64,000 nt of DNA, from NCBI RefSeq assembly GCF_009498035.1, contig NZ_CP034550.1:4092001-4156000 (forward strand), in the 5' to 3' direction. The notes beneath the pieces were generated by a model. It ran no database searches and had not been told where the DNA came from. It saw only the letters and a list, made by a program, of their open reading frames with translations. The stretch is from Saccharothrix syringae (GTDB lineage: Bacteria > Actinomycetota > Actinomycetes > Mycobacteriales > Pseudonocardiaceae). A program made the translations under genes and the position numbers. Positions 1 to 64,000 of this stretch are shown piece by piece (position 1 is the stretch's first letter; every line of letters begins with the position of its first letter).

Positions 1-897
1 GCCGGCGACCTCCAGGTCCTCCAGGGCGACCCGGCGGCGGCCGTTGTGGGTGATGGTGAGGTAGCGCAGCATCTCCTCCACGGCGCGGCCGGCGACGGCC
101 GGGTCGTCGGAGTCGCGCAGCAGGGCCAGCTGGTCGGGGTCGCGCAGGAGCAGCAGGGTGCTCAGCGCGATCATGTTCGCGGTGGTCTCGTGGCCGGCGA
201 TGAGCAGCAGCACGGCCATTTCGGTGGCCTCGCGGTGGCTCAGCTCGCCGGCCTCGATCCGCGCGCCGAGCCGGGACAGCAGGTCGTCGCCGGGGCGCCC
301 GACCTTCGCCGCGACCAGGCCGCCCAGGTACTCGGCCAGCCGCCGGGACGCCGCGGCCCGCTCCTCCGGGGTGGAGTCGCGGTTGATGACGGCCTTGCTG
401 TTCGCCTGGAAGAAGTCGTGGTCGGCGTAGGGCACGTCGAGCAGGTCGCAGATCACCAGCGACGGCACCGGCAGCGCGAACGCCCCCACCAGGTCGGTGG
501 GGTTGGGCCCGGCGAGCATGGCGTCCAGGGCGTCGTCCACGACCGCCTGCACGGCCGGGCGCATGGCGGCGACGTTCTTGACGGTGAACGCCGAGCCGAC
601 CATGCGCCGCAGGCGCGCGTGCTCGGGGTCGTCCACGCCGATGAAGCTCAGCGAGCCGCCGCCGGGCGCGGAACGCGGGTAGGCCGGGTGGGTCATGTCC
701 GCGCTGACCCGGCGGTCGGTCAGCACGGCGCGCTGGTCGGCGTAGCGGGTGACCAGCCACGGCGTGCTGCCGTCCCAGAGCCGGACGCGGGTGAGCGGTG
801 TCCGCCGCTGGAGTTCGCGCAGCTGCGGCGGCGGGTCGAAGGGGCAGCCGGCCGCGCGCGGCATCGGGTACTCGGGGACCTCGGGGGTGCTCGTCAT
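1..897 (-). CDS. Cytochrome P450, 3' end beyond window
   Basis: The visible 299 codons are the N-terminal three quarters of a bacterial class I P450, a heme monooxygenase fed by ferredoxin. The I-helix oxygen-activating motif AGHETT lies near residue 235, preceded by the usual hydrophobic LLLI stretch. The N-terminal pattern (PRAAGCPFDPPP, then SFIGVDDPEHARLRR of the C-helix) is typical of the CYP105/CYP107-type soluble actinobacterial P450s. The ExxR and heme-Cys regions lie beyond base 1. The ATG is preceded by GGGAGGAC, and only 17 bp separate it from the reductase stop, so it is the last visible gene of the ferredoxin-reductase-P450 operon. The substrate cannot be predicted. Confidence 0.93.
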   Translation of the reverse strand, partial: MTSTPEVPEYPMPRAAGCPFDPPPQLRELQRRTPLTRVRLWDGSTPWLVTRYADQRAVLTDRRVSADMTHPAYPRSAPGGGSLSFIGVDDPEHARLRRMVGSAFTVKNVAAMRPAVQAVVDDALDAMLAGPNPTDLVGAFALPVPSLVICDLLDVPYADHDFFQANSKAVINRDSTPEERAAASRRLAEYLGGLVAAKVGRPGDDLLSRLGARIEAGELSHREATEMAVLLLIAGHETTANMIALSTLLLLRDPDQLALLRDSDDPAVAGRAVEEMLRYLTITHNGRRRVALEDLEVAG

Positions 898-914
898 CGC
901 GGGTGTCCTCCCGG

Positions 915-2075
915 TTAACGGATCGGCGCGAGCAGCCGGGCGCGGTGCTGCCGGGTCTGCTTGGGCATGTTCCAGCCCAGGACGCCCACCACCCGGCCGT
1001 CGCGCTCGTAGCGGGCCACGAACCGACGTGCCTCGACGTCACCGTCCACAACGGACACGTCCGCGCCGGAGGGCACGCCGTGGACCTGCAGCCGGGCGTC
1101 GAACTGGTCGGTCCAGAAGTACGGCACCGGCACGTAGGCGCGGTCGGTGCCCAGGATGTTGTCGGCGACGGCGCCGGCCTGCTCGGTGGCGTTGGTGCGG
1201 TTCTCCAGCCGCAGCGCGACGCCCAGGTCCTCGTGGTGCCACCGCGCCACGTCGCCCACCGCGTACACCCCCTCGGCGGCACGGCACCGGGCGTCGCACA
1301 CCACGCCGTTGTCCAGCTCCAGGCCGCTGCCGGCGAGCCAGTCGGTGTTGGGGATCGAGCCCAGCGCCACCACGACCACGTCGGCGGGCAGCACGTCACC
1401 GGCGTCCAGGCGCACCCCGGTGACGCGGCCGTCGCGCGAGGTCAGGCCGAGCACGGCCGAGCCCAGGCGCAGCCGGACGCCGTGCCCGGCGTGCAGGTCG
1501 GCCAGCAGGCCCGAAGCGAGCGGGCCGAGCTGCGCGGCCAGGGGCGCGGCCTGCGGGCCGGCGAGCGCGGTCTCCACGCCCAGGCCGCGCGCGGTGGCGG
1601 CGACCTCGGCGCCGAGCACGCCGTCGCCGACCACCACCAGCCGCGCCGGCGGGCGCAGGTCGGCGCGCAGCGCGAGGGCGTCGTCGAGGGTGCGCAGCAC
1701 GTGCACCCCGGCCAACCCGGCCTGGTCGGGCAGGGTCCGCGGGCGCACGCCGGTGGCGAGCACGACGGCGTCCGCCCGCAGGGTGAGCCCGCTCGCCGTG
1801 GTCACCGCGCGGTTCGCCACGTCCAGGGCCACCGCCGGGTCGCCCAGGACGAACCGGGCGTCGAGCGCGGCCAGCACCCCGTCGTCGCGCAGCCGGGCGC
1901 GTTCGGGTTCCCACGCACCGGAGAGGACCTGCTTGGACAGCGGCGGCCGGTCGTAGGGGTGGTGGGGCTCGTCGCCGAGCAGGGTCAGCCCGCCGGTGTA
2001 GCCCTTGCGGCGCAGGGCCTCCGCGGTGGACAGCCCGGCCGCCGCGGCGCCCACGACCAGGACGTGGGAGGTCAC
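915..2075 (-). CDS. FAD-dependent NAD(P)H:ferredoxin reductase
   Basis: A 386-residue ferredoxin reductase that passes electrons from NAD(P)H through FAD to the adjacent ferredoxin and on to the P450. The N-terminus carries the FAD Rossmann motif (VVGAAAAGLS) and the PYDRPPLSKQVL signature of this family. A second nucleotide-binding segment (VVVGDGVLGAEVA) is central, and GVYAVGDVA is the late FAD motif. I chose the GTG whose bases overlap the ferredoxin TGA (GTGA), because the longer frame upstream only reads through the ferredoxin gene. Translational coupling and matched function make the P450 partner assignment strong. Confidence 0.93.
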   Translation of the reverse strand: MTSHVLVVGAAAAGLSTAEALRRKGYTGGLTLLGDEPHHPYDRPPLSKQVLSGAWEPERARLRDDGVLAALDARFVLGDPAVALDVANRAVTTASGLTLRADAVVLATGVRPRTLPDQAGLAGVHVLRTLDDALALRADLRPPARLVVVGDGVLGAEVAATARGLGVETALAGPQAAPLAAQLGPLASGLLADLHAGHGVRLRLGSAVLGLTSRDGRVTGVRLDAGDVLPADVVVVALGSIPNTDWLAGSGLELDNGVVCDARCRAAEGVYAVGDVARWHHEDLGVALRLENRTNATEQAGAVADNILGTDRAYVPVPYFWTDQFDARLQVHGVPSGADVSVVDGDVEARRFVARYERDGRVVGVLGWNMPKQTRQHRARLLAPIR

Positions 2076-2272
2076 GCCGTGCCGCTGAGGGTGATGGCGG
2101 CGGCGGGGCACACGTCGGCCGCCTCGCGCACCGCGCCGTGCAGGTGCCCGGCGGGCTCGGGGGCGAGCAGCACCACCACGCCGTCCTCGTCGCGCTGGTC
2201 GAAGACGTCGGGCGCGGCCAGCACGCACGAGCCCGCGCCGCAGCACCTGTCCTCGTCCACGGAGACCTTCAT
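2072..2272 (-). CDS. 3Fe-4S/4Fe-4S ferredoxin
   Basis: A 66-residue one-cluster ferredoxin of the type that serves actinobacterial P450s. Cys10 or 11, Cys16 (in CGAGSCVLAAP) and Cys54 (in CPAAAI) match the three-cysteine 3Fe-4S pattern. The spare Cys next to Cys10 sits where relatives have a small residue. The ATG is preceded by AAGGAG. The gene lies 55 bp downstream of the TetR stop and overlaps the reductase start by 4 bp, so ferredoxin, reductase and P450 form one complete electron-transfer unit. Confidence 0.93.
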   Translation of the reverse strand: MKVSVDEDRCCGAGSCVLAAPDVFDQRDEDGVVVLLAPEPAGHLHGAVREAADVCPAAAITLSGTA

Positions 2273-2327
2273 CGGTCGAACTCCTTCGTGTGTCGTCGTT
2301 CCCGGCGCGCACCGCGACCGGGAGCCC

Positions 2328-2984
2328 TCACGGACGACGCGAGACCGGCGCCAGCCAGAGGCCGGTGATCGCGTCGACCAGCCCGGTGGCCGCGTCGTCC
2401 CACGTGGACCGCACCGCGACGGTCCCGTCGGCCACCGCGCGCTCGCGCTCGGCGCAGACGTGCACCACGAGGTCGCGGACCATGTCGCCGCGCTCGGCCC
2501 GCACGTCGTCGGGCAGGTCGGGCAGGCACCGGCGCAGCCCGTCGAGCACCCGGCGCAGCGACGGCGTGGCCAGCGCCTCCTCGGTCATGACCGCGCGGAA
2601 CCCCGGGTCGGTGATCACCTGGGCGGCGAACCGGGCGAACCACGTCGGGTCGCCCAGCGCGGCCAGGTGCCGGGTCACCGGGCGCACCAGGCAGTCCACC
2701 CAGTCCCGGACCTCCACCGACCCCTCGACCGCGGCGACCGCCTCCAGCCGCAGCGGCTCGATGCGCTCGGTGTGCCGGCGCACGATCGTCCGGACCAGGT
2801 CGGCCTTGGTGCCGAAGTGGTAGCCGACCGCGGCGTTGTTGCCCTGGCCGGCGGCCGTGCTGATCTGGCGGTTGGACACCGCGTACAGGCCCCGCTCGGC
2901 GAACAGCCGCTCCGCGGTGTCCAGGATCTGCCGGCGCGTGGTGCCCACCTGCTCCGCCCTGGGGCCCCTGCCGACGTCGGTCAC
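2328..2984 (-). CDS. TetR family regulator of the P450 operon
   Basis: A 218-residue TetR-family repressor. The N-terminal helix-turn-helix reads TRRQILDTAERLFAERG, then SNRQISTAAGQGNNAAVGYHF, with a tryptophan-containing ligand-binding domain after it (WVDCLVRPV, DPTWFARFAAQV). GTG codons at 2996, 2987 and 2984 could start it. I prefer 2984 because it overlaps the stop of the small upstream ORF as GTGA. It leads the operon with ferredoxin, reductase and P450, so autoregulation and control of that set is the likely role. The ligand is unknown. Confidence 0.88.
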   Translation of the reverse strand: MTDVGRGPRAEQVGTTRRQILDTAERLFAERGLYAVSNRQISTAAGQGNNAAVGYHFGTKADLVRTIVRRHTERIEPLRLEAVAAVEGSVEVRDWVDCLVRPVTRHLAALGDPTWFARFAAQVITDPGFRAVMTEEALATPSLRRVLDGLRRCLPDLPDDVRAERGDMVRDLVVHVCAERERAVADGTVAVRSTWDDAATGLVDAITGLWLAPVSRRP

Positions 2985-3094
2985 CACGGTCGCCACCGTA
3001 CCGGCACCGCGCGGAAGCCCCCGACGACCAGGTCTTCGACCCGCTCGGGCACCGCGGGGTCGGCGTGGGGGTGCCGGTCCGCCTCGTGTCCCAC
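2981..3094 (-). CDS. Small coupled ORF (37 aa) leading the P450 operon
   Basis: A 37-codon ORF starting GTG at 3094 with a very strong ribosome site (GCAGGAGG, spacing 5-6) and ending in a TGA that overlaps the TetR GTG. The peptide starts MGHEADRHPHADPAVPERV and ends RWRPW. It is rich in His, Asp, Arg and Pro and has no membrane segment. The ribosome site and 4-bp stop/start overlap suggest it is translated and couples TetR expression. It could instead be a leader peptide without function of its own. I recognise no family. Confidence 0.5.
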   Translation of the reverse strand: MGHEADRHPHADPAVPERVEDLVVGGFRAVPVRWRPW

Positions 3095-3338
3095 GGAAGC
3101 CTCCTGCGCGTCGTATCCGCCGGCCCATAGTGAAACGACGGGAGTATCGCTAAGTCAAGCGATTGATTTAAATTTGCGCCCCTTCGGCATCGACGCCTCC
3201 CGGCGGACACCGCGTGGGCGGTCACCGCCGCCCTGCTGCCGCGCGAACTGAGGTCGGTTGACCGCATTCCGGGCGGGGGAGAGCTGTGGCACGCTGACCG
3301 GCGGGCGAGCGGAACTTCAACGGAGAGGCGGGAAACCC

Positions 3339-4208
3339 GTGCGCGGAACCCCACGACGTGTCGCTGTCGGCCTGCTCGCCCTGGCCCTGCTGGGCGTGAC
3401 CGCCCCGGGCGGCGCGTCCGCCGCGCCCGCCGAACTGGGCCTGGACTACACGTGCGCGACGTCCCTCGGCCCGCGGGTGCCGGTGCGGGTGCAGGTCAGG
3501 GCGGGGCTGCCCGACGAGGTGTCCGGGCAGCCGAACACCGTCGCCTACTACGAACCCGCCTACGTCGACGTGGACCTGGCCTTCGGCGGTGCGGCGGCGC
3601 TCGGCGCGGCCGCGGTGCGCATCGACGGCGACAGCACCGCGACGCTCGGCGCGACCTTCACCGGTCCCGGCGGGACGCAGGCGGCCGAGGCGGCGCTGAC
3701 CTTCGCGCCCACCAAGGTCACCGGCGGGGCGGTGCCCCGCGCGGCGGGCGGCTTCCCGGCGCTGTACTTCCACCAGGCGGGCCAGTACGCCGTCCACCTG
3801 GGCGACCTCGCGCTGTCCCTGCGGCCGGAACGGGCGGACGGGACGCCCCTGGGCGTGGTCACCGCGACCTGCTCCCACGACCCGGCGGCCGACGACCGGC
3901 TGGCCACCCTGACCTCCCACAGCATCATCATCGAGCGGCCGGTGCGCCCGACCCAGCTGCGCGTGACCGCGACGACGCCCACCAGCGCGTCGTTCTCCTG
4001 GTACTCGTCCCCGTGGTGGTTCGAGACCGCCGGCTACGAGATCTACCTCGACGACGTGAAGGTCGCCTTCGTCACCGAGAAGCAGGCGACCCTCACCGGG
4101 CTGGCGCCGGACAGCCAGCACCGGGTGAAGGTCGTGACCCGCGACGTCGGCGGCTTCTCGTCGACGAAGAGCCAGGGCCTGGTCTTCGCCACGCCGCCGG
4201 CGCGCTGA
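3339..4208 (+). CDS. Secreted DUF6801 + fibronectin type III protein
   Basis: A 289-residue exported protein. Residues 1-28 are a Sec signal peptide ending ASAAP. Residues about 30-190 match the DUF6801 pattern of actinobacterial secreted proteins: LDYTC near the start, VDVDLAFGGAAALGA in the middle, GDLALSLRPERADGTPLG and a second Cys in TATCSHDP near the end. The two cysteines probably form a disulfide. Residues about 200-289 are an FN3 domain (PTQLRVTATTPTSASFSW, ITGLAPDS-like turn). The GTG at 3339 has GGAGAGG 10 bp upstream and places the signal peptide correctly. A surface or binding role is inferred; no enzymatic motif is visible. Confidence 0.85.
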   Translation: MRGTPRRVAVGLLALALLGVTAPGGASAAPAELGLDYTCATSLGPRVPVRVQVRAGLPDEVSGQPNTVAYYEPAYVDVDLAFGGAAALGAAAVRIDGDSTATLGATFTGPGGTQAAEAALTFAPTKVTGGAVPRAAGGFPALYFHQAGQYAVHLGDLALSLRPERADGTPLGVVTATCSHDPAADDRLATLTSHSIIIERPVRPTQLRVTATTPTSASFSWYSSPWWFETAGYEIYLDDVKVAFVTEKQATLTGLAPDSQHRVKVVTRDVGGFSSTKSQGLVFATPPAR

Positions 4209-4237
4209 CCGCGGACGAGGGCCGGCCTCGTCGTCCG

Positions 4238-4547
4238 GGACTCCCGCGCCGTCGATCGCGCGGCTGGTCGCGGCGGACGCCGTGCGGGCCGTGGTCCACG
4301 ACTTCACCGCACGCGGCCTGGCGGCGCTGGACCCCGGGTGGGCGGGGGGGCCGTCGCTCGACGGAACCCGGAAGCCTCCGACGACCCGGACTTCGACGCC
4401 GAACCCGACCGCATCGACGAGGTCCTGACCCGCTTCCCACGGCGGTGTTCCGCCTTCGACCGGTTCAGGCCGCTGCCCGTCCGACCGCACCACGGCTGCT
4501 ACTCCGTCGGCGACGACAGGCCCATGGACGATCCTCGAGCAGCCTGA
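4238..4547 (+). pseudogene. IS630 family transposase remnant
   Basis: Two frame-shifted fragments of an IS630-type transposase. The first (about 4248-4350) reads VAADAVRAVVHDFTARGLAALD followed by PGWAGG, the winged-helix/linker segment of IS630 proteins. A different frame (about 4380-4510) reads DDPDFDAEPDRIDEVLTRF and then AFDRF.PLPVRPHHG, the first part of the DDE domain. The sequence between these blocks and everything after them is missing, so this is an internally deleted, inactive copy. I could not see terminal inverted repeats or the TA target duplication. Confidence 0.75.
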
Positions 4548-4660
4548 CCAACCCGGCGACCCCATGTGGTCAACGCACCAGGCGCCGCTCTGGACGTCGA
4601 AAAGGGGGAACTCCGCCGCGGTGCCGATGGGCAACGGCGGTGCGGCGCCAGACCTTGTTT

Positions 4661-4721
4661 CTTGACTTCCAATCAAGAGAGATCTAGCGTTCGCGTCACC
4701 AGCTCTTGATTGCAAGTCAAG
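4661..4721 (+). promoter_or_regulatory. Promoter with paired operators for the hydrolase
   Basis: Two 17-bp imperfect palindromes, CTTGACTTCCAATCAAG at 4661-4677 and CTTGATTGCAAGTCAAG at 4705-4721, are near-exact inverted copies of each other. The first contains TTGACT (4662-4667), a good -35 box. TAGCGT (4685-4690) follows at 17 bp spacing, a good -10. The operators therefore cover the -35 and the initial transcribed region of the alpha/beta hydrolase gene, a layout typical of TetR-family repression. The convergent TetR gene at 5871-6446 is the nearest candidate regulator (inference). Confidence 0.7.
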
Positions 4722-4750
4722 AGCCGCGGGTGAGCTGAACAGGGTGGGCG

Positions 4751-5857
4751 ATGGACACTTCGGCGGCGAAGGACAGCCGCACTGCGTCGGTGCGGCGGGA
4801 CGTGTGGTTCGAGTCCGAGGGCGTGCGGTGCGCGGCGTGGCTGTACACGCCGACAGCGGGGGGCGGGCCCCGGCCGTTGGTGGTCATGGCGCACGGGTTG
4901 GGTGCGGTGCGGGAGTGGCGGTTGGACGCGTTCGCGGAGCGCTTCGCCGCGCAGGGGTGGATGGTGCTGGTGTTCGACTACCGGTACCTGGGGGCCAGCG
5001 GGGGATCTCCTCGGCAGTTGCTCGACATCGGCGACCAGCTCGACGACTGGCGGGCGGCACTGGCCTACGGCCGGTCCCTGCCGGAGGTCGACCCGGACCG
5101 GATCGCGGTGTGGGGGACCTCGTTCGGCGGCGGGCACGTGCTGCGGGTCGCGAGCGAGGACCACGGCGTGGCCGCCGTGGTGGCCCAGTGCCCGTTCACC
5201 GACGGTCCGGCGTCGTTGATCTCCCGGTTCCGGTCCGGCCCGTTGAGCGTGGTCGGGCTCGTCATCGCCGCCGTGCTCGATGTGCTCGGGTCGGTGTTCG
5301 GCGCGAAGCCGGTGCTGGCCCCGGTGGTCGGGGTGTGGTGGATGCCCGCCTTCCTGGTGTCGCCGACCGCGATCGCCGCGGCGTCCAGGCTGATACCGGC
5401 GGGGTCCCGGCTCTCGCCTCGCACCGCCCGGGTCCTCGCCCGGGTCCCCGCCGTGGGCAAGGGGTTGTCCCCGACCGTCGAGACGGGCGGGCAGCCGTTC
5501 CGCCCCGGCGACACCGCTGTCGGCCGCGACACGATCTGGGGTGTCATGACGGGCCCGGACGGTGGCGGCGCCAGCGCCAACGCGATCGCGGCCCGGCTCG
5601 CGTTGCGGTTGCCGCTGTACCGGCCGGGCAAGGACCTGCGCAAGATCGCCGCGGCGACCCTGTTGTGCGTGTGCGACGACGACCGCGCCGCCCCCGCGCG
5701 CACCACGGCCCGCCTTGCGGCCGGGCAGGACCACGTCCAGGTCAACCACTACGACGGCGACCACTTCGACATCTACGTCGGTGATCTGTTCGAGCGCGCC
5801 GTCGCGGACCAGATCCGGTTCCTCGCAGCCCGGTTCACGGCCGCGGCGGGCCGGTAG
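4751..5857 (+). CDS. Alpha/beta hydrolase (dienelactone hydrolase-like)
   Basis: A 368-residue cytoplasmic alpha/beta hydrolase. The fold is marked by LVVMAHGLGAVREWRLD (oxyanion strand), VLVFDYRYLGAS, and the nucleophile elbow VWGTSFGGGH. Late Asp (VCDDDRAAP) and His (YDGDHFDIYV) complete the expected Ser-Asp-His triad. A long insertion of about 120 residues between the elbow and the Asp (from LISRFRSGPLSVVGL to GKDLRKI) is hydrophobic in its first half and may be a lid. Translation starts at an ATG behind AGGGTGGGCG. The palindromic promoter implies inducible expression. Substrate unknown; ester or carbon-carbon bond hydrolysis are both possible. Confidence 0.85.
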   Translation: MDTSAAKDSRTASVRRDVWFESEGVRCAAWLYTPTAGGGPRPLVVMAHGLGAVREWRLDAFAERFAAQGWMVLVFDYRYLGASGGSPRQLLDIGDQLDDWRAALAYGRSLPEVDPDRIAVWGTSFGGGHVLRVASEDHGVAAVVAQCPFTDGPASLISRFRSGPLSVVGLVIAAVLDVLGSVFGAKPVLAPVVGVWWMPAFLVSPTAIAAASRLIPAGSRLSPRTARVLARVPAVGKGLSPTVETGGQPFRPGDTAVGRDTIWGVMTGPDGGGASANAIAARLALRLPLYRPGKDLRKIAAATLLCVCDDDRAAPARTTARLAAGQDHVQVNHYDGDHFDIYVGDLFERAVADQIRFLAARFTAAAGR

Positions 5858-5870
5858 CCGACCCGCCCCG

Positions 5871-6446
5871 TCACCCGGGGCCGGGGGAGCCCGGCACGGC
5901 GGCGATGCCGCGGGCACTGCGCACCAACGTCTCGACGACGGCGCGATCGCCCACGGCATCGCCCGCGTGCGTCAGCATCCCCTCGACGACGAACACCCCG
6001 ATCCGGGTCATCGCGTCCTGCTCGGTCTCCGGCACGCCCAACGCCGCCAGGTGCCACCGCAGGATCGCCTCGACCCGCACGTGGAAGCCGTCGTGCCACA
6101 CCCGCAGTGACTCCGATGCCGCGACCCTGGCGTGCACCGTCGTGATCAGCCGATTGACCCGCCGCAACTCGGTGACCGCCCACAACAACTGCTCGACCGG
6201 CGGTTCGGCCGAGCGTTCCGCGACGCCGGCCAGGAACTGCGCGAACAGCGCGTCCAGAACAGCGACCAGCACCTCGTCCTTGTCCTTGAAGTACCAGTAG
6301 ACGGTGTTGGAGGTCACCCCCGCCTCCCGGCCGATCCGCGCGACCGTCGTGGGGTCGTAGCCCTCTTCCACGAACAACCGCGTGGCCGCGGCGACGATCT
6401 CACCGCGCTTCTCCTCCCGGTCCTGCGGGCGTCGGTTACGCGGCAT
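5871..6446 (-). CDS. TetR family transcriptional regulator
   Basis: A 191-residue TetR-type repressor. The helix-turn-helix is clear: KRGEIVAAATRLFVEEGYD, TTVARIGREAGVTSNTVYWYF, KDKDEVLVAVLDALF. The ATG at 6446 follows AGGTGGGGG. The stop lies 13 bp from that of the alpha/beta hydrolase gene, so the two are convergent. It is the closest regulator to the palindromes at 4661-4721 and may bind them. No copy of those palindromes is seen in front of its own start, so autoregulation is not evident. Confidence 0.88.
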   Translation of the reverse strand: MPRNRRPQDREEKRGEIVAAATRLFVEEGYDPTTVARIGREAGVTSNTVYWYFKDKDEVLVAVLDALFAQFLAGVAERSAEPPVEQLLWAVTELRRVNRLITTVHARVAASESLRVWHDGFHVRVEAILRWHLAALGVPETEQDAMTRIGVFVVEGMLTHAGDAVGDRAVVETLVRSARGIAAVPGSPGPG

Positions 6447-6651
6447 CCCCCACCTGGCCAGATCGGTCACGCTGGAACCCCACTGTAGAGGGACACGGCG
6501 CCACGGGCGATCTCGACCCGACACGACCGACCGCACCGGACACCCCGGCAAGGTCGCCCTTCGACGTGCAGCCGCCGCCCCTCTCCCGGCGCCTCCCCAC
6601 CCAGACCGAACGGCCACCAGCCCTCCGGCGGGCAAGAGCCGTTCCCGGCGA

Positions 6652-6679
6652 CTGGACATCGGTTGGACGCCGGTTGGAC
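6652..6679 (+). promoter_or_regulatory. Three 11-bp-spaced direct repeats (possible SARP box)
   Basis: CTGGAC at 6652, TTGGAC at 6663 and TTGGAC at 6674 recur at exactly 11-bp intervals in the 310-bp gap between the TetR gene and the small secreted protein. One-turn-spaced direct hexamer/heptamer repeats are the known binding layout of SARP/AfsR activators, and a SARP gene lies 0.5 kb away. I do not see a convincing -10 at the usual 8 bp downstream, which weakens the call. The rest of the gap (6447-6756) shows no gene. Confidence 0.4.
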
Positions 6680-6756
6680 GGGGCGCGTCGGCTCCTTGCG
6701 GCTTCCCGCAGCGAGCAGGACATTGGGCACCACAGGTGAACCAAGGGGGAAAAGGG

Positions 6757-7185
6757 ATGACGATGAGACGGGTGGTGGCCGTGCTCGCGGCCGGGGCGGC
6801 GCTCTCCCTGCCCGGGACCAGGACCGCTGAGGCCGCGCCGCCGGAGTGCACGGCAGGTCCGTGGACCGCCGGGCCGCTGCACCTGGAGGACCCGGGCCTG
6901 TGGTCCTACACCTACACGGTGACGTGGTGCGCCAGGGGGACGGAGGTCGTCTGGGTCGAGACGAAGCTGGAGCACCAGGAGTTCTCCGCCACCTGCGCCT
7001 GGCAGGGGGTGCTCAAGGACAGCGTGGAGAAGGTGTCGGGCCGGCAGCTGTGGACCGCGTTCAGCATGGGCGAGTTCTCCTGCGGGGGCGACGGCGTCGA
7101 GACCGGGGCGGTGAACCCGTGGGCGCTGATCAACCTGCACCCGGACGGGAACCACGACCTGGACTACGGGATCAAGCGGCAGTAG
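6757..7185 (+). CDS. Small secreted protein, unknown function
   Basis: A 142-residue exported protein. The first 27 residues form a signal peptide (MTMRRVVAVLAAGAALSLPG, cleavage near AEA-APP). The mature part has four cysteines (PEC, TWC, ATC, FSC), enough for two disulfides, and is rich in Trp and Tyr. No known domain is recognised. AAGGGGGA six bases upstream supports the ATG at 6757; an ATG two codons later is also possible. Its stop is one base from the stop of the convergent SARP gene. The 11-bp-spaced direct repeats upstream are a possible link to that regulator. Confidence 0.75.
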   Translation: MTMRRVVAVLAAGAALSLPGTRTAEAAPPECTAGPWTAGPLHLEDPGLWSYTYTVTWCARGTEVVWVETKLEHQEFSATCAWQGVLKDSVEKVSGRQLWTAFSMGEFSCGGDGVETGAVNPWALINLHPDGNHDLDYGIKRQ

Positions 7186-7186
7186 C

Positions 7187-10100
7187 TCAGGCACCGGGGG
7201 AGGTCCGCCGCAGGACGGCCAGGGCGTGCGCCTCGCCGAGGCGGTGGCCGGTCTCCCGGTGGACGGCGAGCGCGCGGCGGGCGTGGTGGGCCGCGTCCCG
7301 CGGCTTGCCCAGGGCCAGGCAGACGTCGGCGACGGCCCCCAGGGCCTGGCCCTGCAACGCCCGGTAGCCCGCCCGCTCGGCCAGAAGCAGGGCCTGCCGG
7401 GCGGGACCGGCCTCCGAGGTGGCCGTCGCCAGGCCGATCAGGGCCTCCACCTCGGGGTACCGGTCACCGGTGCCGCGGATCAGCTCCAGCGACCGGCGGT
7501 AGTGGCGGACCGCCTCGGGGCGGTGACCGAGGCGGAGGTGCGTGGCGGCCAGCGCGGCCAGCGCCTCCGCCTCGGTCCTGGGGTCGCCGATCTCCCGGGC
7601 CAGCGCCACGCCCGCCCGGGCGTGGGCCAGGGCCTCGTCACCGCGGCCGAGGTCGCCGTGCACCGCGGCCAGCCTGCCGTGCACCTCGGCCGCGCCGCCG
7701 CGGTCCCCGGTCTCGTGGTACAGGTCCAGCGCCCGGCCCAGCAGCTCGGCCGCCTCGGTCGGCCGGCCCAGGGCGCGCCGCACGTGGCCCAGGTTGTTGA
7801 GGTTGATCGCCTCGCCGAAACGCGCGCCGATCCGGCGGTACCGGTCCAGCGCCAGCGCGTAGTGCTCGGCCGCCTCCGCCAACCGGCCCAGCTGCCAGTG
7901 CACGACGCCGAGGTTGCCCAGCGCGACGGCCTCGCCCGCGGGTTGGCCGATGCCCCGGCTCAGCGCCAGCCCCCGCTCGAACCGGGTCGCGGCGAGGGCC
8001 AGCCGCCCGGCCTGGCAGTAGACCAGGCCCAGGTTGCCCAGCACCGCGGCCTGCGCCTCGACCCAGCCGGCCCGCCGGGCCAGCACCAGCGCGTAGGTGT
8101 AGTGCCGCACCGCCTCCCGGTACCGGCTCTGCCGGAAGTGCAGGTCGGCCAGGCCCAGCCGGGCCGCGGCCCGCGCGCGGTGGTCACCGGCCGCCTCGGC
8201 GGCGGACAGCCCGGCCTCGGCCGCGGCCAGCCACTCCACCTGGCGCATGCACATCCAGAAGTAGCCGCGCATGGCGTCGGCGAGCAGCCACGCCGCCGGT
8301 CGCGGCCCGGACCGCGCCGCGTGCCGCACCGCCGCGACGAGGTTGGCGCGTTCGGCGTCCAGCCAGGCCGACGCCCCCGCCGCGCCGGTGAGGCCGTCGG
8401 GCGGCCGGGCCGCGGTCGCGGGCACCGGCAGCCGCAGCATGTGCGGGTAGACCAGCCGGGCGGCGCGGTCCACCGCGCCCAGGTACCAGTCGTACAACCG
8501 GTCCAGGGCCGCCTCGCGCTCCCGGGCCGGCTCCCGCCGCGCCGCCTGCTCGGTGGCGTAGCGGCGGAGCAGGTCGTGGAAGCGGTGGCGGCCGGGCGCG
8601 TGGTGCTCGACGAGGTGCGCGCCGGCCAGCCGGTCCAGCAGCAGGGCCGCCTGCGCCGGGTCCGCGCCGGTGAGCGCGGCCACCGCCCCGGTGCTGACGT
8701 CGGCGCCGGGCACCAGGCTCAGCAGGCGGAACGTGCGCCGCGCCGCGGCGGGCAGCGCGGCGTAGGACAGGTCGAAGGCGGTCCGCACCGCGGTCTGCTC
8801 GTCACCCCGCACCGCCAGGGCGGCCAGCAGGTTGCCCGCCCGCAGCTCCGCCACGTAGTCCCCGATGCCGCCGCCGGGGCGGTCGGCGAGGTTGGCCGCC
8901 GCGATCCGCAGCGCCAGCGGCAGGTGCACGCACAGCCGGGCGAACTCCACCGCGGCCGCGCGCTCGGCGCGGACCCGCTCGGCACCCAGCACGCGCGCCA
9001 GCAGCGCCAGCGCGTCCCCGGGGCTCAGCACGCCCAGCGGGAGCCGGTGGGCGCCGTGCACCGCCACCAGCCCGCCCATGCGGTCGCGCCCGGTCACCAC
9101 CACCACGCACCCCGGGCCGGGCGGCAGCAGCGGCCCGACCTGGTCCGGCCCGGCCACGTTGTCCAGCACCACCAGCGCCCGCCGGTCCGTCATCAGCGTC
9201 CGGTACAGGGCCGACGCGGTCTCCAGGTCGACCGGCACGCGCTCGGCGGGCATCCCCAGCGCGGCCAGGAACTGGGCCAGCACCTCGACCGGCGGCGCGG
9301 GCGGGCCGTGCGCGTGCCCGCGCAGGTTCGCGTAGAGCTGCCCGTCGGGGAACCGGTCGCGCACGCGGTGCGCCCAGTGCACGGCCAGCGCGGTCTTGCC
9401 GACGCCCGCGCTGCCGGAGATCGCCGCGATGGTGACCGCGCCGCCCGAGCGGTCCCCGCCGCGCAGCAGGTGGTCCAGCGCGGACAGCTCGGCGGTGCGG
9501 CCGGTGAACCCCTGCGGTTCGGCGGGCAGCTGCTTGGGCACCTGCACCGCGGGCCGGTCGGCCGCCTCCCCGGTCGGGGCGGGCGCGACGTGGTCGTGCA
9601 GCAGCGTCCCGTGGGCCGCCCGCAGCTCCGGGCCGGGGTCGACCCCCAGCTCCTCGACGAGCCGGTCGCGGACCTCGTGGTAGACCTGGAACGCCTTGGC
9701 CCGCCGGCCGACGGCGTGGTAGGCGCGGATCAGCCGGGCGTGGGCGGGTTCGTCCAGCGGCTGCTCGGCGGCGGCGCCGGCGACCTCGGGCAGCACGTCC
9801 GCGGCGGCGCCGGTCGCGATCATCGCGTCGACGTAGCGGGCCAGCACCTCGCGGCGCTCCGCCACCAGCGACACGACCTTGGGGTGCCCGGCCAGCACGG
9901 GCACGTCGGCCAGCACCCGCCCGCGCCACGACCGCAGGACCTCGCCCAGCAGCGCGGCGACCCGGGCGGTGTCCCCGGCGCGGTGCGCCTCGTTCGCCTC
10001 CGCGATCAGGTGCCGCACGCGCACCAGGTCGACGTCCACCGCGCCCGGGTCGACCGCGTAGCCGCCGCTGACGTGCGGCAGCACCCGGCTGGTCGAGCGC

Positions 10101-10351
10101 GACGGGCGACCGGGTTCGAGGAGCCGGCGCAGGTGCTTGACGTGCGTCTGCACCACGTTCACCGCGCTGCGCGGCGGCTGCTCGCCCCACAGGGAGTCCA
10201 CCAGTTCGCGCTTGGTCACCGCCTCGCCGCCGGCGAGCACGAGCAAGCCCAGCACCGCCCGCCGACCGGGCGGGCCGAGGTCGAGCTCCACGCGGTCGTG
10301 CCACGCCCGCAACGAGCCGAGCACCTGGATCCGCACAGTTCTCACCGCCAC
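7187..10351 (-). CDS. AfsR/SARP family regulator with NB-ARC and TPR
   Basis: A 1,054-residue multidomain activator of the AfsR type. Residues 1-95 are an OmpR-like winged helix (IQVLGSLRAWHD, GEAVTKRELVDSLWGEQ). Residues about 100-250 are the bacterial transcriptional activation domain ending EELGVDPGPELR. The NB-ARC ATPase follows, with Walker A GSAGVGKT at 313-320 and Walker B LVVLDNVAG. The C-terminal third holds about eight TPR-like repeats (ALGNLGLVYCQAGRLALA and similar). Such proteins switch on secondary metabolism after nucleotide-dependent assembly. No adjacent biosynthetic operon is evident, so its targets may be distant. Its start is an ATG with no near competing start. Confidence 0.93.
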   Translation of the reverse strand: MAVRTVRIQVLGSLRAWHDRVELDLGPPGRRAVLGLLVLAGGEAVTKRELVDSLWGEQPPRSAVNVVQTHVKHLRRLLEPGRPSRSTSRVLPHVSGGYAVDPGAVDVDLVRVRHLIAEANEAHRAGDTARVAALLGEVLRSWRGRVLADVPVLAGHPKVVSLVAERREVLARYVDAMIATGAAADVLPEVAGAAAEQPLDEPAHARLIRAYHAVGRRAKAFQVYHEVRDRLVEELGVDPGPELRAAHGTLLHDHVAPAPTGEAADRPAVQVPKQLPAEPQGFTGRTAELSALDHLLRGGDRSGGAVTIAAISGSAGVGKTALAVHWAHRVRDRFPDGQLYANLRGHAHGPPAPPVEVLAQFLAALGMPAERVPVDLETASALYRTLMTDRRALVVLDNVAGPDQVGPLLPPGPGCVVVVTGRDRMGGLVAVHGAHRLPLGVLSPGDALALLARVLGAERVRAERAAAVEFARLCVHLPLALRIAAANLADRPGGGIGDYVAELRAGNLLAALAVRGDEQTAVRTAFDLSYAALPAAARRTFRLLSLVPGADVSTGAVAALTGADPAQAALLLDRLAGAHLVEHHAPGRHRFHDLLRRYATEQAARREPAREREAALDRLYDWYLGAVDRAARLVYPHMLRLPVPATAARPPDGLTGAAGASAWLDAERANLVAAVRHAARSGPRPAAWLLADAMRGYFWMCMRQVEWLAAAEAGLSAAEAAGDHRARAAARLGLADLHFRQSRYREAVRHYTYALVLARRAGWVEAQAAVLGNLGLVYCQAGRLALAATRFERGLALSRGIGQPAGEAVALGNLGVVHWQLGRLAEAAEHYALALDRYRRIGARFGEAINLNNLGHVRRALGRPTEAAELLGRALDLYHETGDRGGAAEVHGRLAAVHGDLGRGDEALAHARAGVALAREIGDPRTEAEALAALAATHLRLGHRPEAVRHYRRSLELIRGTGDRYPEVEALIGLATATSEAGPARQALLLAERAGYRALQGQALGAVADVCLALGKPRDAAHHARRALAVHRETGHRLGEAHALAVLRRTSPGA

Positions 10352-10483
10352 GGCGGACTCCGCAGTCGACTACTCGCGGGAAGGTAGTTCACCCGCCGGC
10401 CGCGCACAAGGACGCCGTACGAACGAGTTCCGCCCCCGTCGGAACCTGGTCCACCCGGCCCAGGCCGGGCGACCGGTCGGGCG

Positions 10484-10900
10484 TCAGCCCAGTGCCGCGA
10501 CCGCGCCGCAGGCCGCCGCCAGGGCCAGGCACAGCGGCGAGTACACCCGCACGTCCAGGCGGGCGAACTCGGTGCCGCGCCGGGACGACACGGCGAACCC
10601 GGCCACGCCGCGCAGCAGCAGCACCGCCGCCACCCCGCCCGCGCCCACCACCGTCAACCACGCCGGCCCGGGCGCGCCGACCACCCCGCCGCGCGCCGCG
10701 ACGAGGTAGGCGGCCACGCCCAGCAGCAGCGCCACCCCGACCGTCGCGCCCGCCGACGGCGCGCGGTCGACCGCCACCCCGACCACCCGGCGCGCGAAGT
10801 CCTCCCGGCTGCGGAACGGCCACGGCGAGAACACCCACACCACGTGCAAAACGCCGACCAGCAGCAGCACCAGGGCCGTGGACGAGGCCAACACCACCAT
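10484..10900 (-). CDS. DUF3995 integral membrane protein
   Basis: A 138-residue protein with four predicted membrane helices: residues about 2-20 (VLASSTALVLLLVGVLHVV), 48-65, 75-95 and 118-136. The N-terminal pattern LLVGVLHVVWVFSPWPFRS followed by a charged DFARRVVG loop matches DUF3995, a family of unknown function. The ATG at 10900 has GGAGGT four bases upstream. The gene diverges from rtcB, and two 18-bp palindromes lie between them, so its expression is likely repressor-controlled. Confidence 0.78.
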   Translation of the reverse strand: MVVLASSTALVLLLVGVLHVVWVFSPWPFRSREDFARRVVGVAVDRAPSAGATVGVALLLGVAAYLVAARGGVVGAPGPAWLTVVGAGGVAAVLLLRGVAGFAVSSRRGTEFARLDVRVYSPLCLALAAACGAVAALG

Positions 10901-10920
10901 GCGCACCTCCGGGACGCGGA

Positions 10921-10964
10921 CCGTACGGTGCCGTACGGTCGACTGTCCGTACGGTACCGTACGG
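10921..10964. promoter_or_regulatory. Two tandem CCGTACGG-type palindromic operators
   Basis: Four copies of the self-complementary octamer CCGTACGG lie at 10921, 10931, 10947 and 10957. They pair into two 18-bp operators: 10921-10938 with one mismatch, and 10957-side partner 10947-10964, CCGTACGGTACCGTACGG, which is a perfect palindrome. This arrangement is typical of TetR-family sites. It sits in the divergent region between the DUF3995 gene and rtcB. No TetR gene is adjacent, so the cognate regulator is elsewhere or is one of the other TetR genes in the window. Confidence 0.65.
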
Positions 10965-11023
10965 AACGGGTCGGCCGGCGAATTCCGCTCGCGCCGCTGG
11001 GTGATCCCGCCTAGCTTCGACCC

Positions 11024-12946
11024 GTGGAGCACATCAGCAAGCGCCTCGTGAACTGGGCATCCATCCTGGACCCGGCAACCCGCGACCAGGCCGAGAAGAC
11101 CTCGCGCCTGCCCTTCATCCACCCGCACGTGGCGCTCATGCCCGACGCGCACCTGGGCAAGGGCGCCACGGTCGGCAGCGTCATCCCCACCCTGGGCGCG
11201 ATCATCCCGGCGGCCGTCGGCGTCGACATCGGCTGCGGCATGATCGCCGTGCGCACCCAGTTCACCCGGGACGACCTCGGCACGCGCCCGCTGGCCGCGC
11301 TGCGCAAGGCGATCGAGAAGGCCGTGCCGCTCTCGGCGGGCAGGTACAACGACCGCCTGACCGACACCGCGCGCGACCGCGTCGAGGTGCTGGCCCGCAA
11401 GGCCGCGGACGCCGGCTTCGACCCCGGCGCCTACGCGGGCAACTGGGAGCTCCAGCTCGGCACCCTGGGCAGCGGCAACCACTTCATCGAGGTCACCACC
11501 GACGAGACCGGGCAGGTGTGGCTGTTCCTGCACTCCGGGTCGCGCGGGGTGGGCAACAAGATCGCCCAGAAGCACATCCGCGTCGCCCGCGAGCAGTGCG
11601 AGCGGCGGTGGATCGACCTGCCCGACCCGGACCTGGCCTACCTGGTCGAGGGCGAGGACGAGTTCTGGCGGTACATCCGGGAGATGCGCTGGGCCCAGGA
11701 GTTCGCGTGGCTCAACCGCGAGGAGATGATGGACCGGGTCGTCCGGTGCGTGGCCGACTGGACCGGCCGCGAGGTGGAGCGGCAGGAGACGGTCAACTGC
11801 TTCGCCGGTGAGACCGAGGTGCTCACCCGCACCGGCACGCGCCCGATCGAGGCCCTGGCGGGCGCCCACCACGAACTGCTCACCGCGGACGGCCGGTGGG
11901 TCAAGGCGCCGGTGCGGTCGTTCGGCAGGCAGGAGGTGCACGAGGTGCTGCTGAGCCGGGGCGGCGTGACCAAGGCGGTCCGGGCGACCGCGGGCCACCG
12001 CTGGCTGCTGCACTCGCGCGCCGACGCCACCACGGTCGAGCTGCGGGCGGGCGACCGGCTGCGGTCCACGTTCCCCGGGCGGCCGGACGGGCTCGTGGTG
12101 GACCGGCGCGCGGCCGGGCCGGGTGCGGGGCGGCCGTCGCCCGACGCCCCGGTCGACGAGCTGTACCGGTGGCTGGCGGGCCGCTTCGCGGTGGCCGGCG
12201 ACGTGGACGCGACGGGGCGCCCGACGCTGTCCTCGGCGTCCCGCGACGACCTGGAGTTCGCGCGCCTGGTCTGCCAGGAGGTCGGTGTCGGCACGTTCGG
12301 CATCACGTCGTCCCCGCGCGCCGGGGCGGCCGAGTGGTACTCGGTCGACCTCATGCGCGCCGACCTCGACCCGGAGTTCTTCCTGGTCGACGAGCACCGG
12401 GCGCGCTTCACCGCCGGGCGGGGCGTGGTCGAGCCGCGCGACTGGCACGTGGTCGCGGTCCGGCCCACCGGCGAGTGGACCGAGGTCTACTGCGCCGTGG
12501 TCGAGGGGACGCACTCGTTCGCGCTGGCCGACAACATCCTCACCGGGAACTGCCACCACAACTACACCGAGCAGGAGACCCACTTCGGCAAGCGGGTGTG
12601 GCTGTCCCGCAAGGGCGCCATCAACGCGGAGGAGGGCCGCCCCGGCCTGATCCCGGGTTCGATGGGCACCGCGTCGTACGTGGTGGTCGGCAAGGGCAAC
12701 CCCGTCTCGCTGAACTCCTCGCCGCACGGCGCGGGCCGCGAGTACTCGCGGTCGGCCGCGCGCCGGGCGTTCAACCGGGAGGACCTGCGCAAGGCGATGG
12801 TGGGCATCGAGTACCGCGACACGGACGCGTTCATCGACGAGATCCCGGCGGCGTACAAGGACATCGACGTCGTCATGCAGGACGCCCGGGACCTGGTCGA
12901 CGTGCGCCACACCCTGCGGCAGGTCGTCAACGTGAAGGGGGACTGA
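11024..12946 (+). CDS. rtcB: RtcB 3'-phosphate RNA ligase precursor with intein
   Basis: A 640-residue precursor. RtcB seals RNA 2',3'-cyclic phosphate or 3'-phosphate ends to 5'-OH ends in a GTP- and Mn-dependent reaction. Extein residues are all visible: Cys71 in VGVDIGCGM, His153 in GSGNHFIE, His170 in LHSGSRG, the metal-binding CHHNYTEQE split by the intein, and the guanylylated His568 in SSPHGAGREYSR. Removing residues 259-509 leaves about 389 residues, the normal bacterial size. The GTG at 11024 is six bases after TAGCTT, so the mRNA may be leaderless. No archease gene is nearby. The gene diverges from a DUF3995 gene across paired operators. Confidence 0.95.
   Translation: MEHISKRLVNWASILDPATRDQAEKTSRLPFIHPHVALMPDAHLGKGATVGSVIPTLGAIIPAAVGVDIGCGMIAVRTQFTRDDLGTRPLAALRKAIEKAVPLSAGRYNDRLTDTARDRVEVLARKAADAGFDPGAYAGNWELQLGTLGSGNHFIEVTTDETGQVWLFLHSGSRGVGNKIAQKHIRVAREQCERRWIDLPDPDLAYLVEGEDEFWRYIREMRWAQEFAWLNREEMMDRVVRCVADWTGREVERQETVNCFAGETEVLTRTGTRPIEALAGAHHELLTADGRWVKAPVRSFGRQEVHEVLLSRGGVTKAVRATAGHRWLLHSRADATTVELRAGDRLRSTFPGRPDGLVVDRRAAGPGAGRPSPDAPVDELYRWLAGRFAVAGDVDATGRPTLSSASRDDLEFARLVCQEVGVGTFGITSSPRAGAAEWYSVDLMRADLDPEFFLVDEHRARFTAGRGVVEPRDWHVVAVRPTGEWTEVYCAVVEGTHSFALADNILTGNCHHNYTEQETHFGKRVWLSRKGAINAEEGRPGLIPGSMGTASYVVVGKGNPVSLNSSPHGAGREYSRSAARRAFNREDLRKAMVGIEYRDTDAFIDEIPAAYKDIDVVMQDARDLVDVRHTLRQVVNVKGD
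11798..12550 (+). other. Intein inside RtcB (251 aa)
   Basis: In-frame insertion from Cys259 to Asn509, between ETVN and CHHNY of the RtcB active site. Block A is CFAGETEVLTRTG, block B VRATAGHRWLL (TxxH), block F YCAVVEGTHSFALADN and block G ILTGN before Cys+1. The penultimate residue is Gly, not the usual His. The central 110 residues keep a vestige of a LAGLIDADG homing endonuclease (WLAGRFAVAGDVDATGRPTL, then SSASRDDLEFARL), but it is too short and degenerate to be a two-motif nuclease. Splicing is inferred from intact terminal residues. Confidence 0.92.
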
Positions 12947-13010
12947 CCGGCACCCCGCGTTGTTTCGCAAGGTTTCGGCAACCGTTGACCCGGGTTCGCC
13001 CCGCGCATGA

Positions 13011-14129
<1,119 letters not shown>

Positions 14130-14151
14130 ACCGCCTCCGCGACCGGCGACT

Positions 14152-15270
14152 TCACGACCGGTGCCGTCGTGCCCAGAACGGCTCGCCGGGCCAGCGCTGC
14201 TCCAGGGCGTAGCAGGCCCGGCGCGCCTGCCGGTACGACACGAAGTCCGCGAGCGCCCGCGCCCGGTACGCCCGCGCGGGCCCCGGCTCGCCGGCCAGCC
14301 AGTCGGCCAGCGCGCGGCCCGCGTCGGCGCCCGTGGTCAGCGCCCGGTGCACGCCGCCGGCCGACAGCGGGTCCACGCCCATGAGCGCGTCACCCGCGGC
14401 CAGCCACGCGCCGGGCGCGGACGCCGGGTCGAGGTGGTGCCCGGCCGCCGAGGACACCACCGGGCCCCACAGCGGTTCGCCCCCGGCGGCGGCCGCGCGG
14501 ACGTGGCGCGTCCCGGCCAGCCGGGCGCGCCACACCTCCGGGCGCGCGTAGCCGTGCCGCCGGCACAGGTCGGCGTCGGTCAGGAACAGCACCGCCAGCC
14601 GGTCCGGCGGCACGGGCGCGGCGTACCACCAGCCGCCGGGCACGGCCTCCACCAGCGCCTGGCCGCAGTCGACCGGGCCGGTGCGGTAGTGCGCGGCCAC
14701 CGCGACCAGGCGGTCGTGCACCCGCCTGCGGGCGCCCAGCGACCGGGCCGGCCGCGCCCGGCGGCCGGTGGCGTCGATGACGCCGCGCGCCTCGAACCGC
14801 AGCGGTACCGGGCCCGAGGCGGTCAGGGTGAACGAGCCGCGCCCGTCGGTCTCGCACGACGTGATCCGGGTGCCGGTGACCAGTTCGGCCCCGGCCTCGG
14901 CGGACGCGGCGGCCAGGTGGGCGTCGAACCGCCGCCGGTCCACGTGCAGCCCGTGGCCGCACGGGTTGAACAGGAACGACCGCCGGTGCAGCTCGGGCCC
15001 GCCCCAGGCGCTCCCGTCGCCCGCGGAGGGCACCCCGGTCGCGGCCGCCACCGCGCCGAAGCCCAGCTCGCTCAACGACATCCGCACCGGTGGCGGCAGC
15101 GACTCGCCCAACCGCGGCTCCGCGTACCGCGACGCCTCGACCAGCAGGACCCGGTGGCCGGTCCGGGCCAGGGTGGCCGCCGCGGCCGAGCCGGCCGGAC
15201 CGCCGCCCGCGACCACGACGTCGTACCGGGACCCGTTCGCCGGTCCGCTCCTGAACGACACGTCGACCAC
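14152..15270 (-). CDS. LodB-like FAD-dependent maturase
   Basis: A 372-residue flavoprotein. The FAD-binding motif VVVAGGGPAGSAAAATLA is at residues 17-34, LGESLPPPVR follows, and the late FAD motif AAGDALMGVDPLSAGGVHRA is near residue 310. This is the group to which LodB/GoxB belong: flavoproteins needed to build the cysteine tryptophylquinone of LodA-type oxidases. The LodA homologue lies 1.8 kb away, which supports that role over an independent halogenase or hydroxylase. The GTG has AAGGGGGAAG upstream. The gene is transcribed away from the ferritin-like and LodA-like genes, sharing a 279-bp promoter region. Confidence 0.83.
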   Translation of the reverse strand: MVDVSFRSGPANGSRYDVVVAGGGPAGSAAAATLARTGHRVLLVEASRYAEPRLGESLPPPVRMSLSELGFGAVAAATGVPSAGDGSAWGGPELHRRSFLFNPCGHGLHVDRRRFDAHLAAASAEAGAELVTGTRITSCETDGRGSFTLTASGPVPLRFEARGVIDATGRRARPARSLGARRRVHDRLVAVAAHYRTGPVDCGQALVEAVPGGWWYAAPVPPDRLAVLFLTDADLCRRHGYARPEVWRARLAGTRHVRAAAAGGEPLWGPVVSSAAGHHLDPASAPGAWLAAGDALMGVDPLSAGGVHRALTTGADAGRALADWLAGEPGPARAYRARALADFVSYRQARRACYALEQRWPGEPFWARRHRS

Positions 15271-15549
15271 CTTCCCCCTTGATCGGTGAGCGCGGAACGC
15301 CTGCCGTGCCGCGATTGTGGACCGTGGATTCGCGGAAGTGTTGCTGTGCTTGGCATTTCGCCTGATCCTGTCGTCTCGTCACACGATCGGGGTCGATGCG
15401 CGGTGCCCGGTGGTCACCGAAAAATGCGGGAAAACGCCTGTACGACAAGGAAACTTACTCGGCAGGGTGAACTTCCGCCCACGGCCCCCGAACCGTGCCA
15501 CACTGGCCTGGACAGCGGATTTCCGATGTGGATTGCGGGGGGGGCGGTC

Positions 15550-16827
15550 ATGACGTCGACGGTCGAGGAGGCGGGGTTCTTCATCCTGCCGGCGTTGTCG
15601 TTCGACGTGGAGGAGGTCGTCGACGACGACGTGGTGGTGCGCCTGCGCGAACTGCTCCAGGTCGCGCTCCAGGTGGAGTTCTCCACCATCCCGCCCTACC
15701 TCACGGCGCTGTACTCCATCAAGGACAAGAGCTCGCCCGCGTACCAGCTCGTGCGCGGCGTGGTGATGGAGGAGATGGTCCACCTCAACCTGGCGGGCAA
15801 CCTGCTCAACGCCGTGGGCGGCACGCCGCGGCTGGTGGTCACCCGGGGCGAGGAGGTGGTGTTCCCGCCCAGGTACCCGCAGCACCTGTCCGAGAAGGCG
15901 GCGGACGGTGGCCCGTACCTCCAGCTGATGCCCGCCTCGCGCGAGCTGTTCCGCGAGACGTTCATGAGGATCGAGCAGCCCGCCCAGCCGGACGCCCCGG
16001 CGCAGGAGGACGAGTTCACCACCATCGGGCAGCTGTACCTGGCCGTGGAGAAGCTGTTCCGGCGCTACGACGAGGTCTGCGGCGAGTACCGGACCGAGTA
16101 CCAGAGCGACGACTGGAACTTCGGCAACAACGGCGGCACCGTGATCGTCGTCGACAGCCTGCGCACCGCGCTGGAGGCGATCAACGAGGTCGTCGAGCAG
16201 GGCGAGGGCGCGGACCTCACCAACCGGCCGGCCGACCAGAAGTACGAGATCAAGCAGCCCTGGGGCCAGTACGAGTACTACGGCCCGCGCGCCGACGGCA
16301 CGTACGGCCCGGTGCTGGGCACACCGCTGGAGATGTCGCACTACTTCAAGTTCAAGGCCATCGCCGACGGCACCACCCCGCTGCCGCCGGTGTACCCGAT
16401 GACGCCGAACCCGGGCCGGGTCGGGCAGTACGAGAACCCGGTGGCGCAGCGGCTGAGCGACATGTTCGACCTGTGCTACAGCGAGCTGGTCGACCAGTTG
16501 GAGATCGCGCTCGGCGGGCGGCGCGACGAGGGGAGCTGGGACCGGGAGGCGTTCTTCACCCGCGTGGTGCCGCTGATGCGGGTGGCGCTGCCGGTGCTGG
16601 CCACCCAGCTGATGCAGACGCCGGTCGTCGCGCCCGCGTACACCACCGTCGACCCAGTGGCGGGTCCCGCCTTCCGCTACGTGCCGGCGCCCCGCGAGCG
16701 GTTGGAGGACCTGCGGCAGGGCGTGGTCGGGCTCCAGGGGCTGGTGGCGGACGACCCGTTGGCGGACGGGTCGGACACGCTGGTCGCCGCCCTGCGCAAG
16801 GTCGGGGCCGCCTTGGAGGTGGGGTGA
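15550..16827 (+). CDS. Ferritin-like protein (VioB/RebD-type domain)
   Basis: A 425-residue protein whose first half is the ferritin-like domain (Pfam 12902) found in VioB/RebD-type iminophenylpyruvate dimer synthases. Metal-ligand helices are clear: LLQVALQVEFSTIPPYLTAL, then MEEMVHLNLAGNLLNAVGG. The rest (PLEMSHYFKFKAIADG, then LYSELVDQLE-like helices) is also helical. In the violacein and rebeccamycin pathways such proteins act on the imine made by an amino acid oxidase. Here the partner oxidase would be the adjacent LodA-type quinoprotein, so a similar hand-off is an inference. A metal-dependent oxidase or a maturation factor are alternatives. Confidence 0.82.
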   Translation: MTSTVEEAGFFILPALSFDVEEVVDDDVVVRLRELLQVALQVEFSTIPPYLTALYSIKDKSSPAYQLVRGVVMEEMVHLNLAGNLLNAVGGTPRLVVTRGEEVVFPPRYPQHLSEKAADGGPYLQLMPASRELFRETFMRIEQPAQPDAPAQEDEFTTIGQLYLAVEKLFRRYDEVCGEYRTEYQSDDWNFGNNGGTVIVVDSLRTALEAINEVVEQGEGADLTNRPADQKYEIKQPWGQYEYYGPRADGTYGPVLGTPLEMSHYFKFKAIADGTTPLPPVYPMTPNPGRVGQYENPVAQRLSDMFDLCYSELVDQLEIALGGRRDEGSWDREAFFTRVVPLMRVALPVLATQLMQTPVVAPAYTTVDPVAGPAFRYVPAPRERLEDLRQGVVGLQGLVADDPLADGSDTLVAALRKVGAALEVG

Positions 16828-16843
16828 GTGCCGAGGTGGACGT

Positions 16844-17062
16844 GAGGAAGGGCCGGTGGTGGGGCGACTGCTGCGGCTGTGAGGAAGGGCCGGTGGTGGG
16901 GCGACTGCTGCGGCTGTGAGGAAGTGCCGGTGGCAGCGCGATCACTGCGGCCGTGAGCAAGGCCGGTGGCAGCGCGACCACTGCGGCCGTGAGCAAGGGC
17001 CGGTGGCGGGGCGACCGCTGCGGCCGGTGAGGAAGGGCCGGCGGGCTGACCACCGCAGCGGC
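16844..17062. repeat. 37-bp tandem repeat, six units, upstream of lodA-like gene
   Basis: Units start at 16844, 16881, 16918, 16955, 16991 and 17029. The first two are identical, the next three carry a few substitutions and 1-bp length changes, and the last is partial. Each begins GAGGAAGGGCCGGTGG or GAGCAAGGCCGGTGG and ends in CTGCGGC. The array fills the space between the ferritin-like stop and the lodA-like ribosome site, so it lies in the leader of that gene or in the intercistronic mRNA. There are no spacers, so it is not a CRISPR. Confidence 0.9.
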
Positions 17063-17080
17063 TTCGAGAGAGGGCTGACC

Positions 17081-19006
17081 ATGGCCGACCCCAGGTTCCG
17101 GATCTTCCCCGCCATCGGCATCGCCAGGCTGGGCGACAGCGACGAGTTCTACCTGCCACCGGAGGAACCCGGCGGCCTGCCGGTGAACCCGGACGGCGCG
17201 CCGTTCACGGCCGCCGACTTCCGGGACGCTGCCGGCAGGCTGCGCAAGCAGGCGGCGCTGTTCCGCGTCCACGCCGGCGACACCGCGCTCAGCCCGGGCA
17301 CCGAGGTCGGCGACGAGGTGGTCGACCGGATCGAGTGGACCGCGTACCCGGCCAACAAGAAGGCGTCCTGGTACGAGTTCCGCACCTCGGCCGGCGAGCG
17401 CGGCTACCCGGTCGACCACCCGCTGCGCAACGCCCACCGCACCGGCGCCGACCGCTACGCCCTGGTCATCGACCCGGGCCCGCGCACCGTCGTCAGCGGG
17501 CCGGGCGGCGCGGAGACCGCCGAGTTCGACGGCACCCGCGAGCACAGCAGCTTCCCGCCGCCCCTCAAACCGGAGGGCAACGGCATCACGACGCTGGGCC
17601 GGGTCGTCGCCGACCCCGGGGGCCGCCTGCTCTTCCTGGGCGGCAACGGCAAGGCGGGCACGTCCCGCGACCGGATCAGCCTGCCGAACTACGCCAACAA
17701 CGACGACTGGTGGGACGACACCTCCGACGGCCCGGTGACCGCGACCGTGTGGCTGACCGGCCCGACGGGGGAGCAGCGCGCCGTCGAGGTGGACGACCCG
17801 GCGTGGGTGATCGTCGCCCCGCCCGCCTACGCGCCCCAGATCGTCAACCTGATCAGCCTCTACGACACGATGTTCGACGTGGCGGTGCGCCACCAGGGCC
17901 TGCGCCCGGGCATCTACCGCGACGGCCAGTGGCAGGGCGACTACGAACCCGACTTCGACTCGGAGATCAGGCCGGTGCTGGAGCGGGTGTCGAAGTACCC
18001 GTGGGTGGTGGCGATCCCGCCGAAGGTCCACACCTTCGACTGGGAGCGCCTGGGCGACCCCGACCCGCGCTACGACCAGCTCCGCCGGTACTACGTGGAG
18101 GTGCTGCGCGCGCCGGAGAAGCAGAACACCCTGGCCTCGCGCACCACCGGCTACCGCACGATGCCCTACCAGCCCGGCGACGACGCACTGGGCTCCAGCC
18201 AGCAGGCGGCGAAGTTCCTGACCCTGACCCCGACCCAGTACTTCCTGCTCAGGCAGTGGGGCGAGGGCAGGTTCACCCGCACCGGCCGGGTGGCGGGCCG
18301 CAGCGAGCTGGAGCAGCGCCCCGGCCACCGCGCGACCCGCGCCGACCTGGAGAACTGCGCCGGCGGCGCCTTCTCGCCGGGCATCGAGATGACCTGGCTG
18401 TGCCGCATCACCGCCATCTACGCCGAACCGTTCCGGATCAGGCACGCCGAGGACATCCCCACCGAACCCGGCCGGCTCGACCTGGGCGCCGACCTGACCC
18501 ACGGCCTCGGGCCGGGTGACGTCACCAAGTTCATGGCCCTGCCCTGGCACGCAGACTTCAACCTGTGCTCGGTCCAACCGGTCGACGACCACTTCGTCTG
18601 GTGGTGGCCCGCGCAACGCCCCATCTTCGTCTACGCCATGCACGAAACCGACCGCAAGTGGCGCCACGTCACCTGGGTGGGCACCGCCCGCGACCAGACC
18701 GCCGACGACTTCGTCGGCTACGCGGACAGCGTCCGCATGGTGCACGACTGGAGCAAGCTCGGCTTCGTGCTGGAGAACCCCCAACCAGCCCCGGCCTCCC
18801 ACGACGGCACCGTGGCGCACCCGGAGTACGTGGAGGTGCAACGCCTCCTGCCCCGCGACGGCTACCTCACCGAGCCGGACCTCCACCCCGGCCCGATCCA
18901 GGACCTGCCCGGCCTGGTGCCGCCCCAGGACCGGGCGGAGCCCGGGACGGACCGCGATGCCGGGGCCCGGGACGTGTCGGCCGACAGGTACGGCGGGGGG
19001 AGGTGA
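17081..19006 (+). CDS. LodA-like cysteine tryptophylquinone amino acid oxidase
   Basis: A 641-residue homologue of LodA (L-lysine epsilon-oxidase) and GoxA (glycine oxidase), which deaminate amino acids with O2, giving H2O2 and ammonia. The family start FRIFPAIGIARLGDS is exact. By spacing to LodA Asp512/Cys516/Trp581, the cofactor would be built from Cys426 (ADLENCAGGAFSPGIE, with Asp422) and Trp489 (LPWHADFNLC); WWWPAQRP follows. Substrate is unpredictable from sequence. GAGAGAGGG six bases upstream sets the ATG at 17081; the frame is open further upstream only through the tandem repeats. The lodB-like gene is the expected maturation partner. Confidence 0.9.
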   Translation: MADPRFRIFPAIGIARLGDSDEFYLPPEEPGGLPVNPDGAPFTAADFRDAAGRLRKQAALFRVHAGDTALSPGTEVGDEVVDRIEWTAYPANKKASWYEFRTSAGERGYPVDHPLRNAHRTGADRYALVIDPGPRTVVSGPGGAETAEFDGTREHSSFPPPLKPEGNGITTLGRVVADPGGRLLFLGGNGKAGTSRDRISLPNYANNDDWWDDTSDGPVTATVWLTGPTGEQRAVEVDDPAWVIVAPPAYAPQIVNLISLYDTMFDVAVRHQGLRPGIYRDGQWQGDYEPDFDSEIRPVLERVSKYPWVVAIPPKVHTFDWERLGDPDPRYDQLRRYYVEVLRAPEKQNTLASRTTGYRTMPYQPGDDALGSSQQAAKFLTLTPTQYFLLRQWGEGRFTRTGRVAGRSELEQRPGHRATRADLENCAGGAFSPGIEMTWLCRITAIYAEPFRIRHAEDIPTEPGRLDLGADLTHGLGPGDVTKFMALPWHADFNLCSVQPVDDHFVWWWPAQRPIFVYAMHETDRKWRHVTWVGTARDQTADDFVGYADSVRMVHDWSKLGFVLENPQPAPASHDGTVAHPEYVEVQRLLPRDGYLTEPDLHPGPIQDLPGLVPPQDRAEPGTDRDAGARDVSADRYGGGR

Positions 19007-19039
19007 GCCGATCGACGAGCACAACCAGGGGCGGGCACG

Positions 19040-19155
19040 GCTAAGCGCGCACGGTCGGAGACGCGCATGGCTGGAGACGCGCATGGCCAAGTGCGCACAG
19101 CCAAGTGCGCATGGCCAAGGGCGTCCAGCCAAGCGCGCACGGCCGGACGTGCGGC
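19040..19155. repeat. Degenerate short tandem repeat between convergent genes
   Basis: Seven degenerate units of 12-16 bp built on GCGCATGGCCAAG (variants GCGCACGGTCGGAG, GCGCATGGCTGGAG, GCGCACAGCCAAG) fill the space between the lodA-like stop and the convergent kinase-like stop. No terminator hairpin or gene is seen here. Confidence 0.65.
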
Positions 19156-20163
19156 TCAGCCGGGCTCGGGGCTCCTGCCCGGGAGCCGGTCGAGGGCGTG
19201 GCGCAGGAACGCGTCGCGGCGGTGGTTGACGGTTTCCCCGGTCAGGTCGGTGCGGCCTTCCTCGTGCATCAGCGGTAGCCACGCGGCGACGTCGGCCGGG
19301 GTGCTCAAGGCGCCGACGAGGTCCCAGTAGGCCACCCAGTGGTCGGCCTGCCGGGTGGCGACTTCGGCTCGGTCGGTGGTTCGGTCCTGCCCGGCGACGT
19401 CCTGTCCGGCGACGTCCTGCCCGGCGACTTCTTCCCACCCGGCAAGGACCTGGTCGGCCGCCGACCCGCCGAACAGGATCGTCGCGTCGCAGCGGAGGTT
19501 GCCCAGGTCCACCCCGGGGGAACCCACCCCGGCGCAGTCCCAGTCGATGAACCCGGCGAAGGTGTCACCAACCCACATGGTGTTGCCCTGCCACAGGTCG
19601 CCGTGCACGAACGCGGTCGGCCCGTCGGGCACCGGCAGCCGGTTCACGCGGTCGACCGCCTCGGCCAACAGCGGCGAGGAGCCGGGCGCGTCCCGCGCCA
19701 TCAGGACACCGGGGTCCTCGACGTCGATCGCCCACCGGCGTGCGGGCAGGTCCGCCCCCGGCTCGACCACCGCGGTGCGCAGGGACGCCGCCGCGGCGCC
19801 CAGCGCCCGCAACCGCTCCCGCGACGCCACGCGCGGTATCCGGCTGGTGCCGGGCACCACCGTGGTGAGCACCGCGACCGCTCCGGTCGCCTCGCCGTCG
19901 AGGTCGGCGGCGATCAGCCGGGGCGCGGGCAGGTCGTGGCGCTCCGCCAGCAGCAGGGCCGCGACCTGGGGCGCGTACTCCCCGCGGTTCGGGTCGTCAA
20001 CCGGGCAGACCCGCAGGACGGCCGCGTCCGCGGCACCGGCGCCCCCGACCCGGACCAGCCACGGGTTCGACCCGGCGCGCAGCCCCCGGACCCCGGTCAC
20101 CCGCGCGCCGGGTGCCATCGCGCGTTCCGCCCACCGCAGCACCCGCGCCATCGAATCGATCAC
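19156..20163 (-). CDS. APH-family phosphotransferase
   Basis: A 335-residue kinase-fold protein of the aminoglycoside/choline phosphotransferase superfamily. The catalytic loop FVHGDLWQGNTMW and the metal-binding GFIDWDCAG are intact. The N-lobe is weakly conserved. A 15-bp tandem repeat near residues 245-260 inserts VAGQD three times before the C-terminal helices. The family includes antibiotic kinases and small-metabolite kinases, and nothing here distinguishes them. It starts at GTG 20163 (VIDSMARV); the ATG four codons later is an alternative. It stands alone, convergent with the lodA-like gene. Confidence 0.82.
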   Translation of the reverse strand: MIDSMARVLRWAERAMAPGARVTGVRGLRAGSNPWLVRVGGAGAADAAVLRVCPVDDPNRGEYAPQVAALLLAERHDLPAPRLIAADLDGEATGAVAVLTTVVPGTSRIPRVASRERLRALGAAAASLRTAVVEPGADLPARRWAIDVEDPGVLMARDAPGSSPLLAEAVDRVNRLPVPDGPTAFVHGDLWQGNTMWVGDTFAGFIDWDCAGVGSPGVDLGNLRCDATILFGGSAADQVLAGWEEVAGQDVAGQDVAGQDRTTDRAEVATRQADHWVAYWDLVGALSTPADVAAWLPLMHEEGRTDLTGETVNHRRDAFLRHALDRLPGRSPEPG

Positions 20164-20229
20164 GACGACACGCTAGTCAACGGTGCCGCGTCGCGGGGCC
20201 CGCGGGCCCGAGGCGTTGCGGCGCGGTGC

Positions 20230-20847
20230 CTAGCCCTTCGCGAGACCGGCCTTGAGCGCCCGGGTGATCTCCACCGCGCGCCGCGCCTGGAAGGACACCG
20301 CGTCCAGCTCCACCTGCCCCGGCGGGGTCTGGCCGTTGTTGGACACGTGGCTCGTGCCGTACGGGTTGCCGGCCTGGAACTGGATCGGGTCGGCGTAGCC
20401 GGGCGGGACGATGACGCAGCCCCAGTGGTAGAAGGTGTTGTTCAGGGCGGTGATCGTGGTCTCCTGGCCGCCGTGCGCGGTGGCGGCCGAGGTGAACGAG
20501 GTCGCCACCTTGTTGACCAGCCTGCCCGCCGCCCACAGGGGGCCGGTGGTGTCCAGGAACTGCTTCAACTGCGCCGCGGGCATGCCGAACCGGGTGGGCG
20601 CGCCGAAGATGAGCAGGTCGGCCCACTCCAGGTCCTCCAGCGTCGCCTCCGGCAGGTCCTGGGTCTGCTTGGCGTGGGTGGCCCACCCCTCGTTGCTGGC
20701 GATCGCCTCGTCGGGCGCGAGTTCCCGCACCTTCCGCAACCGCACCTCCGAGCCCGCGTGCTCGGCGGCCTTGGCCGCGGCCTGCGCCATGGCGTACACG
20801 CTGCCGGTCGCGGAGTAGTACACGACGGCGGTGTTCAGGTCTGACAT
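20230..20847 (-). CDS. wrbA: NAD(P)H:quinone oxidoreductase WrbA
   Basis: A 205-residue flavodoxin-fold quinone reductase that reduces quinones by two electrons using FMN. The FMN phosphate loop YYSATGSVYAMA, the LLIFGAPTRFGMPAAQLKQF motif and the GGQETT loop with later YHWG and NPYGTS are diagnostic of WrbA. The length is as usual. The ATG has GGAGAG upstream. A perfect 18-bp palindrome sits about 140 bp upstream. No operon partner. Confidence 0.93.
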   Translation of the reverse strand: MSDLNTAVVYYSATGSVYAMAQAAAKAAEHAGSEVRLRKVRELAPDEAIASNEGWATHAKQTQDLPEATLEDLEWADLLIFGAPTRFGMPAAQLKQFLDTTGPLWAAGRLVNKVATSFTSAATAHGGQETTITALNNTFYHWGCVIVPPGYADPIQFQAGNPYGTSHVSNNGQTPPGQVELDAVSFQARRAVEITRALKAGLAKG

Positions 20848-20990
20848 CGGCTCTCCAGGGTCCGCTCGGTCGAGGTCAGCGGGGGCGTACCCGTTCCCGG
20901 CCCGGCATCACGTCCGACGTGGAACTCGCCCTGATCGAGGCACGGGCCACGGCGGGCGTGCCGGGTGCGCCGAGGAACCGGAGGCACGGC

Positions 20991-21008
20991 AAAAGTTTCG
21001 AAACTTTT
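20991..21008. promoter_or_regulatory. Perfect palindrome AAAAGTTTCGAAACTTTT
   Basis: An 18-bp perfect inverted repeat in the divergent region between wrbA and the lacI-like gene, with a central CG as in LacI-family operators. It shares the AAAGTTTC/GAAACTTT half-sites with the element at 59245-59269. It lies 129 bp before the lacI-like start. The remainder of the 289-bp gap (20848-21136) shows a possible promoter for the lacI-like gene: ATTGTG at 21101 and TACTAT at 21124, 17 bp apart. Confidence 0.7.
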
Positions 21009-21136
21009 ATCGACATAACCTGCGACACAGGGCCACTTAGAACCCATCGACGAAGGGAAGTGCTGGTCATCGAGGTGAATTGATGCAGTTCAGCGGAGTG
21101 ATTGTGTTTCGTGGAGATGTCGATACTATCGGCGTC

Positions 21137-22111
21137 ATGTGTCGACTGACGTTGGCGAGGCCCACGACCACCCCGGGACGGTCGGGCGCCGCGGTCTCCA
21201 AGGTCGTCAACCGCCAGTGCCACGTCGGCCCGGCGGCCGGGCGCCCACCGGAGCCCTCGGCGCAGCACCACGACCCCACCGGCCCGCTCCGCCCCGTGCC
21301 GCTGGTGGAACTCGTCCTCCCCGTGCTCAACAGCGCCTGGGCCATGGAGGTCATGCGCGGCGTGGTGGACTCCGGCCTGGACGTGGTCATGTCCTCGGCG
21401 GCCGGCCGCGGCCCGTCGTTCGCCGGTGGGCTCGTCGAGGCCGGTCGGGCCGGTGTGCTGCTGGTGCTGTGCCCGCTCAGCGCCGCCGAGCGGCACGTGT
21501 TCGCCCGCGCCGGGATGCCGGTCGTGCTCATCGACCCGGTCGACGCGGCCCACCCCGACCTGCCGAGCGTCGCCGCGGCCAACCGGACCGGCGGCGTCAC
21601 GGCCGCCAAGCACCTGCTCTCGCTCGGGCACCGCCGGATCGGCGTCGTCGGCGGCCCGCGCCACCTGCTGTGCGGGGACGCCCGCCTGGACGGCTTCCGC
21701 ACCGCCCTGGGGCGGGCGGGCGTCGCCCTCGACCCCGCGCTGGTGCGCCACGCCGACTTCAGCCGCGAGGGCGCCTACCGGGAGGCGCGCGACCTGCTCA
21801 CCGCACCCCACCGCCCCACCGCGGTCTTCGCGGCCAACGACGAGCAGGCCCTGGGCGTCCTCGACGCGGCCCGCGCCGCCGGCCTCTCGGTGCCCGGCGA
21901 CCTGAGCGTCGTCGGCTTCGACGACCTGCCCGCCGCCGAGTGGTCCTCACCGGCCCTGACCACCGTCCGCCAGCCCCTCGCGGAGATGGGCAGGCACGCG
22001 GGGTGGGTGCTGGCCGACCTGATCGCGGGCCGCGCGCCCGAGGCCGCCCGCGTCGAGCTGGCCACCGAACTCGTCGTCCGGTCCTCGACCGGGCAGCCGC
22101 GCGTCCCGTAG
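21137..22111 (+). CDS. LacI-family protein with damaged DNA-binding domain
   Basis: A 324-residue LacI/GalR-type protein. The periplasmic-binding-like sensor (residues about 55-324) is well kept: VPLVELVLPVLNSAWAMEVM, LLSLGHRRIGVVGGP, FAANDEQALGVLDAA, LSVVGFDDLPAAEWSSPALTT. The N-terminal helix-turn-helix is not: it begins RLTLA and recovers at AVSKVVN, but between them reads RPTTTPGRSGA. Reading this piece one base out of frame gives a better match (EAHDHPG). The hinge helix is also poor. Compensating frameshifts or sequence error are likely, and DNA binding is doubtful. The ATG lies 7 bp after TACTAT, so the transcript may be leaderless. Confidence 0.75.
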   Translation: MCRLTLARPTTTPGRSGAAVSKVVNRQCHVGPAAGRPPEPSAQHHDPTGPLRPVPLVELVLPVLNSAWAMEVMRGVVDSGLDVVMSSAAGRGPSFAGGLVEAGRAGVLLVLCPLSAAERHVFARAGMPVVLIDPVDAAHPDLPSVAAANRTGGVTAAKHLLSLGHRRIGVVGGPRHLLCGDARLDGFRTALGRAGVALDPALVRHADFSREGAYREARDLLTAPHRPTAVFAANDEQALGVLDAARAAGLSVPGDLSVVGFDDLPAAEWSSPALTTVRQPLAEMGRHAGWVLADLIAGRAPEAARVELATELVVRSSTGQPRVP

Positions 22112-22132
22112 TGGGCGGCTGACGCGGCCGGG

Positions 22133-22150
22133 AAGAACAAGACTGTTCTT
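22133..22150. promoter_or_regulatory. Inverted repeat AAGAACA-N4-TGTTCTT upstream of helicase gene
   Basis: Seven-base arms around a 4-bp centre, 53 bp before the helicase start and 21 bp after the lacI-like stop. It could be an operator for the helicase gene. The GAAC/GTTC spacing is 6, not the 4 of an actinobacterial LexA box. The rifamycin-associated element known from some helR genes was not seen. Confidence 0.5.
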
Positions 22151-22202
22151 CGGGGCGACCCGCCTGCACGCTCGGTGCCACCGATCGCCGACGTGTGGGG
22201 GA

Positions 22203-24368
22203 GTGCGGGGTTTGAGCACCGGTGAGTTCGAGGTCGAGCAGGAGTACCTGACGGGCCTGTACGCCCGGCTGGACGCCATGCGCGAGGAGGCCGCGGAGCG
22301 GTTGGCGGGGGCGGGCGCGGACCCGGCTGCCGCAGCGGTGTGGCGGGCCGAGCTGGTTCGCCTGGACGCGGTCGAGGAGGGGCTGTGCTTCGGGCGGCTG
22401 GACCTGCGCGACGGCCGTCGTGTCCACATAGGTCGGTTGAGCTTGTTCCGGGAAGGGCAGGACGACCCCCTGCTGCTGGACTGGCGAGCACCCGCCGCCC
22501 GCCCCTTCTACACGGCGACGGCGGTCGTCCCCGAAGGCGTGTGGCGGCGGCGGCACATCACCACGCGCGGGCGCGTCGTCGTGGCGCTGGACGACGAGCT
22601 GCTGGACCTCGACCACACCGGCGACCACTTCGGGGGCGACACCCTGGTGGGGGAGGCCGCGCTGCTGGCGGCGGTGACCGCGGGCCGCACCGGGCGGATG
22701 CGGGACGTCGTCGCGACCCTCCAGACCGAGCAGGACCGCATCGTGCGGGACGGGTACCGCGGGGTGCTGGTGGTGGAGGGCGGCCCGGGCACGGGCAAGA
22801 CGGTCGTCGCGCTGCACCGGGTCGCCCACCTGCTGTACGCGCACCCGCACCTGCGCACCCGCGGCGTGCTGGTCGTGGGGCCCAGCAGGCTGTTCCTGGA
22901 GCACATCGGGCGGGTCCTGCCCGGGTTGGGCGAGGGCGGGGTGGTGACCTCGACCGTGGTCGACCTGCTCCCGGGCGTCCGCGTCGGTCGGGTGGACCCG
23001 CCCGCGACCGCCGAGCGGAAGGGGCGGGCGGACCTGGCCGGGCTGTTGGCGGCCGCGGTGCGCGACCGGGTCCGCGTGCCCGACGAGCCGGTCGAGGTGG
23101 AGTTCGAACGGCTGGTGCTGCGGCTCGACCCGGCGACCTGCCGCCGCGCGGTGCGCGCGGCCAGGGCCACCGGGCTGCCGCACGAGCAGGCCGGGCTGGT
23201 CTTCCAGCGGGAGGTGGTGGACGCGCTGGCGCGGCAGTTCGCCGACTGCTTGGAGGCGGTCACGCGCACCGACACCGGCGAGGCGATCGACGGCGGCAGC
23301 CCGGACGGGCGACTCGGCGAAGCCGACCTGCGCGCCCTCGCGGCGGCGGGTGTCGTGCTCGGCCCCGACGACCTCGACGCGCCCCGCGACCTGCTGGACG
23401 AGGTCGACCTGGCCGGCCTGCGGAACTCGCTGCTCGCCGACCCCGGCGTCCGGGCCGCCCTGGACGCGCTGTGGCCGCCGCTGACCCCGGAGCGCGTGGT
23501 GGCCGACCTGCTCGCCGGCCCGGCCGCGGGGGATGCCCCGCTCCTCGACGGGCACGGCGCACCGGGCACCGGCGACTGGAGCACCGCCGACTGGAGCACC
23601 GGCGACTGGAGCACCGGCGACTGGAGCACCGCCGACTGGAGCACCGCCGACGTCCCGCTCCTCGACGAAGCCGCCGCACTCCTCGGGACCGGCGCGCCGC
23701 CGACCTTCGGGCACGTCGTCGTCGACGAGGCCCAGGAACTGTCCGCGATGGCCTGGCGGATGCTGGCACGCCGGTGCCCGGCCAAGTGGATGACCGTCGT
23801 CGGCGACCTCGCCCAGACCGGCGACCCGGCGGGCGCGTCCTCGTGGGCGCGGGTGCTGGAACCGCACGTGGGCGACCGCTGGCGGCAGACCCGCCTCACC
23901 GTCAACTACCGCGCCCCGGCCGAGGTGGTGGAGGCGACCGCCGACCTGCTCGCCGCGCACCACCCCGGCACCCCGCCACCCCGGTCGGTCCGCTCGACCG
24001 GCCAACCGCCGTGGCGGTTGCGCACCACGCGCGCCGCGTTGCCGAGGACCGTCGCCCGGCTCGTCGCGGAGCACGTGGACGGCCGGCCTGCCGCCGACCA
24101 CGTGGACGGTCGGCTCGCGGTCGTCGTGCCGCGCCGGCACCTCGCCGCCCTGGCCGGGGTCGTCCCGCCCGGCTGCCTGTCGACCCCGGACCAGGTCAAG
24201 GGGCTGGAGTTCGACTCGGTCCTGGTGGTCGACCCGGCGGCGATCCTGGCCGACTCGCCGCTGGGCCACAACGACCTGTACGTGGCCATGACCCGCACCA
24301 CCCGCGAGCTGGGCATCGTGCACCCCGGGCCACCACCGGCGGAGGTCGCGGGGGTGCGGCCGCGGTGA
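22203..24368 (+). CDS. HelD/HelR-type RNA polymerase-recycling ATPase
   Basis: A 721-residue UvrD/Rep-like superfamily 1 ATPase of the HelD class, which removes stalled or rifamycin-bound RNA polymerase from DNA. The N-terminal coiled coil (VEQEYLTGLYARLDAMREE) and the module GRLDLRDGRRVHIGRLSLF are characteristic. Walker A GGPGTGKT is near residue 195, Walker B VVVDEAQELS and the GDLAQTGDP, QVKGLEFDSV and YVAMTRTT helicase motifs follow. Five copies of DWST(A/G) are inserted just before Walker B. GTG 22203 or TTG 22212 could start it; GGGGGAG favours the TTG. Confidence 0.88.
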   Translation: MRGLSTGEFEVEQEYLTGLYARLDAMREEAAERLAGAGADPAAAAVWRAELVRLDAVEEGLCFGRLDLRDGRRVHIGRLSLFREGQDDPLLLDWRAPAARPFYTATAVVPEGVWRRRHITTRGRVVVALDDELLDLDHTGDHFGGDTLVGEAALLAAVTAGRTGRMRDVVATLQTEQDRIVRDGYRGVLVVEGGPGTGKTVVALHRVAHLLYAHPHLRTRGVLVVGPSRLFLEHIGRVLPGLGEGGVVTSTVVDLLPGVRVGRVDPPATAERKGRADLAGLLAAAVRDRVRVPDEPVEVEFERLVLRLDPATCRRAVRAARATGLPHEQAGLVFQREVVDALARQFADCLEAVTRTDTGEAIDGGSPDGRLGEADLRALAAAGVVLGPDDLDAPRDLLDEVDLAGLRNSLLADPGVRAALDALWPPLTPERVVADLLAGPAAGDAPLLDGHGAPGTGDWSTADWSTGDWSTGDWSTADWSTADVPLLDEAAALLGTGAPPTFGHVVVDEAQELSAMAWRMLARRCPAKWMTVVGDLAQTGDPAGASSWARVLEPHVGDRWRQTRLTVNYRAPAEVVEATADLLAAHHPGTPPPRSVRSTGQPPWRLRTTRAALPRTVARLVAEHVDGRPAADHVDGRLAVVVPRRHLAALAGVVPPGCLSTPDQVKGLEFDSVLVVDPAAILADSPLGHNDLYVAMTRTTRELGIVHPGPPPAEVAGVRPR
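23574..23648 (+). repeat. In-frame 15-bp tandem repeat in the HelD-like gene
   Basis: Five units of GACTGGAGCACCGCC, the third base before the end varying between CC and GC, encode DWSTA or DWSTG. They extend a loop immediately N-terminal to LLDEAAALLG and Walker B. Copy number change here would keep the frame. Confidence 0.9.
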
Positions 24369-24377
24369 GGTGCCGGG

Positions 24378-24740
24378 TCAGACCGGGCCGATCTCGTGCA
24401 GGTGGTCCTCCACCCAGCCGCGCAGCGCGGCCAGGGGGCGGGCCACGCCGCGGCCCAGCGGGGTCAGCTCGTACTCGACGTGCGGCGGCACGGCCGGGTA
24501 GACGGTGCGGCTGACGAAACCGCCGTCCTCCAGCCTGCGCAGCGTGGCGGTCAGCACCTTGGGGCTCACGCCCTCCAGGTGGCGCTGGAGGGCGCCGAAG
24601 CGCCGCGGACCGTCCTCCAGCGCGCCGATGGCCAGGGCGGACCACTTGTTGGCCAGCAGGTCGAGCACGTCGCGGCACGGGCACTGGGCGGCGTAGACGT
24701 CGTGCTTGTCGTGCTGCCCGGTCGCGCAGGTGGTGGTCAC
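24378..24740 (-). CDS. HxlR family transcriptional regulator
   Basis: A 120-residue winged-helix regulator. The HxlR pattern CPCRDVLDLLANKWSALAIGALE, RRFGALQRHLEGVSPKVLTATLRRLEDGGFVSR and YELTPLGRGV is complete. Cys21 and Cys23 precede the first helix, and redox sensing is known for some family members, so this could be a thiol switch (inference). It starts at GTG 24740. It diverges from an NADPH:quinone oxidoreductase gene across an inverted repeat, the usual arrangement for HxlR proteins that control a neighbouring reductase. Confidence 0.9.
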   Translation of the reverse strand: MTTTCATGQHDKHDVYAAQCPCRDVLDLLANKWSALAIGALEDGPRRFGALQRHLEGVSPKVLTATLRRLEDGGFVSRTVYPAVPPHVEYELTPLGRGVARPLAALRGWVEDHLHEIGPV

Positions 24741-24782
24741 TGGTGCCCTCCGAAGCTCTGAGCTGGATGCTTCCTCGAAGAT

Positions 24783-24808
24783 AGTAGTTGCCCTTGCGGG
24801 TTACTACT
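24783..24808. promoter_or_regulatory. Inverted repeat in hxlR/oxidoreductase divergent promoter
   Basis: AGTAGT (24783-24788) and ACTACT (24803-24808) flank a 14-bp centre that itself contains TGCCC and GGGTT. Position between two divergent starts, 43 bp from the hxlR start and 63 bp from the oxidoreductase start, makes it a plausible HxlR operator. Confidence 0.6.
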
Positions 24809-24870
24809 CCCCCCGGCATAGCGTCGTGGCCGTCGCCGGGCAGAGGGCCCGGCCCGTGGGAGGGAATTCG

Positions 24871-25833
24871 ATGAGCACCATGCGCGCCGTCGTCCAGGAC
24901 GCGTTCGGCGGTCCGGAGGTGTTGCGGGTCGCGGAGGTGCCGCGGCCGGCGCCGCTGCCGACGGAGGTGCTGGTCCGGGTCGTGTCCGCCGGGGTGAACC
25001 CGGTCGACCACAAGACCAGGGCGGGCGGCGGGATGGCCGGTGTGCTGGGCGAGCCGCCGTTCACCGTCGGGTGGGACGTCTCCGGTGTCGTCGAGGAGGT
25101 CGGCTTCGGGGTGCACACCCTGGAGGTCGGCGACGAGGTGTACGGGATGCCGTGGTTCCCGCGCGCCGCCGGCGCCTACGCCGAGTACGTCACCGCGCCC
25201 GCCCGGCAGTTCGCCCGCAAGCCCGCGCGGATCGACCACGACGCGGCGGCCGCGGTGCCGCTGGCCGCGCTGACCGCCTGGCAGGTCCTGGTGGACGCGG
25301 CCGGGGTCCGCGCGGGCCAGCGGGTCCTGGTGCACGCCGCCGCCGGCGGGGTCGGGCACTTCGCCGTGCAGCTCGCCGCCCACCTGGGCGCGCACGTCAT
25401 CGGCACGGCCCGCGCCGACAAGCACGACTGGCTGCGCGGGCTCGGCGCGGCCGAGGTGGTCGACTACACCGCCACCCGCTTCGAGGACGTGCTCCGGGAC
25501 GTGGACGTGGTGGTGGACCTGGTCGGCGACGAGGTCGACGACACCAGCACGAGGTCGTTGGGCGTGCTGGCGCCGGGCGGACTGCTGGTCGCCGTGCCCG
25601 GCGGGGTCTCGCCCGAGCTGGCCCGGGCCGCGGCCGCGCGGGGGGTGCGGGTCCGCCCGTTCCTGGTCGAGCCCGACGGGACCGCGCTGACCCGGCTGGC
25701 CGAGCTGATCGACCAGAAGGTGGTCGACGTCGAGGTGGCCGAGGTGCTGCCGCTGGAGCAGGCCGCGCGGGCGCACGAGCTGCTGGCGGGCGGGCGCGTG
25801 CGCGGCAAGCTCGTGCTGCGGGTCGCGCCCTGA
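24871..25833 (+). CDS. NADP-dependent quinone oxidoreductase (MDR family)
   Basis: A 320-residue zinc-independent medium-chain reductase. The N-terminal catalytic domain reads MRAVVQDAFGGPEVLRVAE and AGVNPVDHKTR. The Rossmann domain carries VLVHAAAGGVGHFAVQLAAHLGA with the family AAxxGVG motif. GTARADKHDWLRGLGA indicates the NADP ribose-phosphate loop. No structural zinc cysteines are present. GGGAGGGAA upstream sets the ATG at 24871. It is divergent from hxlR and probably induced by the signal that HxlR senses, such as a quinone or aldehyde. Confidence 0.9.
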   Translation: MSTMRAVVQDAFGGPEVLRVAEVPRPAPLPTEVLVRVVSAGVNPVDHKTRAGGGMAGVLGEPPFTVGWDVSGVVEEVGFGVHTLEVGDEVYGMPWFPRAAGAYAEYVTAPARQFARKPARIDHDAAAAVPLAALTAWQVLVDAAGVRAGQRVLVHAAAGGVGHFAVQLAAHLGAHVIGTARADKHDWLRGLGAAEVVDYTATRFEDVLRDVDVVVDLVGDEVDDTSTRSLGVLAPGGLLVAVPGGVSPELARAAAARGVRVRPFLVEPDGTALTRLAELIDQKVVDVEVAEVLPLEQAARAHELLAGGRVRGKLVLRVAP

Positions 25834-25961
25834 GGGCTGCGGGCCATATCGGGGGCGTATCGGAAATCGGATACGCCCCCGCAACGGTCCCCGGTCTTCA
25901 GTGGACGCGTGAAGAACAACGCATTCGCAGGTGAGGACGTACGGGGCGGGGGAGGACCGCG

Positions 25962-27227
25962 GTGGTGAACCCCGATCCCGCACGCGGTGTCGACCGGCGG
26001 CGGCTGCTCGGGTGGGGCGGGCTGGCCGCCGCCGGCGTGCCGCTGCTGGGCGCCCGAGCGGCCCAGGCCGCCCCACCCGACGCACCGACCGACCCCGACG
26101 CACGACCCGGGCACGACCCGATCCCGCCGGCCACCCGGCCCGGCGGCGCCTACGACCGGTACGTCGCGGAGCTGGCCGCGCGGGACCGGTTCTCCGGCGT
26201 GGTGCTGCTGGCGCACCGGGGCCGGACGGTGCTGTCGCGCAGCTACGGCATGGCCGACCGGGAAAGGGGGATACGCAACCACGAGGGCACCGCGTTCACC
26301 CTCTCCTCGGCGAGCCAGCCGTTCCTGGCGGTGGCCGTCCTCCAGCTCGTGCAGCAGGGCCGGCTGGCGCTGTCGGACACCGTGGGCACCCACCTCACCG
26401 GCTTCGCGCCGGAGATCGCCGAGCGGGTGACCGTCCACCACCTGCTCACCGGCACCTCCGGGCTGGACGCCCCGATGCCGGACTGGCGGCGCGTCTTCCA
26501 CAGCCGGGAGGAGGTGCGCGAGCACCAGCGGGACTGGACCCGGCGGGCGGAGCTGGTGGCCGCGCCCGGCTCGGGCGACAACGGCCACCGCCCCGGCGGC
26601 GGCGCGGCCCTGGCCATCGCCGCGCAGGTCGTGGAAGCCGTGTCCGGCACGACGTTCTGGGACTACCTGCACCGGCACGTCTTCGCGCGCTGCGGCATGA
26701 CCGGGTCGGCGTACTACACGAGGGAGCAGTGGCTCACCGACGAGCACATCGCCCACCCGTACATGCTCCAGGCCGACGGCAGCAGGGTGGACGCCGTCCG
26801 CAACCTGGACAAGGGCAGCCTGAACCAGCACGCGCCCGACCGGAACCCGGGCCGCGCCTTCATCGGCCACGCCTCGGGCGACGGCTTCGCCACCGCGCCG
26901 GACCTGGTCCGGTTCGCGAACGCGCTGCGCGACGGCACCCTGCTGTCCAAGCCCTACGCCGACCTGTTCGCCGGGCCCAAGCTCCCCGGCCACGGCCCCA
27001 CGTCGTACGAGGCGTACACGATGCCGGTCTCGATCGTCGGCGGCCAGTGGGTGATCGGGCGCGGCGGCGGCACCGGCGGCGGCTCCGCCAACTGGAGCGT
27101 CTACCCGGACACCGGGTGGGTCGGCGTCGTCCTGAGCAACTACGACGACATCCCGCTGCTGGAGATCTGCGTCCAGGAGGTCCAGGCCGTCACCGGCGTG
27201 ACCCTCGACCCGCCGGGCGGCGGCTGA
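25962..27227 (+). CDS. Exported beta-lactamase-fold protein lacking catalytic residues
   Basis: A 421-residue exported protein of the class C beta-lactamase/DD-peptidase fold. The N-terminus has twin arginines (DRRRLLGWGGLAAAG) and a hydrophobic core ending AQAAP, a Tat-like signal. The fold is clear (FSGVVLLAHRGRTVLSRSYG, FTLSSASQPFLAVAVLQLVQ, VTVHHLLTGTSGLD). All three catalytic motifs are changed: SxxK reads SASQ, YxN reads GDN, and HxG reads RGG. It is therefore unlikely to be a serine hydrolase and may be a binding protein. GGGGGAGGA precedes the GTG. It stands alone. Confidence 0.8.
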   Translation: MVNPDPARGVDRRRLLGWGGLAAAGVPLLGARAAQAAPPDAPTDPDARPGHDPIPPATRPGGAYDRYVAELAARDRFSGVVLLAHRGRTVLSRSYGMADRERGIRNHEGTAFTLSSASQPFLAVAVLQLVQQGRLALSDTVGTHLTGFAPEIAERVTVHHLLTGTSGLDAPMPDWRRVFHSREEVREHQRDWTRRAELVAAPGSGDNGHRPGGGAALAIAAQVVEAVSGTTFWDYLHRHVFARCGMTGSAYYTREQWLTDEHIAHPYMLQADGSRVDAVRNLDKGSLNQHAPDRNPGRAFIGHASGDGFATAPDLVRFANALRDGTLLSKPYADLFAGPKLPGHGPTSYEAYTMPVSIVGGQWVIGRGGGTGGGSANWSVYPDTGWVGVVLSNYDDIPLLEICVQEVQAVTGVTLDPPGGG

Positions 27228-27289
27228 CGGCGGGCTGCCCGCCCAGCACGGTCACCCGTTCCAGCGCCAACCGCCCACCGGTCAGCCGC

Positions 27290-27327
27290 ACCCCGCTCGG
27301 GTGACCAGCCGGCCACCCGAGCGGGGT
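27290..27327. terminator. Strong hairpin after the beta-lactamase-fold gene
   Basis: A perfect 14-bp stem (ACCCCGCTCGGGTG with CACCCGAGCGGGGT) and a 10-base loop lie 62 bp after the stop of the upstream gene, before the decayed minus-strand gene. It could serve both strands. No U-tract follows, which is usual for high-GC actinomycetes. Confidence 0.7.
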
Positions 27328-27389
27328 CGACCGCCGTGCCTAAGGGGACCGCGCGCGGGGCCCGCCACCGGCCCCCGTGCTCGCCCCGG

Positions 27390-29330
27390 CCGGTCATGGC
27401 ACCCCCGGTGAACGCGACCGCGAACCGGTCACCCGGCGCCCAGGTCACGCTCGCGCAGCACCCACCGGTGGCCCCGCCCCGGTCCGGCCCGCGACCCGGA
27501 CGTCGGCGGCCGAGGTGCCGAAGTGGTTGTCGTACCAGGCCAGGACGACGTGCAGGCGCCGGCGCAGCTCCAGCGGCCTGCCCGGGACTGCGCACCGTCG
27601 CGGTCACCTCGGTGGCCCGGCCGCACGGGCACTGCCGACCGCGCCGCCGTCCGCGCGGGACGGTTGCACGCGCAGGTCGTCGGTGAGCACCGCCGGGTCG
27701 ACCAGCACCCGGTTGAGCCGGCCGCGTCGGGGTGCCGGTGGTGTGCGCCGCTGCCCCGGCACGTCGGCCCACCCGCCAGCCGTGGTGTGGTACTGCAGGT
27801 CGTAGGCGTCGGGTGCGCGCACGCCCCCGCCGTCGTCGTAGAAGGAGATCCGCACGTCGGACACGCTGGTCGGCGCGCCGAGGTCGACGGCCGGCCAGTC
27901 CTGCCGGTTCGGGCTGCCGTGGCTGGTCCACCGGGTAGCCGGTCCCGGCGGCGTTGGCCAGGTCGTCCACCAGCGGTTCGGGGTCGGTCGGCCGCGCCGG
28001 GCCCACCCGCACGTCGACGGCGCGCAGGTCGGCCTGCCGGTGCACCAGCGTGCCGTCCACCCACACCCGCAGGCCGGTCCCCCGGTGGCGGGCGTCGCCG
28101 TCGCGGTCCCAGGCCACGGTCAGGTCGTGGCCGTGGTAGGGCGCGTTCTCCACGGCGAAGTGGTCCGAGTCGGCCGGGACCAGCGGCGAGATCCGCACAG
28201 TCCTCGCTGCGCCCGCGCCCGTCGTAGAGCCGGCGGTCCTCGTCGGGGTGGTGCGCCTCGGCCACGTACGGCCGACCGGCCTCGCGCCGGGTCAGCGCGT
28301 AGCCGCGCAGCAGGTCGTAGTAGTCCTGCCGGTCGACGTGGGGCTGGGCCGGGTAGTCGTGGAGCAGGTTCGCCAGCGCGGTCAGCGTCTGGCTCGTGGC
28401 GTACGGCCGGCTCGGCCCCGACCACCGGCAGCAGCCCAGAGCGCGTCGTGCACGAACCACGGGCTGCGCCGCTCCACGGTGGTGGGGCCGAACGGCGCGG
28501 CGAAGCCCATCGGGTCGGTCAGCTGCGCCCACGCCGCGGCGGCGCTCGGCGGCGCCATGCGGAAGTACCAGGGGATGAAGCCGATCTGCTCCCGGTCGGT
28601 GACCTCGGTCCGGCCGTCGCGCGTCACGTGGTGGTAGAACCGGGTCCCCGGGTCCCACAGGTTCCGGTCCACAGTGGACTGCAACGCGCGGGCGCCCGCC
28701 TCGTACCGGTCGGGCGGCGGCCAAGTCGCCCGGCCCGCCGCGCAGCCGCAGCAGTTCGGCGATGGCCATGGCGTCGCCGTACTGGTAGGCGTTGAGCGTC
28801 GGCCGGAAGCCGGTGCCGCCGCGGTAGGGGTCGTCACCCTGGTACGAGCTCGCCGGGTACTCCATCGCGTCCCACACCGGGACCTGCCGGTACAGGCCCG
28901 GGTCGCGGTCGGACCGCGGCGCCCAGGCGGCCCACTGCCGCTCCAGCTCGGGCAGCCGGTCCACGGCGAAGCCCCACCGCCCGTCGACCTCGGCGCGCGC
29001 CGGCACCGCGTCGGCCGCCCAGAACGAGTACTGGTGGGCCCAGTCGGTGGTGTTCTCGTCGAGGAGGTCGGTGGCGGGCTTGGGGCCCGCGCCGCCGCGC
29101 GGCCAGTAGCCGACCGGGCCGAGGAACTCCGAGACGATCCACCCGTCCTCGGGGCCGGTGTGCTTGAGGGCTTCCTTGTAGGTGTGCCAGCGGTGGTAGT
29201 AGGTGTCCTCGACGTCGGCGTCCGGCAGGTCGACGAACGGGACGTTCGCCTCGTACCAGTCCGGTTCGACGAGGTCCGCGAGCTTCGCCGCGTGGTCGGA
29301 CAGGGACGTGACCGCACCCACCGGCGGCAC
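27390..29330 (-). pseudogene. Frameshifted MGH1-like glycoside hydrolase
   Basis: A glycoside hydrolase gene broken by at least five frameshifts (near 28730, 28430, 28200, 27935 and 27610, with more toward the end). Stitched together it reads a (alpha/alpha)-barrel enzyme: YEANVPFVDLPDADVEDTYY, HTYKEALKHTGPEDGWIVSE, FRPTLNAYQYGDAMAI, then GFIPWYFRMAPP, ATSQTLTALANLLHDYP and a C-terminal discoidin-like part (SDVRISFYDDGGGVRAPDA). This resembles MGH1-like hydrolases with carbohydrate-binding modules. The coding quality of each piece is still high, so the damage is recent or the sequence has errors here. It starts at GTG 29330. Confidence 0.72.
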
Positions 29331-29608
29331 GGGGGCTCCCCGTCCTCGTCGGAACGCGGTGGCGGCCTGGGGCGCCGGCGCGGTTGTAGCCTAGTTTTTC
29401 TAACGTTGTAAATAGAGGTGAGGTCTGGGCGTCACACGTTCGTGTTGTCTTTGTTGGACTGATCGGGTTAAGAAGTGCATCCGATCGTTACGGTTTCCCG
29501 GGTCTGTTCGATGGCAGTGATGCGGGTGGGTGAACCACTCGCTGGACCGGATGACTGACCGGGCACGACCGCAGGTCCGGTCGGCGTCCCGCATCGGTGG
29601 GAGGCGTG

Positions 29609-30745
29609 ATGAACCCCGATGACCTCGCGGCCGCGGTGGAACGCGTCGTGCGGCGCTGCCAGGGAGCCGGTCTGTCGCGGGCCGAGGCCGAGGACTGCGC
29701 GCACGAGGCCGTGCTGGCCCTGCTGGCCTGCGACGCCGCGCCGGGCGAGCCGATCAGGCGCGTCGAGGCGTGGCTGACCGTGGCCGCCCGGCGCAAGCTG
29801 GTCGACCACCTCCGGCGGGGCAGGCACGAGCAGGACGCCCTGGCGCGGCTGCACAACGCCGACACCCCGCCGCCGGACCCCGGTGACGTGGTCAGCGACC
29901 AGGCGCACGCGGCCTGGCTGACCGAGGCGCTGCACAGGCTGCCCGCCACCACCCAGCTGGTGTGCCGGGAGGTCGCCGGGGGCGCCACCACCACGCAGAC
30001 CGCGGCCGCCCTGGGGCTGACCCGCCGGGCGGTGGAGTCCCACCTCACCCGGGCCCGCCGGTACCTGCGCTACCTCGCCGCGGGCAGCGCGGCCGCCCTG
30101 GGCTGGGTGTTCCTCCAGCTCACCCGGAACGGCGCGGCGGTGGCGACCGCGCTCGCGCCGGCCGCGCTGATCGTCGTCGCGGTGCCACCGGACGCGCCGC
30201 CGCCGCGCGTACCGGCACCGCCCGCCGCGATCGCCGCCCCGCCACCGGTCGCGCCGCCACCGGTCGTGCCGCCACCGGTCGTGCCGCCACCGGTCGTGCC
30301 GCCACCGGTCGTGCCGCCACCGGTCGTGCCGCCACCGGTCGTGCCGCCACCGGTCGTGCCGCCACCCGTCGTGCCGCCGACCAGTGCGCCGCGACCCGTC
30401 GTGGTGCCGACCACTGCGCGGCCACCCGCCGTGCCGCCACCCGCCTCGGTCGCCGCCGCGCCACCGGCCGCGGGCGAACCGGTGGGGACCGTCGAGCCGG
30501 CTGCTCCCGGTCCGTCGCCGACGACGTCCGCGCGCACCGCCCAACCCGAACCCGCGCCGCCCCGGTCCAGGGCCGGGACCGAGGACCGACCCGAACGGCT
30601 GCCGGACTGGCCCGAACGGGTGACATCGACCCGCGAACCGCGGACGGAGTGCGTGCCGCACCCGATCCGACCGTCTACCAAGCAGAGCACGCGTGACTCC
30701 AGCGGGACACCTGGTGCGCAACAGGAGTCCACAGAGGACGAATAG
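29609..30745 (+). CDS. Sigma-70 family factor with C-terminal membrane anchor and Pro-rich tail
   Basis: A 378-residue ECF-like sigma factor. Residues 1-75 resemble sigma region 2 (EDCAHEAVLALLA, WLTVAARRKLVDHLRR). Residues 100-155 are region 4 (LTEALHRLPATTQLVCREVA, TTTQTAAALGLTRRAVESHL, TRARRYLR). A hydrophobic span at about 176-192 follows. The remaining 185 residues are Pro/Val-rich, with nine PPPVV-type repeats, and should lie outside the cell. Sigma factors fused to their own membrane segment can dispense with a separate anti-sigma protein. GGGAGG upstream sets the ATG. The secreted-protein gene 21 bp downstream is probably co-transcribed. Confidence 0.83.
   Translation: MNPDDLAAAVERVVRRCQGAGLSRAEAEDCAHEAVLALLACDAAPGEPIRRVEAWLTVAARRKLVDHLRRGRHEQDALARLHNADTPPPDPGDVVSDQAHAAWLTEALHRLPATTQLVCREVAGGATTTQTAAALGLTRRAVESHLTRARRYLRYLAAGSAAALGWVFLQLTRNGAAVATALAPAALIVVAVPPDAPPPRVPAPPAAIAAPPPVAPPPVVPPPVVPPPVVPPPVVPPPVVPPPVVPPPVVPPPVVPPTSAPRPVVVPTTARPPAVPPPASVAAAPPAAGEPVGTVEPAAPGPSPTTSARTAQPEPAPPRSRAGTEDRPERLPDWPERVTSTREPRTECVPHPIRPSTKQSTRDSSGTPGAQQESTEDE
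30241..30375 (+). repeat. 15-bp tandem repeat encoding PPPVV in the sigma factor
   Basis: Nine units of GCCACCGGTCGTGCC, the first and last with single changes, in frame. They encode the extracytoplasmic Pro-Val tail, suggesting a rigid cell-wall-spanning rod of variable length. Confidence 0.93.
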
Positions 30746-30766
30746 TTGCGGGTCGAAGGAGAAGCC

Positions 30767-31369
30767 ATGTTCCCCCAGCGAAACCTCCACCACGGCGTCC
30801 ACCGGATCGCGCGACGCGGCGGTGTCGTCGTGGCCGCGGCCGGCGCGCTGCTCGCGGCGCTGCTCGCCCTGCCCGCCCAGGCCGGCGCGGAAGTGGTCGA
30901 CGGGCTCTGCACCGCCGGCGGGTCCACGCAGGAGTTCTCCCCCGGCCTGACGCTGGAGGAGCGGAACATCACCGTGCACCAGGAGGGCAGGCTCCTCGGG
31001 TGCGCGTCCACGGAGCGCCCGGCGATCAAGAGCGGCACGTTCACGTTCAACGGCCACGGCAGGGCCAGCTGCGTCCAGGGCTCGCTCGCCGGTGACTTCA
31101 TCTTCACCTGGTACGACAGCCCCGTGCCCGGCGAGGGGCACGTGGTGGGCACCAGCAAGGTCGAGCTGGAACTCGCGGTCGTCCTGCGGCCCGTCGGGCA
31201 GAACGTCGCCGTGGCCACGGGCAAGGTCAACGCGGGCAACACCTACGTCGGCGACGACATGACCTACACCGAGGCGCTGGTCTCCCCGGAGGCGGCCAAG
31301 TGCCTGACCTCCCAGGGCGTGCAGTCGCAGCAGGGCGTTTCGGCGGGGCTGGTGTTCGTCGGGCTGTAA
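30767..31369 (+). CDS. Secreted protein downstream of the anchored sigma factor
   Basis: A 200-residue exported protein with a long signal peptide (positive MFPQRNLHHGVHRIARRGG, then VVVAAAGALLAALLALPAQA). The mature part is beta-rich with four cysteines (GLC, LGC, ASC, KCL), probably two disulfides. No catalytic motif or known domain is recognised. AAGGAGAAG three bases upstream sets the ATG at 30767. The 21-bp gap to the sigma gene indicates an operon. It may be a sensor partner or simply a target (inference). A perfect hairpin terminator follows. Confidence 0.75.
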   Translation: MFPQRNLHHGVHRIARRGGVVVAAAGALLAALLALPAQAGAEVVDGLCTAGGSTQEFSPGLTLEERNITVHQEGRLLGCASTERPAIKSGTFTFNGHGRASCVQGSLAGDFIFTWYDSPVPGEGHVVGTSKVELELAVVLRPVGQNVAVATGKVNAGNTYVGDDMTYTEALVSPEAAKCLTSQGVQSQQGVSAGLVFVGL

Positions 31370-31404
31370 CGGTCGGGCGGCCGGCACCCGGTGGGGACCG
31401 GCCG

Positions 31405-31440
31405 AGGGGTGGGTGCGGGGGGCAGCCCGCACCCACCCCT
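31405..31440. terminator. Perfect bidirectional hairpin terminator
   Basis: A 15-bp perfect stem (AGGGGTGGGTGCGGG with its complement at 31426-31440) and a 6-base loop. It lies between two convergent genes whose stops are 70 bp apart, so it serves both strands. Confidence 0.85.
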
Positions 31441-31819
31441 ACCTCACGCCGGAGTCGAAGAACACCGTGACGGTGGTGTAGCCGCCGGCGGTGACGTCCA
31501 CGTCCAGCGGCTGGGCGGCCGGCAGCAGGGACCCGGTGAGGTTGGCCGGGTGGAGGGTGTAGCGGCCGGGCGGCAGGGGGATGCGGAACCGGCCGTCGAC
31601 GTCGCTGGTCGCCTCCGCGGCGGTGTCGCCCGAACCGGTCCTGGTGACCCGGATGCGGGCGGACAGGGGCTCGTCCGGGCACGGCGGCGCGTCCCTGGCC
31701 GGTGGGCAGCCGCCGTCGACCACCGTGCGGCCGTCGACGCCGGAGCCGGGAGGGTCGCCCGACGTGCCGCAGGCGGCGAGCAGCGCCACGAGCAGGACGG
31801 GTGCGGTGCGGGTGGTCAT
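31439..31819 (-). CDS. Lipoprotein with carboxypeptidase-regulatory-like fold
   Basis: A 126-residue predicted lipoprotein. The lipobox LLAAC places the lipidated Cys at residue 17. Residues about 50-126 form a small beta sandwich of the CarboxypepD-regulatory type (SARIRVTRTGSGDTAAEATS, DVDGRFRIPLPPGRYTLHP). These domains transport or bind surface ligands; no enzymatic role is visible. Two extra cysteines (GGCPP, PPCPD) may form a disulfide. It is convergent with the secreted-protein gene and upstream of nothing obvious. Confidence 0.8.
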   Translation of the reverse strand: MTTRTAPVLLVALLAACGTSGDPPGSGVDGRTVVDGGCPPARDAPPCPDEPLSARIRVTRTGSGDTAAEATSDVDGRFRIPLPPGRYTLHPANLTGSLLPAAQPLDVDVTAGGYTTVTVFFDSGVR

Positions 31820-31880
31820 GGTGCCGGCCCTCGGGTGCGCGGTGGCGGACCGCCGGGGAGGCGGCCCGCCACCGGTGTGG

Positions 31881-33485
31881 TCAGGAGAACAGGACGTTGT
31901 GCGGTTCGGAGTACGCGCCGGCCGTGCCGCAGTGCGCGCTCATCCGGTAGCCCGCGGCGACCCACCTGCTCTGGTCGGCCTTGTAGGTCCGAACGGTCAG
32001 GTAGTCGCCCCAGCGGTAGAGGCCGGCGGCGTTGGCGCAGGTGTTGCCGCCGCCCCACAGGTAGTAGTTGGGGCTGAGGTCGACGCCGTTGTTGGGCGAG
32101 TTGTTCACCCCGGCGCCCGGGTAGTAGTGCGTGGTGCCGGTGCCGCCGCCCCAGGCGAACGTGCTGCCGACGCGGCCGGCGTTGTTGGGTGCCATGGACA
32201 GGAACTGGAGCGCGCCCCAGCTGCCCCAGAAGTCGCTCGCCCCGAGGTACGCCTTGGTCGACTCGGTGAAGCGGACGATCCTGGTGTAGGGGAACGGGTG
32301 CGAGGCGTCCTGCTTGGCGTTGAAGGAGAACCCGAGGGTGCCGCCCGCCCGGTACGCGCCGAGCGTGCGCGAGTCGGAGAACTGGCACCAGTTCTTGACC
32401 ACGTTGTCGGCGCTGCCGCAGTTCTGGCCGCTGTTGCGGGTGTAGAACGAGTAGGAGGCGACGGTGCGGTCCCACCAGTTGTAGCTGCCGGAGTTCTCCG
32501 CCCACGCGTAGACGCGGAACGAGGACCCGTTGGTCTGCCCCCAGTTGCTGCCCCAGAACAGGGTGTCGGTGGAGCCGGGGACCAGCTTGAAGGTGAAGCT
32601 GTCGGTGCGGTTGAGGTAGTTGTAGCTGAACGCGCCGCACGTGCTCATCGGCACCTTGGGCAGCCGGACGATCGCGGAGCCCTGCCCGCCGGCCGCGGGG
32701 AAGAAGTTCGTGGAGATGTAGACGTTGTTGTTGGCGATGGTGATGTCGTTGTAGTCCAGCGTGGTCCCGGCGGCCAGGCCGAACCACGAGGACGTGATGT
32801 TCCAGTAGCACCAGCCGGTGAACGCGCCCGCGCCCGCGGCCGGGGCGTTGGCCAGGACCAGGCGGTCGGAGTACTGGAGCAGCCAGAACTGGCGCCCGGT
32901 CGCGGCGTCGTACTGGGTCACCTGGTCGCAGCAGAACCCGCTGCCGAAGAGGGTGAAGGGGTCGAGGTAGGACCAGGTGGAGCCGTTGTCGGTCGACCGG
33001 GACGCGTACCAGTTGCCGACCTGGAAGAGGTTGCCGCCGTTGGCGTCGGTGCTGGGCTCCTGGACGTAGGAGGAGTACGACGCCCCGCCGGCGATCCCGC
33101 TCGCGGGGATGGTGGAGTCGCGGACCAGGGTGGCGGCCTGCGCCGCGGTGCCGTCGGGCCGCGCGGCCTCGGCGCCGAGGGCGCCGTGCCGGGGCTCCGG
33201 CCCCCGGCGGCCCAGCGACACCTCGCGGGCGTCGCGCTCGGCCTGGCGGGCGTTGAGCTCGGTCAGCTCGGCCGCGGTGTAGGCGCGCGGCCGCTCGGAC
33301 ACCGGGGCGGTGATCCGCCGCCCGGCCGCGGTTGCGCCGGTGGAGGCGGTACCGGCGCTCGCCGCGGACGGGGGTTGCGCCTCGGCGGTCGGGGCGCCGA
33401 GCACGGCGGCGACCAGCGCGCCGACCGCGAGTACCGACAGCGCCGGTCTGGCGCGGTATTCCCCTGAGCGTGTCATGAATCGCAT
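31881..33485 (-). CDS. Large secreted protein, beta-propeller-like, unknown function
   Basis: A 534-residue exported protein. The signal peptide covers residues 1-37 (ALSVLAVGALVAAVLGAPT, cleavage AEA-QPP). An Ala-rich linker follows. Residues about 115-534 are rich in Trp, Tyr, Asn and Gly with repeated motifs such as YASRSTDNGSTWSYLDPF, a BNR/Asp-box signature of sialidase-type propellers. Eight or more cysteines suggest disulfides (FCCDQ, GWCYW). There is no clear sialidase catalytic set, so an exo-enzyme or a carbohydrate-binding propeller are both possible. AAAGGAG lies upstream of the ATG. Confidence 0.7.
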   Translation of the reverse strand: MRFMTRSGEYRARPALSVLAVGALVAAVLGAPTAEAQPPSAASAGTASTGATAAGRRITAPVSERPRAYTAAELTELNARQAERDAREVSLGRRGPEPRHGALGAEAARPDGTAAQAATLVRDSTIPASGIAGGASYSSYVQEPSTDANGGNLFQVGNWYASRSTDNGSTWSYLDPFTLFGSGFCCDQVTQYDAATGRQFWLLQYSDRLVLANAPAAGAGAFTGWCYWNITSSWFGLAAGTTLDYNDITIANNNVYISTNFFPAAGGQGSAIVRLPKVPMSTCGAFSYNYLNRTDSFTFKLVPGSTDTLFWGSNWGQTNGSSFRVYAWAENSGSYNWWDRTVASYSFYTRNSGQNCGSADNVVKNWCQFSDSRTLGAYRAGGTLGFSFNAKQDASHPFPYTRIVRFTESTKAYLGASDFWGSWGALQFLSMAPNNAGRVGSTFAWGGGTGTTHYYPGAGVNNSPNNGVDLSPNYYLWGGGNTCANAAGLYRWGDYLTVRTYKADQSRWVAAGYRMSAHCGTAGAYSEPHNVLFS

Positions 33486-33735
33486 TGGGCCCTCGCTCCT
33501 TTGCGTTCCGGGAAGACGTCAAAGGAGGATGCGCCCCGCCCGGTCGGGGAATCCAGGGGCTGAAGCCCCGGGTCCCCGCTCTCCCGACAAAGGGCTTTTG
33601 CGGGCCTGAATCCCCTGGTGGGAGCGGTCCTGGTGGGGATCGTGGGAAAACTGTGGACACGTTATTCTCGCGGAATAGATCTTGAAGTGCAAATTGTTCG
33701 GACCAATTTCCCGGGTGGTCCGGACCAGGGGCGGA

Positions 33736-34404
33736 TCACCGCCACTCGGCGTCGAGCACCCGTCCCTGGGCCCGACCGTCCCCGGGCCCGACCGGCCCCG
33801 GCGGCGGGCCCGCGGGTGGCCGGGTCGAGCGCGTTCGCGCCGATCGCCGCCCCCACCAGCACCCGGCCGCGCCCGCGGCGAGGTCGGCGTTCTCCGCGGA
33901 GCGGACACCGCCGTCCACGTACCGGCGACCGCCGGTGGTGACCGGCGGCCACACGCCCGGCACGGCGGCGCTCGCCGCGACCGCGTCGACCAGGTCCACG
34001 CCCGAGTCGTTGTCGAACACCCGGCGCTCGCCGATCCCGGCGTCCACCGCCACGATCCGCAGGGCGCGGGCGGGCCACTTGTGCGAGGGCGACCGCGACT
34101 CGACCACCGCCCGCCGCACCGGCTCGGGCACGGTGTCGGCGTCGAGGGCGAACCGGCCCACCGCGCCCGCGTCCGCGGCACCGCCCACCAGGGACGCCAG
34201 TCGGGCGCCCAACCGCTCCGGGTCGACCTGGCGCGCGTACAGCTCCGCCAGGTCCAGCCCGCTGCCCGACCGGGCCGCGACGGTCGCGCCCGCCGACGTG
34301 CCCACCACCAGGTCCGCTCCGGTGACGTCCCGGCCCGCGTCGGCCAGTCCCGCCAACAGCCCCGTGGTCCACGCGATCCCGGCGACGCCACCGCCGGCGC
34401 TCGC
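33736..34404 (-). pseudogene. Patatin-like phospholipase, broken at both ends
   Basis: Patatin-fold lipid acyl hydrolase remnant. The oxyanion glycines (AGGGVAGIAWTTG), the nucleophile in VVGTSAGATVAA and the catalytic Asp in YVDGGVRSAENADLAAG are visible. The N-terminus has no usable start in frame, the usual LVLGGGG segment is garbled (RDGASAGGG), and near 33860 the frame shifts, so that the natural continuation (VLVGAAIGANALDPATRGP) is read in another frame. The nearest start in frame is a TTG at 34356. It abuts the divergent tetR gene, suggesting an old regulator-enzyme pair. Confidence 0.72.
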
Positions 34405-34439
34405 GCCGTCGCGGGTGCCGGCCCGCCTACAGTGGTGAG

Positions 34440-35009
34440 GTGCCGCGCCAGACGCCCCAGGAGCTCGACGACGAGATCATCGACGGCGCCGCGGCGCTGT
34501 TCGCCCGGCACGGGTTCCGCGAGACGTCGGTGCAGCGGATCGCGGCGGCGGTCGGGTTCTCCAAGGCCGGGCTGCTGCACCACTACCCGTCGAAGGAGGC
34601 GTTGCGCGCCGCGGTGCTGCGGCGGTGCCTCGGCGAGGTGCGGATGATCACCGCCGGGGTGGTGCACCGGGCGGCGGGGCCGGAGCGCGACCGGGCGGCG
34701 CTGACCGCGGTCGCGGAGCTGGCGTTGCGGCAGCCCGGTTTCGTGGCGCTGATCCTGGCCGGGCTGTCGAGCGCGCCGGGCGACGACGAGCTGGACGAGG
34801 TGGTGGCGGCGCTGGGTGAGGCGTTCGGCCTCGCCCCCGACACCGACTTCACCCGCCGGCTGCGGGTGAGCGGTGCGCTGGGCGCGCTGGCGGTAGCGCG
34901 GGTGGCGCTGCGCGCGCACCTGGCCGGTGACGCGATCGGTGACGTGCCCGGTGACGCGGTCGGCCACCTCGTCGACCTCGCCTGCGACACCCTGGGCCAC
35001 ACCGGCTGA
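34440..35009 (+). CDS. TetR family transcriptional regulator
   Basis: A 189-residue TetR protein with a clear helix-turn-helix (DDEIIDGAAALFARHGFRET, VQRIAAAVGFSKAGLLHHYPS). The GTG at 34440 lies six bases after TACAGT, so the mRNA is probably leaderless. It diverges from a patatin-like pseudogene and converges on the MMPL gene with an 18-bp gap. With its likely target gene broken, its present role is unclear. Confidence 0.87.
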   Translation: MPRQTPQELDDEIIDGAAALFARHGFRETSVQRIAAAVGFSKAGLLHHYPSKEALRAAVLRRCLGEVRMITAGVVHRAAGPERDRAALTAVAELALRQPGFVALILAGLSSAPGDDELDEVVAALGEAFGLAPDTDFTRRLRVSGALGALAVARVALRAHLAGDAIGDVPGDAVGHLVDLACDTLGHTG

Positions 35010-35027
35010 CCTCGATCCGCACCACCC

Positions 35028-37175
35028 TCACCCCCGCACCGGGGCGTGCTCCTCCCGTTGCAGCGCGGCGCCCTCCACGTCCAGCTCGGGCAGCCGGTGC
35101 AGCGGCCGGGGCAGCCACCACGCCGCCCGGCCCAGCAGCGCCAGCGCGGCGGGCACGGCCACCAGCCGCACCACGATGGCGTCGAACAGGATGCCGACGG
35201 CCAGCCCGAAGGCGATCGGCTTGACCGCGCCGTCCCCCTCGGGCACGAACCCGGCGAACACCGAGAACATGATCGCCGCCGCGGCGACCACGACCGGCGC
35301 GGCCTGCCGGAACCCGGTCACCACGGCCTGCCGCGGTTCGACGCCGCGGGCGTGCGCCTCGTGCATCCGGGACACCAGGAACACCTGGTAGTCCATCGCC
35401 AGGCCGAACAGGATGCCGACCACGATGATCGGCGCCAGGCTCATCAGCGGCCCGGTGCCGCCCATCCGCACCACGTCGGCCAGCCAGCCCCACTGGAACA
35501 CCGCCGTGGTCGCGCCCAGTGCCGCGCCGATGGTCAGCAGGAACCCCAGCACGCCCACCACCGGCACCGGGATCGACCGGAACACCAGGACCAGCAGCAC
35601 CAGCGCCAGGCCGACGACCAGCACCAGGTAGATCGGCAGCGCCTCGTCGAGCTGGTGGGACACGTCGATGCTGACCGCGGTGGTGCCGGTGACGTAGACG
35701 CGGGCGCCGTCGGTGTCGGCGACCTGGTCGCGCAGCGCGTGCACCAGGTTTTCGGTCGACTCGTCGTCGGGCGCGGACGACGGGATCACGGTGACCAGCG
35801 CCGCCGAGCGGTCGGCGTTGAGCCGCGGCGGGGCGGCCAGGGACACGTCGGGCAGCGCGGCGGCCTGTGCGCGGACCTCGGCGGACCGCGCGGCGGCGTC
35901 GGGGCCGTCGACCAGCACCAGCAGGGGGCCGGTGAAGCCGGCGCCGAAGTGGTCGGCGACCAGCCGGTCGGCCCGGGCCTGCGTGGTGCCCTCCGCCGGG
36001 TGCTGGATCAGCGAGGTGCGCGTGGACAGCACCGGCGCGGCCACGACGGCCAGCGCGACGACCGCCAGCACCAGCGCGGCCCACCGGTGGCGGGTCACCG
36101 CGGTGGACCAGCCGCGGTAGAGGCCGCGTTCGGTGAGCTCGCCGGGCGTATCGCGGACCTTGCGCGGCAGGGCGCGGGTGCCGACGAACCCCAGCATCGC
36201 CGGGACCAGCGTGATGGCGACCAGCACGGCGATGACGACGGTGCCCGCGGCGGCCAGGCCCATCTCGGCCAGGAACGGGATGCCGGTCACGGCGAGCCCG
36301 CACAGCGCGATCACCACGGTCAGCCCGGCGGTGACCACGGCCGACCCGGCGGTGCCGACCGCCAGCGCCGCCGCGCCCGCCACCGGGCGCCCGGCGCGCA
36401 GCTCGTGCCGGAACCGGGTGACGATGAACAGCGCGTAGTCGATGCCCACGGCCAGGCCGAGCATCACCGCCAGGATCGGGGTGGTGGACTGGAGCTGCAC
36501 CAGGCCGGTCAGCGCGGTGATGCCCAGCGCGCCGGTGGCCACGCCGACGACCGCGGTCAGCAGGTTCATGCCCGCCGTGACCAGCGAGCCGTAGGTGACG
36601 GCCAGCACCACCAGCGCCACCACCACACCGACGACCTCGGCCGGGCCGCCGACGTTGACCGGTTCTTGGGTGGCCTCGCCACGCGCCTCGGCCACCAGCC
36701 CGCCGGTGCGCGCCCGCTCCACCGCGTCGGTCAGCGCGGCGCGCTGCTCGTCGGTGACGTCGGGTGCCCGCGCGGTGTAGGTGACCGTGCTGTAGGCCGC
36801 GCGCCGGTCGGCCGAGACCACCGGCGCGGCCGGGTCGAGCGGGTTGGTCGCCGACGCGACGCCGGGCAGCCGCCCCAGCTCGCCGACCAGGGCGGTCACC
36901 CGCTCGGCGGTGGCCGGGTCGGTGATCGCGCCGCCGTCGGGGGCCTCCACGACCACCTGCGCCTCGGCACCCGCGGCATCCCCGCCGAACTTCTCGCCCA
37001 CGACGTCCAGCGCCGTGGTCGACTCCTGGCCGGGGATCTCGAAGGTGCTGACGGTCTTGTCGGACAGGGTCGCCGCGGCCACGCCGATGCCCAGCAGCAC
37101 CAGCAGCCACGCGACGACGACCGGGCCCCGGTGGCGGACCGAGGCCAGTCCGAGGCGGTGCAGCAGCGTTGCCAT
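35028..37175 (-). CDS. MMPL/RND family transporter
   Basis: A 715-residue membrane transporter of the MMPL (mycobacterial membrane protein large) class, which exports lipids or drugs using the proton gradient. Two repeats of one helix, an extracytoplasmic loop and five helices are seen. The first repeat has VGEKFGGDAAGAEAQVVVE in the loop and ILAVMLGLAVGIDYALFIVTRF. The second has SLAPIIVVGILFGLAMDYQVFL with the proton-relay Asp-Tyr pairs. It follows its tetR gene by 91 bp on the same strand, so the pair is an operon under the GGTACG operators. A P450 gene diverges from it, possibly acting on the same compound. Confidence 0.93.
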   Translation of the reverse strand: MATLLHRLGLASVRHRGPVVVAWLLVLLGIGVAAATLSDKTVSTFEIPGQESTTALDVVGEKFGGDAAGAEAQVVVEAPDGGAITDPATAERVTALVGELGRLPGVASATNPLDPAAPVVSADRRAAYSTVTYTARAPDVTDEQRAALTDAVERARTGGLVAEARGEATQEPVNVGGPAEVVGVVVALVVLAVTYGSLVTAGMNLLTAVVGVATGALGITALTGLVQLQSTTPILAVMLGLAVGIDYALFIVTRFRHELRAGRPVAGAAALAVGTAGSAVVTAGLTVVIALCGLAVTGIPFLAEMGLAAAGTVVIAVLVAITLVPAMLGFVGTRALPRKVRDTPGELTERGLYRGWSTAVTRHRWAALVLAVVALAVVAAPVLSTRTSLIQHPAEGTTQARADRLVADHFGAGFTGPLLVLVDGPDAAARSAEVRAQAAALPDVSLAAPPRLNADRSAALVTVIPSSAPDDESTENLVHALRDQVADTDGARVYVTGTTAVSIDVSHQLDEALPIYLVLVVGLALVLLVLVFRSIPVPVVGVLGFLLTIGAALGATTAVFQWGWLADVVRMGGTGPLMSLAPIIVVGILFGLAMDYQVFLVSRMHEAHARGVEPRQAVVTGFRQAAPVVVAAAAIMFSVFAGFVPEGDGAVKPIAFGLAVGILFDAIVVRLVAVPAALALLGRAAWWLPRPLHRLPELDVEGAALQREEHAPVRG

Positions 37176-37266
37176 GATCAGGTCCGTTCCGGCGTCGGCG
37201 GGAGCGTTAGCCCGTTCGGACCAGGGGTTGCCGACCGCGCCGGGGGGAAACCGGCCGTTGTGGTGG

Positions 37267-37875
37267 TTACGGGGCCTGGGGGCCGAGCAGTGCCGTGGCG
37301 GCCCGGACCGCCACCTCGGTGACCTCGCGCATCCGCCTGCCGCCCTCGATGGTCACCGCGCTCAGCTCGCGCAACCCGCCCAGCAGCATGACCACGAGGT
37401 CCCGCGGCACCGGCTCGGACCGCAGGTCCCGCCACCGCGGCGTGTCGCACAGCCGGAGCACCATGGCGATGAACGCCTCCATCGCCTCGTGCTGGAGCCG
37501 GCGCGCGGTCGGGCCGAGGGCGGGCACGTCGCGGATCCAGCTGACCACCAGGGCGGGCGCGGCGTCGACGCAGCCGGCCCACGCCTCCACCGCCTGCCGG
37601 ACCTGCGCGCGCCACGGCGCCGAGGGGTCCACCGCGGCGGAGATCCGGCGGACCATCTCCGCGGTGGTGTCGGCCAGCAGGGCGGCGAAGCACGCCTCCT
37701 TGTCCGGGAAGTGCTGGTAGAAGGTCCGGCGCGAGGTGCGCGCGTGCCGCACCACGTCCGCGACCGTGGTGGCCCGGTAGCCGTCCCGCTCGATGCCCGC
37801 GGCCAGGCCGGCGAGCAGCCGCCTGCGGTAACCCGCGGCCCGCTCGTCGGCCACCACCGTGGTCGCGTCCTGCAC
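37267..37875 (-). CDS. TetR family regulator of the MMPL/P450 region
   Basis: A 202-residue TetR protein. The helix-turn-helix is RRRLLAGLAAGIERDGYRAT, VADVVRHARTSRRTFYQHFPDKEACF. GGAGG upstream supports the GTG at 37875. Two copies of a GGTACG-type palindrome lie between it and the divergent P450 gene, strongly suggesting autoregulation and control of both the MMPL transporter and the P450. Confidence 0.9.
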   Translation of the reverse strand: MQDATTVVADERAAGYRRRLLAGLAAGIERDGYRATTVADVVRHARTSRRTFYQHFPDKEACFAALLADTTAEMVRRISAAVDPSAPWRAQVRQAVEAWAGCVDAAPALVVSWIRDVPALGPTARRLQHEAMEAFIAMVLRLCDTPRWRDLRSEPVPRDLVVMLLGGLRELSAVTIEGGRRMREVTEVAVRAATALLGPQAP

Positions 37876-37905
37876 GCCGTCCTCCGTCCAGCCCTTGTGA
37901 GCGAT

Positions 37906-37945
37906 GGTACGCGGGCGTACCGTCCGCTTGGTACGTTGGCGTACC
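37906..37945. promoter_or_regulatory. Paired GGTACG-N4-CGTACC operators
   Basis: GGTACGCGGGCGTACC (37906-37921) and GGTACGTTGGCGTACC (37930-37945) are two palindromes spaced 24 bp centre to centre, between the divergent tetR and P450 starts. The spacing puts them on the same DNA face, as for cooperative TetR dimers. Confidence 0.8.
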
Positions 37946-37962
37946 ACGGAGGGCGTTGGCCG

Positions 37963-39273
37963 ATGACGACGACGGTGCTCCCACCAGGTCCCACGGTGCC
38001 CCGCGCCGTGCAGGGCGCCTACGCCCTGACCGTGCCCCGGCGCGGCGTGCGGCGGATGCGCGAGCGCTACGGCGACGCCTTCTCGGTGGACGTGCCGATC
38101 TTCGGCCGCGCGATGGTGCTGGCCAACGCCGCCGAGATCAAGCAGCTGTTCCTGGCCCGGCCCGAAGTGGTGGAGAACATCGAACCCAACCTCGGCCGCG
38201 TGCTCGGCCCCGGCTCGGTGTTCGCGCTGGTCGGTGAGGAGCACCGCAGGCAGCGCAAGCTGCTCGTGCCGCCGTTCCACGGCCGCAGGCTCGCCGCGTT
38301 CGAGGGGATCGTCGAGCAGGAGGCGGTGCGCGAGTTCGCGTCGTGGCCGCAGGGCCGGTCGTTCGCCACGCTGCCGTCGATGATGCGCATCACGCTCAAC
38401 GCCATCCTGCGTGCGGTCTTCGGCGCCGAGGGGGTCGAGCTGGAGCAGTTGCGCCGGCTGCTCCCGCCCATGGTCATCGCCGGGTCCCGGCTGGTCATGC
38501 TCCCGCTCGCCCCCGTGGACCTGGGGCGGTGGAGCCCGTGGGGCCGGTTCCGGCTGATGCGCCGCGAGTACGACGCGATCGTCGACCGCCTGGTCGACAA
38601 GGCGTTGCGCGACGACCGCCTCGACGAGCGGGACGACGTGCTGGCGCTGCTGCTGCGCAGCCGCTACGACGACGGTTCGGCGATGAGCCGCGGGCAGCTC
38701 GCCGACCAGCTCCTCACCCTGCTCAGCGCCGGGCACGAGACCACCGCGACCACCCTCGCCTGGGCGGTGGAGCGCATCCGCCGCCACCCCGACGTGCTGC
38801 GCGGGCTCGTCGAGGAGGTGGACGCGGGCGGCCGCGCGCTGCGCGACGCGACCGTGCTGGAGGTCCAGCGCACCCGGCCGGTCATCGACCTGGTGGGGCG
38901 CCTGGTCAAGGCCGAGGGCCTGCGGCTGGGGCGGTGGACGCTGCCGCGCGGGCACAAGGTCCTGGTGAGCATCGGGCTGCTGCACGAGGACGAGTCGGTG
39001 TTCCCGAACGCCCGCGCGTTCGACCCCGGCCGCTTCCTCGGCGCGCGACCCGACCTCTACGCGTGGATCCCGTTCGGCGGCGGTGCCCGGCGCTGCCTGG
39101 GTGCCGCGTTCGCGACCATGGAGCTGGACGTCGTGCTGCGCACCCTGCTGCGGGACTTCGAGCTGGCGCCCACCGGCGAGCGGGACGAGCGGTGGCACTC
39201 GCGCGGCGTGGCCAACGCGCCGGGGCGGGGCGGGCTGGCGGTGGTGCGCCGCAGGACCTCCCGAACCGGCTAG
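37963..39273 (+). CDS. Cytochrome P450 (CYP135/138-like)
   Basis: A complete 436-residue P450. The I-helix is LLSAGHETTATTLAW, the ExxR is EVQR in the K-helix, and the heme loop is FGGGARRCLG. The N-terminal PPGPTVPRAVQGAYALTVP with no membrane anchor and the overall pattern resemble mycobacterial CYP135/CYP138, whose substrates are largely unknown. It has no ferredoxin or reductase beside it, so it must borrow a partner. It shares the TetR operators with the MMPL operon. The stop overlaps the stop of the convergent ATPase gene by 3 bp. Confidence 0.92.
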   Translation: MTTTVLPPGPTVPRAVQGAYALTVPRRGVRRMRERYGDAFSVDVPIFGRAMVLANAAEIKQLFLARPEVVENIEPNLGRVLGPGSVFALVGEEHRRQRKLLVPPFHGRRLAAFEGIVEQEAVREFASWPQGRSFATLPSMMRITLNAILRAVFGAEGVELEQLRRLLPPMVIAGSRLVMLPLAPVDLGRWSPWGRFRLMRREYDAIVDRLVDKALRDDRLDERDDVLALLLRSRYDDGSAMSRGQLADQLLTLLSAGHETTATTLAWAVERIRRHPDVLRGLVEEVDAGGRALRDATVLEVQRTRPVIDLVGRLVKAEGLRLGRWTLPRGHKVLVSIGLLHEDESVFPNARAFDPGRFLGARPDLYAWIPFGGGARRCLGAAFATMELDVVLRTLLRDFELAPTGERDERWHSRGVANAPGRGGLAVVRRRTSRTG

Positions 39274-40568
39274 GCGGGCAGGTGGTAGCCGTTCCTGGCG
39301 TACCGCACCAGCCAGCCGCGCGGGGTCATGACGATGGTCTTGCGCCTGCCGTCGTCGTCCTCGCCCATGAGCGTGGAGACCAGGTTCTGCTGCTCCAGCG
39401 CCTTGATGTGCGGCCGCATGGCGGTGGGGGAGTTGAAGCCGAAGTCGGCGTAGTCGCCCGGTGAGCACCAGCCCTTGCGGTCGGCCAGCTCGTCGAACAC
39501 GCCCCACGCCCGGTTGCCCAGCCGGGTGTCGTGGTTGTGCTTGTCGGCCTGCTCGGTGATCCACACCTTGAACAGGCCCGCGCGGTCGCCCGGTGCCGTC
39601 CCGGTCAGGCCCTCCTCGTGGAGCCAGAACGAGAAGTCCTCCGCGAACTTGAACGCGTTGCGCAGGTTCTTGTTGAGGATCTCGTACAGGTAGCCGAACG
39701 TGTCCGGGTTCACCGGCGGCACCGCGCGGGGGTCGACCCGGCACGCCTCGATCCGGGTCTGCACGGCCTCCACCGCGCAGCCGTCCGACATGGCGTTGAT
39801 CTCCACCGGCTCGGCGATGCGGCCCTCCAGCCGGGGCGACGAGACGGACGTGCGCACGATGCCCCGGGAACCGCACAGGATCCAGCGCAGGCCCCGGCGG
39901 TTGAGCAGGGGGTCCCGGATCGCCTCCAGCAGGCCGCGCGCCCGCGAGGTCGTCTCCAGCAGCTCCAGGTTGTCGATCACGCAGATGAACCCGCCCGCCT
40001 GGCTGCTCGGGAACAGGGTGCGCAGCCAGGTGTCGATGATGACCTTGAAGCCGACCTCGGCGAAGCCCTGGCCGGAGTTGGCCGAGCTGCCCCGGCTGTA
40101 CCCGCCGCCGACCCCGACGACCGAGGCGTTGGCGCTGTGCGAGTGCAGCAGCGGCGAGTTGATCCAGGACTTCATCTCCCGGACGTCGGGCAGCCGCGAG
40201 GCGTGCTTCTTCAGCACGTCGTACTCGTCGACGATGGCCGAGGCGACGGCGAGGTAGACCTTCTTGACGAAATCGTCGACACCGCAGTCCGCGTCGGGCT
40301 GGAAGAACTCCGCGAGCGGGATGAACAACTTCGCCGAGCCGCCCTCCTCGGACCGCTTCCGGAGCCGGTAGCAGGCGACCTGGAGCAGGCTCGTCTTGCC
40401 GACGCCGTTGTCGCCCTCCAGCGTCGGGTGGTTGCCGCCGGACAGCAGCCGGGCCTCCAGCCTGGCGATCTCCGCCTCCCGGCCGACCAGGAGCCTGGCG
40501 CCCGCCTCGGTGGAGGGGACCGGCTCGGTCATGTAAGGACTTTCACGAAAACCGAAGTCTTGCCACAT
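39270..40568 (-). CDS. STAND/AAA ATPase with C-terminal winged helix
   Basis: A 432-residue STAND-type P-loop ATPase. The N-terminus MWQDFGFRESPY is the module that often precedes such ATPases. Walker A GDNGVGKTS is near residue 60 and Walker B FICVIDNLELL near 215. The sensor segment is LRWILCGSRGIVR. The last 80 residues look like a winged helix (LADRKGWCSPGDYADFGFNSP, AMRPHIKALEQQNLVSTLM). ATP-driven regulation of transcription or of an immune effector are possible roles; no effector domain is fused. GGGGGT eight bases upstream favours the ATG at 40568 over the later ATG. Confidence 0.78.
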   Translation of the reverse strand: MWQDFGFRESPYMTEPVPSTEAGARLLVGREAEIARLEARLLSGGNHPTLEGDNGVGKTSLLQVACYRLRKRSEEGGSAKLFIPLAEFFQPDADCGVDDFVKKVYLAVASAIVDEYDVLKKHASRLPDVREMKSWINSPLLHSHSANASVVGVGGGYSRGSSANSGQGFAEVGFKVIIDTWLRTLFPSSQAGGFICVIDNLELLETTSRARGLLEAIRDPLLNRRGLRWILCGSRGIVRTSVSSPRLEGRIAEPVEINAMSDGCAVEAVQTRIEACRVDPRAVPPVNPDTFGYLYEILNKNLRNAFKFAEDFSFWLHEEGLTGTAPGDRAGLFKVWITEQADKHNHDTRLGNRAWGVFDELADRKGWCSPGDYADFGFNSPTAMRPHIKALEQQNLVSTLMGEDDDGRRKTIVMTPRGWLVRYARNGYHLPA

Positions 40569-40933
40569 TCGACTACCCCCGAGGTGTTTCCCGCATTGGT
40601 TGCATCGTCGCAAGGGCGCGGCTGTTAGCGGGGGCTGTTGGGGATATCCACCGAATTGGTGACACGTGGTCTCGAATATTCACCCCGACGGGAAATCCGC
40701 GTAGGCTGGGTCGAGGTCGTCCTCGCGTGGCGAGGTGCTCGGGGGCGCGGCACGGGCCGCCACGGCCGCTCGGTCGGGGCCGCCGACGCGCGTGGGGGGC
40801 TTCGACGAGGTGCACGTGGTCGCCTTCGGCGGAACGGGTGGTTTCACCGTCACGCCGCCACTGGATGTGCCGGGCCCGCCGAGGCCATGATGCGGTGGGG
40901 CTGGGCGCGGGGCCCGGCGGAGGCGGGTTGGCG
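40569..40933. other. Intergenic 365 bp between divergent genes
   Basis: Holds the promoters of the divergent STAND ATPase and QsdR-like genes. The left 130 bp are relatively AT-rich; the right part is very GC-rich. I see no gene that I would defend and no strong operator. Confidence 0.6.
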
Positions 40934-41497
40934 ATGGACGACGGCGCGCGCCGGGTGATGAGCCGGGACCAGGTCGTGCGGGGTGCCTGCGACTTCTTCC
41001 TGCGGCACGGCGGGGTCGACATGGAGCGGCTGGCGACGAGCCTGGCCATCAGCCGGTCGACGCTCTACCGGGTGGTGCGCAGCCGGGACGGGCTGCTCGG
41101 CGACGTGCTGTGGCTGCTGGCCGACCGGGTGCTGACCCGGGCCCGGCAGCGCCGCACGCACGGCGGTGCCGAGGGGGTCCTGGAGGTCACCCGCTACTTC
41201 GCCGACCGGCTGCGCGCGGCGGGCGCGTTCCGGGCGTTCCTGCGCGGCGAGCCCGAGACGGCCGCCCGGGTGCTGTTCAACGGCTCCGGCGCGCTGCACC
41301 GGCGGGCGGTGTCGGCGCAGAAGCAGATCCTGCTGGAGGTCCCGGGCGAGTGGGCCGGCGCGGCCGGGCTGGACCAGGTCGCGTTCCTCTACGTGCGCAT
41401 CGTGGAGTCCGCGCTCTACGCCGAGCTGCTGGGTGGCGCGCCGCTCGACCCGGACCTGGTGGAGCGGGCCGCCCGGACCGTGCTGCGGGCGGGCTGA
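40934..41497 (+). CDS. QsdR-type TetR family regulator
   Basis: A 187-residue TetR-family protein. The DNA-binding part RDQVVRGACDFFLRHGGVDM, ERLATSLAISRSTLYRVVRS followed by RDGLLGDVLWLLADR is the pattern of QsdR regulators, known in Rhodococcus for control of the quorum-quenching lactonase qsd locus. No lactonase gene is adjacent, so only the family name is claimed. The ATG follows a purine-rich GGCGGAGGCGGG. Confidence 0.85.
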   Translation: MDDGARRVMSRDQVVRGACDFFLRHGGVDMERLATSLAISRSTLYRVVRSRDGLLGDVLWLLADRVLTRARQRRTHGGAEGVLEVTRYFADRLRAAGAFRAFLRGEPETAARVLFNGSGALHRRAVSAQKQILLEVPGEWAGAAGLDQVAFLYVRIVESALYAELLGGAPLDPDLVERAARTVLRAG

Positions 41498-41704
41498 GGT
41501 CGCCGGACGGCCCGCCGCGACCGCGCCGGGGCCGCCGGACGGCACCGCACGACAGGCCGGGACCGCCCCCGCCCACCCCTGTCACGACCACGCTCCCGCG
41601 CCCACCCTGACACCGCCGTCTCACGATCCCGGCGCTCGCTGGTGCGCCGCGTCAGCGGCCGGCTACGTTCGGTGTGCCCTTCCCCCAACGCCGAGGGAGT
41701 CGGT

Positions 41705-43054
41705 ATGTCGCCCAGGCGCATCCTCCCGTTCGCGATCCTGCCGGTGCTCGCGCTGGCCGGCGCCCCCGCGGTGTCGGCAACCCCCGCAGCCCCCGCGCCG
41801 GTGCCCCGGGTGGTCGGCCCGCTGCCCGGGACCGTGCCGGGCGACCGGCTGGCCGACCGCATCGAGGACACCTACCCGTTCTTCTCCACCCCCGTCGACC
41901 TCGCCGCGGCCGGCTACGTCGAGCAGGAGTTCCACCTCTCCGGCACGGCCGACGGCTTCGCGGTCGACGGCACGCGGGTCGCCTCCGGCGTGCCGTACAC
42001 CACCCGCGTCGTCGTCCGGCGGCCCGCGCGGGCCCGCGACTACAGCGGCACCGCGCTGGTCGAGTGGCAGAACGTCACCGCCGGGTACGACCTGGACGCG
42101 CTGTGGAACGCCGAGCAGGTCACCCGCGCGGGCCACGCCTGGGTCGGCGTGTCCGCGCAGCGGGTCGGCGTGGACCAGCTCCGCGGCTGGAGCCCCGCCC
42201 GGTACGGCGCCCTGGACGTGACCGGCGGCGGCCTCCACACCGCCGACGAGCTGTCCTACGACGTCTTCACCCAGGCCGGCCGCGCCGTGGGCAACGGCTC
42301 GGTCATGGGCGGGCTGCGCACCCGCACGCTGCTGGCCATCGGCGCCTCGCAGTCCGCGGGCCGGATGACCGTGCTCTACGACCGGGTCCTGCCGCAGCAG
42401 CGGCCGGTGTTCGACGGCTACGGCTTCATCGTCGGCACCGCGCCGACGCGCGTGGGCGCCGAGCCCGTCTTCCAGGTGCTGTCCGAGACCGACGTCCGGA
42501 CCCCGCAGCGGCCCGCCGACACCGACCGGTTCCGCCGCTGGGAGGTCGCCGGCGGTGCGCACTCCGGCCACCAGGGGCAGGTCTACCGCGCGCCCATCTC
42601 CGAGCGCGACCTCGGCGCCGCGCCGACCTACGACTGCGACCGGCCGCCGTTCAGCCGGGTACCGGTGCACCACGTCACCGCGGCCGCCTACGAGCACCTG
42701 CGGCGGTGGGTCGAGCTGGGCGTGCGGCCGCCGACCGCGCGGCCGCTGGAGTTCGAGGCGGACGGCGTCACCAAGAAGCGCGACGCGCTGGGCCTGGCGC
42801 TGGGCGGCGTCCGGCTCTCCCAGGTCGCCGTGCCGACCGCGCTGAACACCGGGGACAACTCCGGCGAGACGTTCTGCCGGCTGTTCGGCACGCACGTCCC
42901 GTTCGACGCGGAGACCCTGGCGCGGCTCTACCCGACCCGGGCCGGCTACGTGCGGCGCGTGGTGGCCGCCGACGCCGCCAACGTCCACGCGGGCTACCTG
43001 CTGCCCGCCGACGCCGAGCAGAACCTGCGCGACGCCCCGGGGGAGGCGCGGTGA
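41705..43054 (+). CDS. Secreted alpha/beta hydrolase-domain protein
   Basis: A 449-residue exported protein of the Abhydrolase_10 (alpha/beta hydrolase domain) family. The signal peptide is residues 1-29 (ILPFAILPVLALAGAPAVSA). Family landmarks are TALVEWQNVTAGYDLDALWN, WVGVSAQRVGVDQLRGW, the nucleophile elbow AIGASQSAGRM and the late AGGAHSGHQGQ. GAGGGAG seven bases upstream sets the ATG at 41705. Its TGA overlaps the GTG of the next gene, so it is translationally coupled to a secreted lipase. The pair probably acts outside the cell on esters or lipids (inference). Confidence 0.83.
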   Translation: MSPRRILPFAILPVLALAGAPAVSATPAAPAPVPRVVGPLPGTVPGDRLADRIEDTYPFFSTPVDLAAAGYVEQEFHLSGTADGFAVDGTRVASGVPYTTRVVVRRPARARDYSGTALVEWQNVTAGYDLDALWNAEQVTRAGHAWVGVSAQRVGVDQLRGWSPARYGALDVTGGGLHTADELSYDVFTQAGRAVGNGSVMGGLRTRTLLAIGASQSAGRMTVLYDRVLPQQRPVFDGYGFIVGTAPTRVGAEPVFQVLSETDVRTPQRPADTDRFRRWEVAGGAHSGHQGQVYRAPISERDLGAAPTYDCDRPPFSRVPVHHVTAAAYEHLRRWVELGVRPPTARPLEFEADGVTKKRDALGLALGGVRLSQVAVPTALNTGDNSGETFCRLFGTHVPFDAETLARLYPTRAGYVRRVVAADAANVHAGYLLPADAEQNLRDAPGEAR

Positions 43055-44355
43055 AGGGCGCGGTGCTCGTGAGCGCCCTGGCGCTCCTGTTCTCGATGGC
43101 GAGTCCCGTCGCCCACGCCGAGGCGCGCACCCCGGTGGTGTTCGTGCACGGCCAGCAGGGCTCGGCGCAGCAGTGGCAGTCCAACGCCAAGCGGTTCTCC
43201 GGCAACGGGTACGCCGACCACCTCCTGCACGCCTACGAGTACGACACCAGCGTGCCGACCAACGACCTCGCCGTGGCCGGCCTGGAGTCCTTCATCGCCG
43301 CCGTGCGCACCCGCACCGGCGCGTCCACTGTGGACGTCATCGCGCACTCCCGCGGCACCGCGGTCGTGCACGCCTTCCTCGCCGCGCCCGAGCGAGCCGC
43401 CCTGGTGCGCAGGTACGTCAACGTCGACGGCCGCTCCGGCGCGGCACCGCCCGGGGGAGTGCCGACCCTGGCGCTGTGGGGCAGCCTCCAGCCCAACGGG
43501 TCCATCGGCGGCGCCACCAACGTGTACCTGACCACCCTCGGGCACACCGAGACCACCACCTCGGCCGACGGCTTCGCCCACATCCACCGGTTCCTGCGCG
43601 ACCGGCCCGCGCTCACCACGCGCGTGCTGCCCGAGCCGCCGGCCGCGGTGCGGATCGCCGGTCGCGCCACGCTGTTCCCGCAGAACACCGGGGTGCGGGC
43701 CCTGCTGCAGGTCTGGGAGGTCGACGGCGCGACCGGCGCCCGGCGCGGCCCCGTGCCCCGCTACGCCCTGCGCACCGCGGCCGACGGCTCGTTCGGCCCG
43801 CTGCCGGTGACCGGCGGCAGGCACCACGAGCTGGTGCTGCTGCGCGAGGGGCAGCAGACCTACCACTACTACCCGGAACCGTTCGAGCGCAGCGACCGCT
43901 TCCTGCGGTTGCAGGTCTCCGCGCCCGGCGGCATCGGCGACCAGGTGGACAAGTGCCCGACGCACACCGCGCTCACCGTGGTGCGCAACCGCGAGTGGTG
44001 GGCCGACCAGGGGCCGGCCGACACCGACCGGCTGGAGGTCGACGGCGTCGACCTGCTGTCACCGGCCGTCGCGCCGCGGCTGCGCCAGGTGCTCGCGGCC
44101 TTCGCCTTCGACGACGGCTGCGACCTCGCGTCCACGCCGGGCGCGGTGGTGCCGCCGTTCGGCTCGCTGCCGTTCCTGACCGCGACGGACGCCTACGTGC
44201 CGGCGCGGGCTGACGCCGGCGGCACGGTGCGCGTCACCCAGGTCGCGCGCGGCACGGGCGGCGGGTCGCGCACGGTCGCGGTGCGCAACTGGCCGTCGGA
44301 CGCGCACTCGGTCACCGTGCAGTTCAAGGACTACCTGGACGTCCGGGCCGGCTGA
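43051..44355 (+). CDS. Secreted lipase, alpha/beta hydrolase
   Basis: A 434-residue secreted lipase. The signal peptide is residues 1-24. The catalytic domain has the oxyanion segment PVVFVHGQQGSAQQW, the nucleophile elbow VDVIAHSRGTAV and a late His (FAHIHRFLRDRP). Residues about 200-434 are a beta-rich domain like that of archaeal-type lipases (AF1763 type), with DGSFGPLPVTGG. The start GTG overlaps the previous stop (GTGA) and has GGGGGAGG upstream. It works with the preceding hydrolase. Confidence 0.85.
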   Translation: MKGAVLVSALALLFSMASPVAHAEARTPVVFVHGQQGSAQQWQSNAKRFSGNGYADHLLHAYEYDTSVPTNDLAVAGLESFIAAVRTRTGASTVDVIAHSRGTAVVHAFLAAPERAALVRRYVNVDGRSGAAPPGGVPTLALWGSLQPNGSIGGATNVYLTTLGHTETTTSADGFAHIHRFLRDRPALTTRVLPEPPAAVRIAGRATLFPQNTGVRALLQVWEVDGATGARRGPVPRYALRTAADGSFGPLPVTGGRHHELVLLREGQQTYHYYPEPFERSDRFLRLQVSAPGGIGDQVDKCPTHTALTVVRNREWWADQGPADTDRLEVDGVDLLSPAVAPRLRQVLAAFAFDDGCDLASTPGAVVPPFGSLPFLTATDAYVPARADAGGTVRVTQVARGTGGGSRTVAVRNWPSDAHSVTVQFKDYLDVRAG

Positions 44356-44428
44356 CCGCCCGTCGACCGCGCGAACTCCCCGTAGTCGGGCGGTTGACGC
44401 ATCGTGATTTGTTCTACAGGATATAACT

Positions 44429-44752
44429 ATGGGTAACGGGCTGGGCCGGCTGGAGCTGGTCGTGCTCACCGCGGTCGCCCGGCTCGACGAGGACGCCTAC
44501 GGGCTCAGCGTCCGCCGGGAGGTCGAGCGGCTGAGCGGTCGGGACTACTCCGTCGGCGCGGTCTACACGACGCTGTCGCGCCTGGAGGGCAAGGGCCTGG
44601 TGGACACCTGGACCACCGAGCCGCTGCCGACCCGGGGCGGCCGGTCCCGCCGCATGTACCGGATCAACACGGCGGGGCGGCAGGCCGTGCGCGACGCGCG
44701 GACCCTCGCGGCGCGCCTGTGGCGCCCCGAACCGGGAGGGAGCTTCGCGTGA
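44429..44752 (+). CDS. PadR family transcriptional regulator
   Basis: A 107-residue PadR winged helix: LELVVLTAVARLDEDAYGLS, then SVGAVYTTLSRLEGKGLVDT and the RRMYRINTAGR wing. AGGA is eight bases upstream. TTGACG lies at 44394. The GTG of the next gene overlaps its TGA. PadR regulators with this partner usually control an ABC-type permease of the ADOP class; here the partner is only a short membrane protein. Confidence 0.9.
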   Translation: MGNGLGRLELVVLTAVARLDEDAYGLSVRREVERLSGRDYSVGAVYTTLSRLEGKGLVDTWTTEPLPTRGGRSRRMYRINTAGRQAVRDARTLAARLWRPEPGGSFA

Positions 44753-45333
44753 ACCCCGACCCCAGCAGAGCGGAACGCCTCGTGCGGGCGTTCGTACCGA
44801 CCGGGGGCATCGGCGACGCCGTCCTGGGCGACCTCGCGCAGGAGTGGTACGAGCGCTCGGTGCGCGACGGCCGCCGGGCCGCCACCACCTGGTACCGGTG
44901 GCAGGCCCTGCGCAGCCTGCCCCACCTGCTCGCGCTCACCACCCGGGAGCGCGCCGGGCGCGTGGCCGCGGCGGTGCTGCCCGCCCTGCTGATCACGGCG
45001 CTGCTGACGGCCGGCACGTGGGTGGCGCTGCTGGTGGCCACCGAGGGCCCCGCCGGCGTCCAGGTCCAGCGCTCGCCCCAGGTCCTCGCGGCGGCCTTCC
45101 TGGTGCTCGGCGGCGCGGTCGCGGTCCTCGGCGGCGGCGTGCTCGCCGGGCTGTCCCGCCACGCACCGCTGGTCAACGTCGCGTGGCTGGCGGTCGCCTG
45201 GGTGCCGACCGTGCTGCTGCTCCCCCCGTCGCCGGGCCTGCCGGCGTGGCACCTCGCCGCCCTGCCCGCGGTCCTCGCGACGGGGACGGCGATCGGCGGC
45301 CTGTCCGCCGTGCTGCTCAGACCGGTGCGCTGA
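44749..45333 (+). CDS. Membrane protein with permease prefix domain
   Basis: A 194-residue protein coupled to padR. Residues 1-60 are the permease-prefix pattern (RLVRAFVPTGGIGDAVLGDL, YERSVRDGRRAATTWYRWQ). Three to four membrane helices follow (LPALLITALLTAGTWVALLV, LAAAFLVLGGAVAVLGGGVL, ALPAVLATGTAIG). In ADOP permeases this prefix is fused to FtsX/MacB modules; here they are absent, so this may be a truncated or independent regulator-linked membrane protein. GGGAGGGAG five bases upstream supports the GTG. Confidence 0.75.
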   Translation: MNPDPSRAERLVRAFVPTGGIGDAVLGDLAQEWYERSVRDGRRAATTWYRWQALRSLPHLLALTTRERAGRVAAAVLPALLITALLTAGTWVALLVATEGPAGVQVQRSPQVLAAAFLVLGGAVAVLGGGVLAGLSRHAPLVNVAWLAVAWVPTVLLLPPSPGLPAWHLAALPAVLATGTAIGGLSAVLLRPVR

Positions 45334-45356
45334 ACCCGGTGCGGCCCGGGTTCCGG

Positions 45357-45869
45357 TCAGGCGCTGTGCGAGGAGGTGGGCTCCTGGAACAGCAGCGCGG
45401 GAGCGCTGACCTGCGGGCGGGGCGCGACGACCTCGGGCACCTGGAAGGCGGGTTCGGCGGAGAACGCGGTCTCGGCGGAGAACGCGGCGTCGGCGGAGAA
45501 CGCGCCGTCGGCCGGCACCGCGACCTCGGCGGGGAAGCCCAGCTCGGCGGGGAACGCGGCCTCGGCCGGCGCGTCGAGCACGACCTCGGCGGCGGGCGCC
45601 TTCTCGGCGACCGGCTCGGCGGTCAGCTGCCGCTGCACGCGGTTGATCCACAGCAGCCACATGGCCTCGTCGCGGTGGCCCCGGTACTCGGCCTTCAACC
45701 CGGCCAGTGCACCGCGGACGCGCGCCGCGACCACCGGGTCCTCCCGCACGACGGCCCAGACGGCGCGGGCGACCGCGTCCCCCGCCTTGACCATGCCGCG
45801 CACCTGCTCGATCAATTCCGCGGCGGACATCGTCGACCACGCCGCTGCGATCCTCTGGGCCTTCGTCAC
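45357..45869 (-). CDS. Hypothetical protein with Phe-Ser-Ala repeat tail
   Basis: A 170-residue protein I do not recognise. Residues 1-75 are helical (AQRIAAAWSTMSAAELIEQV, MWLLWINRVQRQL). The second half is a low-complexity tail with six to seven degenerate 18-bp repeats encoding FSAEPA or FSADAA. It has no signal peptide or membrane segment. The GTG at 45869 lies seven bases after TAATGA, so the message may be leaderless; the frame is open further upstream but lacks coding character there. Confidence 0.6.
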   Translation of the reverse strand: MTKAQRIAAAWSTMSAAELIEQVRGMVKAGDAVARAVWAVVREDPVVAARVRGALAGLKAEYRGHRDEAMWLLWINRVQRQLTAEPVAEKAPAAEVVLDAPAEAAFPAELGFPAEVAVPADGAFSADAAFSAETAFSAEPAFQVPEVVAPRPQVSAPALLFQEPTSSHSA

Positions 45870-46012
45870 GTCGCCATCATTACCCGCTGTGCAGCCCGGA
45901 GTAGCCGGGACGCAGTGTAATCCACATCTCGTTTGCAGATTGAGATCCCAGGTCGGGCCCGGTGGACAGGGGCGCGTCAGTCCGATCTGGAGGGCCGCGG
46001 GCGGGTCCCCGC

Positions 46013-46924
46013 TCAACCCAGGTGGCCGAACACGACGGTCGCGGCCCGGGCGATCAGGGCGTCGTCGTGCGCGGCGCCTTCGGTCGCACGGCGGGACATG
46101 ACGGCCAGGACGACGGGTGCGCCCCCGTCGGGAGGCCAGGCCACGGCGATGTCGTTGCGCGTCCCGTAACCGCCGGTGCCCGTCTTGTCACCCACCACCC
46201 AGCCCGCGGGCGCGCCCGCGCGGATCAGCCGGTCGCCGGTGGTGTTGCGGCGCAGCAGGTCGACCAGCACCGCGCGCTCCTCCCCGGGCAGGGCGTCGCC
46301 GAGCGCGAACGCCCGCAGGCTCCCCGTGACGGCGCGCGGCGTGCTGGTGTCGCGGAGATCACCCGGCGCGGCCTCGTTCAGGTCGGGCTCCACGCGGTCG
46401 ACGCGGGTGGTGGTGTCGCCGACCTCCCGCAGCGCGGCGGCCAGCCCGGCCGGGCCGCCCAGCTCGCGGAACAGCAGGTTGCCCGCGGTGTTGTCGCTGA
46501 AGCGGACCGCCGCGTCGACGGCCTCGCGCAGCGTCACGCCCGTGTCGACGCGGCCCTCGGTGACGGGGGAGTGGGCGATCAGGTCGGCGCGGGTGTAGGT
46601 CACCACCTCCTCCAGCTCGGGGAGGGAGTTGCGCAGCAGCACGGCGCCGGCGGCGAGGGCCTTGACCGTCGAGGCGTGGGCGAACCGGTGGTCCGCGCGG
46701 TAGGACAGCTCGCGCCCGGTGCCGGTGTCGACCGCGTGGACGCCCAGCGTGGCGCCGAACTCGGCCTCCAGCCGCGCGAACTCGTCGTCCGCGACGGGCG
46801 CCGGGGGCGTGGTCGAGGTGGGTGGCGGCGGGGTGGCCGGCGGGCCGGTCGGTGCTGCGCAGGCCGCGACCGCGGCCAGGACGAGCAGGGCGCCGGCGGC
46901 GCGGCGGGCGGGTCGGTCGGGCAC
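46013..46924 (-). CDS. Class A beta-lactamase, lipoprotein form
   Basis: A 303-residue class A serine beta-lactamase. The lipobox LAAVAAC puts the lipid-anchored Cys at 22, with a Pro/Thr linker after it. All catalytic motifs are present: STVK at 85-88, SDN at 143-145, ExxLN at 179-183 (EPDLN) and KTG at 247-249. It should hydrolyse penicillins or cephalosporins at the outer face of the membrane. The GTG follows GAGAAAGG. No BlaI/BlaR or AmpR regulator is adjacent, so expression may be constitutive. Confidence 0.94.
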
Positions 46925-47119
46925 GGAGCCGCCTTTCTCCTCGGGTCGACGCACGGGCGGTCCTCCTCGGTCGACGCACGGGCGTCCCGGTGCGGTCGCC
47001 CGCCGGCGGGCGAATTCCCGCCCCGATGATCCCCGGCTCCCTAGACTCGGGGCGCATGGGGACCTCACCGCACCACAGCGCCGGCGGTTCGGCACCGCGA
47101 CCCTCGGCGGGGGCCTGAG

Positions 47120-48169
47120 GTGGCGCTCCGGATCAGGGGCCCCGCCCTGCCGCACGGCGAGCACGTCGACCTCTACGCCGACGGCGACCGGTGGACCACC
47201 GACCCGGTCCGCGGCGCCGACCTGGTCGCGGAGGGCTGGCTGCTGCCCGGCCTCGTCGACGCGCACACCCACCCCGGCGCCCTGGCACCCGGCGACCCCC
47301 TGGACGGGGAACTGCTGCGCGAGCACCTGCGGGCGCACGTCGACGCGGGCGTCACGGCGATCCGCGCGCCGGGGCTGGCGGGTGAGCCGCCGTCGTGGTT
47401 CGGCGTGGCCGAGGACGTGCCGAGGGCCTGGCACGCAGGCCCGTGGCTGGCCCAGCCCGGCCAGTTCTTCGACGGCTGGGGCCGCCGCGTGGACCACGCC
47501 GACTTCCCGGCGGTGGCCGCGGCCCAGGCCGCGCGCACCGGGTGGGCGAAGGTCGTGGCGGACTGGGGGATCGACGACGACGCCGTGCCGGTCGACGTGC
47601 TGACGGCGGTCGTGGAGGCCGTGCACGCGGTCGGCGGCCGGGTCGCCGTGCACACCCAGCACGCGGCGGGCGGTGCGGCGGCGGTGGCCGCGCGGGTGGA
47701 CTCCGTCGAGCACGGCATGTGGCTGGACCCCGGGTTGCTGGCGCGGATGGCGGAGCAGGGGACGGCCCTGACCCCGACGCTGTCCCCGTTCTGGTCGTAC
47801 CTGCCCGACGCGCGGCGGCGACCGGACGGCCCGCGCAAGGAGTGGTTCGTGCGCGGTGCCGAGGCCCACGGACCCCTGGTCGCCGCCGCGGCCGAGGCGG
47901 GGGTGCGGGTGCTGGCCGGGACGGATTCCGTGCCGCACGGGCGGGTTTCGGACGAGGTGCGGGCCCTGGCCAAGGCGGGGATGCGGGCCCATGACGCCCT
48001 GGGGGCCGCGTCGTGGGACGCGCGGGCCTACCTCGGGTTGCCGGGGCTGGAGCCGGGGGCGCCGGCGGACGCGGTGGTTTACGCGGAGGACCCGCGCGGG
48101 GACCTGAACCGGCTCTCCGAGCCGCTGGCGGTGATCCTGAGGGGACGCTGCGTGCGCGGCGGGCGGTGA
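47120..48169 (+). CDS. Amidohydrolase family protein
   Basis: A 349-residue metal-dependent amidohydrolase. The barrel signature [13 protein letters not shown] supplies the HxH metal ligands, WAKVVADW the carbamylated Lys region, HTQHAAGG and SVEHGMWL two His ligands and [11 protein letters not shown] the Asp. This set matches imidazolonepropionase/prolidase-type members, whose substrates vary. The frame starts at GTG 47120 with no strong ribosome site (GGGGGCCTGAG just upstream). It stands alone. Confidence 0.85.
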
Positions 48170-48295
48170 GGGGGCTCGCGGTGGAGGGGTGTGGGTGAGC
48201 GGCTGCGCGGTGAGAACGGCGAACCGCCCGTAACACCCGCACACCCCACCGCGATCGGGTTCTCATACGTGCCGCAATCGCCCCCGGAGGCCCGC

Positions 48296-51022
48296 ATGGT
48301 GCGTTCGGGACAGGCGGTGCACCGCACGATCGTCGTGGTCGACGTGGCGGGTTTCGGCGATCCGCGGCGGACGCTGCCGCACCAGCTGGGCACCCGCACG
48401 GGGCTGTACCGGGTCGTCGCCGACGCCCTCGCGGCAGCCGACGTGCCGTGGGGTTCGTGCTACCACGAGGACCGCGGTGACGGCCTGTTCGTGCTCGTAC
48501 CGCCCGAGTACGCCAAGGCGCCCCTGGTGGAGGTGGTGCCGGTGGCGTTGGCGCGGGCGCTGCGCGACCACAACGACGCCGGTCCGCCGGAACAACGGGT
48601 CCGGCTGCGGGTGGCCGTGCACGCGGGCGAGGTCGCCTTCGACGACCACGGGGTCACCTCCACCGCGCTGACCACCGCGTTCCGGCTGCTGGACGCGCCG
48701 GCGCTGAAGAAGGCCCTCGGGGACTCGCCCGGGCTGGTCGCGCTGATCGTGTCCCGCTGGGTCTTCGAGGAGGTGGTGCGCCACTCCGCGGTGCTCGACC
48801 CCGGCACGTTCCGGGCGGCGCAGGTGGAGGTGAAGGAGGTCCGGGACACCGCCTGGATCGCCTTGCCCGACCACCCCTACCCGGTCGAGTCCACCTCACC
48901 CACCACCAACAACACCGGCGCCCCGCCCGCCACCGCCATCGGCGCTCCGCTCGCCGCCACCGCCACCGCTGCCGGCGCCATCGCCCCGCCCGCCATCGCC
49001 CCGTCCGCCGCCGCCCCGTCCGCCACCGCCTCACCCCCCACACCACCTCGACAACTCCCGGCAGCCCCGGCCCCCTTCGTCGGCCGAGAAGACGAGCTAT
49101 CGACCCTGGACCAAGCCCTGACCGGCACCAACTCCGCGATCTTCATCTCCGCGATCGGCGGCGCCGGCGGCATCGGCAAGACCTGGCTCGCCCTGCACTG
49201 GGCCCACCGCCACGCCGACCGCTTCCCCGACGGCCAGCTGTTCGTCGACCTGCGCGGCTTCAGCCCCGACAGCGGCCCCCTCGCCCCCACCACAGCCCTG
49301 CGCAACTTCCTCCACGCCCTCGGCGTCGACCGCATCCCCACCACCCCCGACGCCCAAGCCGCCCTGTACCGCAGCACCGTCGCCGGCAAGCGCCTGCTGG
49401 TCGTGCTGGACAACGCCGCCACCGCCGACCAGGTCGTCCCGCTGCTGCCCGGCACCCCCACCTGCACCGTCCTGATCACCGGTCGCCGCAGGCTGGCCGC
49501 CCTGGTGGACCGGTACGCGGCCCGCCACCTGCGCCTGGGCACCCCCACCCCCGCCGAGGCCCGCGCCCTGCTGGCCGGGCGCCTCGGCGCCGAGCGGGTC
49601 GACGCCGAACCCGACGCCGTCGACGAGCTGGTCGAGCTGTGCGGGTGCTACCCGCTCGCCCTGGCCGTCGCGGCGCGCCACGCCGCCACCCGCCCCATCG
49701 CCGAACTGGTCGCCGAGCTGCGGGAACCGGGCCTGGACGTGCTCGACGACGACCCGTCCACCAGCCTGCCCGCCGTGCTGTCGCTGTCCCTGCGCGACCT
49801 GACCGCCGACCAGCGGACCGCGTTCGCGCTGCTGGCCATCGCCCCCGGCCCCGACACGGGCCTGCCCGCCGCCGCCGCCCTGACCGGCACGTCCCCGGCG
49901 CGGACCCGCCGGACGCTCCGCGCCCTGGAGGACGCCTGCCTGGTCGACCGGCACGCGAACGGCCGCCACGCCATGCACGACCTCGTCCGCGCCTACGCCG
50001 CCACCCTCGCGGACGAGCTGCCCGAACCGGTGCGGCACGCGGCGCTGGACCGGGTCGTCGACTTCTACCTGCACACCGCCCACGCGGCCGCCCGCGTGCT
50101 GGAGCCCCAGCGCCGGCCGATCGAGTTGGCGCCGCCCACCCCCGGCACGACACCCCTCCCGCTGCCCGCCGACCCGGACGCGCTGGCCTGGCTGGACGCC
50201 GAGCACGCGCACGTGCTGGCCGCCCAGCGGGTCGCGGCCGCCCGGCACCGGCACCACGCCGCGTGGCAGTTCGCCTGGGCCCTGACCACCTTCCACGACC
50301 GCCGGGGGCACCGCCACGCCGAGCTGGCCGCGTGGCGGGCCGCGCTCGCGGCGACCGACCACCTGCCCGACCCGACCACCCGCGCCCGCACCCACCGGCA
50401 CCTGGGCACCGCCCACGCCGACCTGGGCCGGCACGAGGAGGCGATCCGGCACCTGCACCACGCCCTCGCGCTGGCCGAGGAGCACGACGACACCACCCAG
50501 CAGGCCCACACCCACCAGGACCTCGCGGTGGCCCACGAGCGGCAGGGGGACGACCGGCGGGCGCTGGTCCACGCCGAACGCGCCCTGGACCACTACCGCA
50601 CCCTCGACGAGCCGCTGTGGGAGGCCAACGCGCTCAACCAGGTGGGCTGGTACGCCGCCCGCCTGGGCGACCACGACACCGCCCGCGACCGCTGCCTGGC
50701 CGCCCTGGCCCTGTTCCGGCGCCACCACCACGCGGTCGGCGAGGCGCACACCCTGGACAGCCTCGGCTACGTCGAGCACCGCACCGGGCACCACGAGCGG
50801 GCCGTGGGGCACTACCGGCACGCGCTCGCCCTGTTCCGCGACCTGGGCATCAGCACCGCGATCGCCGACACCCTGGACAACATCGGCCACCCCCACCTCG
50901 CCCTCGGCCGGCCCGACCTGGCCCGCGCCGCGTGGCGGGAGGCCGGGGAGCTGTACCGGGAGCAGGGCCGCGACCGCGACACCGAGCGGGTGCGGCGGCA
51001 GCTCGACGACCTGAACCGCTGA
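48296..51022 (+). CDS. Cyclase-like domain fused to NB-ARC and TPR (STAND)
   Basis: A 908-residue STAND protein. Residues 10-195 look like a class III nucleotidyl cyclase-type domain: VVVDVAGFG (Asp16), EDRGDGLFVLVP (Asp62 in a GDG turn), LRVAVHAGEVAFD. An Ala/Pro/Thr linker (199-255) leads to the NB-ARC domain: FVGREDELSTLDQAL, Walker A GGAGGIGKT at 288-296, Walker B LLVVLDNAA. The C-terminal 300 residues are about seven TPRs (THRHLGTAHADLGRHEEAIR). CCGGAGG five bases upstream sets the ATG. It could be a signal-producing immune sensor or a regulator without a DNA-binding domain (inference). Confidence 0.85.
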   Translation: MVRSGQAVHRTIVVVDVAGFGDPRRTLPHQLGTRTGLYRVVADALAAADVPWGSCYHEDRGDGLFVLVPPEYAKAPLVEVVPVALARALRDHNDAGPPEQRVRLRVAVHAGEVAFDDHGVTSTALTTAFRLLDAPALKKALGDSPGLVALIVSRWVFEEVVRHSAVLDPGTFRAAQVEVKEVRDTAWIALPDHPYPVESTSPTTNNTGAPPATAIGAPLAATATAAGAIAPPAIAPSAAAPSATASPPTPPRQLPAAPAPFVGREDELSTLDQALTGTNSAIFISAIGGAGGIGKTWLALHWAHRHADRFPDGQLFVDLRGFSPDSGPLAPTTALRNFLHALGVDRIPTTPDAQAALYRSTVAGKRLLVVLDNAATADQVVPLLPGTPTCTVLITGRRRLAALVDRYAARHLRLGTPTPAEARALLAGRLGAERVDAEPDAVDELVELCGCYPLALAVAARHAATRPIAELVAELREPGLDVLDDDPSTSLPAVLSLSLRDLTADQRTAFALLAIAPGPDTGLPAAAALTGTSPARTRRTLRALEDACLVDRHANGRHAMHDLVRAYAATLADELPEPVRHAALDRVVDFYLHTAHAAARVLEPQRRPIELAPPTPGTTPLPLPADPDALAWLDAEHAHVLAAQRVAAARHRHHAAWQFAWALTTFHDRRGHRHAELAAWRAALAATDHLPDPTTRARTHRHLGTAHADLGRHEEAIRHLHHALALAEEHDDTTQQAHTHQDLAVAHERQGDDRRALVHAERALDHYRTLDEPLWEANALNQVGWYAARLGDHDTARDRCLAALALFRRHHHAVGEAHTLDSLGYVEHRTGHHERAVGHYRHALALFRDLGISTAIADTLDNIGHPHLALGRPDLARAAWREAGELYREQGRDRDTERVRRQLDDLNR

Positions 51023-51091
51023 GACGACCGAACGGCGGGGACGACCGAACGGCGGGGACGACCCGAACCGCCGGGACGACCCGAACCGCCG
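51023..51091. repeat. 17-18-bp tandem repeat after the STAND gene
   Basis: Two units of GACGACCGAACGGCGGG and two of GACGACCCGAACCGCCG(G). The two forms are partly inverse (CGGCGGG against CCGCCGG), so the transcript could fold into a hairpin and act as a terminator. Confidence 0.85.
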
Positions 51092-51157
51092 AACGGGCCC
51101 CGAAGGCCCGGCCGCCCACCGCGGCTCGGTCAAGATCGTCATTGGTACGGTGCCACC

Positions 51158-51577
51158 ATGGTGGTCAACGCACCCGACAAATGTGTGATCGTCGTCGACG
51201 GCGACCTGCCGGTGGGGCTGGCGCTCAACACCGCGGCGATCCTCTCGCTCACCATCGGGCGCCACGTCGACGGCGTGCTGGGGGACGACGTGAAGGACGC
51301 CGACGGGTTCGCGCACCGCGGCATCACCAGCCTGCCCGTGCCGATCCTGCGCGGGGACGCGGCGGCGCTGGCGGCGCTGGTGGTGAAGGCGGCGGCGGTG
51401 CCGGAGGTGTTCGTCGTGGACTTCACCCGCACCGCGCAGACCTCGCGCACCTACGACGAGTACATCTCGCGCATGGCCGAGATCGGCACCGGCGATCTGC
51501 CTTACGTGGGCGTGGGCATCGCCGGGCCGAAGAAGCCCGTCGACAGGCTCGTGGGCAACTTCGCCCTGTACCGCTGA
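51158..51577 (+). CDS. DUF2000 family protein
   Basis: A 139-residue protein of the DUF2000 family (peptidyl-tRNA-hydrolase-2-like fold): KCVIVVDGDLPVGLALNTAA, LSLTIGRHVDG and the C-terminal GIAGPKKPVDRLVGNF are characteristic. Function in the family is unknown. The ATG at 51158 has no strong ribosome site; an upstream TACGGT suggests a near-leaderless transcript. A perfect hairpin follows its stop. Confidence 0.85.
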   Translation: MVVNAPDKCVIVVDGDLPVGLALNTAAILSLTIGRHVDGVLGDDVKDADGFAHRGITSLPVPILRGDAAALAALVVKAAAVPEVFVVDFTRTAQTSRTYDEYISRMAEIGTGDLPYVGVGIAGPKKPVDRLVGNFALYR

Positions 51578-51581
51578 GGAA

Positions 51582-51610
51582 GACGGGGGGTGGCGGAACC
51601 ACCCCCCGTC
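51582..51610. terminator. Perfect hairpin between DUF2000 gene and biosynthetic operon
   Basis: A 12-bp perfect stem (GACGGGGGGTGG with CCACCCCCCGTC) and a 5-base loop lie between the convergent stops at 51577 and 51618. It probably ends both transcripts. Confidence 0.85.
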
Positions 51611-51617
51611 CCGGCGC

Positions 51618-52685
51618 TCAGGCCCGCACCAGGGCGTCCTCCAGCGCGGTGACCACGCGGGCGTTGGCCTCGGGGGTGCCGACGGTGAGCCGGATGCCCT
51701 CGCCGGGGTAGAGGCGGGCCATCAGGCCGGCCGCCTCCAGGGTCGCCGCCACGTGCCCGGCCCGCTGCCCCAGCGGCAGCCACAGGAAGTTGGTCTCGCT
51801 GGGCAGCACCGCGATCCCGCGCCCGACCAGCGCCTCCCGCAGCGCGTCCCGGTCGCGGACGATGCCGTCGACGCGGGCGAACAGCTCGTCCTCCACCCGC
51901 AGCGACGCCAGCGCCGCGCGCACCGCGATCCCGTTGACCCCGCACGGCACCGCGCACTTGCGCAGCGCCGCGCTGAGCACCGGGTGCGCCACGCCGTAGC
52001 CGACGCGCAGCCCCGCCAGCCCGTACGCCTTGGAGAACGTCCGCAGCACCAGCACGTTCGGGTGGCGGCGGTACAGCTCGACGCCGTCCACCGCGCCCGG
52101 CCCGCGGGAGAACTCCCGGTAAGCCTCGTCCAGCACCACCAGCACCGACGGCGGCACGGCCGCCAGGAACGCCTCCACGTCGGCCTGCCGCACGGCCGTG
52201 CCGGTGGGGTTGTTGGGGTCGCACAGGAACACCGCGCGGGTGCGCGGCGACACCCGCGCCGCCATCGCCTCCAGGTCGTGCACGCCGTCGCGCAGCGGCA
52301 CCTCGACCGCCCGCGCCGCGGCGATCCGCGCCACGATCGGGTAAGCCTCGAACGACGGCCACGCGTACACGACCTCGTCGCCGGGGTCGAGCATCGCCTG
52401 GGCGATCTGCTGGTAGATCCCCACCGTGCCCGGCCCGGTGACCACGTCGGACTCGGGCACGCCCAGGCGCTGCGCCAGCGCGGCCACCAGGTCGCCCGGC
52501 ATGATCTCCGGGTAGTGGTGGGCCACCAGCGCCGCCCGCGACACCTCCTCCAGCACCGAGGGCAGCGGCGGGTACGGGTTCTCGTTGAGGAACAGCCGGT
52601 GCGACGTGCCGTCCGCCCGCGCCACGGGCGGTTTGGGCACGTACAGCGGCACCGTGTCCAGCACGGGGCGCGGTGCGGGGATCAT
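51618..52685 (-). CDS. HisC-like aspartate-type aminotransferase
   Basis: A 355-residue fold type I PLP aminotransferase close to histidinol-phosphate/aromatic aminotransferases. LFLNENPYPPLPSVLEE is the N-terminal clamp, DPNNPTGT the substrate loop, Asp186 (LDEAY) the pyridine partner, Lys219 (TFSKAYGLAGLRVGYG) the Schiff base and Arg in GEGIRLTVG the carboxylate site. In this operon it probably transaminates a prephenate-derived 2-keto acid, as HisC-like enzymes do in arogenate-type and bacilysin pathways. The ATG overlaps the preceding stop (ATGA). Last gene of the operon. Confidence 0.9.
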   Translation of the reverse strand: MIPAPRPVLDTVPLYVPKPPVARADGTSHRLFLNENPYPPLPSVLEEVSRAALVAHHYPEIMPGDLVAALAQRLGVPESDVVTGPGTVGIYQQIAQAMLDPGDEVVYAWPSFEAYPIVARIAAARAVEVPLRDGVHDLEAMAARVSPRTRAVFLCDPNNPTGTAVRQADVEAFLAAVPPSVLVVLDEAYREFSRGPGAVDGVELYRRHPNVLVLRTFSKAYGLAGLRVGYGVAHPVLSAALRKCAVPCGVNGIAVRAALASLRVEDELFARVDGIVRDRDALREALVGRGIAVLPSETNFLWLPLGQRAGHVAATLEAAGLMARLYPGEGIRLTVGTPEANARVVTALEDALVRA

Positions 52686-53650
52686 GCCGTCCTCTCCTCC
52701 AGTGCGGCGCGGGCCACGTAGAAGCCCGACATGGTGTCCTGCACGGCCAGGCCGAGGGACTTGTAGAGGGTGGTCTCGTCGGCCGAGCCGCGGCCGGGGT
52801 GGCGGCCCAGCAGCACCTCGCCCAGCTCCGCCCGCACGTGGTCCGGCCCGATCAGGCCCTCGGCCAGCGGCGCGCGCAGGTCGCCGGACTCCGCGGCCGC
52901 CGACTCGCGGCTGTCCACGAACACGGCCGCCTCCGCCACCACCCGCGACGCCAGCTCGCGCGCGTCGGCGAACGAACCGCCGACCACGTTGAGGTGCGCG
53001 CCCCGCGCGACCCAGCCCGGTTCGACGATCGGCTCCTTGCTCGCCGTGGTCGTGCAGACCAGGTCGGCGCCGGCCAGGGCGGAGCGCACGTCCGGCGCCA
53101 CCTCGACGTCGACGTCCAGCTCGCGCGCGGCCCACGCCCGGTAGTCGGCGGCGTGCTCGGGCGTCCGGCTCCACACCCGGACCCGTCGCAGCTTGCGCAC
53201 CACCGCCATGGCCCGCAGGTGGCTGCGCCCCTGCACGCCGGAGCCCAGCACGGCCAGGTCGCCCGCGTCCACCGGCGCGAGGGCGTCGGTGGCCACCGCG
53301 GAGACCGCGGCGGTGCGGGTGGCGGTGATCGCGCCCGCGTCCATCACGGCCAGCGGCCGCCCGGTGTCGGGGTCGAACACCATGACCACGCCGATGTGCA
53401 GGTCCAGCCCGCGCGCCGGGTTCTCCGGCTTGAGGACCATCGCCTTGAGCCCGAAACCCGCGTCGCCGCCGCCCGCGACGTGGCACGGCATGGTGCCCAG
53501 CAGCCCGGTCTCGGTGGGCGGGCGCAGGATCGTGCGCAGCGGCTGGGTGACCTGGCCCGCGCTGTAGCGGCGCATGGCCTCGGCCATGACGTCGATGGCC
53601 GCCTCCACCGGGTAGAGCCGGTGGACCTCGTGCTCGTCGAGGAAGAGCAT
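52682..53650 (-). CDS. Ornithine cyclodeaminase/mu-crystallin family enzyme
   Basis: A 322-residue NAD(P)-binding enzyme. MLFLDEHEVHRLYPVEAAID, the Lys69/Arg112 carboxylate site (FGLKAMV, TATRTAA) and the Rossmann motif VLGSGVQGRSHLRAM at 134-148 are the family signature. Members act as ornithine cyclodeaminase, ketimine reductase, alanine dehydrogenase or siderophore enzymes (SbnB). In this operon a ketimine reductase or amino acid dehydrogenase role on an alicyclic amino acid is plausible. GGAGGC precedes the ATG. It overlaps the hisC-like start by 4 bp. Confidence 0.9.
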   Translation of the reverse strand: MLFLDEHEVHRLYPVEAAIDVMAEAMRRYSAGQVTQPLRTILRPPTETGLLGTMPCHVAGGGDAGFGLKAMVLKPENPARGLDLHIGVVMVFDPDTGRPLAVMDAGAITATRTAAVSAVATDALAPVDAGDLAVLGSGVQGRSHLRAMAVVRKLRRVRVWSRTPEHAADYRAWAARELDVDVEVAPDVRSALAGADLVCTTTASKEPIVEPGWVARGAHLNVVGGSFADARELASRVVAEAAVFVDSRESAAAESGDLRAPLAEGLIGPDHVRAELGEVLLGRHPGRGSADETTLYKSLGLAVQDTMSGFYVARAALEERTA

Positions 53651-53660
53651 GTGCCTCCGA

Positions 53661-54266
53661 TCAGGCCGGCGCGGCCGTGAACACCGACCACAGCATCCGG
53701 ATGGTGCGGGTGCGGGAGATGAACTCCAGGTCGTAGGCCGCGGCCGAGGGCTGGGTGGTCAGCGCCAGGTCGACCTCGCCGTCGCGGACCGCGATCGCGG
53801 CGGCGCTGGTCGAGGTGACCTTGACGGTCTCGTGGGCGGTGAAGCGGTCCGGCAGCAGCTGCGCCACCAGCGGCAGGGGAGCCGGGTGGCTGGCGATGCG
53901 CGGCCTGGGCGGCACCGCCGCGCCGCGCCGCCGGGCGATGCCGTACATCGGCGTGTCCCGGATGAACGCGCCGGCCAGCGCCAGCCGGGTGTCCATGTAG
54001 AAGTCGCTGACGTTGGCGTACGCGCTGGCGACCACCACGTGGCTCACCGCGCCGGAGCGCAGCGCGTCGCCAGCCTCCTCGTAGGTGTCGAACAGCCGCA
54101 CGTCGGGCGCGCCGACGCCGGCGAAGGTGTGCCAGACGTGCCGCGCGGCCTGTTCGCTGCTCGTGCCCGCCGGGCCCAGGGTGCCCACCGACCGCACCGG
54201 CACGTCGCGGCCCGCCAGCACGGACAGCCGCGGTTCGGCCAGCAGCAGGGGTTCCGCCAGTGACAT
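53661..54266 (-). CDS. BacA-like prephenate decarboxylase homologue
   Basis: A 201-residue protein of the prephenate dehydratase-like fold with the marks of BacA, the bacilysin prephenate decarboxylase, about 204 residues long. Shared features: VGTLGPAGTSSEQAARH, LFDTYEE, DFYMDTRLAL, IRDTPMYGIARR, IASHPAPLP, TSTSAAAI, VDLALTTQPSAAAYDLEF and the C-terminal MLWSVF. Known relatives (BacA, AerD, SalX) decarboxylate prephenate without aromatising it, giving dihydro-hydroxyphenylpyruvate, the entry to non-aromatic amino acids. It lacks the ACT domain of PheA. GGGAGAGAG precedes the ATG. Assignment rests on remembered motifs, not on an alignment. Confidence 0.8.
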   Translation of the reverse strand: MSLAEPLLLAEPRLSVLAGRDVPVRSVGTLGPAGTSSEQAARHVWHTFAGVGAPDVRLFDTYEEAGDALRSGAVSHVVVASAYANVSDFYMDTRLALAGAFIRDTPMYGIARRRGAAVPPRPRIASHPAPLPLVAQLLPDRFTAHETVKVTSTSAAAIAVRDGEVDLALTTQPSAAAYDLEFISRTRTIRMLWSVFTAAPA

Positions 54267-54279
54267 CTCGCTCTCTCCC

Positions 54280-55263
54280 TCACGCGTTCGGGGGCACGGG
54301 CACGCGGGTGAGCCAGTGCTCGCGCCGTTCGTCGCCGCCGCGCACCAGGTCTTGGTAGCGGCGGCGCAGTTCGGTGGTGACCGGGCCGGGTTCGCCGCGG
54401 CCGATCGCGCGACCGGCCAGCTCGACCACGGGCGTGATGCCCAGGCCGGTGCCGGTCAGGAAGACCTCGTCGGCCAGCAGCAGGTCGGCCGGCTGGAGGT
54501 CGCGCTCGACGGGGGCCAGGCCCAGGTCCACGGCCAGCTCCCGCGCGGTGTCGCGGGTGATGCCCTCCAGGATGTCGGCGCCCGGCGGCGGGGTCAGCAC
54601 CTCGTCGCCGCGCACCGCGAACACGTTGGCCGTGCTCGCCTCGGCGACCGAACCCCGCTCGTTGAGCAGGATCGCGTCGTCGTAGCCGGCCGCGCGGGCC
54701 TCGTCCACGGCCAGCGCGTTGTTCAGGTAGGCGCCGGTCGCCTTGGCCCGCACCGGGACCGACCGGGCGGGCGGGCGCGTCCACGAGCTGAACGCGCACC
54801 GCACCCCGCCCGCGGGCGAGTAGTCGCCCAGGGCGAACGCGATGACCGACAGCCCGTCGGAGTTGCCGCGCAGCGACACCCCCGGCGGGGTGCCGGGCAG
54901 CAGCCGGTACTTGTAGGCCAGCGGCCGGATGTAGGTGTCCTGCGCCGAACCGTTGCGGGACAACAGCTCCACCACGATCGAGGCCAGCTCGTCCACGCCG
55001 TGCGGCAGGTCGATGCGCAGCAGCCGGCACGACCGCTCGAACCGCGCGAGGTGGTCGTGCAGCCGGAACACCGCCAGCTCGGCGCGGCCGGGCACGACGT
55101 GCGCCCGGATGCCCTCGAACACGCCCGTGCCGTAGTGCAGGCCCTGCGTGGTGACCGGCAGGGTGGCCTCGGCCACCGGCACGAACCCGTCCAGGTGGTA
55201 GGCCCACGCCGCGGTGGCCGGTCGCCCGGTGGCGCGCCGGGGGCTGGAGACGCCGGCGGTCAC
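54280..55263 (-). CDS. Class IV (branched-chain-type) aminotransferase
   Basis: A 327-residue fold type IV PLP enzyme close to IlvE. LPVTTQGLHYGTGVFEGIRA is the N-terminal pattern, Lys174 (VRAKATGAYLNNALA) the Schiff-base lysine, and SVAEASTANVFAV, PPPGADILEGITRD and LLADEVFLTGTGLGITPVV the cofactor phosphate site. Together with the HisC-like enzyme it gives the operon two different transaminases. It may make an amino acid from a keto acid, or be the aminodeoxychorismate-lyase-type of the same fold. Start GTG is one base after the preceding stop. Confidence 0.9.
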   Translation of the reverse strand: MTAGVSSPRRATGRPATAAWAYHLDGFVPVAEATLPVTTQGLHYGTGVFEGIRAHVVPGRAELAVFRLHDHLARFERSCRLLRIDLPHGVDELASIVVELLSRNGSAQDTYIRPLAYKYRLLPGTPPGVSLRGNSDGLSVIAFALGDYSPAGGVRCAFSSWTRPPARSVPVRAKATGAYLNNALAVDEARAAGYDDAILLNERGSVAEASTANVFAVRGDEVLTPPPGADILEGITRDTARELAVDLGLAPVERDLQPADLLLADEVFLTGTGLGITPVVELAGRAIGRGEPGPVTTELRRRYQDLVRGGDERREHWLTRVPVPPNA

Positions 55264-55264
55264 G

Positions 55265-56677
55265 TCACGACCTCGCCGAGGCCAGGGCGCGGGCCGCCGC
55301 GGTCTCGGCGTCCACCTCCGACCGGTTGTCCACCACGCGCGCGGCCTTCCAGCTGACCATGGCGCCGGTGGAGGTGATGCTGCCGAACCGGTCGTGGTCG
55401 ACGCCGACCTCCACGCCGAGCACGTCCCGGCAGTGGTCCCGGATCGCCGGGTCCACCCGCGGCGGCTCGTCGTCCGCGGCCTCCAGCTTGAGCACCAGCC
55501 GGTCGGCGCCGTCGGCGCCGGTGTCGATGACCACCTGGTAGTCCAGGTAGCCGCGGACGTGGCCGAGCAGCAGGTTCTCCAGGTCGTAGCCGCTGATCCG
55601 GCGGCCGCCCACGACCAGCTCGTCGCGGGTGCGGCCCAGCACCTCCAGCCGGTCGGCGGGCAGCGAGGCCGCCGCGTCGCCGGGCGTCAGCCGCACCAGG
55701 TCGCCGGTGCGGTAGCGCACCAGCGGCTTCGCGCCCCGGTAGAGCGCGGTGACGACCAGCTCGCCGGTCCGCACCCCGCCGGCCGGCGCCACCGGGTCGC
55801 CGGTGGTGGGGTCGACGACCTCGTAGAAGTTGATCAGCGGCGCGGTGTAGAGGCCGCCGTCCTCGCCCGCCGCGCCCAGCACGGACGCCTCCTGCGAGGC
55901 GTACAGGGCGTTGTAGGCGCGGGCGCCCCACAGCTCGCCGATGTTGGCCAGCAGCTCCGGCGAGGCCAGTTCGCCGGTCAGCATCAGCACCCGCACCCGC
56001 AGGTCGCGCCGCGGGTCCAGGCCCGCCGCGCGCACCCGCTTGGCCAGCGTCAACGCCATGCCCGGGGTGCAGAACAGGCCGGTGACGCCCAGTTCGCGCA
56101 GCACCGCGACGGCCCGGTCGAAGCCGACCATGGGCGAGTGCGGCCACATCTTGGCCACCGCCAGGCCGAGGTTGCGGCACACGTCGCCGAACGTGTCGCC
56201 GAACGCGTGCAGCTCCGTGGGGCCGGACACGCCGATGACCTGGTCGTCGCCGTGGTGCCGGAAGATCGTGTCGTAGTGCACGGTGAGCACGGTGTTGTTG
56301 GCCAGCGAGTCCACGTTGTCGCGCGGGCACGGCGTGGAGGCGCCCGTGGTGCCCGTGGTCTCGTAGAAGATCCACGCCTTGGACAGCGGGCGCGACAGGA
56401 TGTCGTACCGCGCGGACCGCAGGTCGTCCTTGGTGGTGAACGGCACCGAGGTCCACGCCGCGCCGGTCGACGACGTGATCGCCGCCGGGTCCACGTGCGC
56501 CAGGTGCCGCCGGTAGAAGGGCGAGTTCGCCCGCGTGTACTCCACCGCGGACCGCAGGTTGGCGACCCGGTGGGCCTCCAGGCGGTCCGCGCCCCACCCG
56601 CCGGCGGCGAACTCCCGGTGGTCGTCGCGGAAGCGCCGGGCGACCTCGGCCAGTTCCTCGTTGAAGATGGTGAACAT
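55265..56677 (-). CDS. PaaK-like adenylate-forming enzyme
   Basis: A 470-residue member of the phenylacetate-CoA ligase branch of adenylating enzymes. FYRRHLAHVD, WTSVPFTTKDDLR, the P-loop FYETTGTTGASTP, the A5 segment NALYASQEAS, the hinge RYRTGDLVRL, and VVGGRRISGYDLENLLL are visible. These enzymes activate aromatic acids or amino acids to acyl-adenylates and pass them to CoA, an amine or a carrier. No carrier protein or condensation domain is in the window, so CoA or amide formation is more likely than NRPS loading (inference). GGGAG precedes the ATG. Confidence 0.88.
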   Translation of the reverse strand: MFTIFNEELAEVARRFRDDHREFAAGGWGADRLEAHRVANLRSAVEYTRANSPFYRRHLAHVDPAAITSSTGAAWTSVPFTTKDDLRSARYDILSRPLSKAWIFYETTGTTGASTPCPRDNVDSLANNTVLTVHYDTIFRHHGDDQVIGVSGPTELHAFGDTFGDVCRNLGLAVAKMWPHSPMVGFDRAVAVLRELGVTGLFCTPGMALTLAKRVRAAGLDPRRDLRVRVLMLTGELASPELLANIGELWGARAYNALYASQEASVLGAAGEDGGLYTAPLINFYEVVDPTTGDPVAPAGGVRTGELVVTALYRGAKPLVRYRTGDLVRLTPGDAAASLPADRLEVLGRTRDELVVGGRRISGYDLENLLLGHVRGYLDYQVVIDTGADGADRLVLKLEAADDEPPRVDPAIRDHCRDVLGVEVGVDHDRFGSITSTGAMVSWKAARVVDNRSEVDAETAAARALASARS

Positions 56678-56696
56678 CGGAATGCGGCTCCCGGGG

Positions 56697-57038
56697 TCAG
56701 CTCGCTGCGGGTACGGGCACGTCGTTGGTCACCACGGTCGCGTCCTGCTCGACGACGTCCGCGACGACCCAGTCGCTGATCTCCCGCCACCGGGCGATGG
56801 CGTCCTGGTGGAACGGGTGCGTCATGTAGCGCCCCAGCGCGTCCTCGTCGGCCAGCAGGCCGATGACGACGAAGTCGTAGGCCACGGGCCGGTCGGAGAC
56901 GTTGCGCCCCGCGTACCAGTGGGCCAGGTCCGGCACCTCGTCACCGACCCGGCGCGCCACCGCCTCCGCGGCCAGCACGGCGTCGTCGTCCCACGACACC
57001 CCGGGCTTGAACTTGAACAGCACGATGTGCCGGATCAT
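56697..57038 (-). CDS. Dabb (stress-responsive A/B barrel) domain protein
   Basis: A 113-residue dimeric alpha/beta-barrel protein: MIRHIVLFKFKPGVSWDDDA, YDFVVIGLLADEDALGRYMT, HPFHQDAI. Relatives include small cyclases and isomerases in polyketide and cannabinoid pathways as well as proteins of unknown role. Within this operon it may guide a cyclisation, isomerisation or decarboxylation step. The ATG overlaps the TGA of the chorismate mutase-MqnA gene (ATGA), indicating coupled expression. Confidence 0.88.
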   Translation of the reverse strand: MIRHIVLFKFKPGVSWDDDAVLAAEAVARRVGDEVPDLAHWYAGRNVSDRPVAYDFVVIGLLADEDALGRYMTHPFHQDAIARWREISDWVVADVVEQDATVVTNDVPVPAAS

Positions 57039-58156
57039 GCGTCTCCTCCGAAGAAGGTGATGTCGGCGTCCTCGGCCACGTCGCCGTGCCGCGCGGCGAG
57101 CTTGGCGAAGTGCCGGATGCCCGCGACCTGCCGCTCGCCCAGCGAGTGGTCGAGCACGCCCAGGTAGCGGGCCAGCTCGTCGCGGTCGAACAGGCCGTCG
57201 CCCGCGGGCGACCCGGCGACCTCGGCGAGGTGCCGGCCACCGCGACCGGCGGCGTCGAGCAGGGTGGCGTGCGCGGCCCGCACGTCGTCGGGGCGCCGCG
57301 CCGCCGTGGTCCGGCGCACCGCCCACACCGCGAACACCATGGGCAGCCCCGTCCACTCCCGCCACAGCGCGCCCAGGTCGTGCACGCGCAGGCCCGGTCG
57401 CGGGTGCAGGGTCTCGGCCAGCGCCGCGTCGCCGATCAGCACCGCGCCGCCCGCCTGCCGCAGCATGTCGGCCAGCACCGGCGGCTCCACCCGGTACTCG
57501 GCCTCGACCCCGACCCACTCGGTCAGCAGCACCTTGGCCAGCAGGGCCGCGGTGCGGCTGCTGGAGCCCAGCGCGACCCGGCCGCCCGCCAACCCGGCCA
57601 GCGGGCCGCGGGTGAACAGCTGGCACGACATGACCGGCCCGTCGCTGCCGATCGCCAGGCCGGGCAGGGCCAGCAGCTCCCGGTGGTGCCGCAGGTACTC
57701 GACGAGGCTGATCGGCGCCACGTCGACCTCACCGGCCAGCAGCGCGGCGGCCACCGCCTCGGGCGTGCCGGTCACGGGCTCGGGCGAGCCGGTGGCCGCC
57801 AGGCCCCAGCGCACCGCGGCGCAGTTGGCGAAGGAGAACACGCCCAGCCGCAGCGGCCTGGTCGCGGACTCGGCCTCCACCTCGGGCCGCTCGCGCTCGG
57901 CGCCCAGCCTGCCCCGGCAGATCTCCAGCACCGTCGAGCTGAGCACCGCGCCCGCGCTGCCGAACGCGCTGCGGTAGCGGCGGAAGATCTCCCGCTCCCG
58001 CGCCATGTCCGTGCGCACCCCGCCGTTGGCCAGCCGGTCGCGCTGGATGCCCGCGGAGATGCGCCGCCGCTCGTGCAGCAGCGCGATCAGCTGCGTGTCG
58101 AGGTCGTCGATCCGGCTCCGCGCTGGTGTGGTGCCCGGTTCCGTCCCTACGGACAC
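57035..58156 (-). CDS. Chorismate mutase-MqnA-type chorismate dehydratase fusion
   Basis: A 373-residue two-domain protein. Residues 13-85 are an AroQ-class chorismate mutase: SRIDDLDTQLIALLHERRRI, Asp50, Arg53 and Glu54 in TDMAREREIF; the usual last Gln is not evident. Residues about 100-345 match MqnA, which dehydrates chorismate to 3-enolpyruvylbenzoate in the futalosine route: RLGVFSFANCAAVRW, DVAPISLVEYLRH, IGSDGPVMSCQLFTR, SSSRTAALLAKVLL, IGDAALAE and DLGALWREWTGLPMVFAVWAVRR. The fusion is unusual because both domains would use chorismate. The dehydratase-like domain could instead act on prephenate. GGGGG precedes the GTG. Confidence 0.88.
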   Translation of the reverse strand: MSVGTEPGTTPARSRIDDLDTQLIALLHERRRISAGIQRDRLANGGVRTDMAREREIFRRYRSAFGSAGAVLSSTVLEICRGRLGAERERPEVEAESATRPLRLGVFSFANCAAVRWGLAATGSPEPVTGTPEAVAAALLAGEVDVAPISLVEYLRHHRELLALPGLAIGSDGPVMSCQLFTRGPLAGLAGGRVALGSSSRTAALLAKVLLTEWVGVEAEYRVEPPVLADMLRQAGGAVLIGDAALAETLHPRPGLRVHDLGALWREWTGLPMVFAVWAVRRTTAARRPDDVRAAHATLLDAAGRGGRHLAEVAGSPAGDGLFDRDELARYLGVLDHSLGERQVAGIRHFAKLAARHGDVAEDADITFFGGDA

Positions 58157-58190
58157 TGAAAACCCCCAGTAAAGTCGGTGCGGTCTTTTT

Positions 58191-59081
58191 TCAGAACGAG
58201 ACGCCGATGCGGTCGGGGTCCTCGTCGTCCACGGTCCGCAGGAATTCCGAGAAGAACTCGTGGACGTGGTCGATGGACCGCCCCGCGAACAACACGTGCT
58301 GGTAGTCCGTGATGTCGTACTCGGTGGTCGCCATGCCTTTCAGGTCCAGCGGCCGGATGTCCGCCTCGCGGAAGCGCTCCAGTTCGCCGAACGAGGACAG
58401 CAGGCCCGCGCCGTACGCGCGGAACTGGCCGCCCTCCTCGATGACGCCGTACTCCAGGGTGAACCAGAAGATGCGCGAGATCAGCTCGATCGTGCGCGGT
58501 TCGGCGACCCGCCGCACGGCCTCGCCGGTCAGCCGGTACAGCTCGGCGACCTTGGGGTTGCCCAGCGCGGGCGCGTGCCCGACCAGCTCGTGCACCACGT
58601 CCGCCTCGGGCGAGAACAGCGGCTGCGAGTGGTGCCGGATGAACTGCGCGGCGTAGAACCTCCGATCGGCCTGGACGCCGTAGAACTCCTCGATCGGCAC
58701 GAAGCCGACCGCGGGCTGGAGGCCGAACCCGGTCATCGCGGTCAGGCGCTCGGTGACCTCGTTGAGCTGCGGCACCCGGTCCGCGGGCAGGGCCAGCTCG
58801 GCGGCCCACTTCACCACGTCGGTGGCCGCGTACTCGTCGTGCCGCTCGGCCAGCGACCGCTGGATCACCCGCCAGGTCTCGTGGTCCCGCTCGTGGTAGT
58901 CGATCTCGGGCGCGGGCGTGCCGTACACGTGCTGCGCGCCCAGGTGGGCGATGCGGTTGCGGCGCTCCGTGTAGTCCTCGTCGCCGTGCGCCGGGTGGTT
59001 CGCCGGGAACGCGTAGCGCGGATAACCCGATTCGTCGTAGGTCATCGGCGCGTACAGGGCGACGTCGTCCATGTGCTCCAC
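58191..59081 (-). CDS. Phenylalanine/aromatic amino acid hydroxylase
   Basis: A 296-residue pterin-dependent aromatic amino acid hydroxylase. The non-heme iron ligands are His164 and His169 (DVVHELVGHAP) and Glu210 (FWFTLEYG), with the 5- and 41-residue spacing of bacterial phenylalanine hydroxylase. It lacks an ACT regulatory domain. It is the first gene of the eight-gene operon. Tyrosine, meta-tyrosine or another hydroxylated amino acid could be the product, since specialised relatives differ in regiochemistry. GTG 59081 or ATG 59072 (MDDVALY) may be the start; GGTGGAG lies between them. Confidence 0.92.
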   Translation of the reverse strand: MEHMDDVALYAPMTYDESGYPRYAFPANHPAHGDEDYTERRNRIAHLGAQHVYGTPAPEIDYHERDHETWRVIQRSLAERHDEYAATDVVKWAAELALPADRVPQLNEVTERLTAMTGFGLQPAVGFVPIEEFYGVQADRRFYAAQFIRHHSQPLFSPEADVVHELVGHAPALGNPKVAELYRLTGEAVRRVAEPRTIELISRIFWFTLEYGVIEEGGQFRAYGAGLLSSFGELERFREADIRPLDLKGMATTEYDITDYQHVLFAGRSIDHVHEFFSEFLRTVDDEDPDRIGVSF

Positions 59082-59244
59082 CGGTTTTCCGCTAGGGGGC
59101 GCCCGGGTGCGTGTAAATCATTTGAACCGGGTACCCGGAATTCAACGACCAGGTCAACGTATGACCGGCCCAATTAGCCGTCAACGTCACCCGGCGGTCG
59201 TCACCGGGGTGGACCACCGGGGCCACCGGGGTGGCCCACTTGGT

Positions 59245-59269
59245 AAAGTTTCCAAAGTTTGGAAACTTT
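59245..59269. promoter_or_regulatory. Perfect 12-bp-arm inverted repeat in the operon/lysE divergent promoter
   Basis: Arms AAAGTTTCCAAA and TTTGGAAACTTT flank a single central G. The element lies between the hydroxylase start (59081) and the lysE start (59341), 164 and 72 bp away. It is one of the most AT-rich stretches in the region. It shares half-sites with the palindrome at 20991-21008, so the same LacI-like protein family could bind both (inference). Confidence 0.75.
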
Positions 59270-59340
59270 CCGATGTGCCCCGCTCGGGCACCGGTGCGCA
59301 CTTCGCCGCGCGGCTATCGCCCTGCTGCTATCGTCGGGGC

Positions 59341-59970
59341 ATGTTCGCGACGCTGATCGCATTCGCCGGCGTGTCGTTGCTGGCCACGCTGATCCCGGGA
59401 CCGGACACGGCGGTGGTGATCAAGAACTCGCTGGGCCGCGGTCGCCGGTCGGCCATCGCCACCGCGGGCGGGTGCAGCACCGGCCAGGTCGGGTGGGGGC
59501 TCGCGTCGATCGCGGGCATCGCGGCGCTGCTGGCCACGTCCGTGGTCGCGTTCAGCATCATGAAGTGGGTCGGCGCGCTGTACCTGTGCTACATCGGCAT
59601 CCGGTCGCTGATCAGCGCGGTCCGCTCGGGCGGCGCGGCGGAGGCGGCCGGGCCGCGGGCGGCCGCACCGGGCGGCGCGGCCGCGTCCTATCGCGACGGT
59701 CTGCTCACCAACGCGCTGAACCCCAAGACGGCGTTGTTCATGTCCGCGCTGCTGCCGCAGTTCACCGGACCCGGCGACCCGGCGTGGCTGCCGTTCGCGC
59801 TCGTGGCCGTGACCGCGGTGGTCAGCTTCGCCTGCATGGCCGCCTACGCGCTGGTGTTCGCCAAGATCGGGGACGTGCTGCGGCGCCCGGTCGTGCGGCG
59901 GACGGTCGACGGCGCCATGGGCGGCGTGCTGGTGAGCTTCGGCGTGGGGCTGGCGTTCAGCCAGGCATGA
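59341..59970 (+). CDS. LysE/RhtB family amino acid exporter
   Basis: A 209-residue membrane protein with six helices. The family signature is FAGVSLLATLIPGPDTAVVI near the start and GLLTNALNPKTALFMSALLPQF in the middle. Such proteins export amino acids and derivatives. Its position, divergent from the biosynthetic operon across a shared inverted repeat, suggests that it exports the product of that operon. Its stop overlaps the end of the convergent regulator gene by 14 bp. Confidence 0.92.
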   Translation: MFATLIAFAGVSLLATLIPGPDTAVVIKNSLGRGRRSAIATAGGCSTGQVGWGLASIAGIAALLATSVVAFSIMKWVGALYLCYIGIRSLISAVRSGGAAEAAGPRAAAPGGAAASYRDGLLTNALNPKTALFMSALLPQFTGPGDPAWLPFALVAVTAVVSFACMAAYALVFAKIGDVLRRPVVRRTVDGAMGGVLVSFGVGLAFSQA

Positions 59971-61066
59971 GCCGGGACGCCCAGCCGTAGAGGTGGCGCG
60001 GGCGGCCGGTCTTGCCGTACTGCACGGTCATCACGGCCGAGCCCCGGTCCACCAGCTGCTTGAGGTAGCGGCGACTGGCCACCGAGGACAGGTTGCACCG
60101 GCGGCCGACCTCGGTGGCCGACAGCGGGGCGGTGCTGTCGTGCAGCACCATCGCGACCAGGCCGAGCGTGGACGTGGCGGGCGGTCGGCGGTCGCCGGTC
60201 GGACCGGGGCCGTGCACCAGGAGGTTGACCTCCTCCTGGTCCAGCGGCGCGTCGGGTTCCTTGCGCCCGGCCAGGCGCCACCGGCCCAGCCACACGCCCA
60301 GCAGCTCGCGCAGCGTCCCCGGGTCGACCGGGGCGACCAGGCAGGAGAACACGCCCAGCCTGGCGATGGTCAGCACCACGTCCGGGCGCGGGCGCGTGAC
60401 GACCAGGAGCGCGTCGCACTGGTGGCGGCCGTGCTCGCGCATCCGCCTCAGCGCGCCCAGCACCTGCTCCTCGTTGCCGGGGTCGCAGCACACCAGGGCG
60501 ATGTCGGGGCGCAGCGCCTGCACCACGTCCGGCACGCCGGCGTCCGCCCGCACCACGCCGGCGATCTCCAGCTCGCCGAGGGACTGGACGGTCCACAGGA
60601 CCGGCACGAGGTCGTCGGTATCGCCGACGGCCAGCACGCGGGCGCGGTTCCGCGTGGTGTTCGGGTGCGGGCCGGCGGGGGCCGCGGTGCCGGTCGCCGG
60701 GGTGCTGTTCGCCGGGTGATCGGAGCCGACGCGACGGGGGGCGGGGTGGACGGGGCCTGGGTGGACGGGGCCGGGGCGGACGGGGCCGGGGTGGACGGGA
60801 TAACCGGTCACCGGTGTGCCGGGTCTGAGGTCGACCGCCACGGCGTGATCGGGTCCGGGGCTGCCGGACCTGGGGCCGCCCGATCTGGGGCCGCCGGGTC
60901 CGGGGCGGTCGGGTCCGGGGCGGTCGGGTCCGGGGCGGTCGGGTCCGGGGCGGTCGGTCACCGGGGTTGTGGAGCCGGGGTTGCCGGTCGCCGGGCCGGC
61001 GGCTATCGCGGTGCCGACCCCCAGGTCGGCGATCTTGCGGTTGGTCACTCCCAAGCTTTCGGCCAC
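59957..61066 (-). CDS. DcuR/CitT-like regulator with degenerate receiver
   Basis: A 369-residue DNA-binding protein. Residues about 20-150 are low complexity, with 15-bp-encoded PGPDR and PGPVH repeats. Residues about 150-270 are a receiver-like domain whose phospho-acceptor is replaced (PDIALVC where PDLVLLD is expected) and whose conserved Lys is Ala (LVAPVDP). The C-terminus is the helix-turn-helix of the CitT/DcuR group (LSATEVGRRCNLSSVASRRY, LKQLVDRG). It probably regulates without phosphorylation. It adjoins the lysE/operon region and may control it. I chose the GTG at 61066 because GGGGGAC lies upstream; a TTG at 61081 is possible. Confidence 0.78.
   Translation of the reverse strand: MAESLGVTNRKIADLGVGTAIAAGPATGNPGSTTPVTDRPGPDRPGPDRPGPDRPGPGGPRSGGPRSGSPGPDHAVAVDLRPGTPVTGYPVHPGPVRPGPVHPGPVHPAPRRVGSDHPANSTPATGTAAPAGPHPNTTRNRARVLAVGDTDDLVPVLWTVQSLGELEIAGVVRADAGVPDVVQALRPDIALVCCDPGNEEQVLGALRRMREHGRHQCDALLVVTRPRPDVVLTIARLGVFSCLVAPVDPGTLRELLGVWLGRWRLAGRKEPDAPLDQEEVNLLVHGPGPTGDRRPPATSTLGLVAMVLHDSTAPLSATEVGRRCNLSSVASRRYLKQLVDRGSAVMTVQYGKTGRPRHLYGWASRLMPG
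60745..60957 (-). repeat. Two 15-bp tandem repeat blocks in the regulator gene
   Basis: Block one (60745-60798) has about four units encoding PGPVH or PGPVR; block two (60894-60957) has four units encoding GPDRP. Both are in frame and separated by about 95 bp. They form a Pro-rich spacer before the receiver-like domain. Confidence 0.85.
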
Positions 61067-61704
61067 TGTCGTGTCCCCCAAGGACGACGGGTCGACTTGC
61101 GCGTGCCGGCCGTGCCGGCGTGCTCCGACACCGAGTGGCCGGCGGTTGCGCGGTCACCGTTTCATGGCCCCCCAGTTTCGAGCACTTTCACATTACTGCG
61201 GCTTCGCTGCCGTCTCCAGCGGCCGCCGCGCTGCGAGCATCCGAAGGAGGTGTCGGGAAAAACGCTCAAATGGCGTCATCCGGACCGGTTCACCGCTCCC
61301 GGGCCGGCCGCGGTCGTGGTAGGCGACGCCCCATCCGGCGTACGCACTGGTAGTCCGACTGACGTGGGGTGCGCGGACTGGCGCGCGACCTGGAGGGGCG
61401 GGCGCGGGATGGGCACGGTGTCCCGGATGGTGGGAACGGATCTCACGGTCGGTTGCCATTGCAGCCGCAAATAACGTCGATCGACCCCCCGAACGGCCGA
61501 ATTATGACTTCGCACTGCTAAGGGCCGCCAGGTGGAATGGAATACTGTGAGATGAGTCACATTAGGGTGTGGACGCGGGTTCGAGCCATACCGAAATCCG
61601 GTGCGGTTAATAAGAAAAACCGAAGTCCGCACAAAACATCGCGGTGCGCCCATTAGAACTGCACCGGTTCAGGGCCGGTCGGTCGTGGTGTTCGGCTATC
61701 GGGA
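61067..61704. other. Intergenic 638 bp
   Basis: Lies between the regulator start and the phosphoribosyltransferase stop, both on the minus strand. The stretch 61470-61670 is notably AT-richer than its surroundings and has stops in all frames. It probably holds the regulator promoter. I see no gene, RNA or clear operator. Confidence 0.6.
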
Positions 61705-62457
61705 TCACGGGCGGTGGAGCGCGCGGTTCACGTCGTCGTCGGAGAGCTGGTCGAAGTTCGCGTACCAGTGGCCGACCGCGCGGAAGTCGGCGGGGGAGTG
61801 CAGGCAGGCGACCGCGTCGGCGTCGGCCAGGTCCCGGGTGGCTCCCGGGGCGCAGACCGGCACGGCCAGCAGCAGCCGGCGCGGGTGCCGCTCGCGCAGC
61901 CACCGCAGCGCGGCCCGGGCGGTGATGCCGGTGGCCAGGCCGTCGTCGACCAGGACGACCAGGCGGTCGGTCGGGTCGGGAGGCGGCCGGTCGGGCCGGT
62001 AGCGCCGGATGCGGCGGCGGATCTCGGCCCGTTCGCGCTCGACGGCGTAGGCCAGGTCGGCTTCGGCCAGGTTCAGGCGGGTCAGGGCGTGCTGGTTGAA
62101 CACCGGTCGGCCGTCCTCGGCCAGGGCGCCGATGCCGAATTCCGGGCGGCTGGGTGCGCCGATCTTGCGGGCGACGGTGACGTCCAGGTCGGCGCCGATG
62201 GCGGCGGCCACCTCCGCGGCCACGGGGACGCCGCCGCGCGGCAGGGCGAGCACCAGGGGGCGGTTGGTGCCGGTGGTGTGGAGGGCGGTGGTGCCGGTGG
62301 GCCGGGGGGTGCCGGTGGCGGGGTGGAGGCGGTCGACCGGCGGCGGGTGGGCGTCGGTGGTGGTCGGCGGGCGGTTGCCGGTGGAGAGCAGTCGGGCGAC
62401 CTCCCCGGCGAGTGCGCGCCCCGCCTCGGCCCGGTCGGCGAACACCGTCCTCCTCAC
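61705..62457 (-). CDS. Phosphoribosyltransferase domain protein
   Basis: A 250-residue type I phosphoribosyltransferase. VLALPRGGVPVAAEVAAAIG, ARKIGAPSRPEFGIGALAE and the PRPP loop VVLVDDGLATGITARAAL are intact. A Pro/Thr-rich insertion of about 35 residues follows the N-terminal helix. Such proteins often accompany or are fused to erythromycin-esterase-like proteins, as here. True substrate unknown. Start GTG/ATG at 62457 lies 25 bp after the esterase stop. Confidence 0.88.
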   Translation of the reverse strand: MRRTVFADRAEAGRALAGEVARLLSTGNRPPTTTDAHPPPVDRLHPATGTPRPTGTTALHTTGTNRPLVLALPRGGVPVAAEVAAAIGADLDVTVARKIGAPSRPEFGIGALAEDGRPVFNQHALTRLNLAEADLAYAVERERAEIRRRIRRYRPDRPPPDPTDRLVVLVDDGLATGITARAALRWLRERHPRRLLLAVPVCAPGATRDLADADAVACLHSPADFRAVGHWYANFDQLSDDDVNRALHRP

Positions 62458-62482
62458 GGCGACCTCCTCGGCCGGTGCCGGC

Positions 62483-64000
62483 TCATGTCCCCGTCGGGTA
62501 GGTCTCGGGTTCGAGCACGTCCACCCGGCGCGTGTGCAGCGGGTGCAGCGCCCGGCTCTGGTCGACCCAGACGAAGGCGTCGTAGCGATCGCCCGCGGTG
62601 GTCGGGACGTAGTTGCCCCACCGCTCCCGCTCCGGGTGGTAGACCACGCCGATGGCGCGGTGGTCGAGCCGGTCGGTGAGCAGGTCCGGGCGGCCGGGCG
62701 CGGTGCGGCGGGGGAAGGTCAGCACCGCGCGTTCGGGGGCGGTGCGGTGCAGCACGTCCTCCAGCGAACCCGGTCGGGCCGGCGGGACCGGCAGCTCGCG
62801 CGTCGGCGCGCCCCAGGAGCCGGCGGCGACCACGGTGCCGTGGTGGGTGCCGAAACCGACCAGCACGACCTGGTCGTCGCCGTACCGCTCGCGGGCGAGC
62901 TGGCCGGTGTTGACCTCGCCCCGGTCGGCCATGGTGGTGGCGCGGGCGTCGCCCACGTGGGTGTTGTGGGCCCAGACCACGGCCTTGGCGCCGGGGCCGT
63001 AGTGGGCCAGCAGCCGGGCGAGGGTGTCGTCCATGTGGCGGTCGCGGACGTTCCACGACTCCCGGCCGCCGGCGACCATCGCCCGGTAGTAGCGCTCGGC
63101 CCCGGCGACGACCTCGGCGTTCTGCCACGCGCCGAAGGCGCTGCCACGGGCGCTGTCGTGGGCGCTGCCACGGGTGCTGCCACGGGCGCTGCCACGGGCG
63201 CTGTCGTGGGCGCTGTCGTGGGCGCTGCCACGGGCGCTGCCACGGGCGCTGTCGTGGGCGCCCCCACGGGTGCTGTCGTGGGCGCTGCCAGGGCCGCTGT
63301 CGCGGACGCCCCGCCCGCCCCCGGGCCACTCGCCCGGGGGCAGCCCACCTCCGGTCGTGCCCTGCCCGCCGCCCCGCTCACCCGAGGCCCACCCGGCGGC
63401 CGCCCGTTCCCGCAGCCGCACCAGCAGGTCGACCACCTGGTCCTCGCAGCTCGTGGGCACGAACCGGGTCGCCTGGGCGTACTCCCGCGCGCTCTCGCCG
63501 TACGGCTCGAAGCACCGGTACGCGGCCAGTGCGGTGGGCACCTCCGCCGGGTCGTGCTCCCGCAGGTGCACCAGGATCTCGCGCAGCGATGCCCACAGCG
63601 AGTACACGTCCAGTCCGTGAAAACCCACTCGTTCGTGGACATCTCGGGCGGCGTTGTGCACGCGCAGCCACCGGCAGAAGTCGACGACCTCCTCGTTGGC
63701 CCACATCCACGTCGGCCAGCGCTCGAACGCCACCAGCGCCGCCCGGGGGTCCTCCGCGTCCGGCGAGCACCGCACCGCGCGGTCCACCCGGTCGCAGTCG
63801 GGCCAGTCGCCCTCCACGGCCACGAACGAGAACCCCAGCTCGGCCACCAGCCGCCGGGTCAGCAGCGCCCGCCACCGGTAGAACTCGTGCGTGCCGTGGC
63901 TGGCCTCGCCCAGCATCACCACCCGAGCGTTCCCCGCGCGGTCGAGCAGTTCGTCGAAGTCGCCCGCGTCGGTCAGCGGCGTGGCCAGCGCGGCGACGTC
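62483..64000 (-). CDS. Erythromycin esterase family protein, 5' end beyond window
   Basis: The visible 505 codons cover nearly the whole protein; the start lies beyond base 64000. Family motifs are MLGEASHGTHEFYRWRALLT (catalytic His and Glu), FVAVEGDWPDC, MWANEEVVDFCRWLR, FHGLDVYSLW, KAVVWAHNTHVGDARAT and VGFGTHHGTVVA. Members hydrolyse macrolide lactones or have unknown roles; the chromosomal type paired with a phosphoribosyltransferase is usually not a proven resistance gene. A 12-bp tandem repeat inserts about 55 residues of SARG/SAHD in the middle, an unusual lengthening. Confidence 0.87.
   Translation of the reverse strand, partial: DVAALATPLTDAGDFDELLDRAGNARVVMLGEASHGTHEFYRWRALLTRRLVAELGFSFVAVEGDWPDCDRVDRAVRCSPDAEDPRAALVAFERWPTWMWANEEVVDFCRWLRVHNAARDVHERVGFHGLDVYSLWASLREILVHLREHDPAEVPTALAAYRCFEPYGESAREYAQATRFVPTSCEDQVVDLLVRLRERAAAGWASGERGGGQGTTGGGLPPGEWPGGGRGVRDSGPGSAHDSTRGGAHDSARGSARGSAHDSAHDSARGSARGSTRGSAHDSARGSAFGAWQNAEVVAGAERYYRAMVAGGRESWNVRDRHMDDTLARLLAHYGPGAKAVVWAHNTHVGDARATTMADRGEVNTGQLARERYGDDQVVLVGFGTHHGTVVAAGSWGAPTRELPVPPARPGSLEDVLHRTAPERAVLTFPRRTAPGRPDLLTDRLDHRAIGVVYHPERERWGNYVPTTAGDRYDAFVWVDQSRALHPLHTRRVDVLEPETYPTGT
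63139..63294 (-). repeat. 12-bp tandem repeat in the esterase gene
   Basis: About thirteen units of GCGCTGCCACGG or GCGCTGTCGTGG (plus strand) encode alternating SARG and SAHD tetrads, with a few STRG and one GAHD. All units keep the frame. Confidence 0.9.

Follow-up and report, generated by a model that had tools for sequence, protein, structure and literature searches.

An orphan operon of Saccharothrix syringae with a predicted non-aromatising prephenate pathway and a salinosporamide-type gene core

Gene content and layout of the operon

The window analysed here is a 64-kb stretch of the Saccharothrix syringae genome. It contains eight co-directional genes on the minus strand, separated by gaps of 1-34 bp or joined by 4-bp overlaps, and a divergent gene for a LysE-family exporter. 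From 5' to 3', the spacing across the eight genes is 34 bp, a 4-bp overlap, 19, 1, 13 and 10 bp, and a second 4-bp overlap; the HisC gene starts at 52685, within an ATGA overlap. The features are as follows.

58191..59081, minus strand: pterin-dependent aromatic amino acid hydroxylase (AAAH), 296 aa (Pfam PF00351, E 2.7e-60; NCBIfam NF008877, 255 bits against a cut-off of 247)
57035..58156, minus strand: fusion of an AroQ-delta-type chorismate mutase (CM; residues ~10-85; PF01817, E 2.6e-7; NF005894 chorismate mutase, 73.8 against 73 bits) with an MqnA-like domain (residues ~97-360; PF02621, E 1.9e-57)
56697..57038, minus strand: small Dabb (alpha/beta barrel) protein, possible isomerase (PF07876, E 4.3e-18)
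55265..56677, minus strand: PaaK-like adenylate-forming enzyme (AMP-binding and CoA-ligase models, all below cut-offs)
54280..55263, minus strand: class IV (IlvE-like) aminotransferase, AT4 (PF01063, E 2.2e-51; NF005146, 289.7 against 279 bits)
53661..54266, minus strand: PDT-fold protein of the SalX/BacA-type non-aromatising prephenate decarboxylase family (Pfam PDT match)
52682..53650, minus strand: ornithine cyclodeaminase/mu-crystallin (OCD) family protein (PF02423, E 3.6e-74)
51618..52685, minus strand: HisC/Pat-like (PRK03321) aminotransferase (NF002878, 420.1 against 374 bits)
51158..51577, plus strand: DUF2000 protein, convergent (PF09391, E 1.4e-41)
59341..59970, plus strand: LysE-family exporter, divergent (PF01810, E 2.8e-32)
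59245..59269, no strand: perfect palindrome of 25 bp between the operon and the LysE gene, candidate operator
59957..61081, minus strand: conserved neighbour gene (no Pfam match at E 0.01; 52-53% identity to its L096 and L097 counterparts)

The coordinates and spacing bear out the preliminary description of an eight-gene set with a divergent exporter, and Pfam recovers every family named in it (Biopterin_H, CM_2 with VitK2_biosynth, Dabb, AMP-binding, Aminotran_4, PDT, OCD_Mu_crystall, Aminotran_1_2, and LysE), including the proposed transaminases and exporter. The boundaries then given, 51618..59970, hold for the eight genes and LysE; they leave out a ninth gene, that of the DUF2000 protein, which is counted in the set here because its Streptomyces counterparts are located within the operon. 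The set had also been described as free of NRPS, PKS, and carrier proteins. Pfam finds no carrier domain among the eight operon proteins, and two NRPS probe proteins and one ketosynthase probe sequence have no match in the 64-kb window.

Conservation of the gene set and a subtype with additional enzymes

The preliminary description had named conservation in other genomes as a test of the gene set, and the genes are conserved together in seven loci, the window among them. The order from AAAH to HisC is repeated in two Amycolatopsis loci, L096 and L097 (76-90% identity), and the order without AAAH in four Streptomyces loci (41-72%); the arrangement is therefore not due to chance. In a comparison of 27 loci, 23 had a PDT-like gene of at least 49% identity, and this gene is accompanied by Dabb in 21 of the 23, by PaaK and by AT4 in 22 each, and by OCD in 19.

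The new part is a subtype, here termed subtype B, in which this core is joined by a chorismate mutase, an MqnA paralogue, and a Pat-type aminotransferase. It comprises three Pseudonocardiaceae loci (the window, L096, and L097) and the four Streptomyces loci, and the HisC/Pat-like aminotransferase and the MqnA-like gene were found in these same seven. No description of the CM, MqnA-like, HisC, and AAAH additions to the core was found in the open-access literature searched. All seven carry an exporter gene, LysE or EamA, with the LysE gene conserved in L096 and L097. The DUF2000 gene was not found in the L096 stretch. Subtype B forms one clade, with modest support, in the PaaK (88) and Dabb (80) trees but not in the AT4 and PDT trees; this disagreement argues against a single, simple ancestry for the block in its entirety.

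A palindrome of 21 bp with another sequence occurs at a comparable place in L097, and none with arms of at least 7 bp at the comparable place in L096. Since the sequence is not conserved among the three loci, the idea that the palindrome at 59245 has a regulatory function was set aside.

Predicted enzymes and product of the pathway

The PDT-like protein adopts the prephenate dehydratase fold in a fold search, where it also resembles other PBP-fold proteins such as acylase 7am0; its profile has no match among PDB sequences at E 0.01. The TRF motif, which is kept in the genome's own PDT, is missing, and all 28 aligned members have I-x-M-x-W-S-x-F in its place. With 58% identity to, and invariants in common with, its counterpart in the salinosporamide-type locus L171, the protein can be placed in the SalX/BacA-type family of non-aromatising prephenate decarboxylases, as had been proposed for it. 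The genome encodes an ordinary PDT and two further CM_2 matches elsewhere, so the operon copies look dedicated, in support of the idea of a dedicated chorismate/prephenate operon.

Overall, the operon probably encodes a variant non-aromatising prephenate pathway, whose product would be a free, exported amino acid mimicking phenylalanine or tyrosine, of the dihydrophenylalanine, dihydrotyrosine, or cyclohexenylalanine type; its likeliest use would be as an antimetabolite. From its sequence, the CM domain would convert chorismate to prephenate, and the SalX/BacA-type enzyme, judged by its family, would decarboxylate prephenate without aromatisation. The near-constant company that Dabb, PaaK, and the OCD-type protein keep with the SalX-type gene suggests that they may carry out ring oxidation and double-bond adjustment, the OCD-type protein probably as an NAD(P)-dependent reductase. 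Transamination would fall to the IlvE-like and/or the Pat-like enzyme and export of the amino acid to LysE, both in keeping with their families. In subtype B, the MqnA-derived dehydratase may act on a pathway intermediate, and in the Pseudonocardiaceae loci the pterin hydroxylase may oxidise the amino acid.

One homologue of the PDT-like protein is annotated as bacilysin biosynthesis protein BacA. Together with the BacA-type decarboxylase and an AAAH that could supply an oxygenating step, this might suggest an epoxyketone amino acid of the bacilysin/anticapsin type as product. In bacilysin biosynthesis, BacB is a cupin isomerase, BacG and BacC are SDR reductases, and BacD is an ATP-grasp ligase; no cupin, SDR, or ATP-grasp ligase is present among the eight operon proteins. 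Such a product is therefore very unlikely, and bacilysin proper was set aside, as the operon has no BacB/C/D/G-like genes.

The CM-MqnA fusion of the preliminary description is real in the window and the other two Pseudonocardiaceae loci. It does not hold as a general trait, since CM and MqnA-like are separate adjoining genes in all four Streptomyces loci, and the fusion is therefore local. The MqnA-like domain is ~50% identical to actinobacterial MqnAs and, in a comparison which took in 7ywc, 7an8, and 7an9, it retains the residues altered in these three deposited MqnA variants (Asn, Ser, and Tyr, respectively). By these features, it may yet produce 3-enolpyruvylbenzoate. However, the Tyr23 position (S. 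coelicolor numbering), occupied by Tyr in each of the 79 canonical rows, is Arg in all seven type-B loci; in the fusion, this Arg is residue 116. Arg is also found in all seven CM-MqnA fusion clusters among the matches listed, two of which are nearly identical to L096 and L097. The domain is the only PF02621 match in the whole genome, and MqnD, a member of the same Pfam family, was not found there. There is therefore no sign of a futalosine pathway, and a role of the operon in menaquinone supply was set aside.

If the MqnA domain turned chorismate into 3-enolpyruvylbenzoate, on the way to 3-hydroxybenzoate, PaaK could join this second building block to a prephenate-derived amino acid. Besides the identity and the retained residues, the match of PaaK to the BagE/FevW ester-forming synthetase model, although below its cut-off, is consistent with this scheme. 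It is nevertheless unlikely, given the Arg substitution, the lack of a recognised enolpyruvyl-group lyase among the operon genes (Pfam), and the occurrence of PaaK in loci that yielded no MqnA-like gene, so that it need not use an MqnA product. PaaK scores 25.3 bits against an AMP-binding Pfam cut-off of 29.9, and remains below cut-off for the NCBIfam CoA-ligase models (DVU1553 family, E 1e-32; haloarchaeal PaaK, 5.5e-28); it matches solved phenylacetate-CoA ligases at E 1.3e-23. The earlier suggestion that it forms an amide or CoA ester as the last step loses weight, given that PaaK genes are also present in clusters where the module provides an amino acid as precursor; accordingly, an aromatic amide or CoA ester as end product was set aside.

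AAAH is the sole PF00351 match in the genome and, among the 27 loci, is present only in the window, L096, and L097. The iron ligands His285, His290, and Glu330 are retained. The pocket motif is FSPEA as against the usual YTPEP: Tyr277, Thr278, and Pro281, which rat PAH and all 11 other family members compared retain, are Phe, Ser, and Ala in all three operon AAAHs.

As an intact PAH-family protein, AAAH could instead make tyrosine. The CM-MqnA' protein would then be an unorthodox P-protein counterpart yielding phenylpyruvate, from which Pat would form phenylalanine and AAAH tyrosine, either for self-protection against a Phe/Tyr mimic or to feed its product. The joining of CM to a PBP-fold dehydratase, as in CM-PDT, and the occurrence of the Pat-like aminotransferase in the same seven loci as MqnA' agree with this. 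However, the PDT and CM matches already present elsewhere in the genome, the failure to find AAAH beside the Streptomyces members, and a pocket unlike that of ordinary PAH make it quite doubtful.

Within the preferred reading of a non-aromatising pathway, a more specific scheme is offered tentatively. CM-MqnA' may be a new kind of two-step enzyme, whose CM half would supply prephenate. Its other half, a chorismate dehydratase put to a new use, would remove water from an alpha-keto acid that derives from prephenate and is of 4-hydroxycyclohexenyl or cyclohexadienyl type, with no futalosine pathway involved. The pterin hydroxylase could epoxidise or hydroxylate the resulting non-aromatic amino acid, and the exported product would be an epoxy-amino-acid antimetabolite whose synthesis requires no carrier protein.

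Comparison with known systems

In the preliminary description, no known pathway was thought to match this gene set. For the core this does not hold, as Dabb-PaaK-AT4-PDT-OCD is collinear with the cyclohexenylalanine sub-operon of salinosporamide type. Locus L171 of genome G1074, which we take to be the Salinispora tropica sal cluster, has the same order with SalX as the PDT member, and its proteins are 55 (Dabb), 57 (PaaK), 53 (AT4), 58 (PDT), and 57% (OCD) identical to those of the window. Proteasome beta, CCR, SAM-halogenase-family, KS, and A-PCP genes lie near its core. L171 differs in carrying DUF1330 and PhzF genes downstream of the core, with a class II DAHP synthase adjoining and NRPS/PKS genes nearby; the window has CM-MqnA, HisC, DUF2000, AAAH, and LysE in their place. 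DUF1330 and PhzF have no match in a 19-kb stretch of the window; therefore, the pathway may end in something other than cyclohexenylalanine. When salX is disrupted, the L-3-cyclohex-2'-enylalanine pathway is inactivated (PMC2866466). The comparison ties an orphan, NRPS-free operon to the cyclohexenylalanine genes of a proteasome-inhibitor cluster, and these compact gene sets may serve for reconstituting the unassigned steps from prephenate to cyclohexenylalanine.

Dabb, DUF2000, PaaK, AT4, BacA/PDT-like, OCD, and LysE genes also stand together, as in the window, on Pantoea vagans pPant1 (L190) and Pseudomonas aeruginosa pNY8709-IMP (L193). Identity is 25-30% for LysE and 34-49% for the other six. 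Both have in addition AsnC and a gene annotated as carboxymuconolactone decarboxylase, lack a match to CM, MqnA, HisC, or AAAH, and have no NRPS annotated within their 13-kb stretches. A paper on Pantoea antibiotics names the clusters PNP-2 and PNP-3, and its main text has none of five gene terms looked for (PMC7744662). The module may be widespread also as a stand-alone amino acid maker with an exporter, from Streptomyces to Pantoea plasmids.

The MqnA family is familiar from menaquinone biosynthesis. The window domain shares family, ~50% identity, and the three variant residues with MqnA of the futalosine pathway, but differs in its setting, a secondary-metabolite operon where CM is its fusion partner or neighbour, in Tyr23Arg, and in the lack of a second PF02621 gene in the genome. 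The family has also been reported in a naphthoquinone-bearing macrolide cluster (PMC4763440). Its apparent recruitment to a prephenate pathway makes the Tyr23 to Arg change a testable position. The P-protein (chorismate mutase-prephenate dehydratase) likewise combines CM with a dehydratase domain of PBP fold, which is PDT there and of MqnA type in the window. In Photorhabdus, a prephenate decarboxylase of the non-aromatising kind acts with a transaminase to give 2,5-dihydrophenylalanine, a free antibiotic amino acid (PMC5897657); the operon is predicted to encode the same two kinds of enzyme.

Gene content of the operon

The operon is real, conserved and partly known, and is best read as a new variant of a non-aromatising, prephenate-derived amino-acid pathway. 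It encodes, in order, a pterin hydroxylase (AAAH), a chorismate mutase (CM)-MqnA fusion, a Dabb protein, a PaaK-like protein, a class IV aminotransferase (AT4), a PDT-like protein of the SalX/BacA type, OCD, and a HisC/Pat-like aminotransferase. These family names, proposed in the preliminary description, agree with Pfam and NCBIfam; the PaaK-like protein scores under the cut-offs of the models that it matches, yet resembles solved phenylacetate-CoA ligases. The features are as follows.

59081 to 51618, minus strand: eight-gene operon, with successive spacings of 34, -4, 19, 1, 13, 10 and -4 bp
59245-59269, no strand: perfect 25-bp palindrome, AAAGTTTCCAAAGTTTGGAAACTTT, in the intergenic stretch separating the operon from the LysE gene
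59341 (start), plus strand: LysE gene, diverging from the operon
51158-51577, plus strand: DUF2000 gene, convergent, downstream of the operon

The DUF2000 gene is counted in the set because Streptomyces loci carry it within the operon, between the Dabb and PaaK genes. The equivalent site of L097, an Amycolatopsis locus, carries a 21-bp palindrome whose sequence is unlike the 25-bp one of the window. Two NRPS proteins and one ketosynthase, used as probes, gave no matches in the window. The rest of the S. syringae genome holds an ordinary prephenate dehydratase, which has the TRF motif, and two further matches to chorismate mutase.

Conservation and subtypes

The PDT-like protein was matched in 11 of 390 genomes of the same family and 23 of 354 genomes of a Micromonospora's family (both at E 1e-8), and in 19 of 392 Streptomyces genomes (E 1e-15). 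Neighbourhoods were read for the window genome and five of the other ten in the first set (leaving out the five weakest, 31-37% identity), for all 19 in the second, and for the best two of 23 in the third. The PDT-like gene has at least 49% identity in 23 of the 27 tabulated loci, and beside it in these 23 are found PaaK (22), AT4 (22), Dabb (21) and OCD (19) genes, as well as AAAH in three. Eight of the 23 carry DUF1330 and PhzF (subtype A, weak in L127 at 47 and 33%), and seven carry the MqnA-like and HisC/Pat-like genes (subtype B, at least 60%), both genes occurring in the identical seven loci. The remaining eight have neither pair, and four of them (L094, L133, L134, L136) have DUF2000 and EamA. 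The set thus recurs in other genomes, a check that the preliminary description had proposed, with seven subtype-B loci among the 27 tabulated; among loci whose neighbourhoods were read, the subtype occurs in 3 of the 390 same-family genomes and in 4 of the 392 Streptomyces genomes. In quick tree searches subtype B forms one clade for PaaK (SH-aLRT 88), OCD (94), Dabb (80) and DUF2000 (99), and is not one clade for AT4 and PDT.

The weaker PDT-like genes (31-35%) of L137-L140 lie in incomplete sets. In three of these, the Streptomyces loci L138, L139 and L140, the distant PDT-like gene and a PaaK-like gene (44-46%) adjoin TrpE-like and B3/B4-like genes (families assigned by eye), and the pair is perhaps a separate pathway. 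On a Pseudomonas amygdali plasmid (L191), a PaaK relative (40%) adjoins anthranilate synthase I and II genes, with no PDT-like match in that stretch. At L093 (13053-14096) a TauD-family dioxygenase gene precedes the five-gene module Dabb-PaaK-AT4-PDT-OCD, and an NRPS-like gene is nearby. Class II DAHP synthase genes lie near the module in five of the 27 loci (L094, L095, L132, L171, L172), suggesting that additional flux through the shikimate pathway is needed.

The CM-MqnA' pair and the pterin hydroxylase

What is new in the operon is the CM-MqnA' pair (MqnA' being the MqnA-like paralogue) together with the Pat-like aminotransferase, to which the Pseudonocardiaceae loci add a pterin hydroxylase whose pocket is altered; full-text searches of open-access papers brought up no recognisable description of the pair or of this gene set. 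CM and MqnA' are fused in the window and the two Amycolatopsis loci (L096, L097) and are separate adjoining genes in different frames in the four Streptomyces loci (L063, L123, L124, L125). Both domains also occur together in at least seven 90%-identity clusters (P0122-P0128), those found among 120 listed relatives out of a total of 2354; Saccharothrix lopnurensis and A. tolypomycina are named among them. A genome-wide search of S. syringae found no second PF02621 gene; genomes G096 and G159 have one each, Streptomyces G390 has four, and none was found in G243, G136 and G090. From these counts, the fusion does not appear to be part of any futalosine pathway in those Pseudonocardiaceae.

Residue 23 (S. 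coelicolor MqnA numbering) is Arg in all seven type-B rows and Tyr in all 79 canonical rows (78 loci and S. coelicolor MqnA), while residue 132 is Arg in all seven and Phe or Tyr in 76 of the 79. The clusters P0122-P0128, two of which are nearly identical to L096 and L097, all have Arg23, with Arg (six) or His (one) at 132. At residue 132, four more proteins (P0129, P0130, P0132 and P0171), assigned to type B by Arg23 before the tree was made, show His, Thr, His and Arg, respectively. A 45-row, all-column tree (quick search, unrooted) separates type B from canonical MqnA at SH-aLRT 100. Since MqnA' retains the Asn, Ser and Tyr that are changed in three deposited MqnA variants, and residues 23 and 132 differ, MqnA-like catalysis is probably kept and substrate contacts may be changed.

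Few members of the family have an AAAH gene (12 of 150 genomes, counting that of S. syringae), and that of the operon is the only one in S. syringae. We compared 29 selected rat PAH positions. At three of them, 277, 278 and 281, all three operon AAAHs have Phe, Ser and Ala, whereas rat PAH and all 11 other family members have Tyr, Thr and Pro. Mammalian PAH converts 2,5-dihydrophenylalanine to an epoxide, and for this reason the operon AAAH is considered as a possible epoxidase.

Comparison with known pathways

On plasmids pPant1 of Pantoea vagans and pNY8709-IMP of P. aeruginosa, the module comprises AsnC, Dabb, DUF2000, PaaK, AT4, PDT/BacA-like, a gene annotated as carboxymuconolactone decarboxylase, OCD and LysE; the pPant1 AT4 gene is absent from the PLSDB table, and tblastn recovered it only in pieces, lying in two frames. 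Subtype A lies on a Streptomyces plasmid beside NRPS and PKS genes. One module thus seems to have two uses, the supply of an exported free amino acid and that of an NRPS precursor. In two of the four Streptomyces subtype-B loci (L063:1-6174 and L123:1-5338), the neighbours of the operon, judged by eye, are A-PCP-like, thioesterase, P450 and radical-SAM proteins, which suggests that its amino acid is there also a building block for a small NRPS; the L129 homologue of this radical-SAM protein has B12-binding and radical-SAM domains.

In genome G1074, at about 1.14-1.19 Mb, genes for a proteasome beta subunit, crotonyl-CoA carboxylase/reductase, ketosynthase, A-PCP protein and a SAM hydroxide adenosyltransferase/halogenase-family protein fit a salinosporamide cluster. 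The same region holds Dabb-PaaK-AT4-PDT-OCD-DUF1330-PhzF, which follows a class II DAHP synthase gene of the opposite strand. A proteasome beta gene also adjoins the subtype-A loci L126 (by Pfam), L130 and L131, which are candidate salinosporamide/cinnabaramide-like clusters. The preliminary description knew of no described pathway with the window's gene set; this does not hold for the five-gene core, which matches salinosporamide-type precursor genes and, given its presence in G1074, is homologous to a described precursor pathway. Disruption of salX inactivates that pathway, which leads to L-3-cyclohex-2'-enylalanine (PMC2866466).

In Photorhabdus, according to PMC5897657, a prephenate decarboxylase of the non-aromatising kind and a transaminase produce the antibiotic dihydrophenylalanine, which is the nearest described free product to that proposed for the operon. 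The salinosporamide-type module differs in having DUF1330 and PhzF; since both are missing from the window operon, the end product may be other than cyclohexenylalanine.
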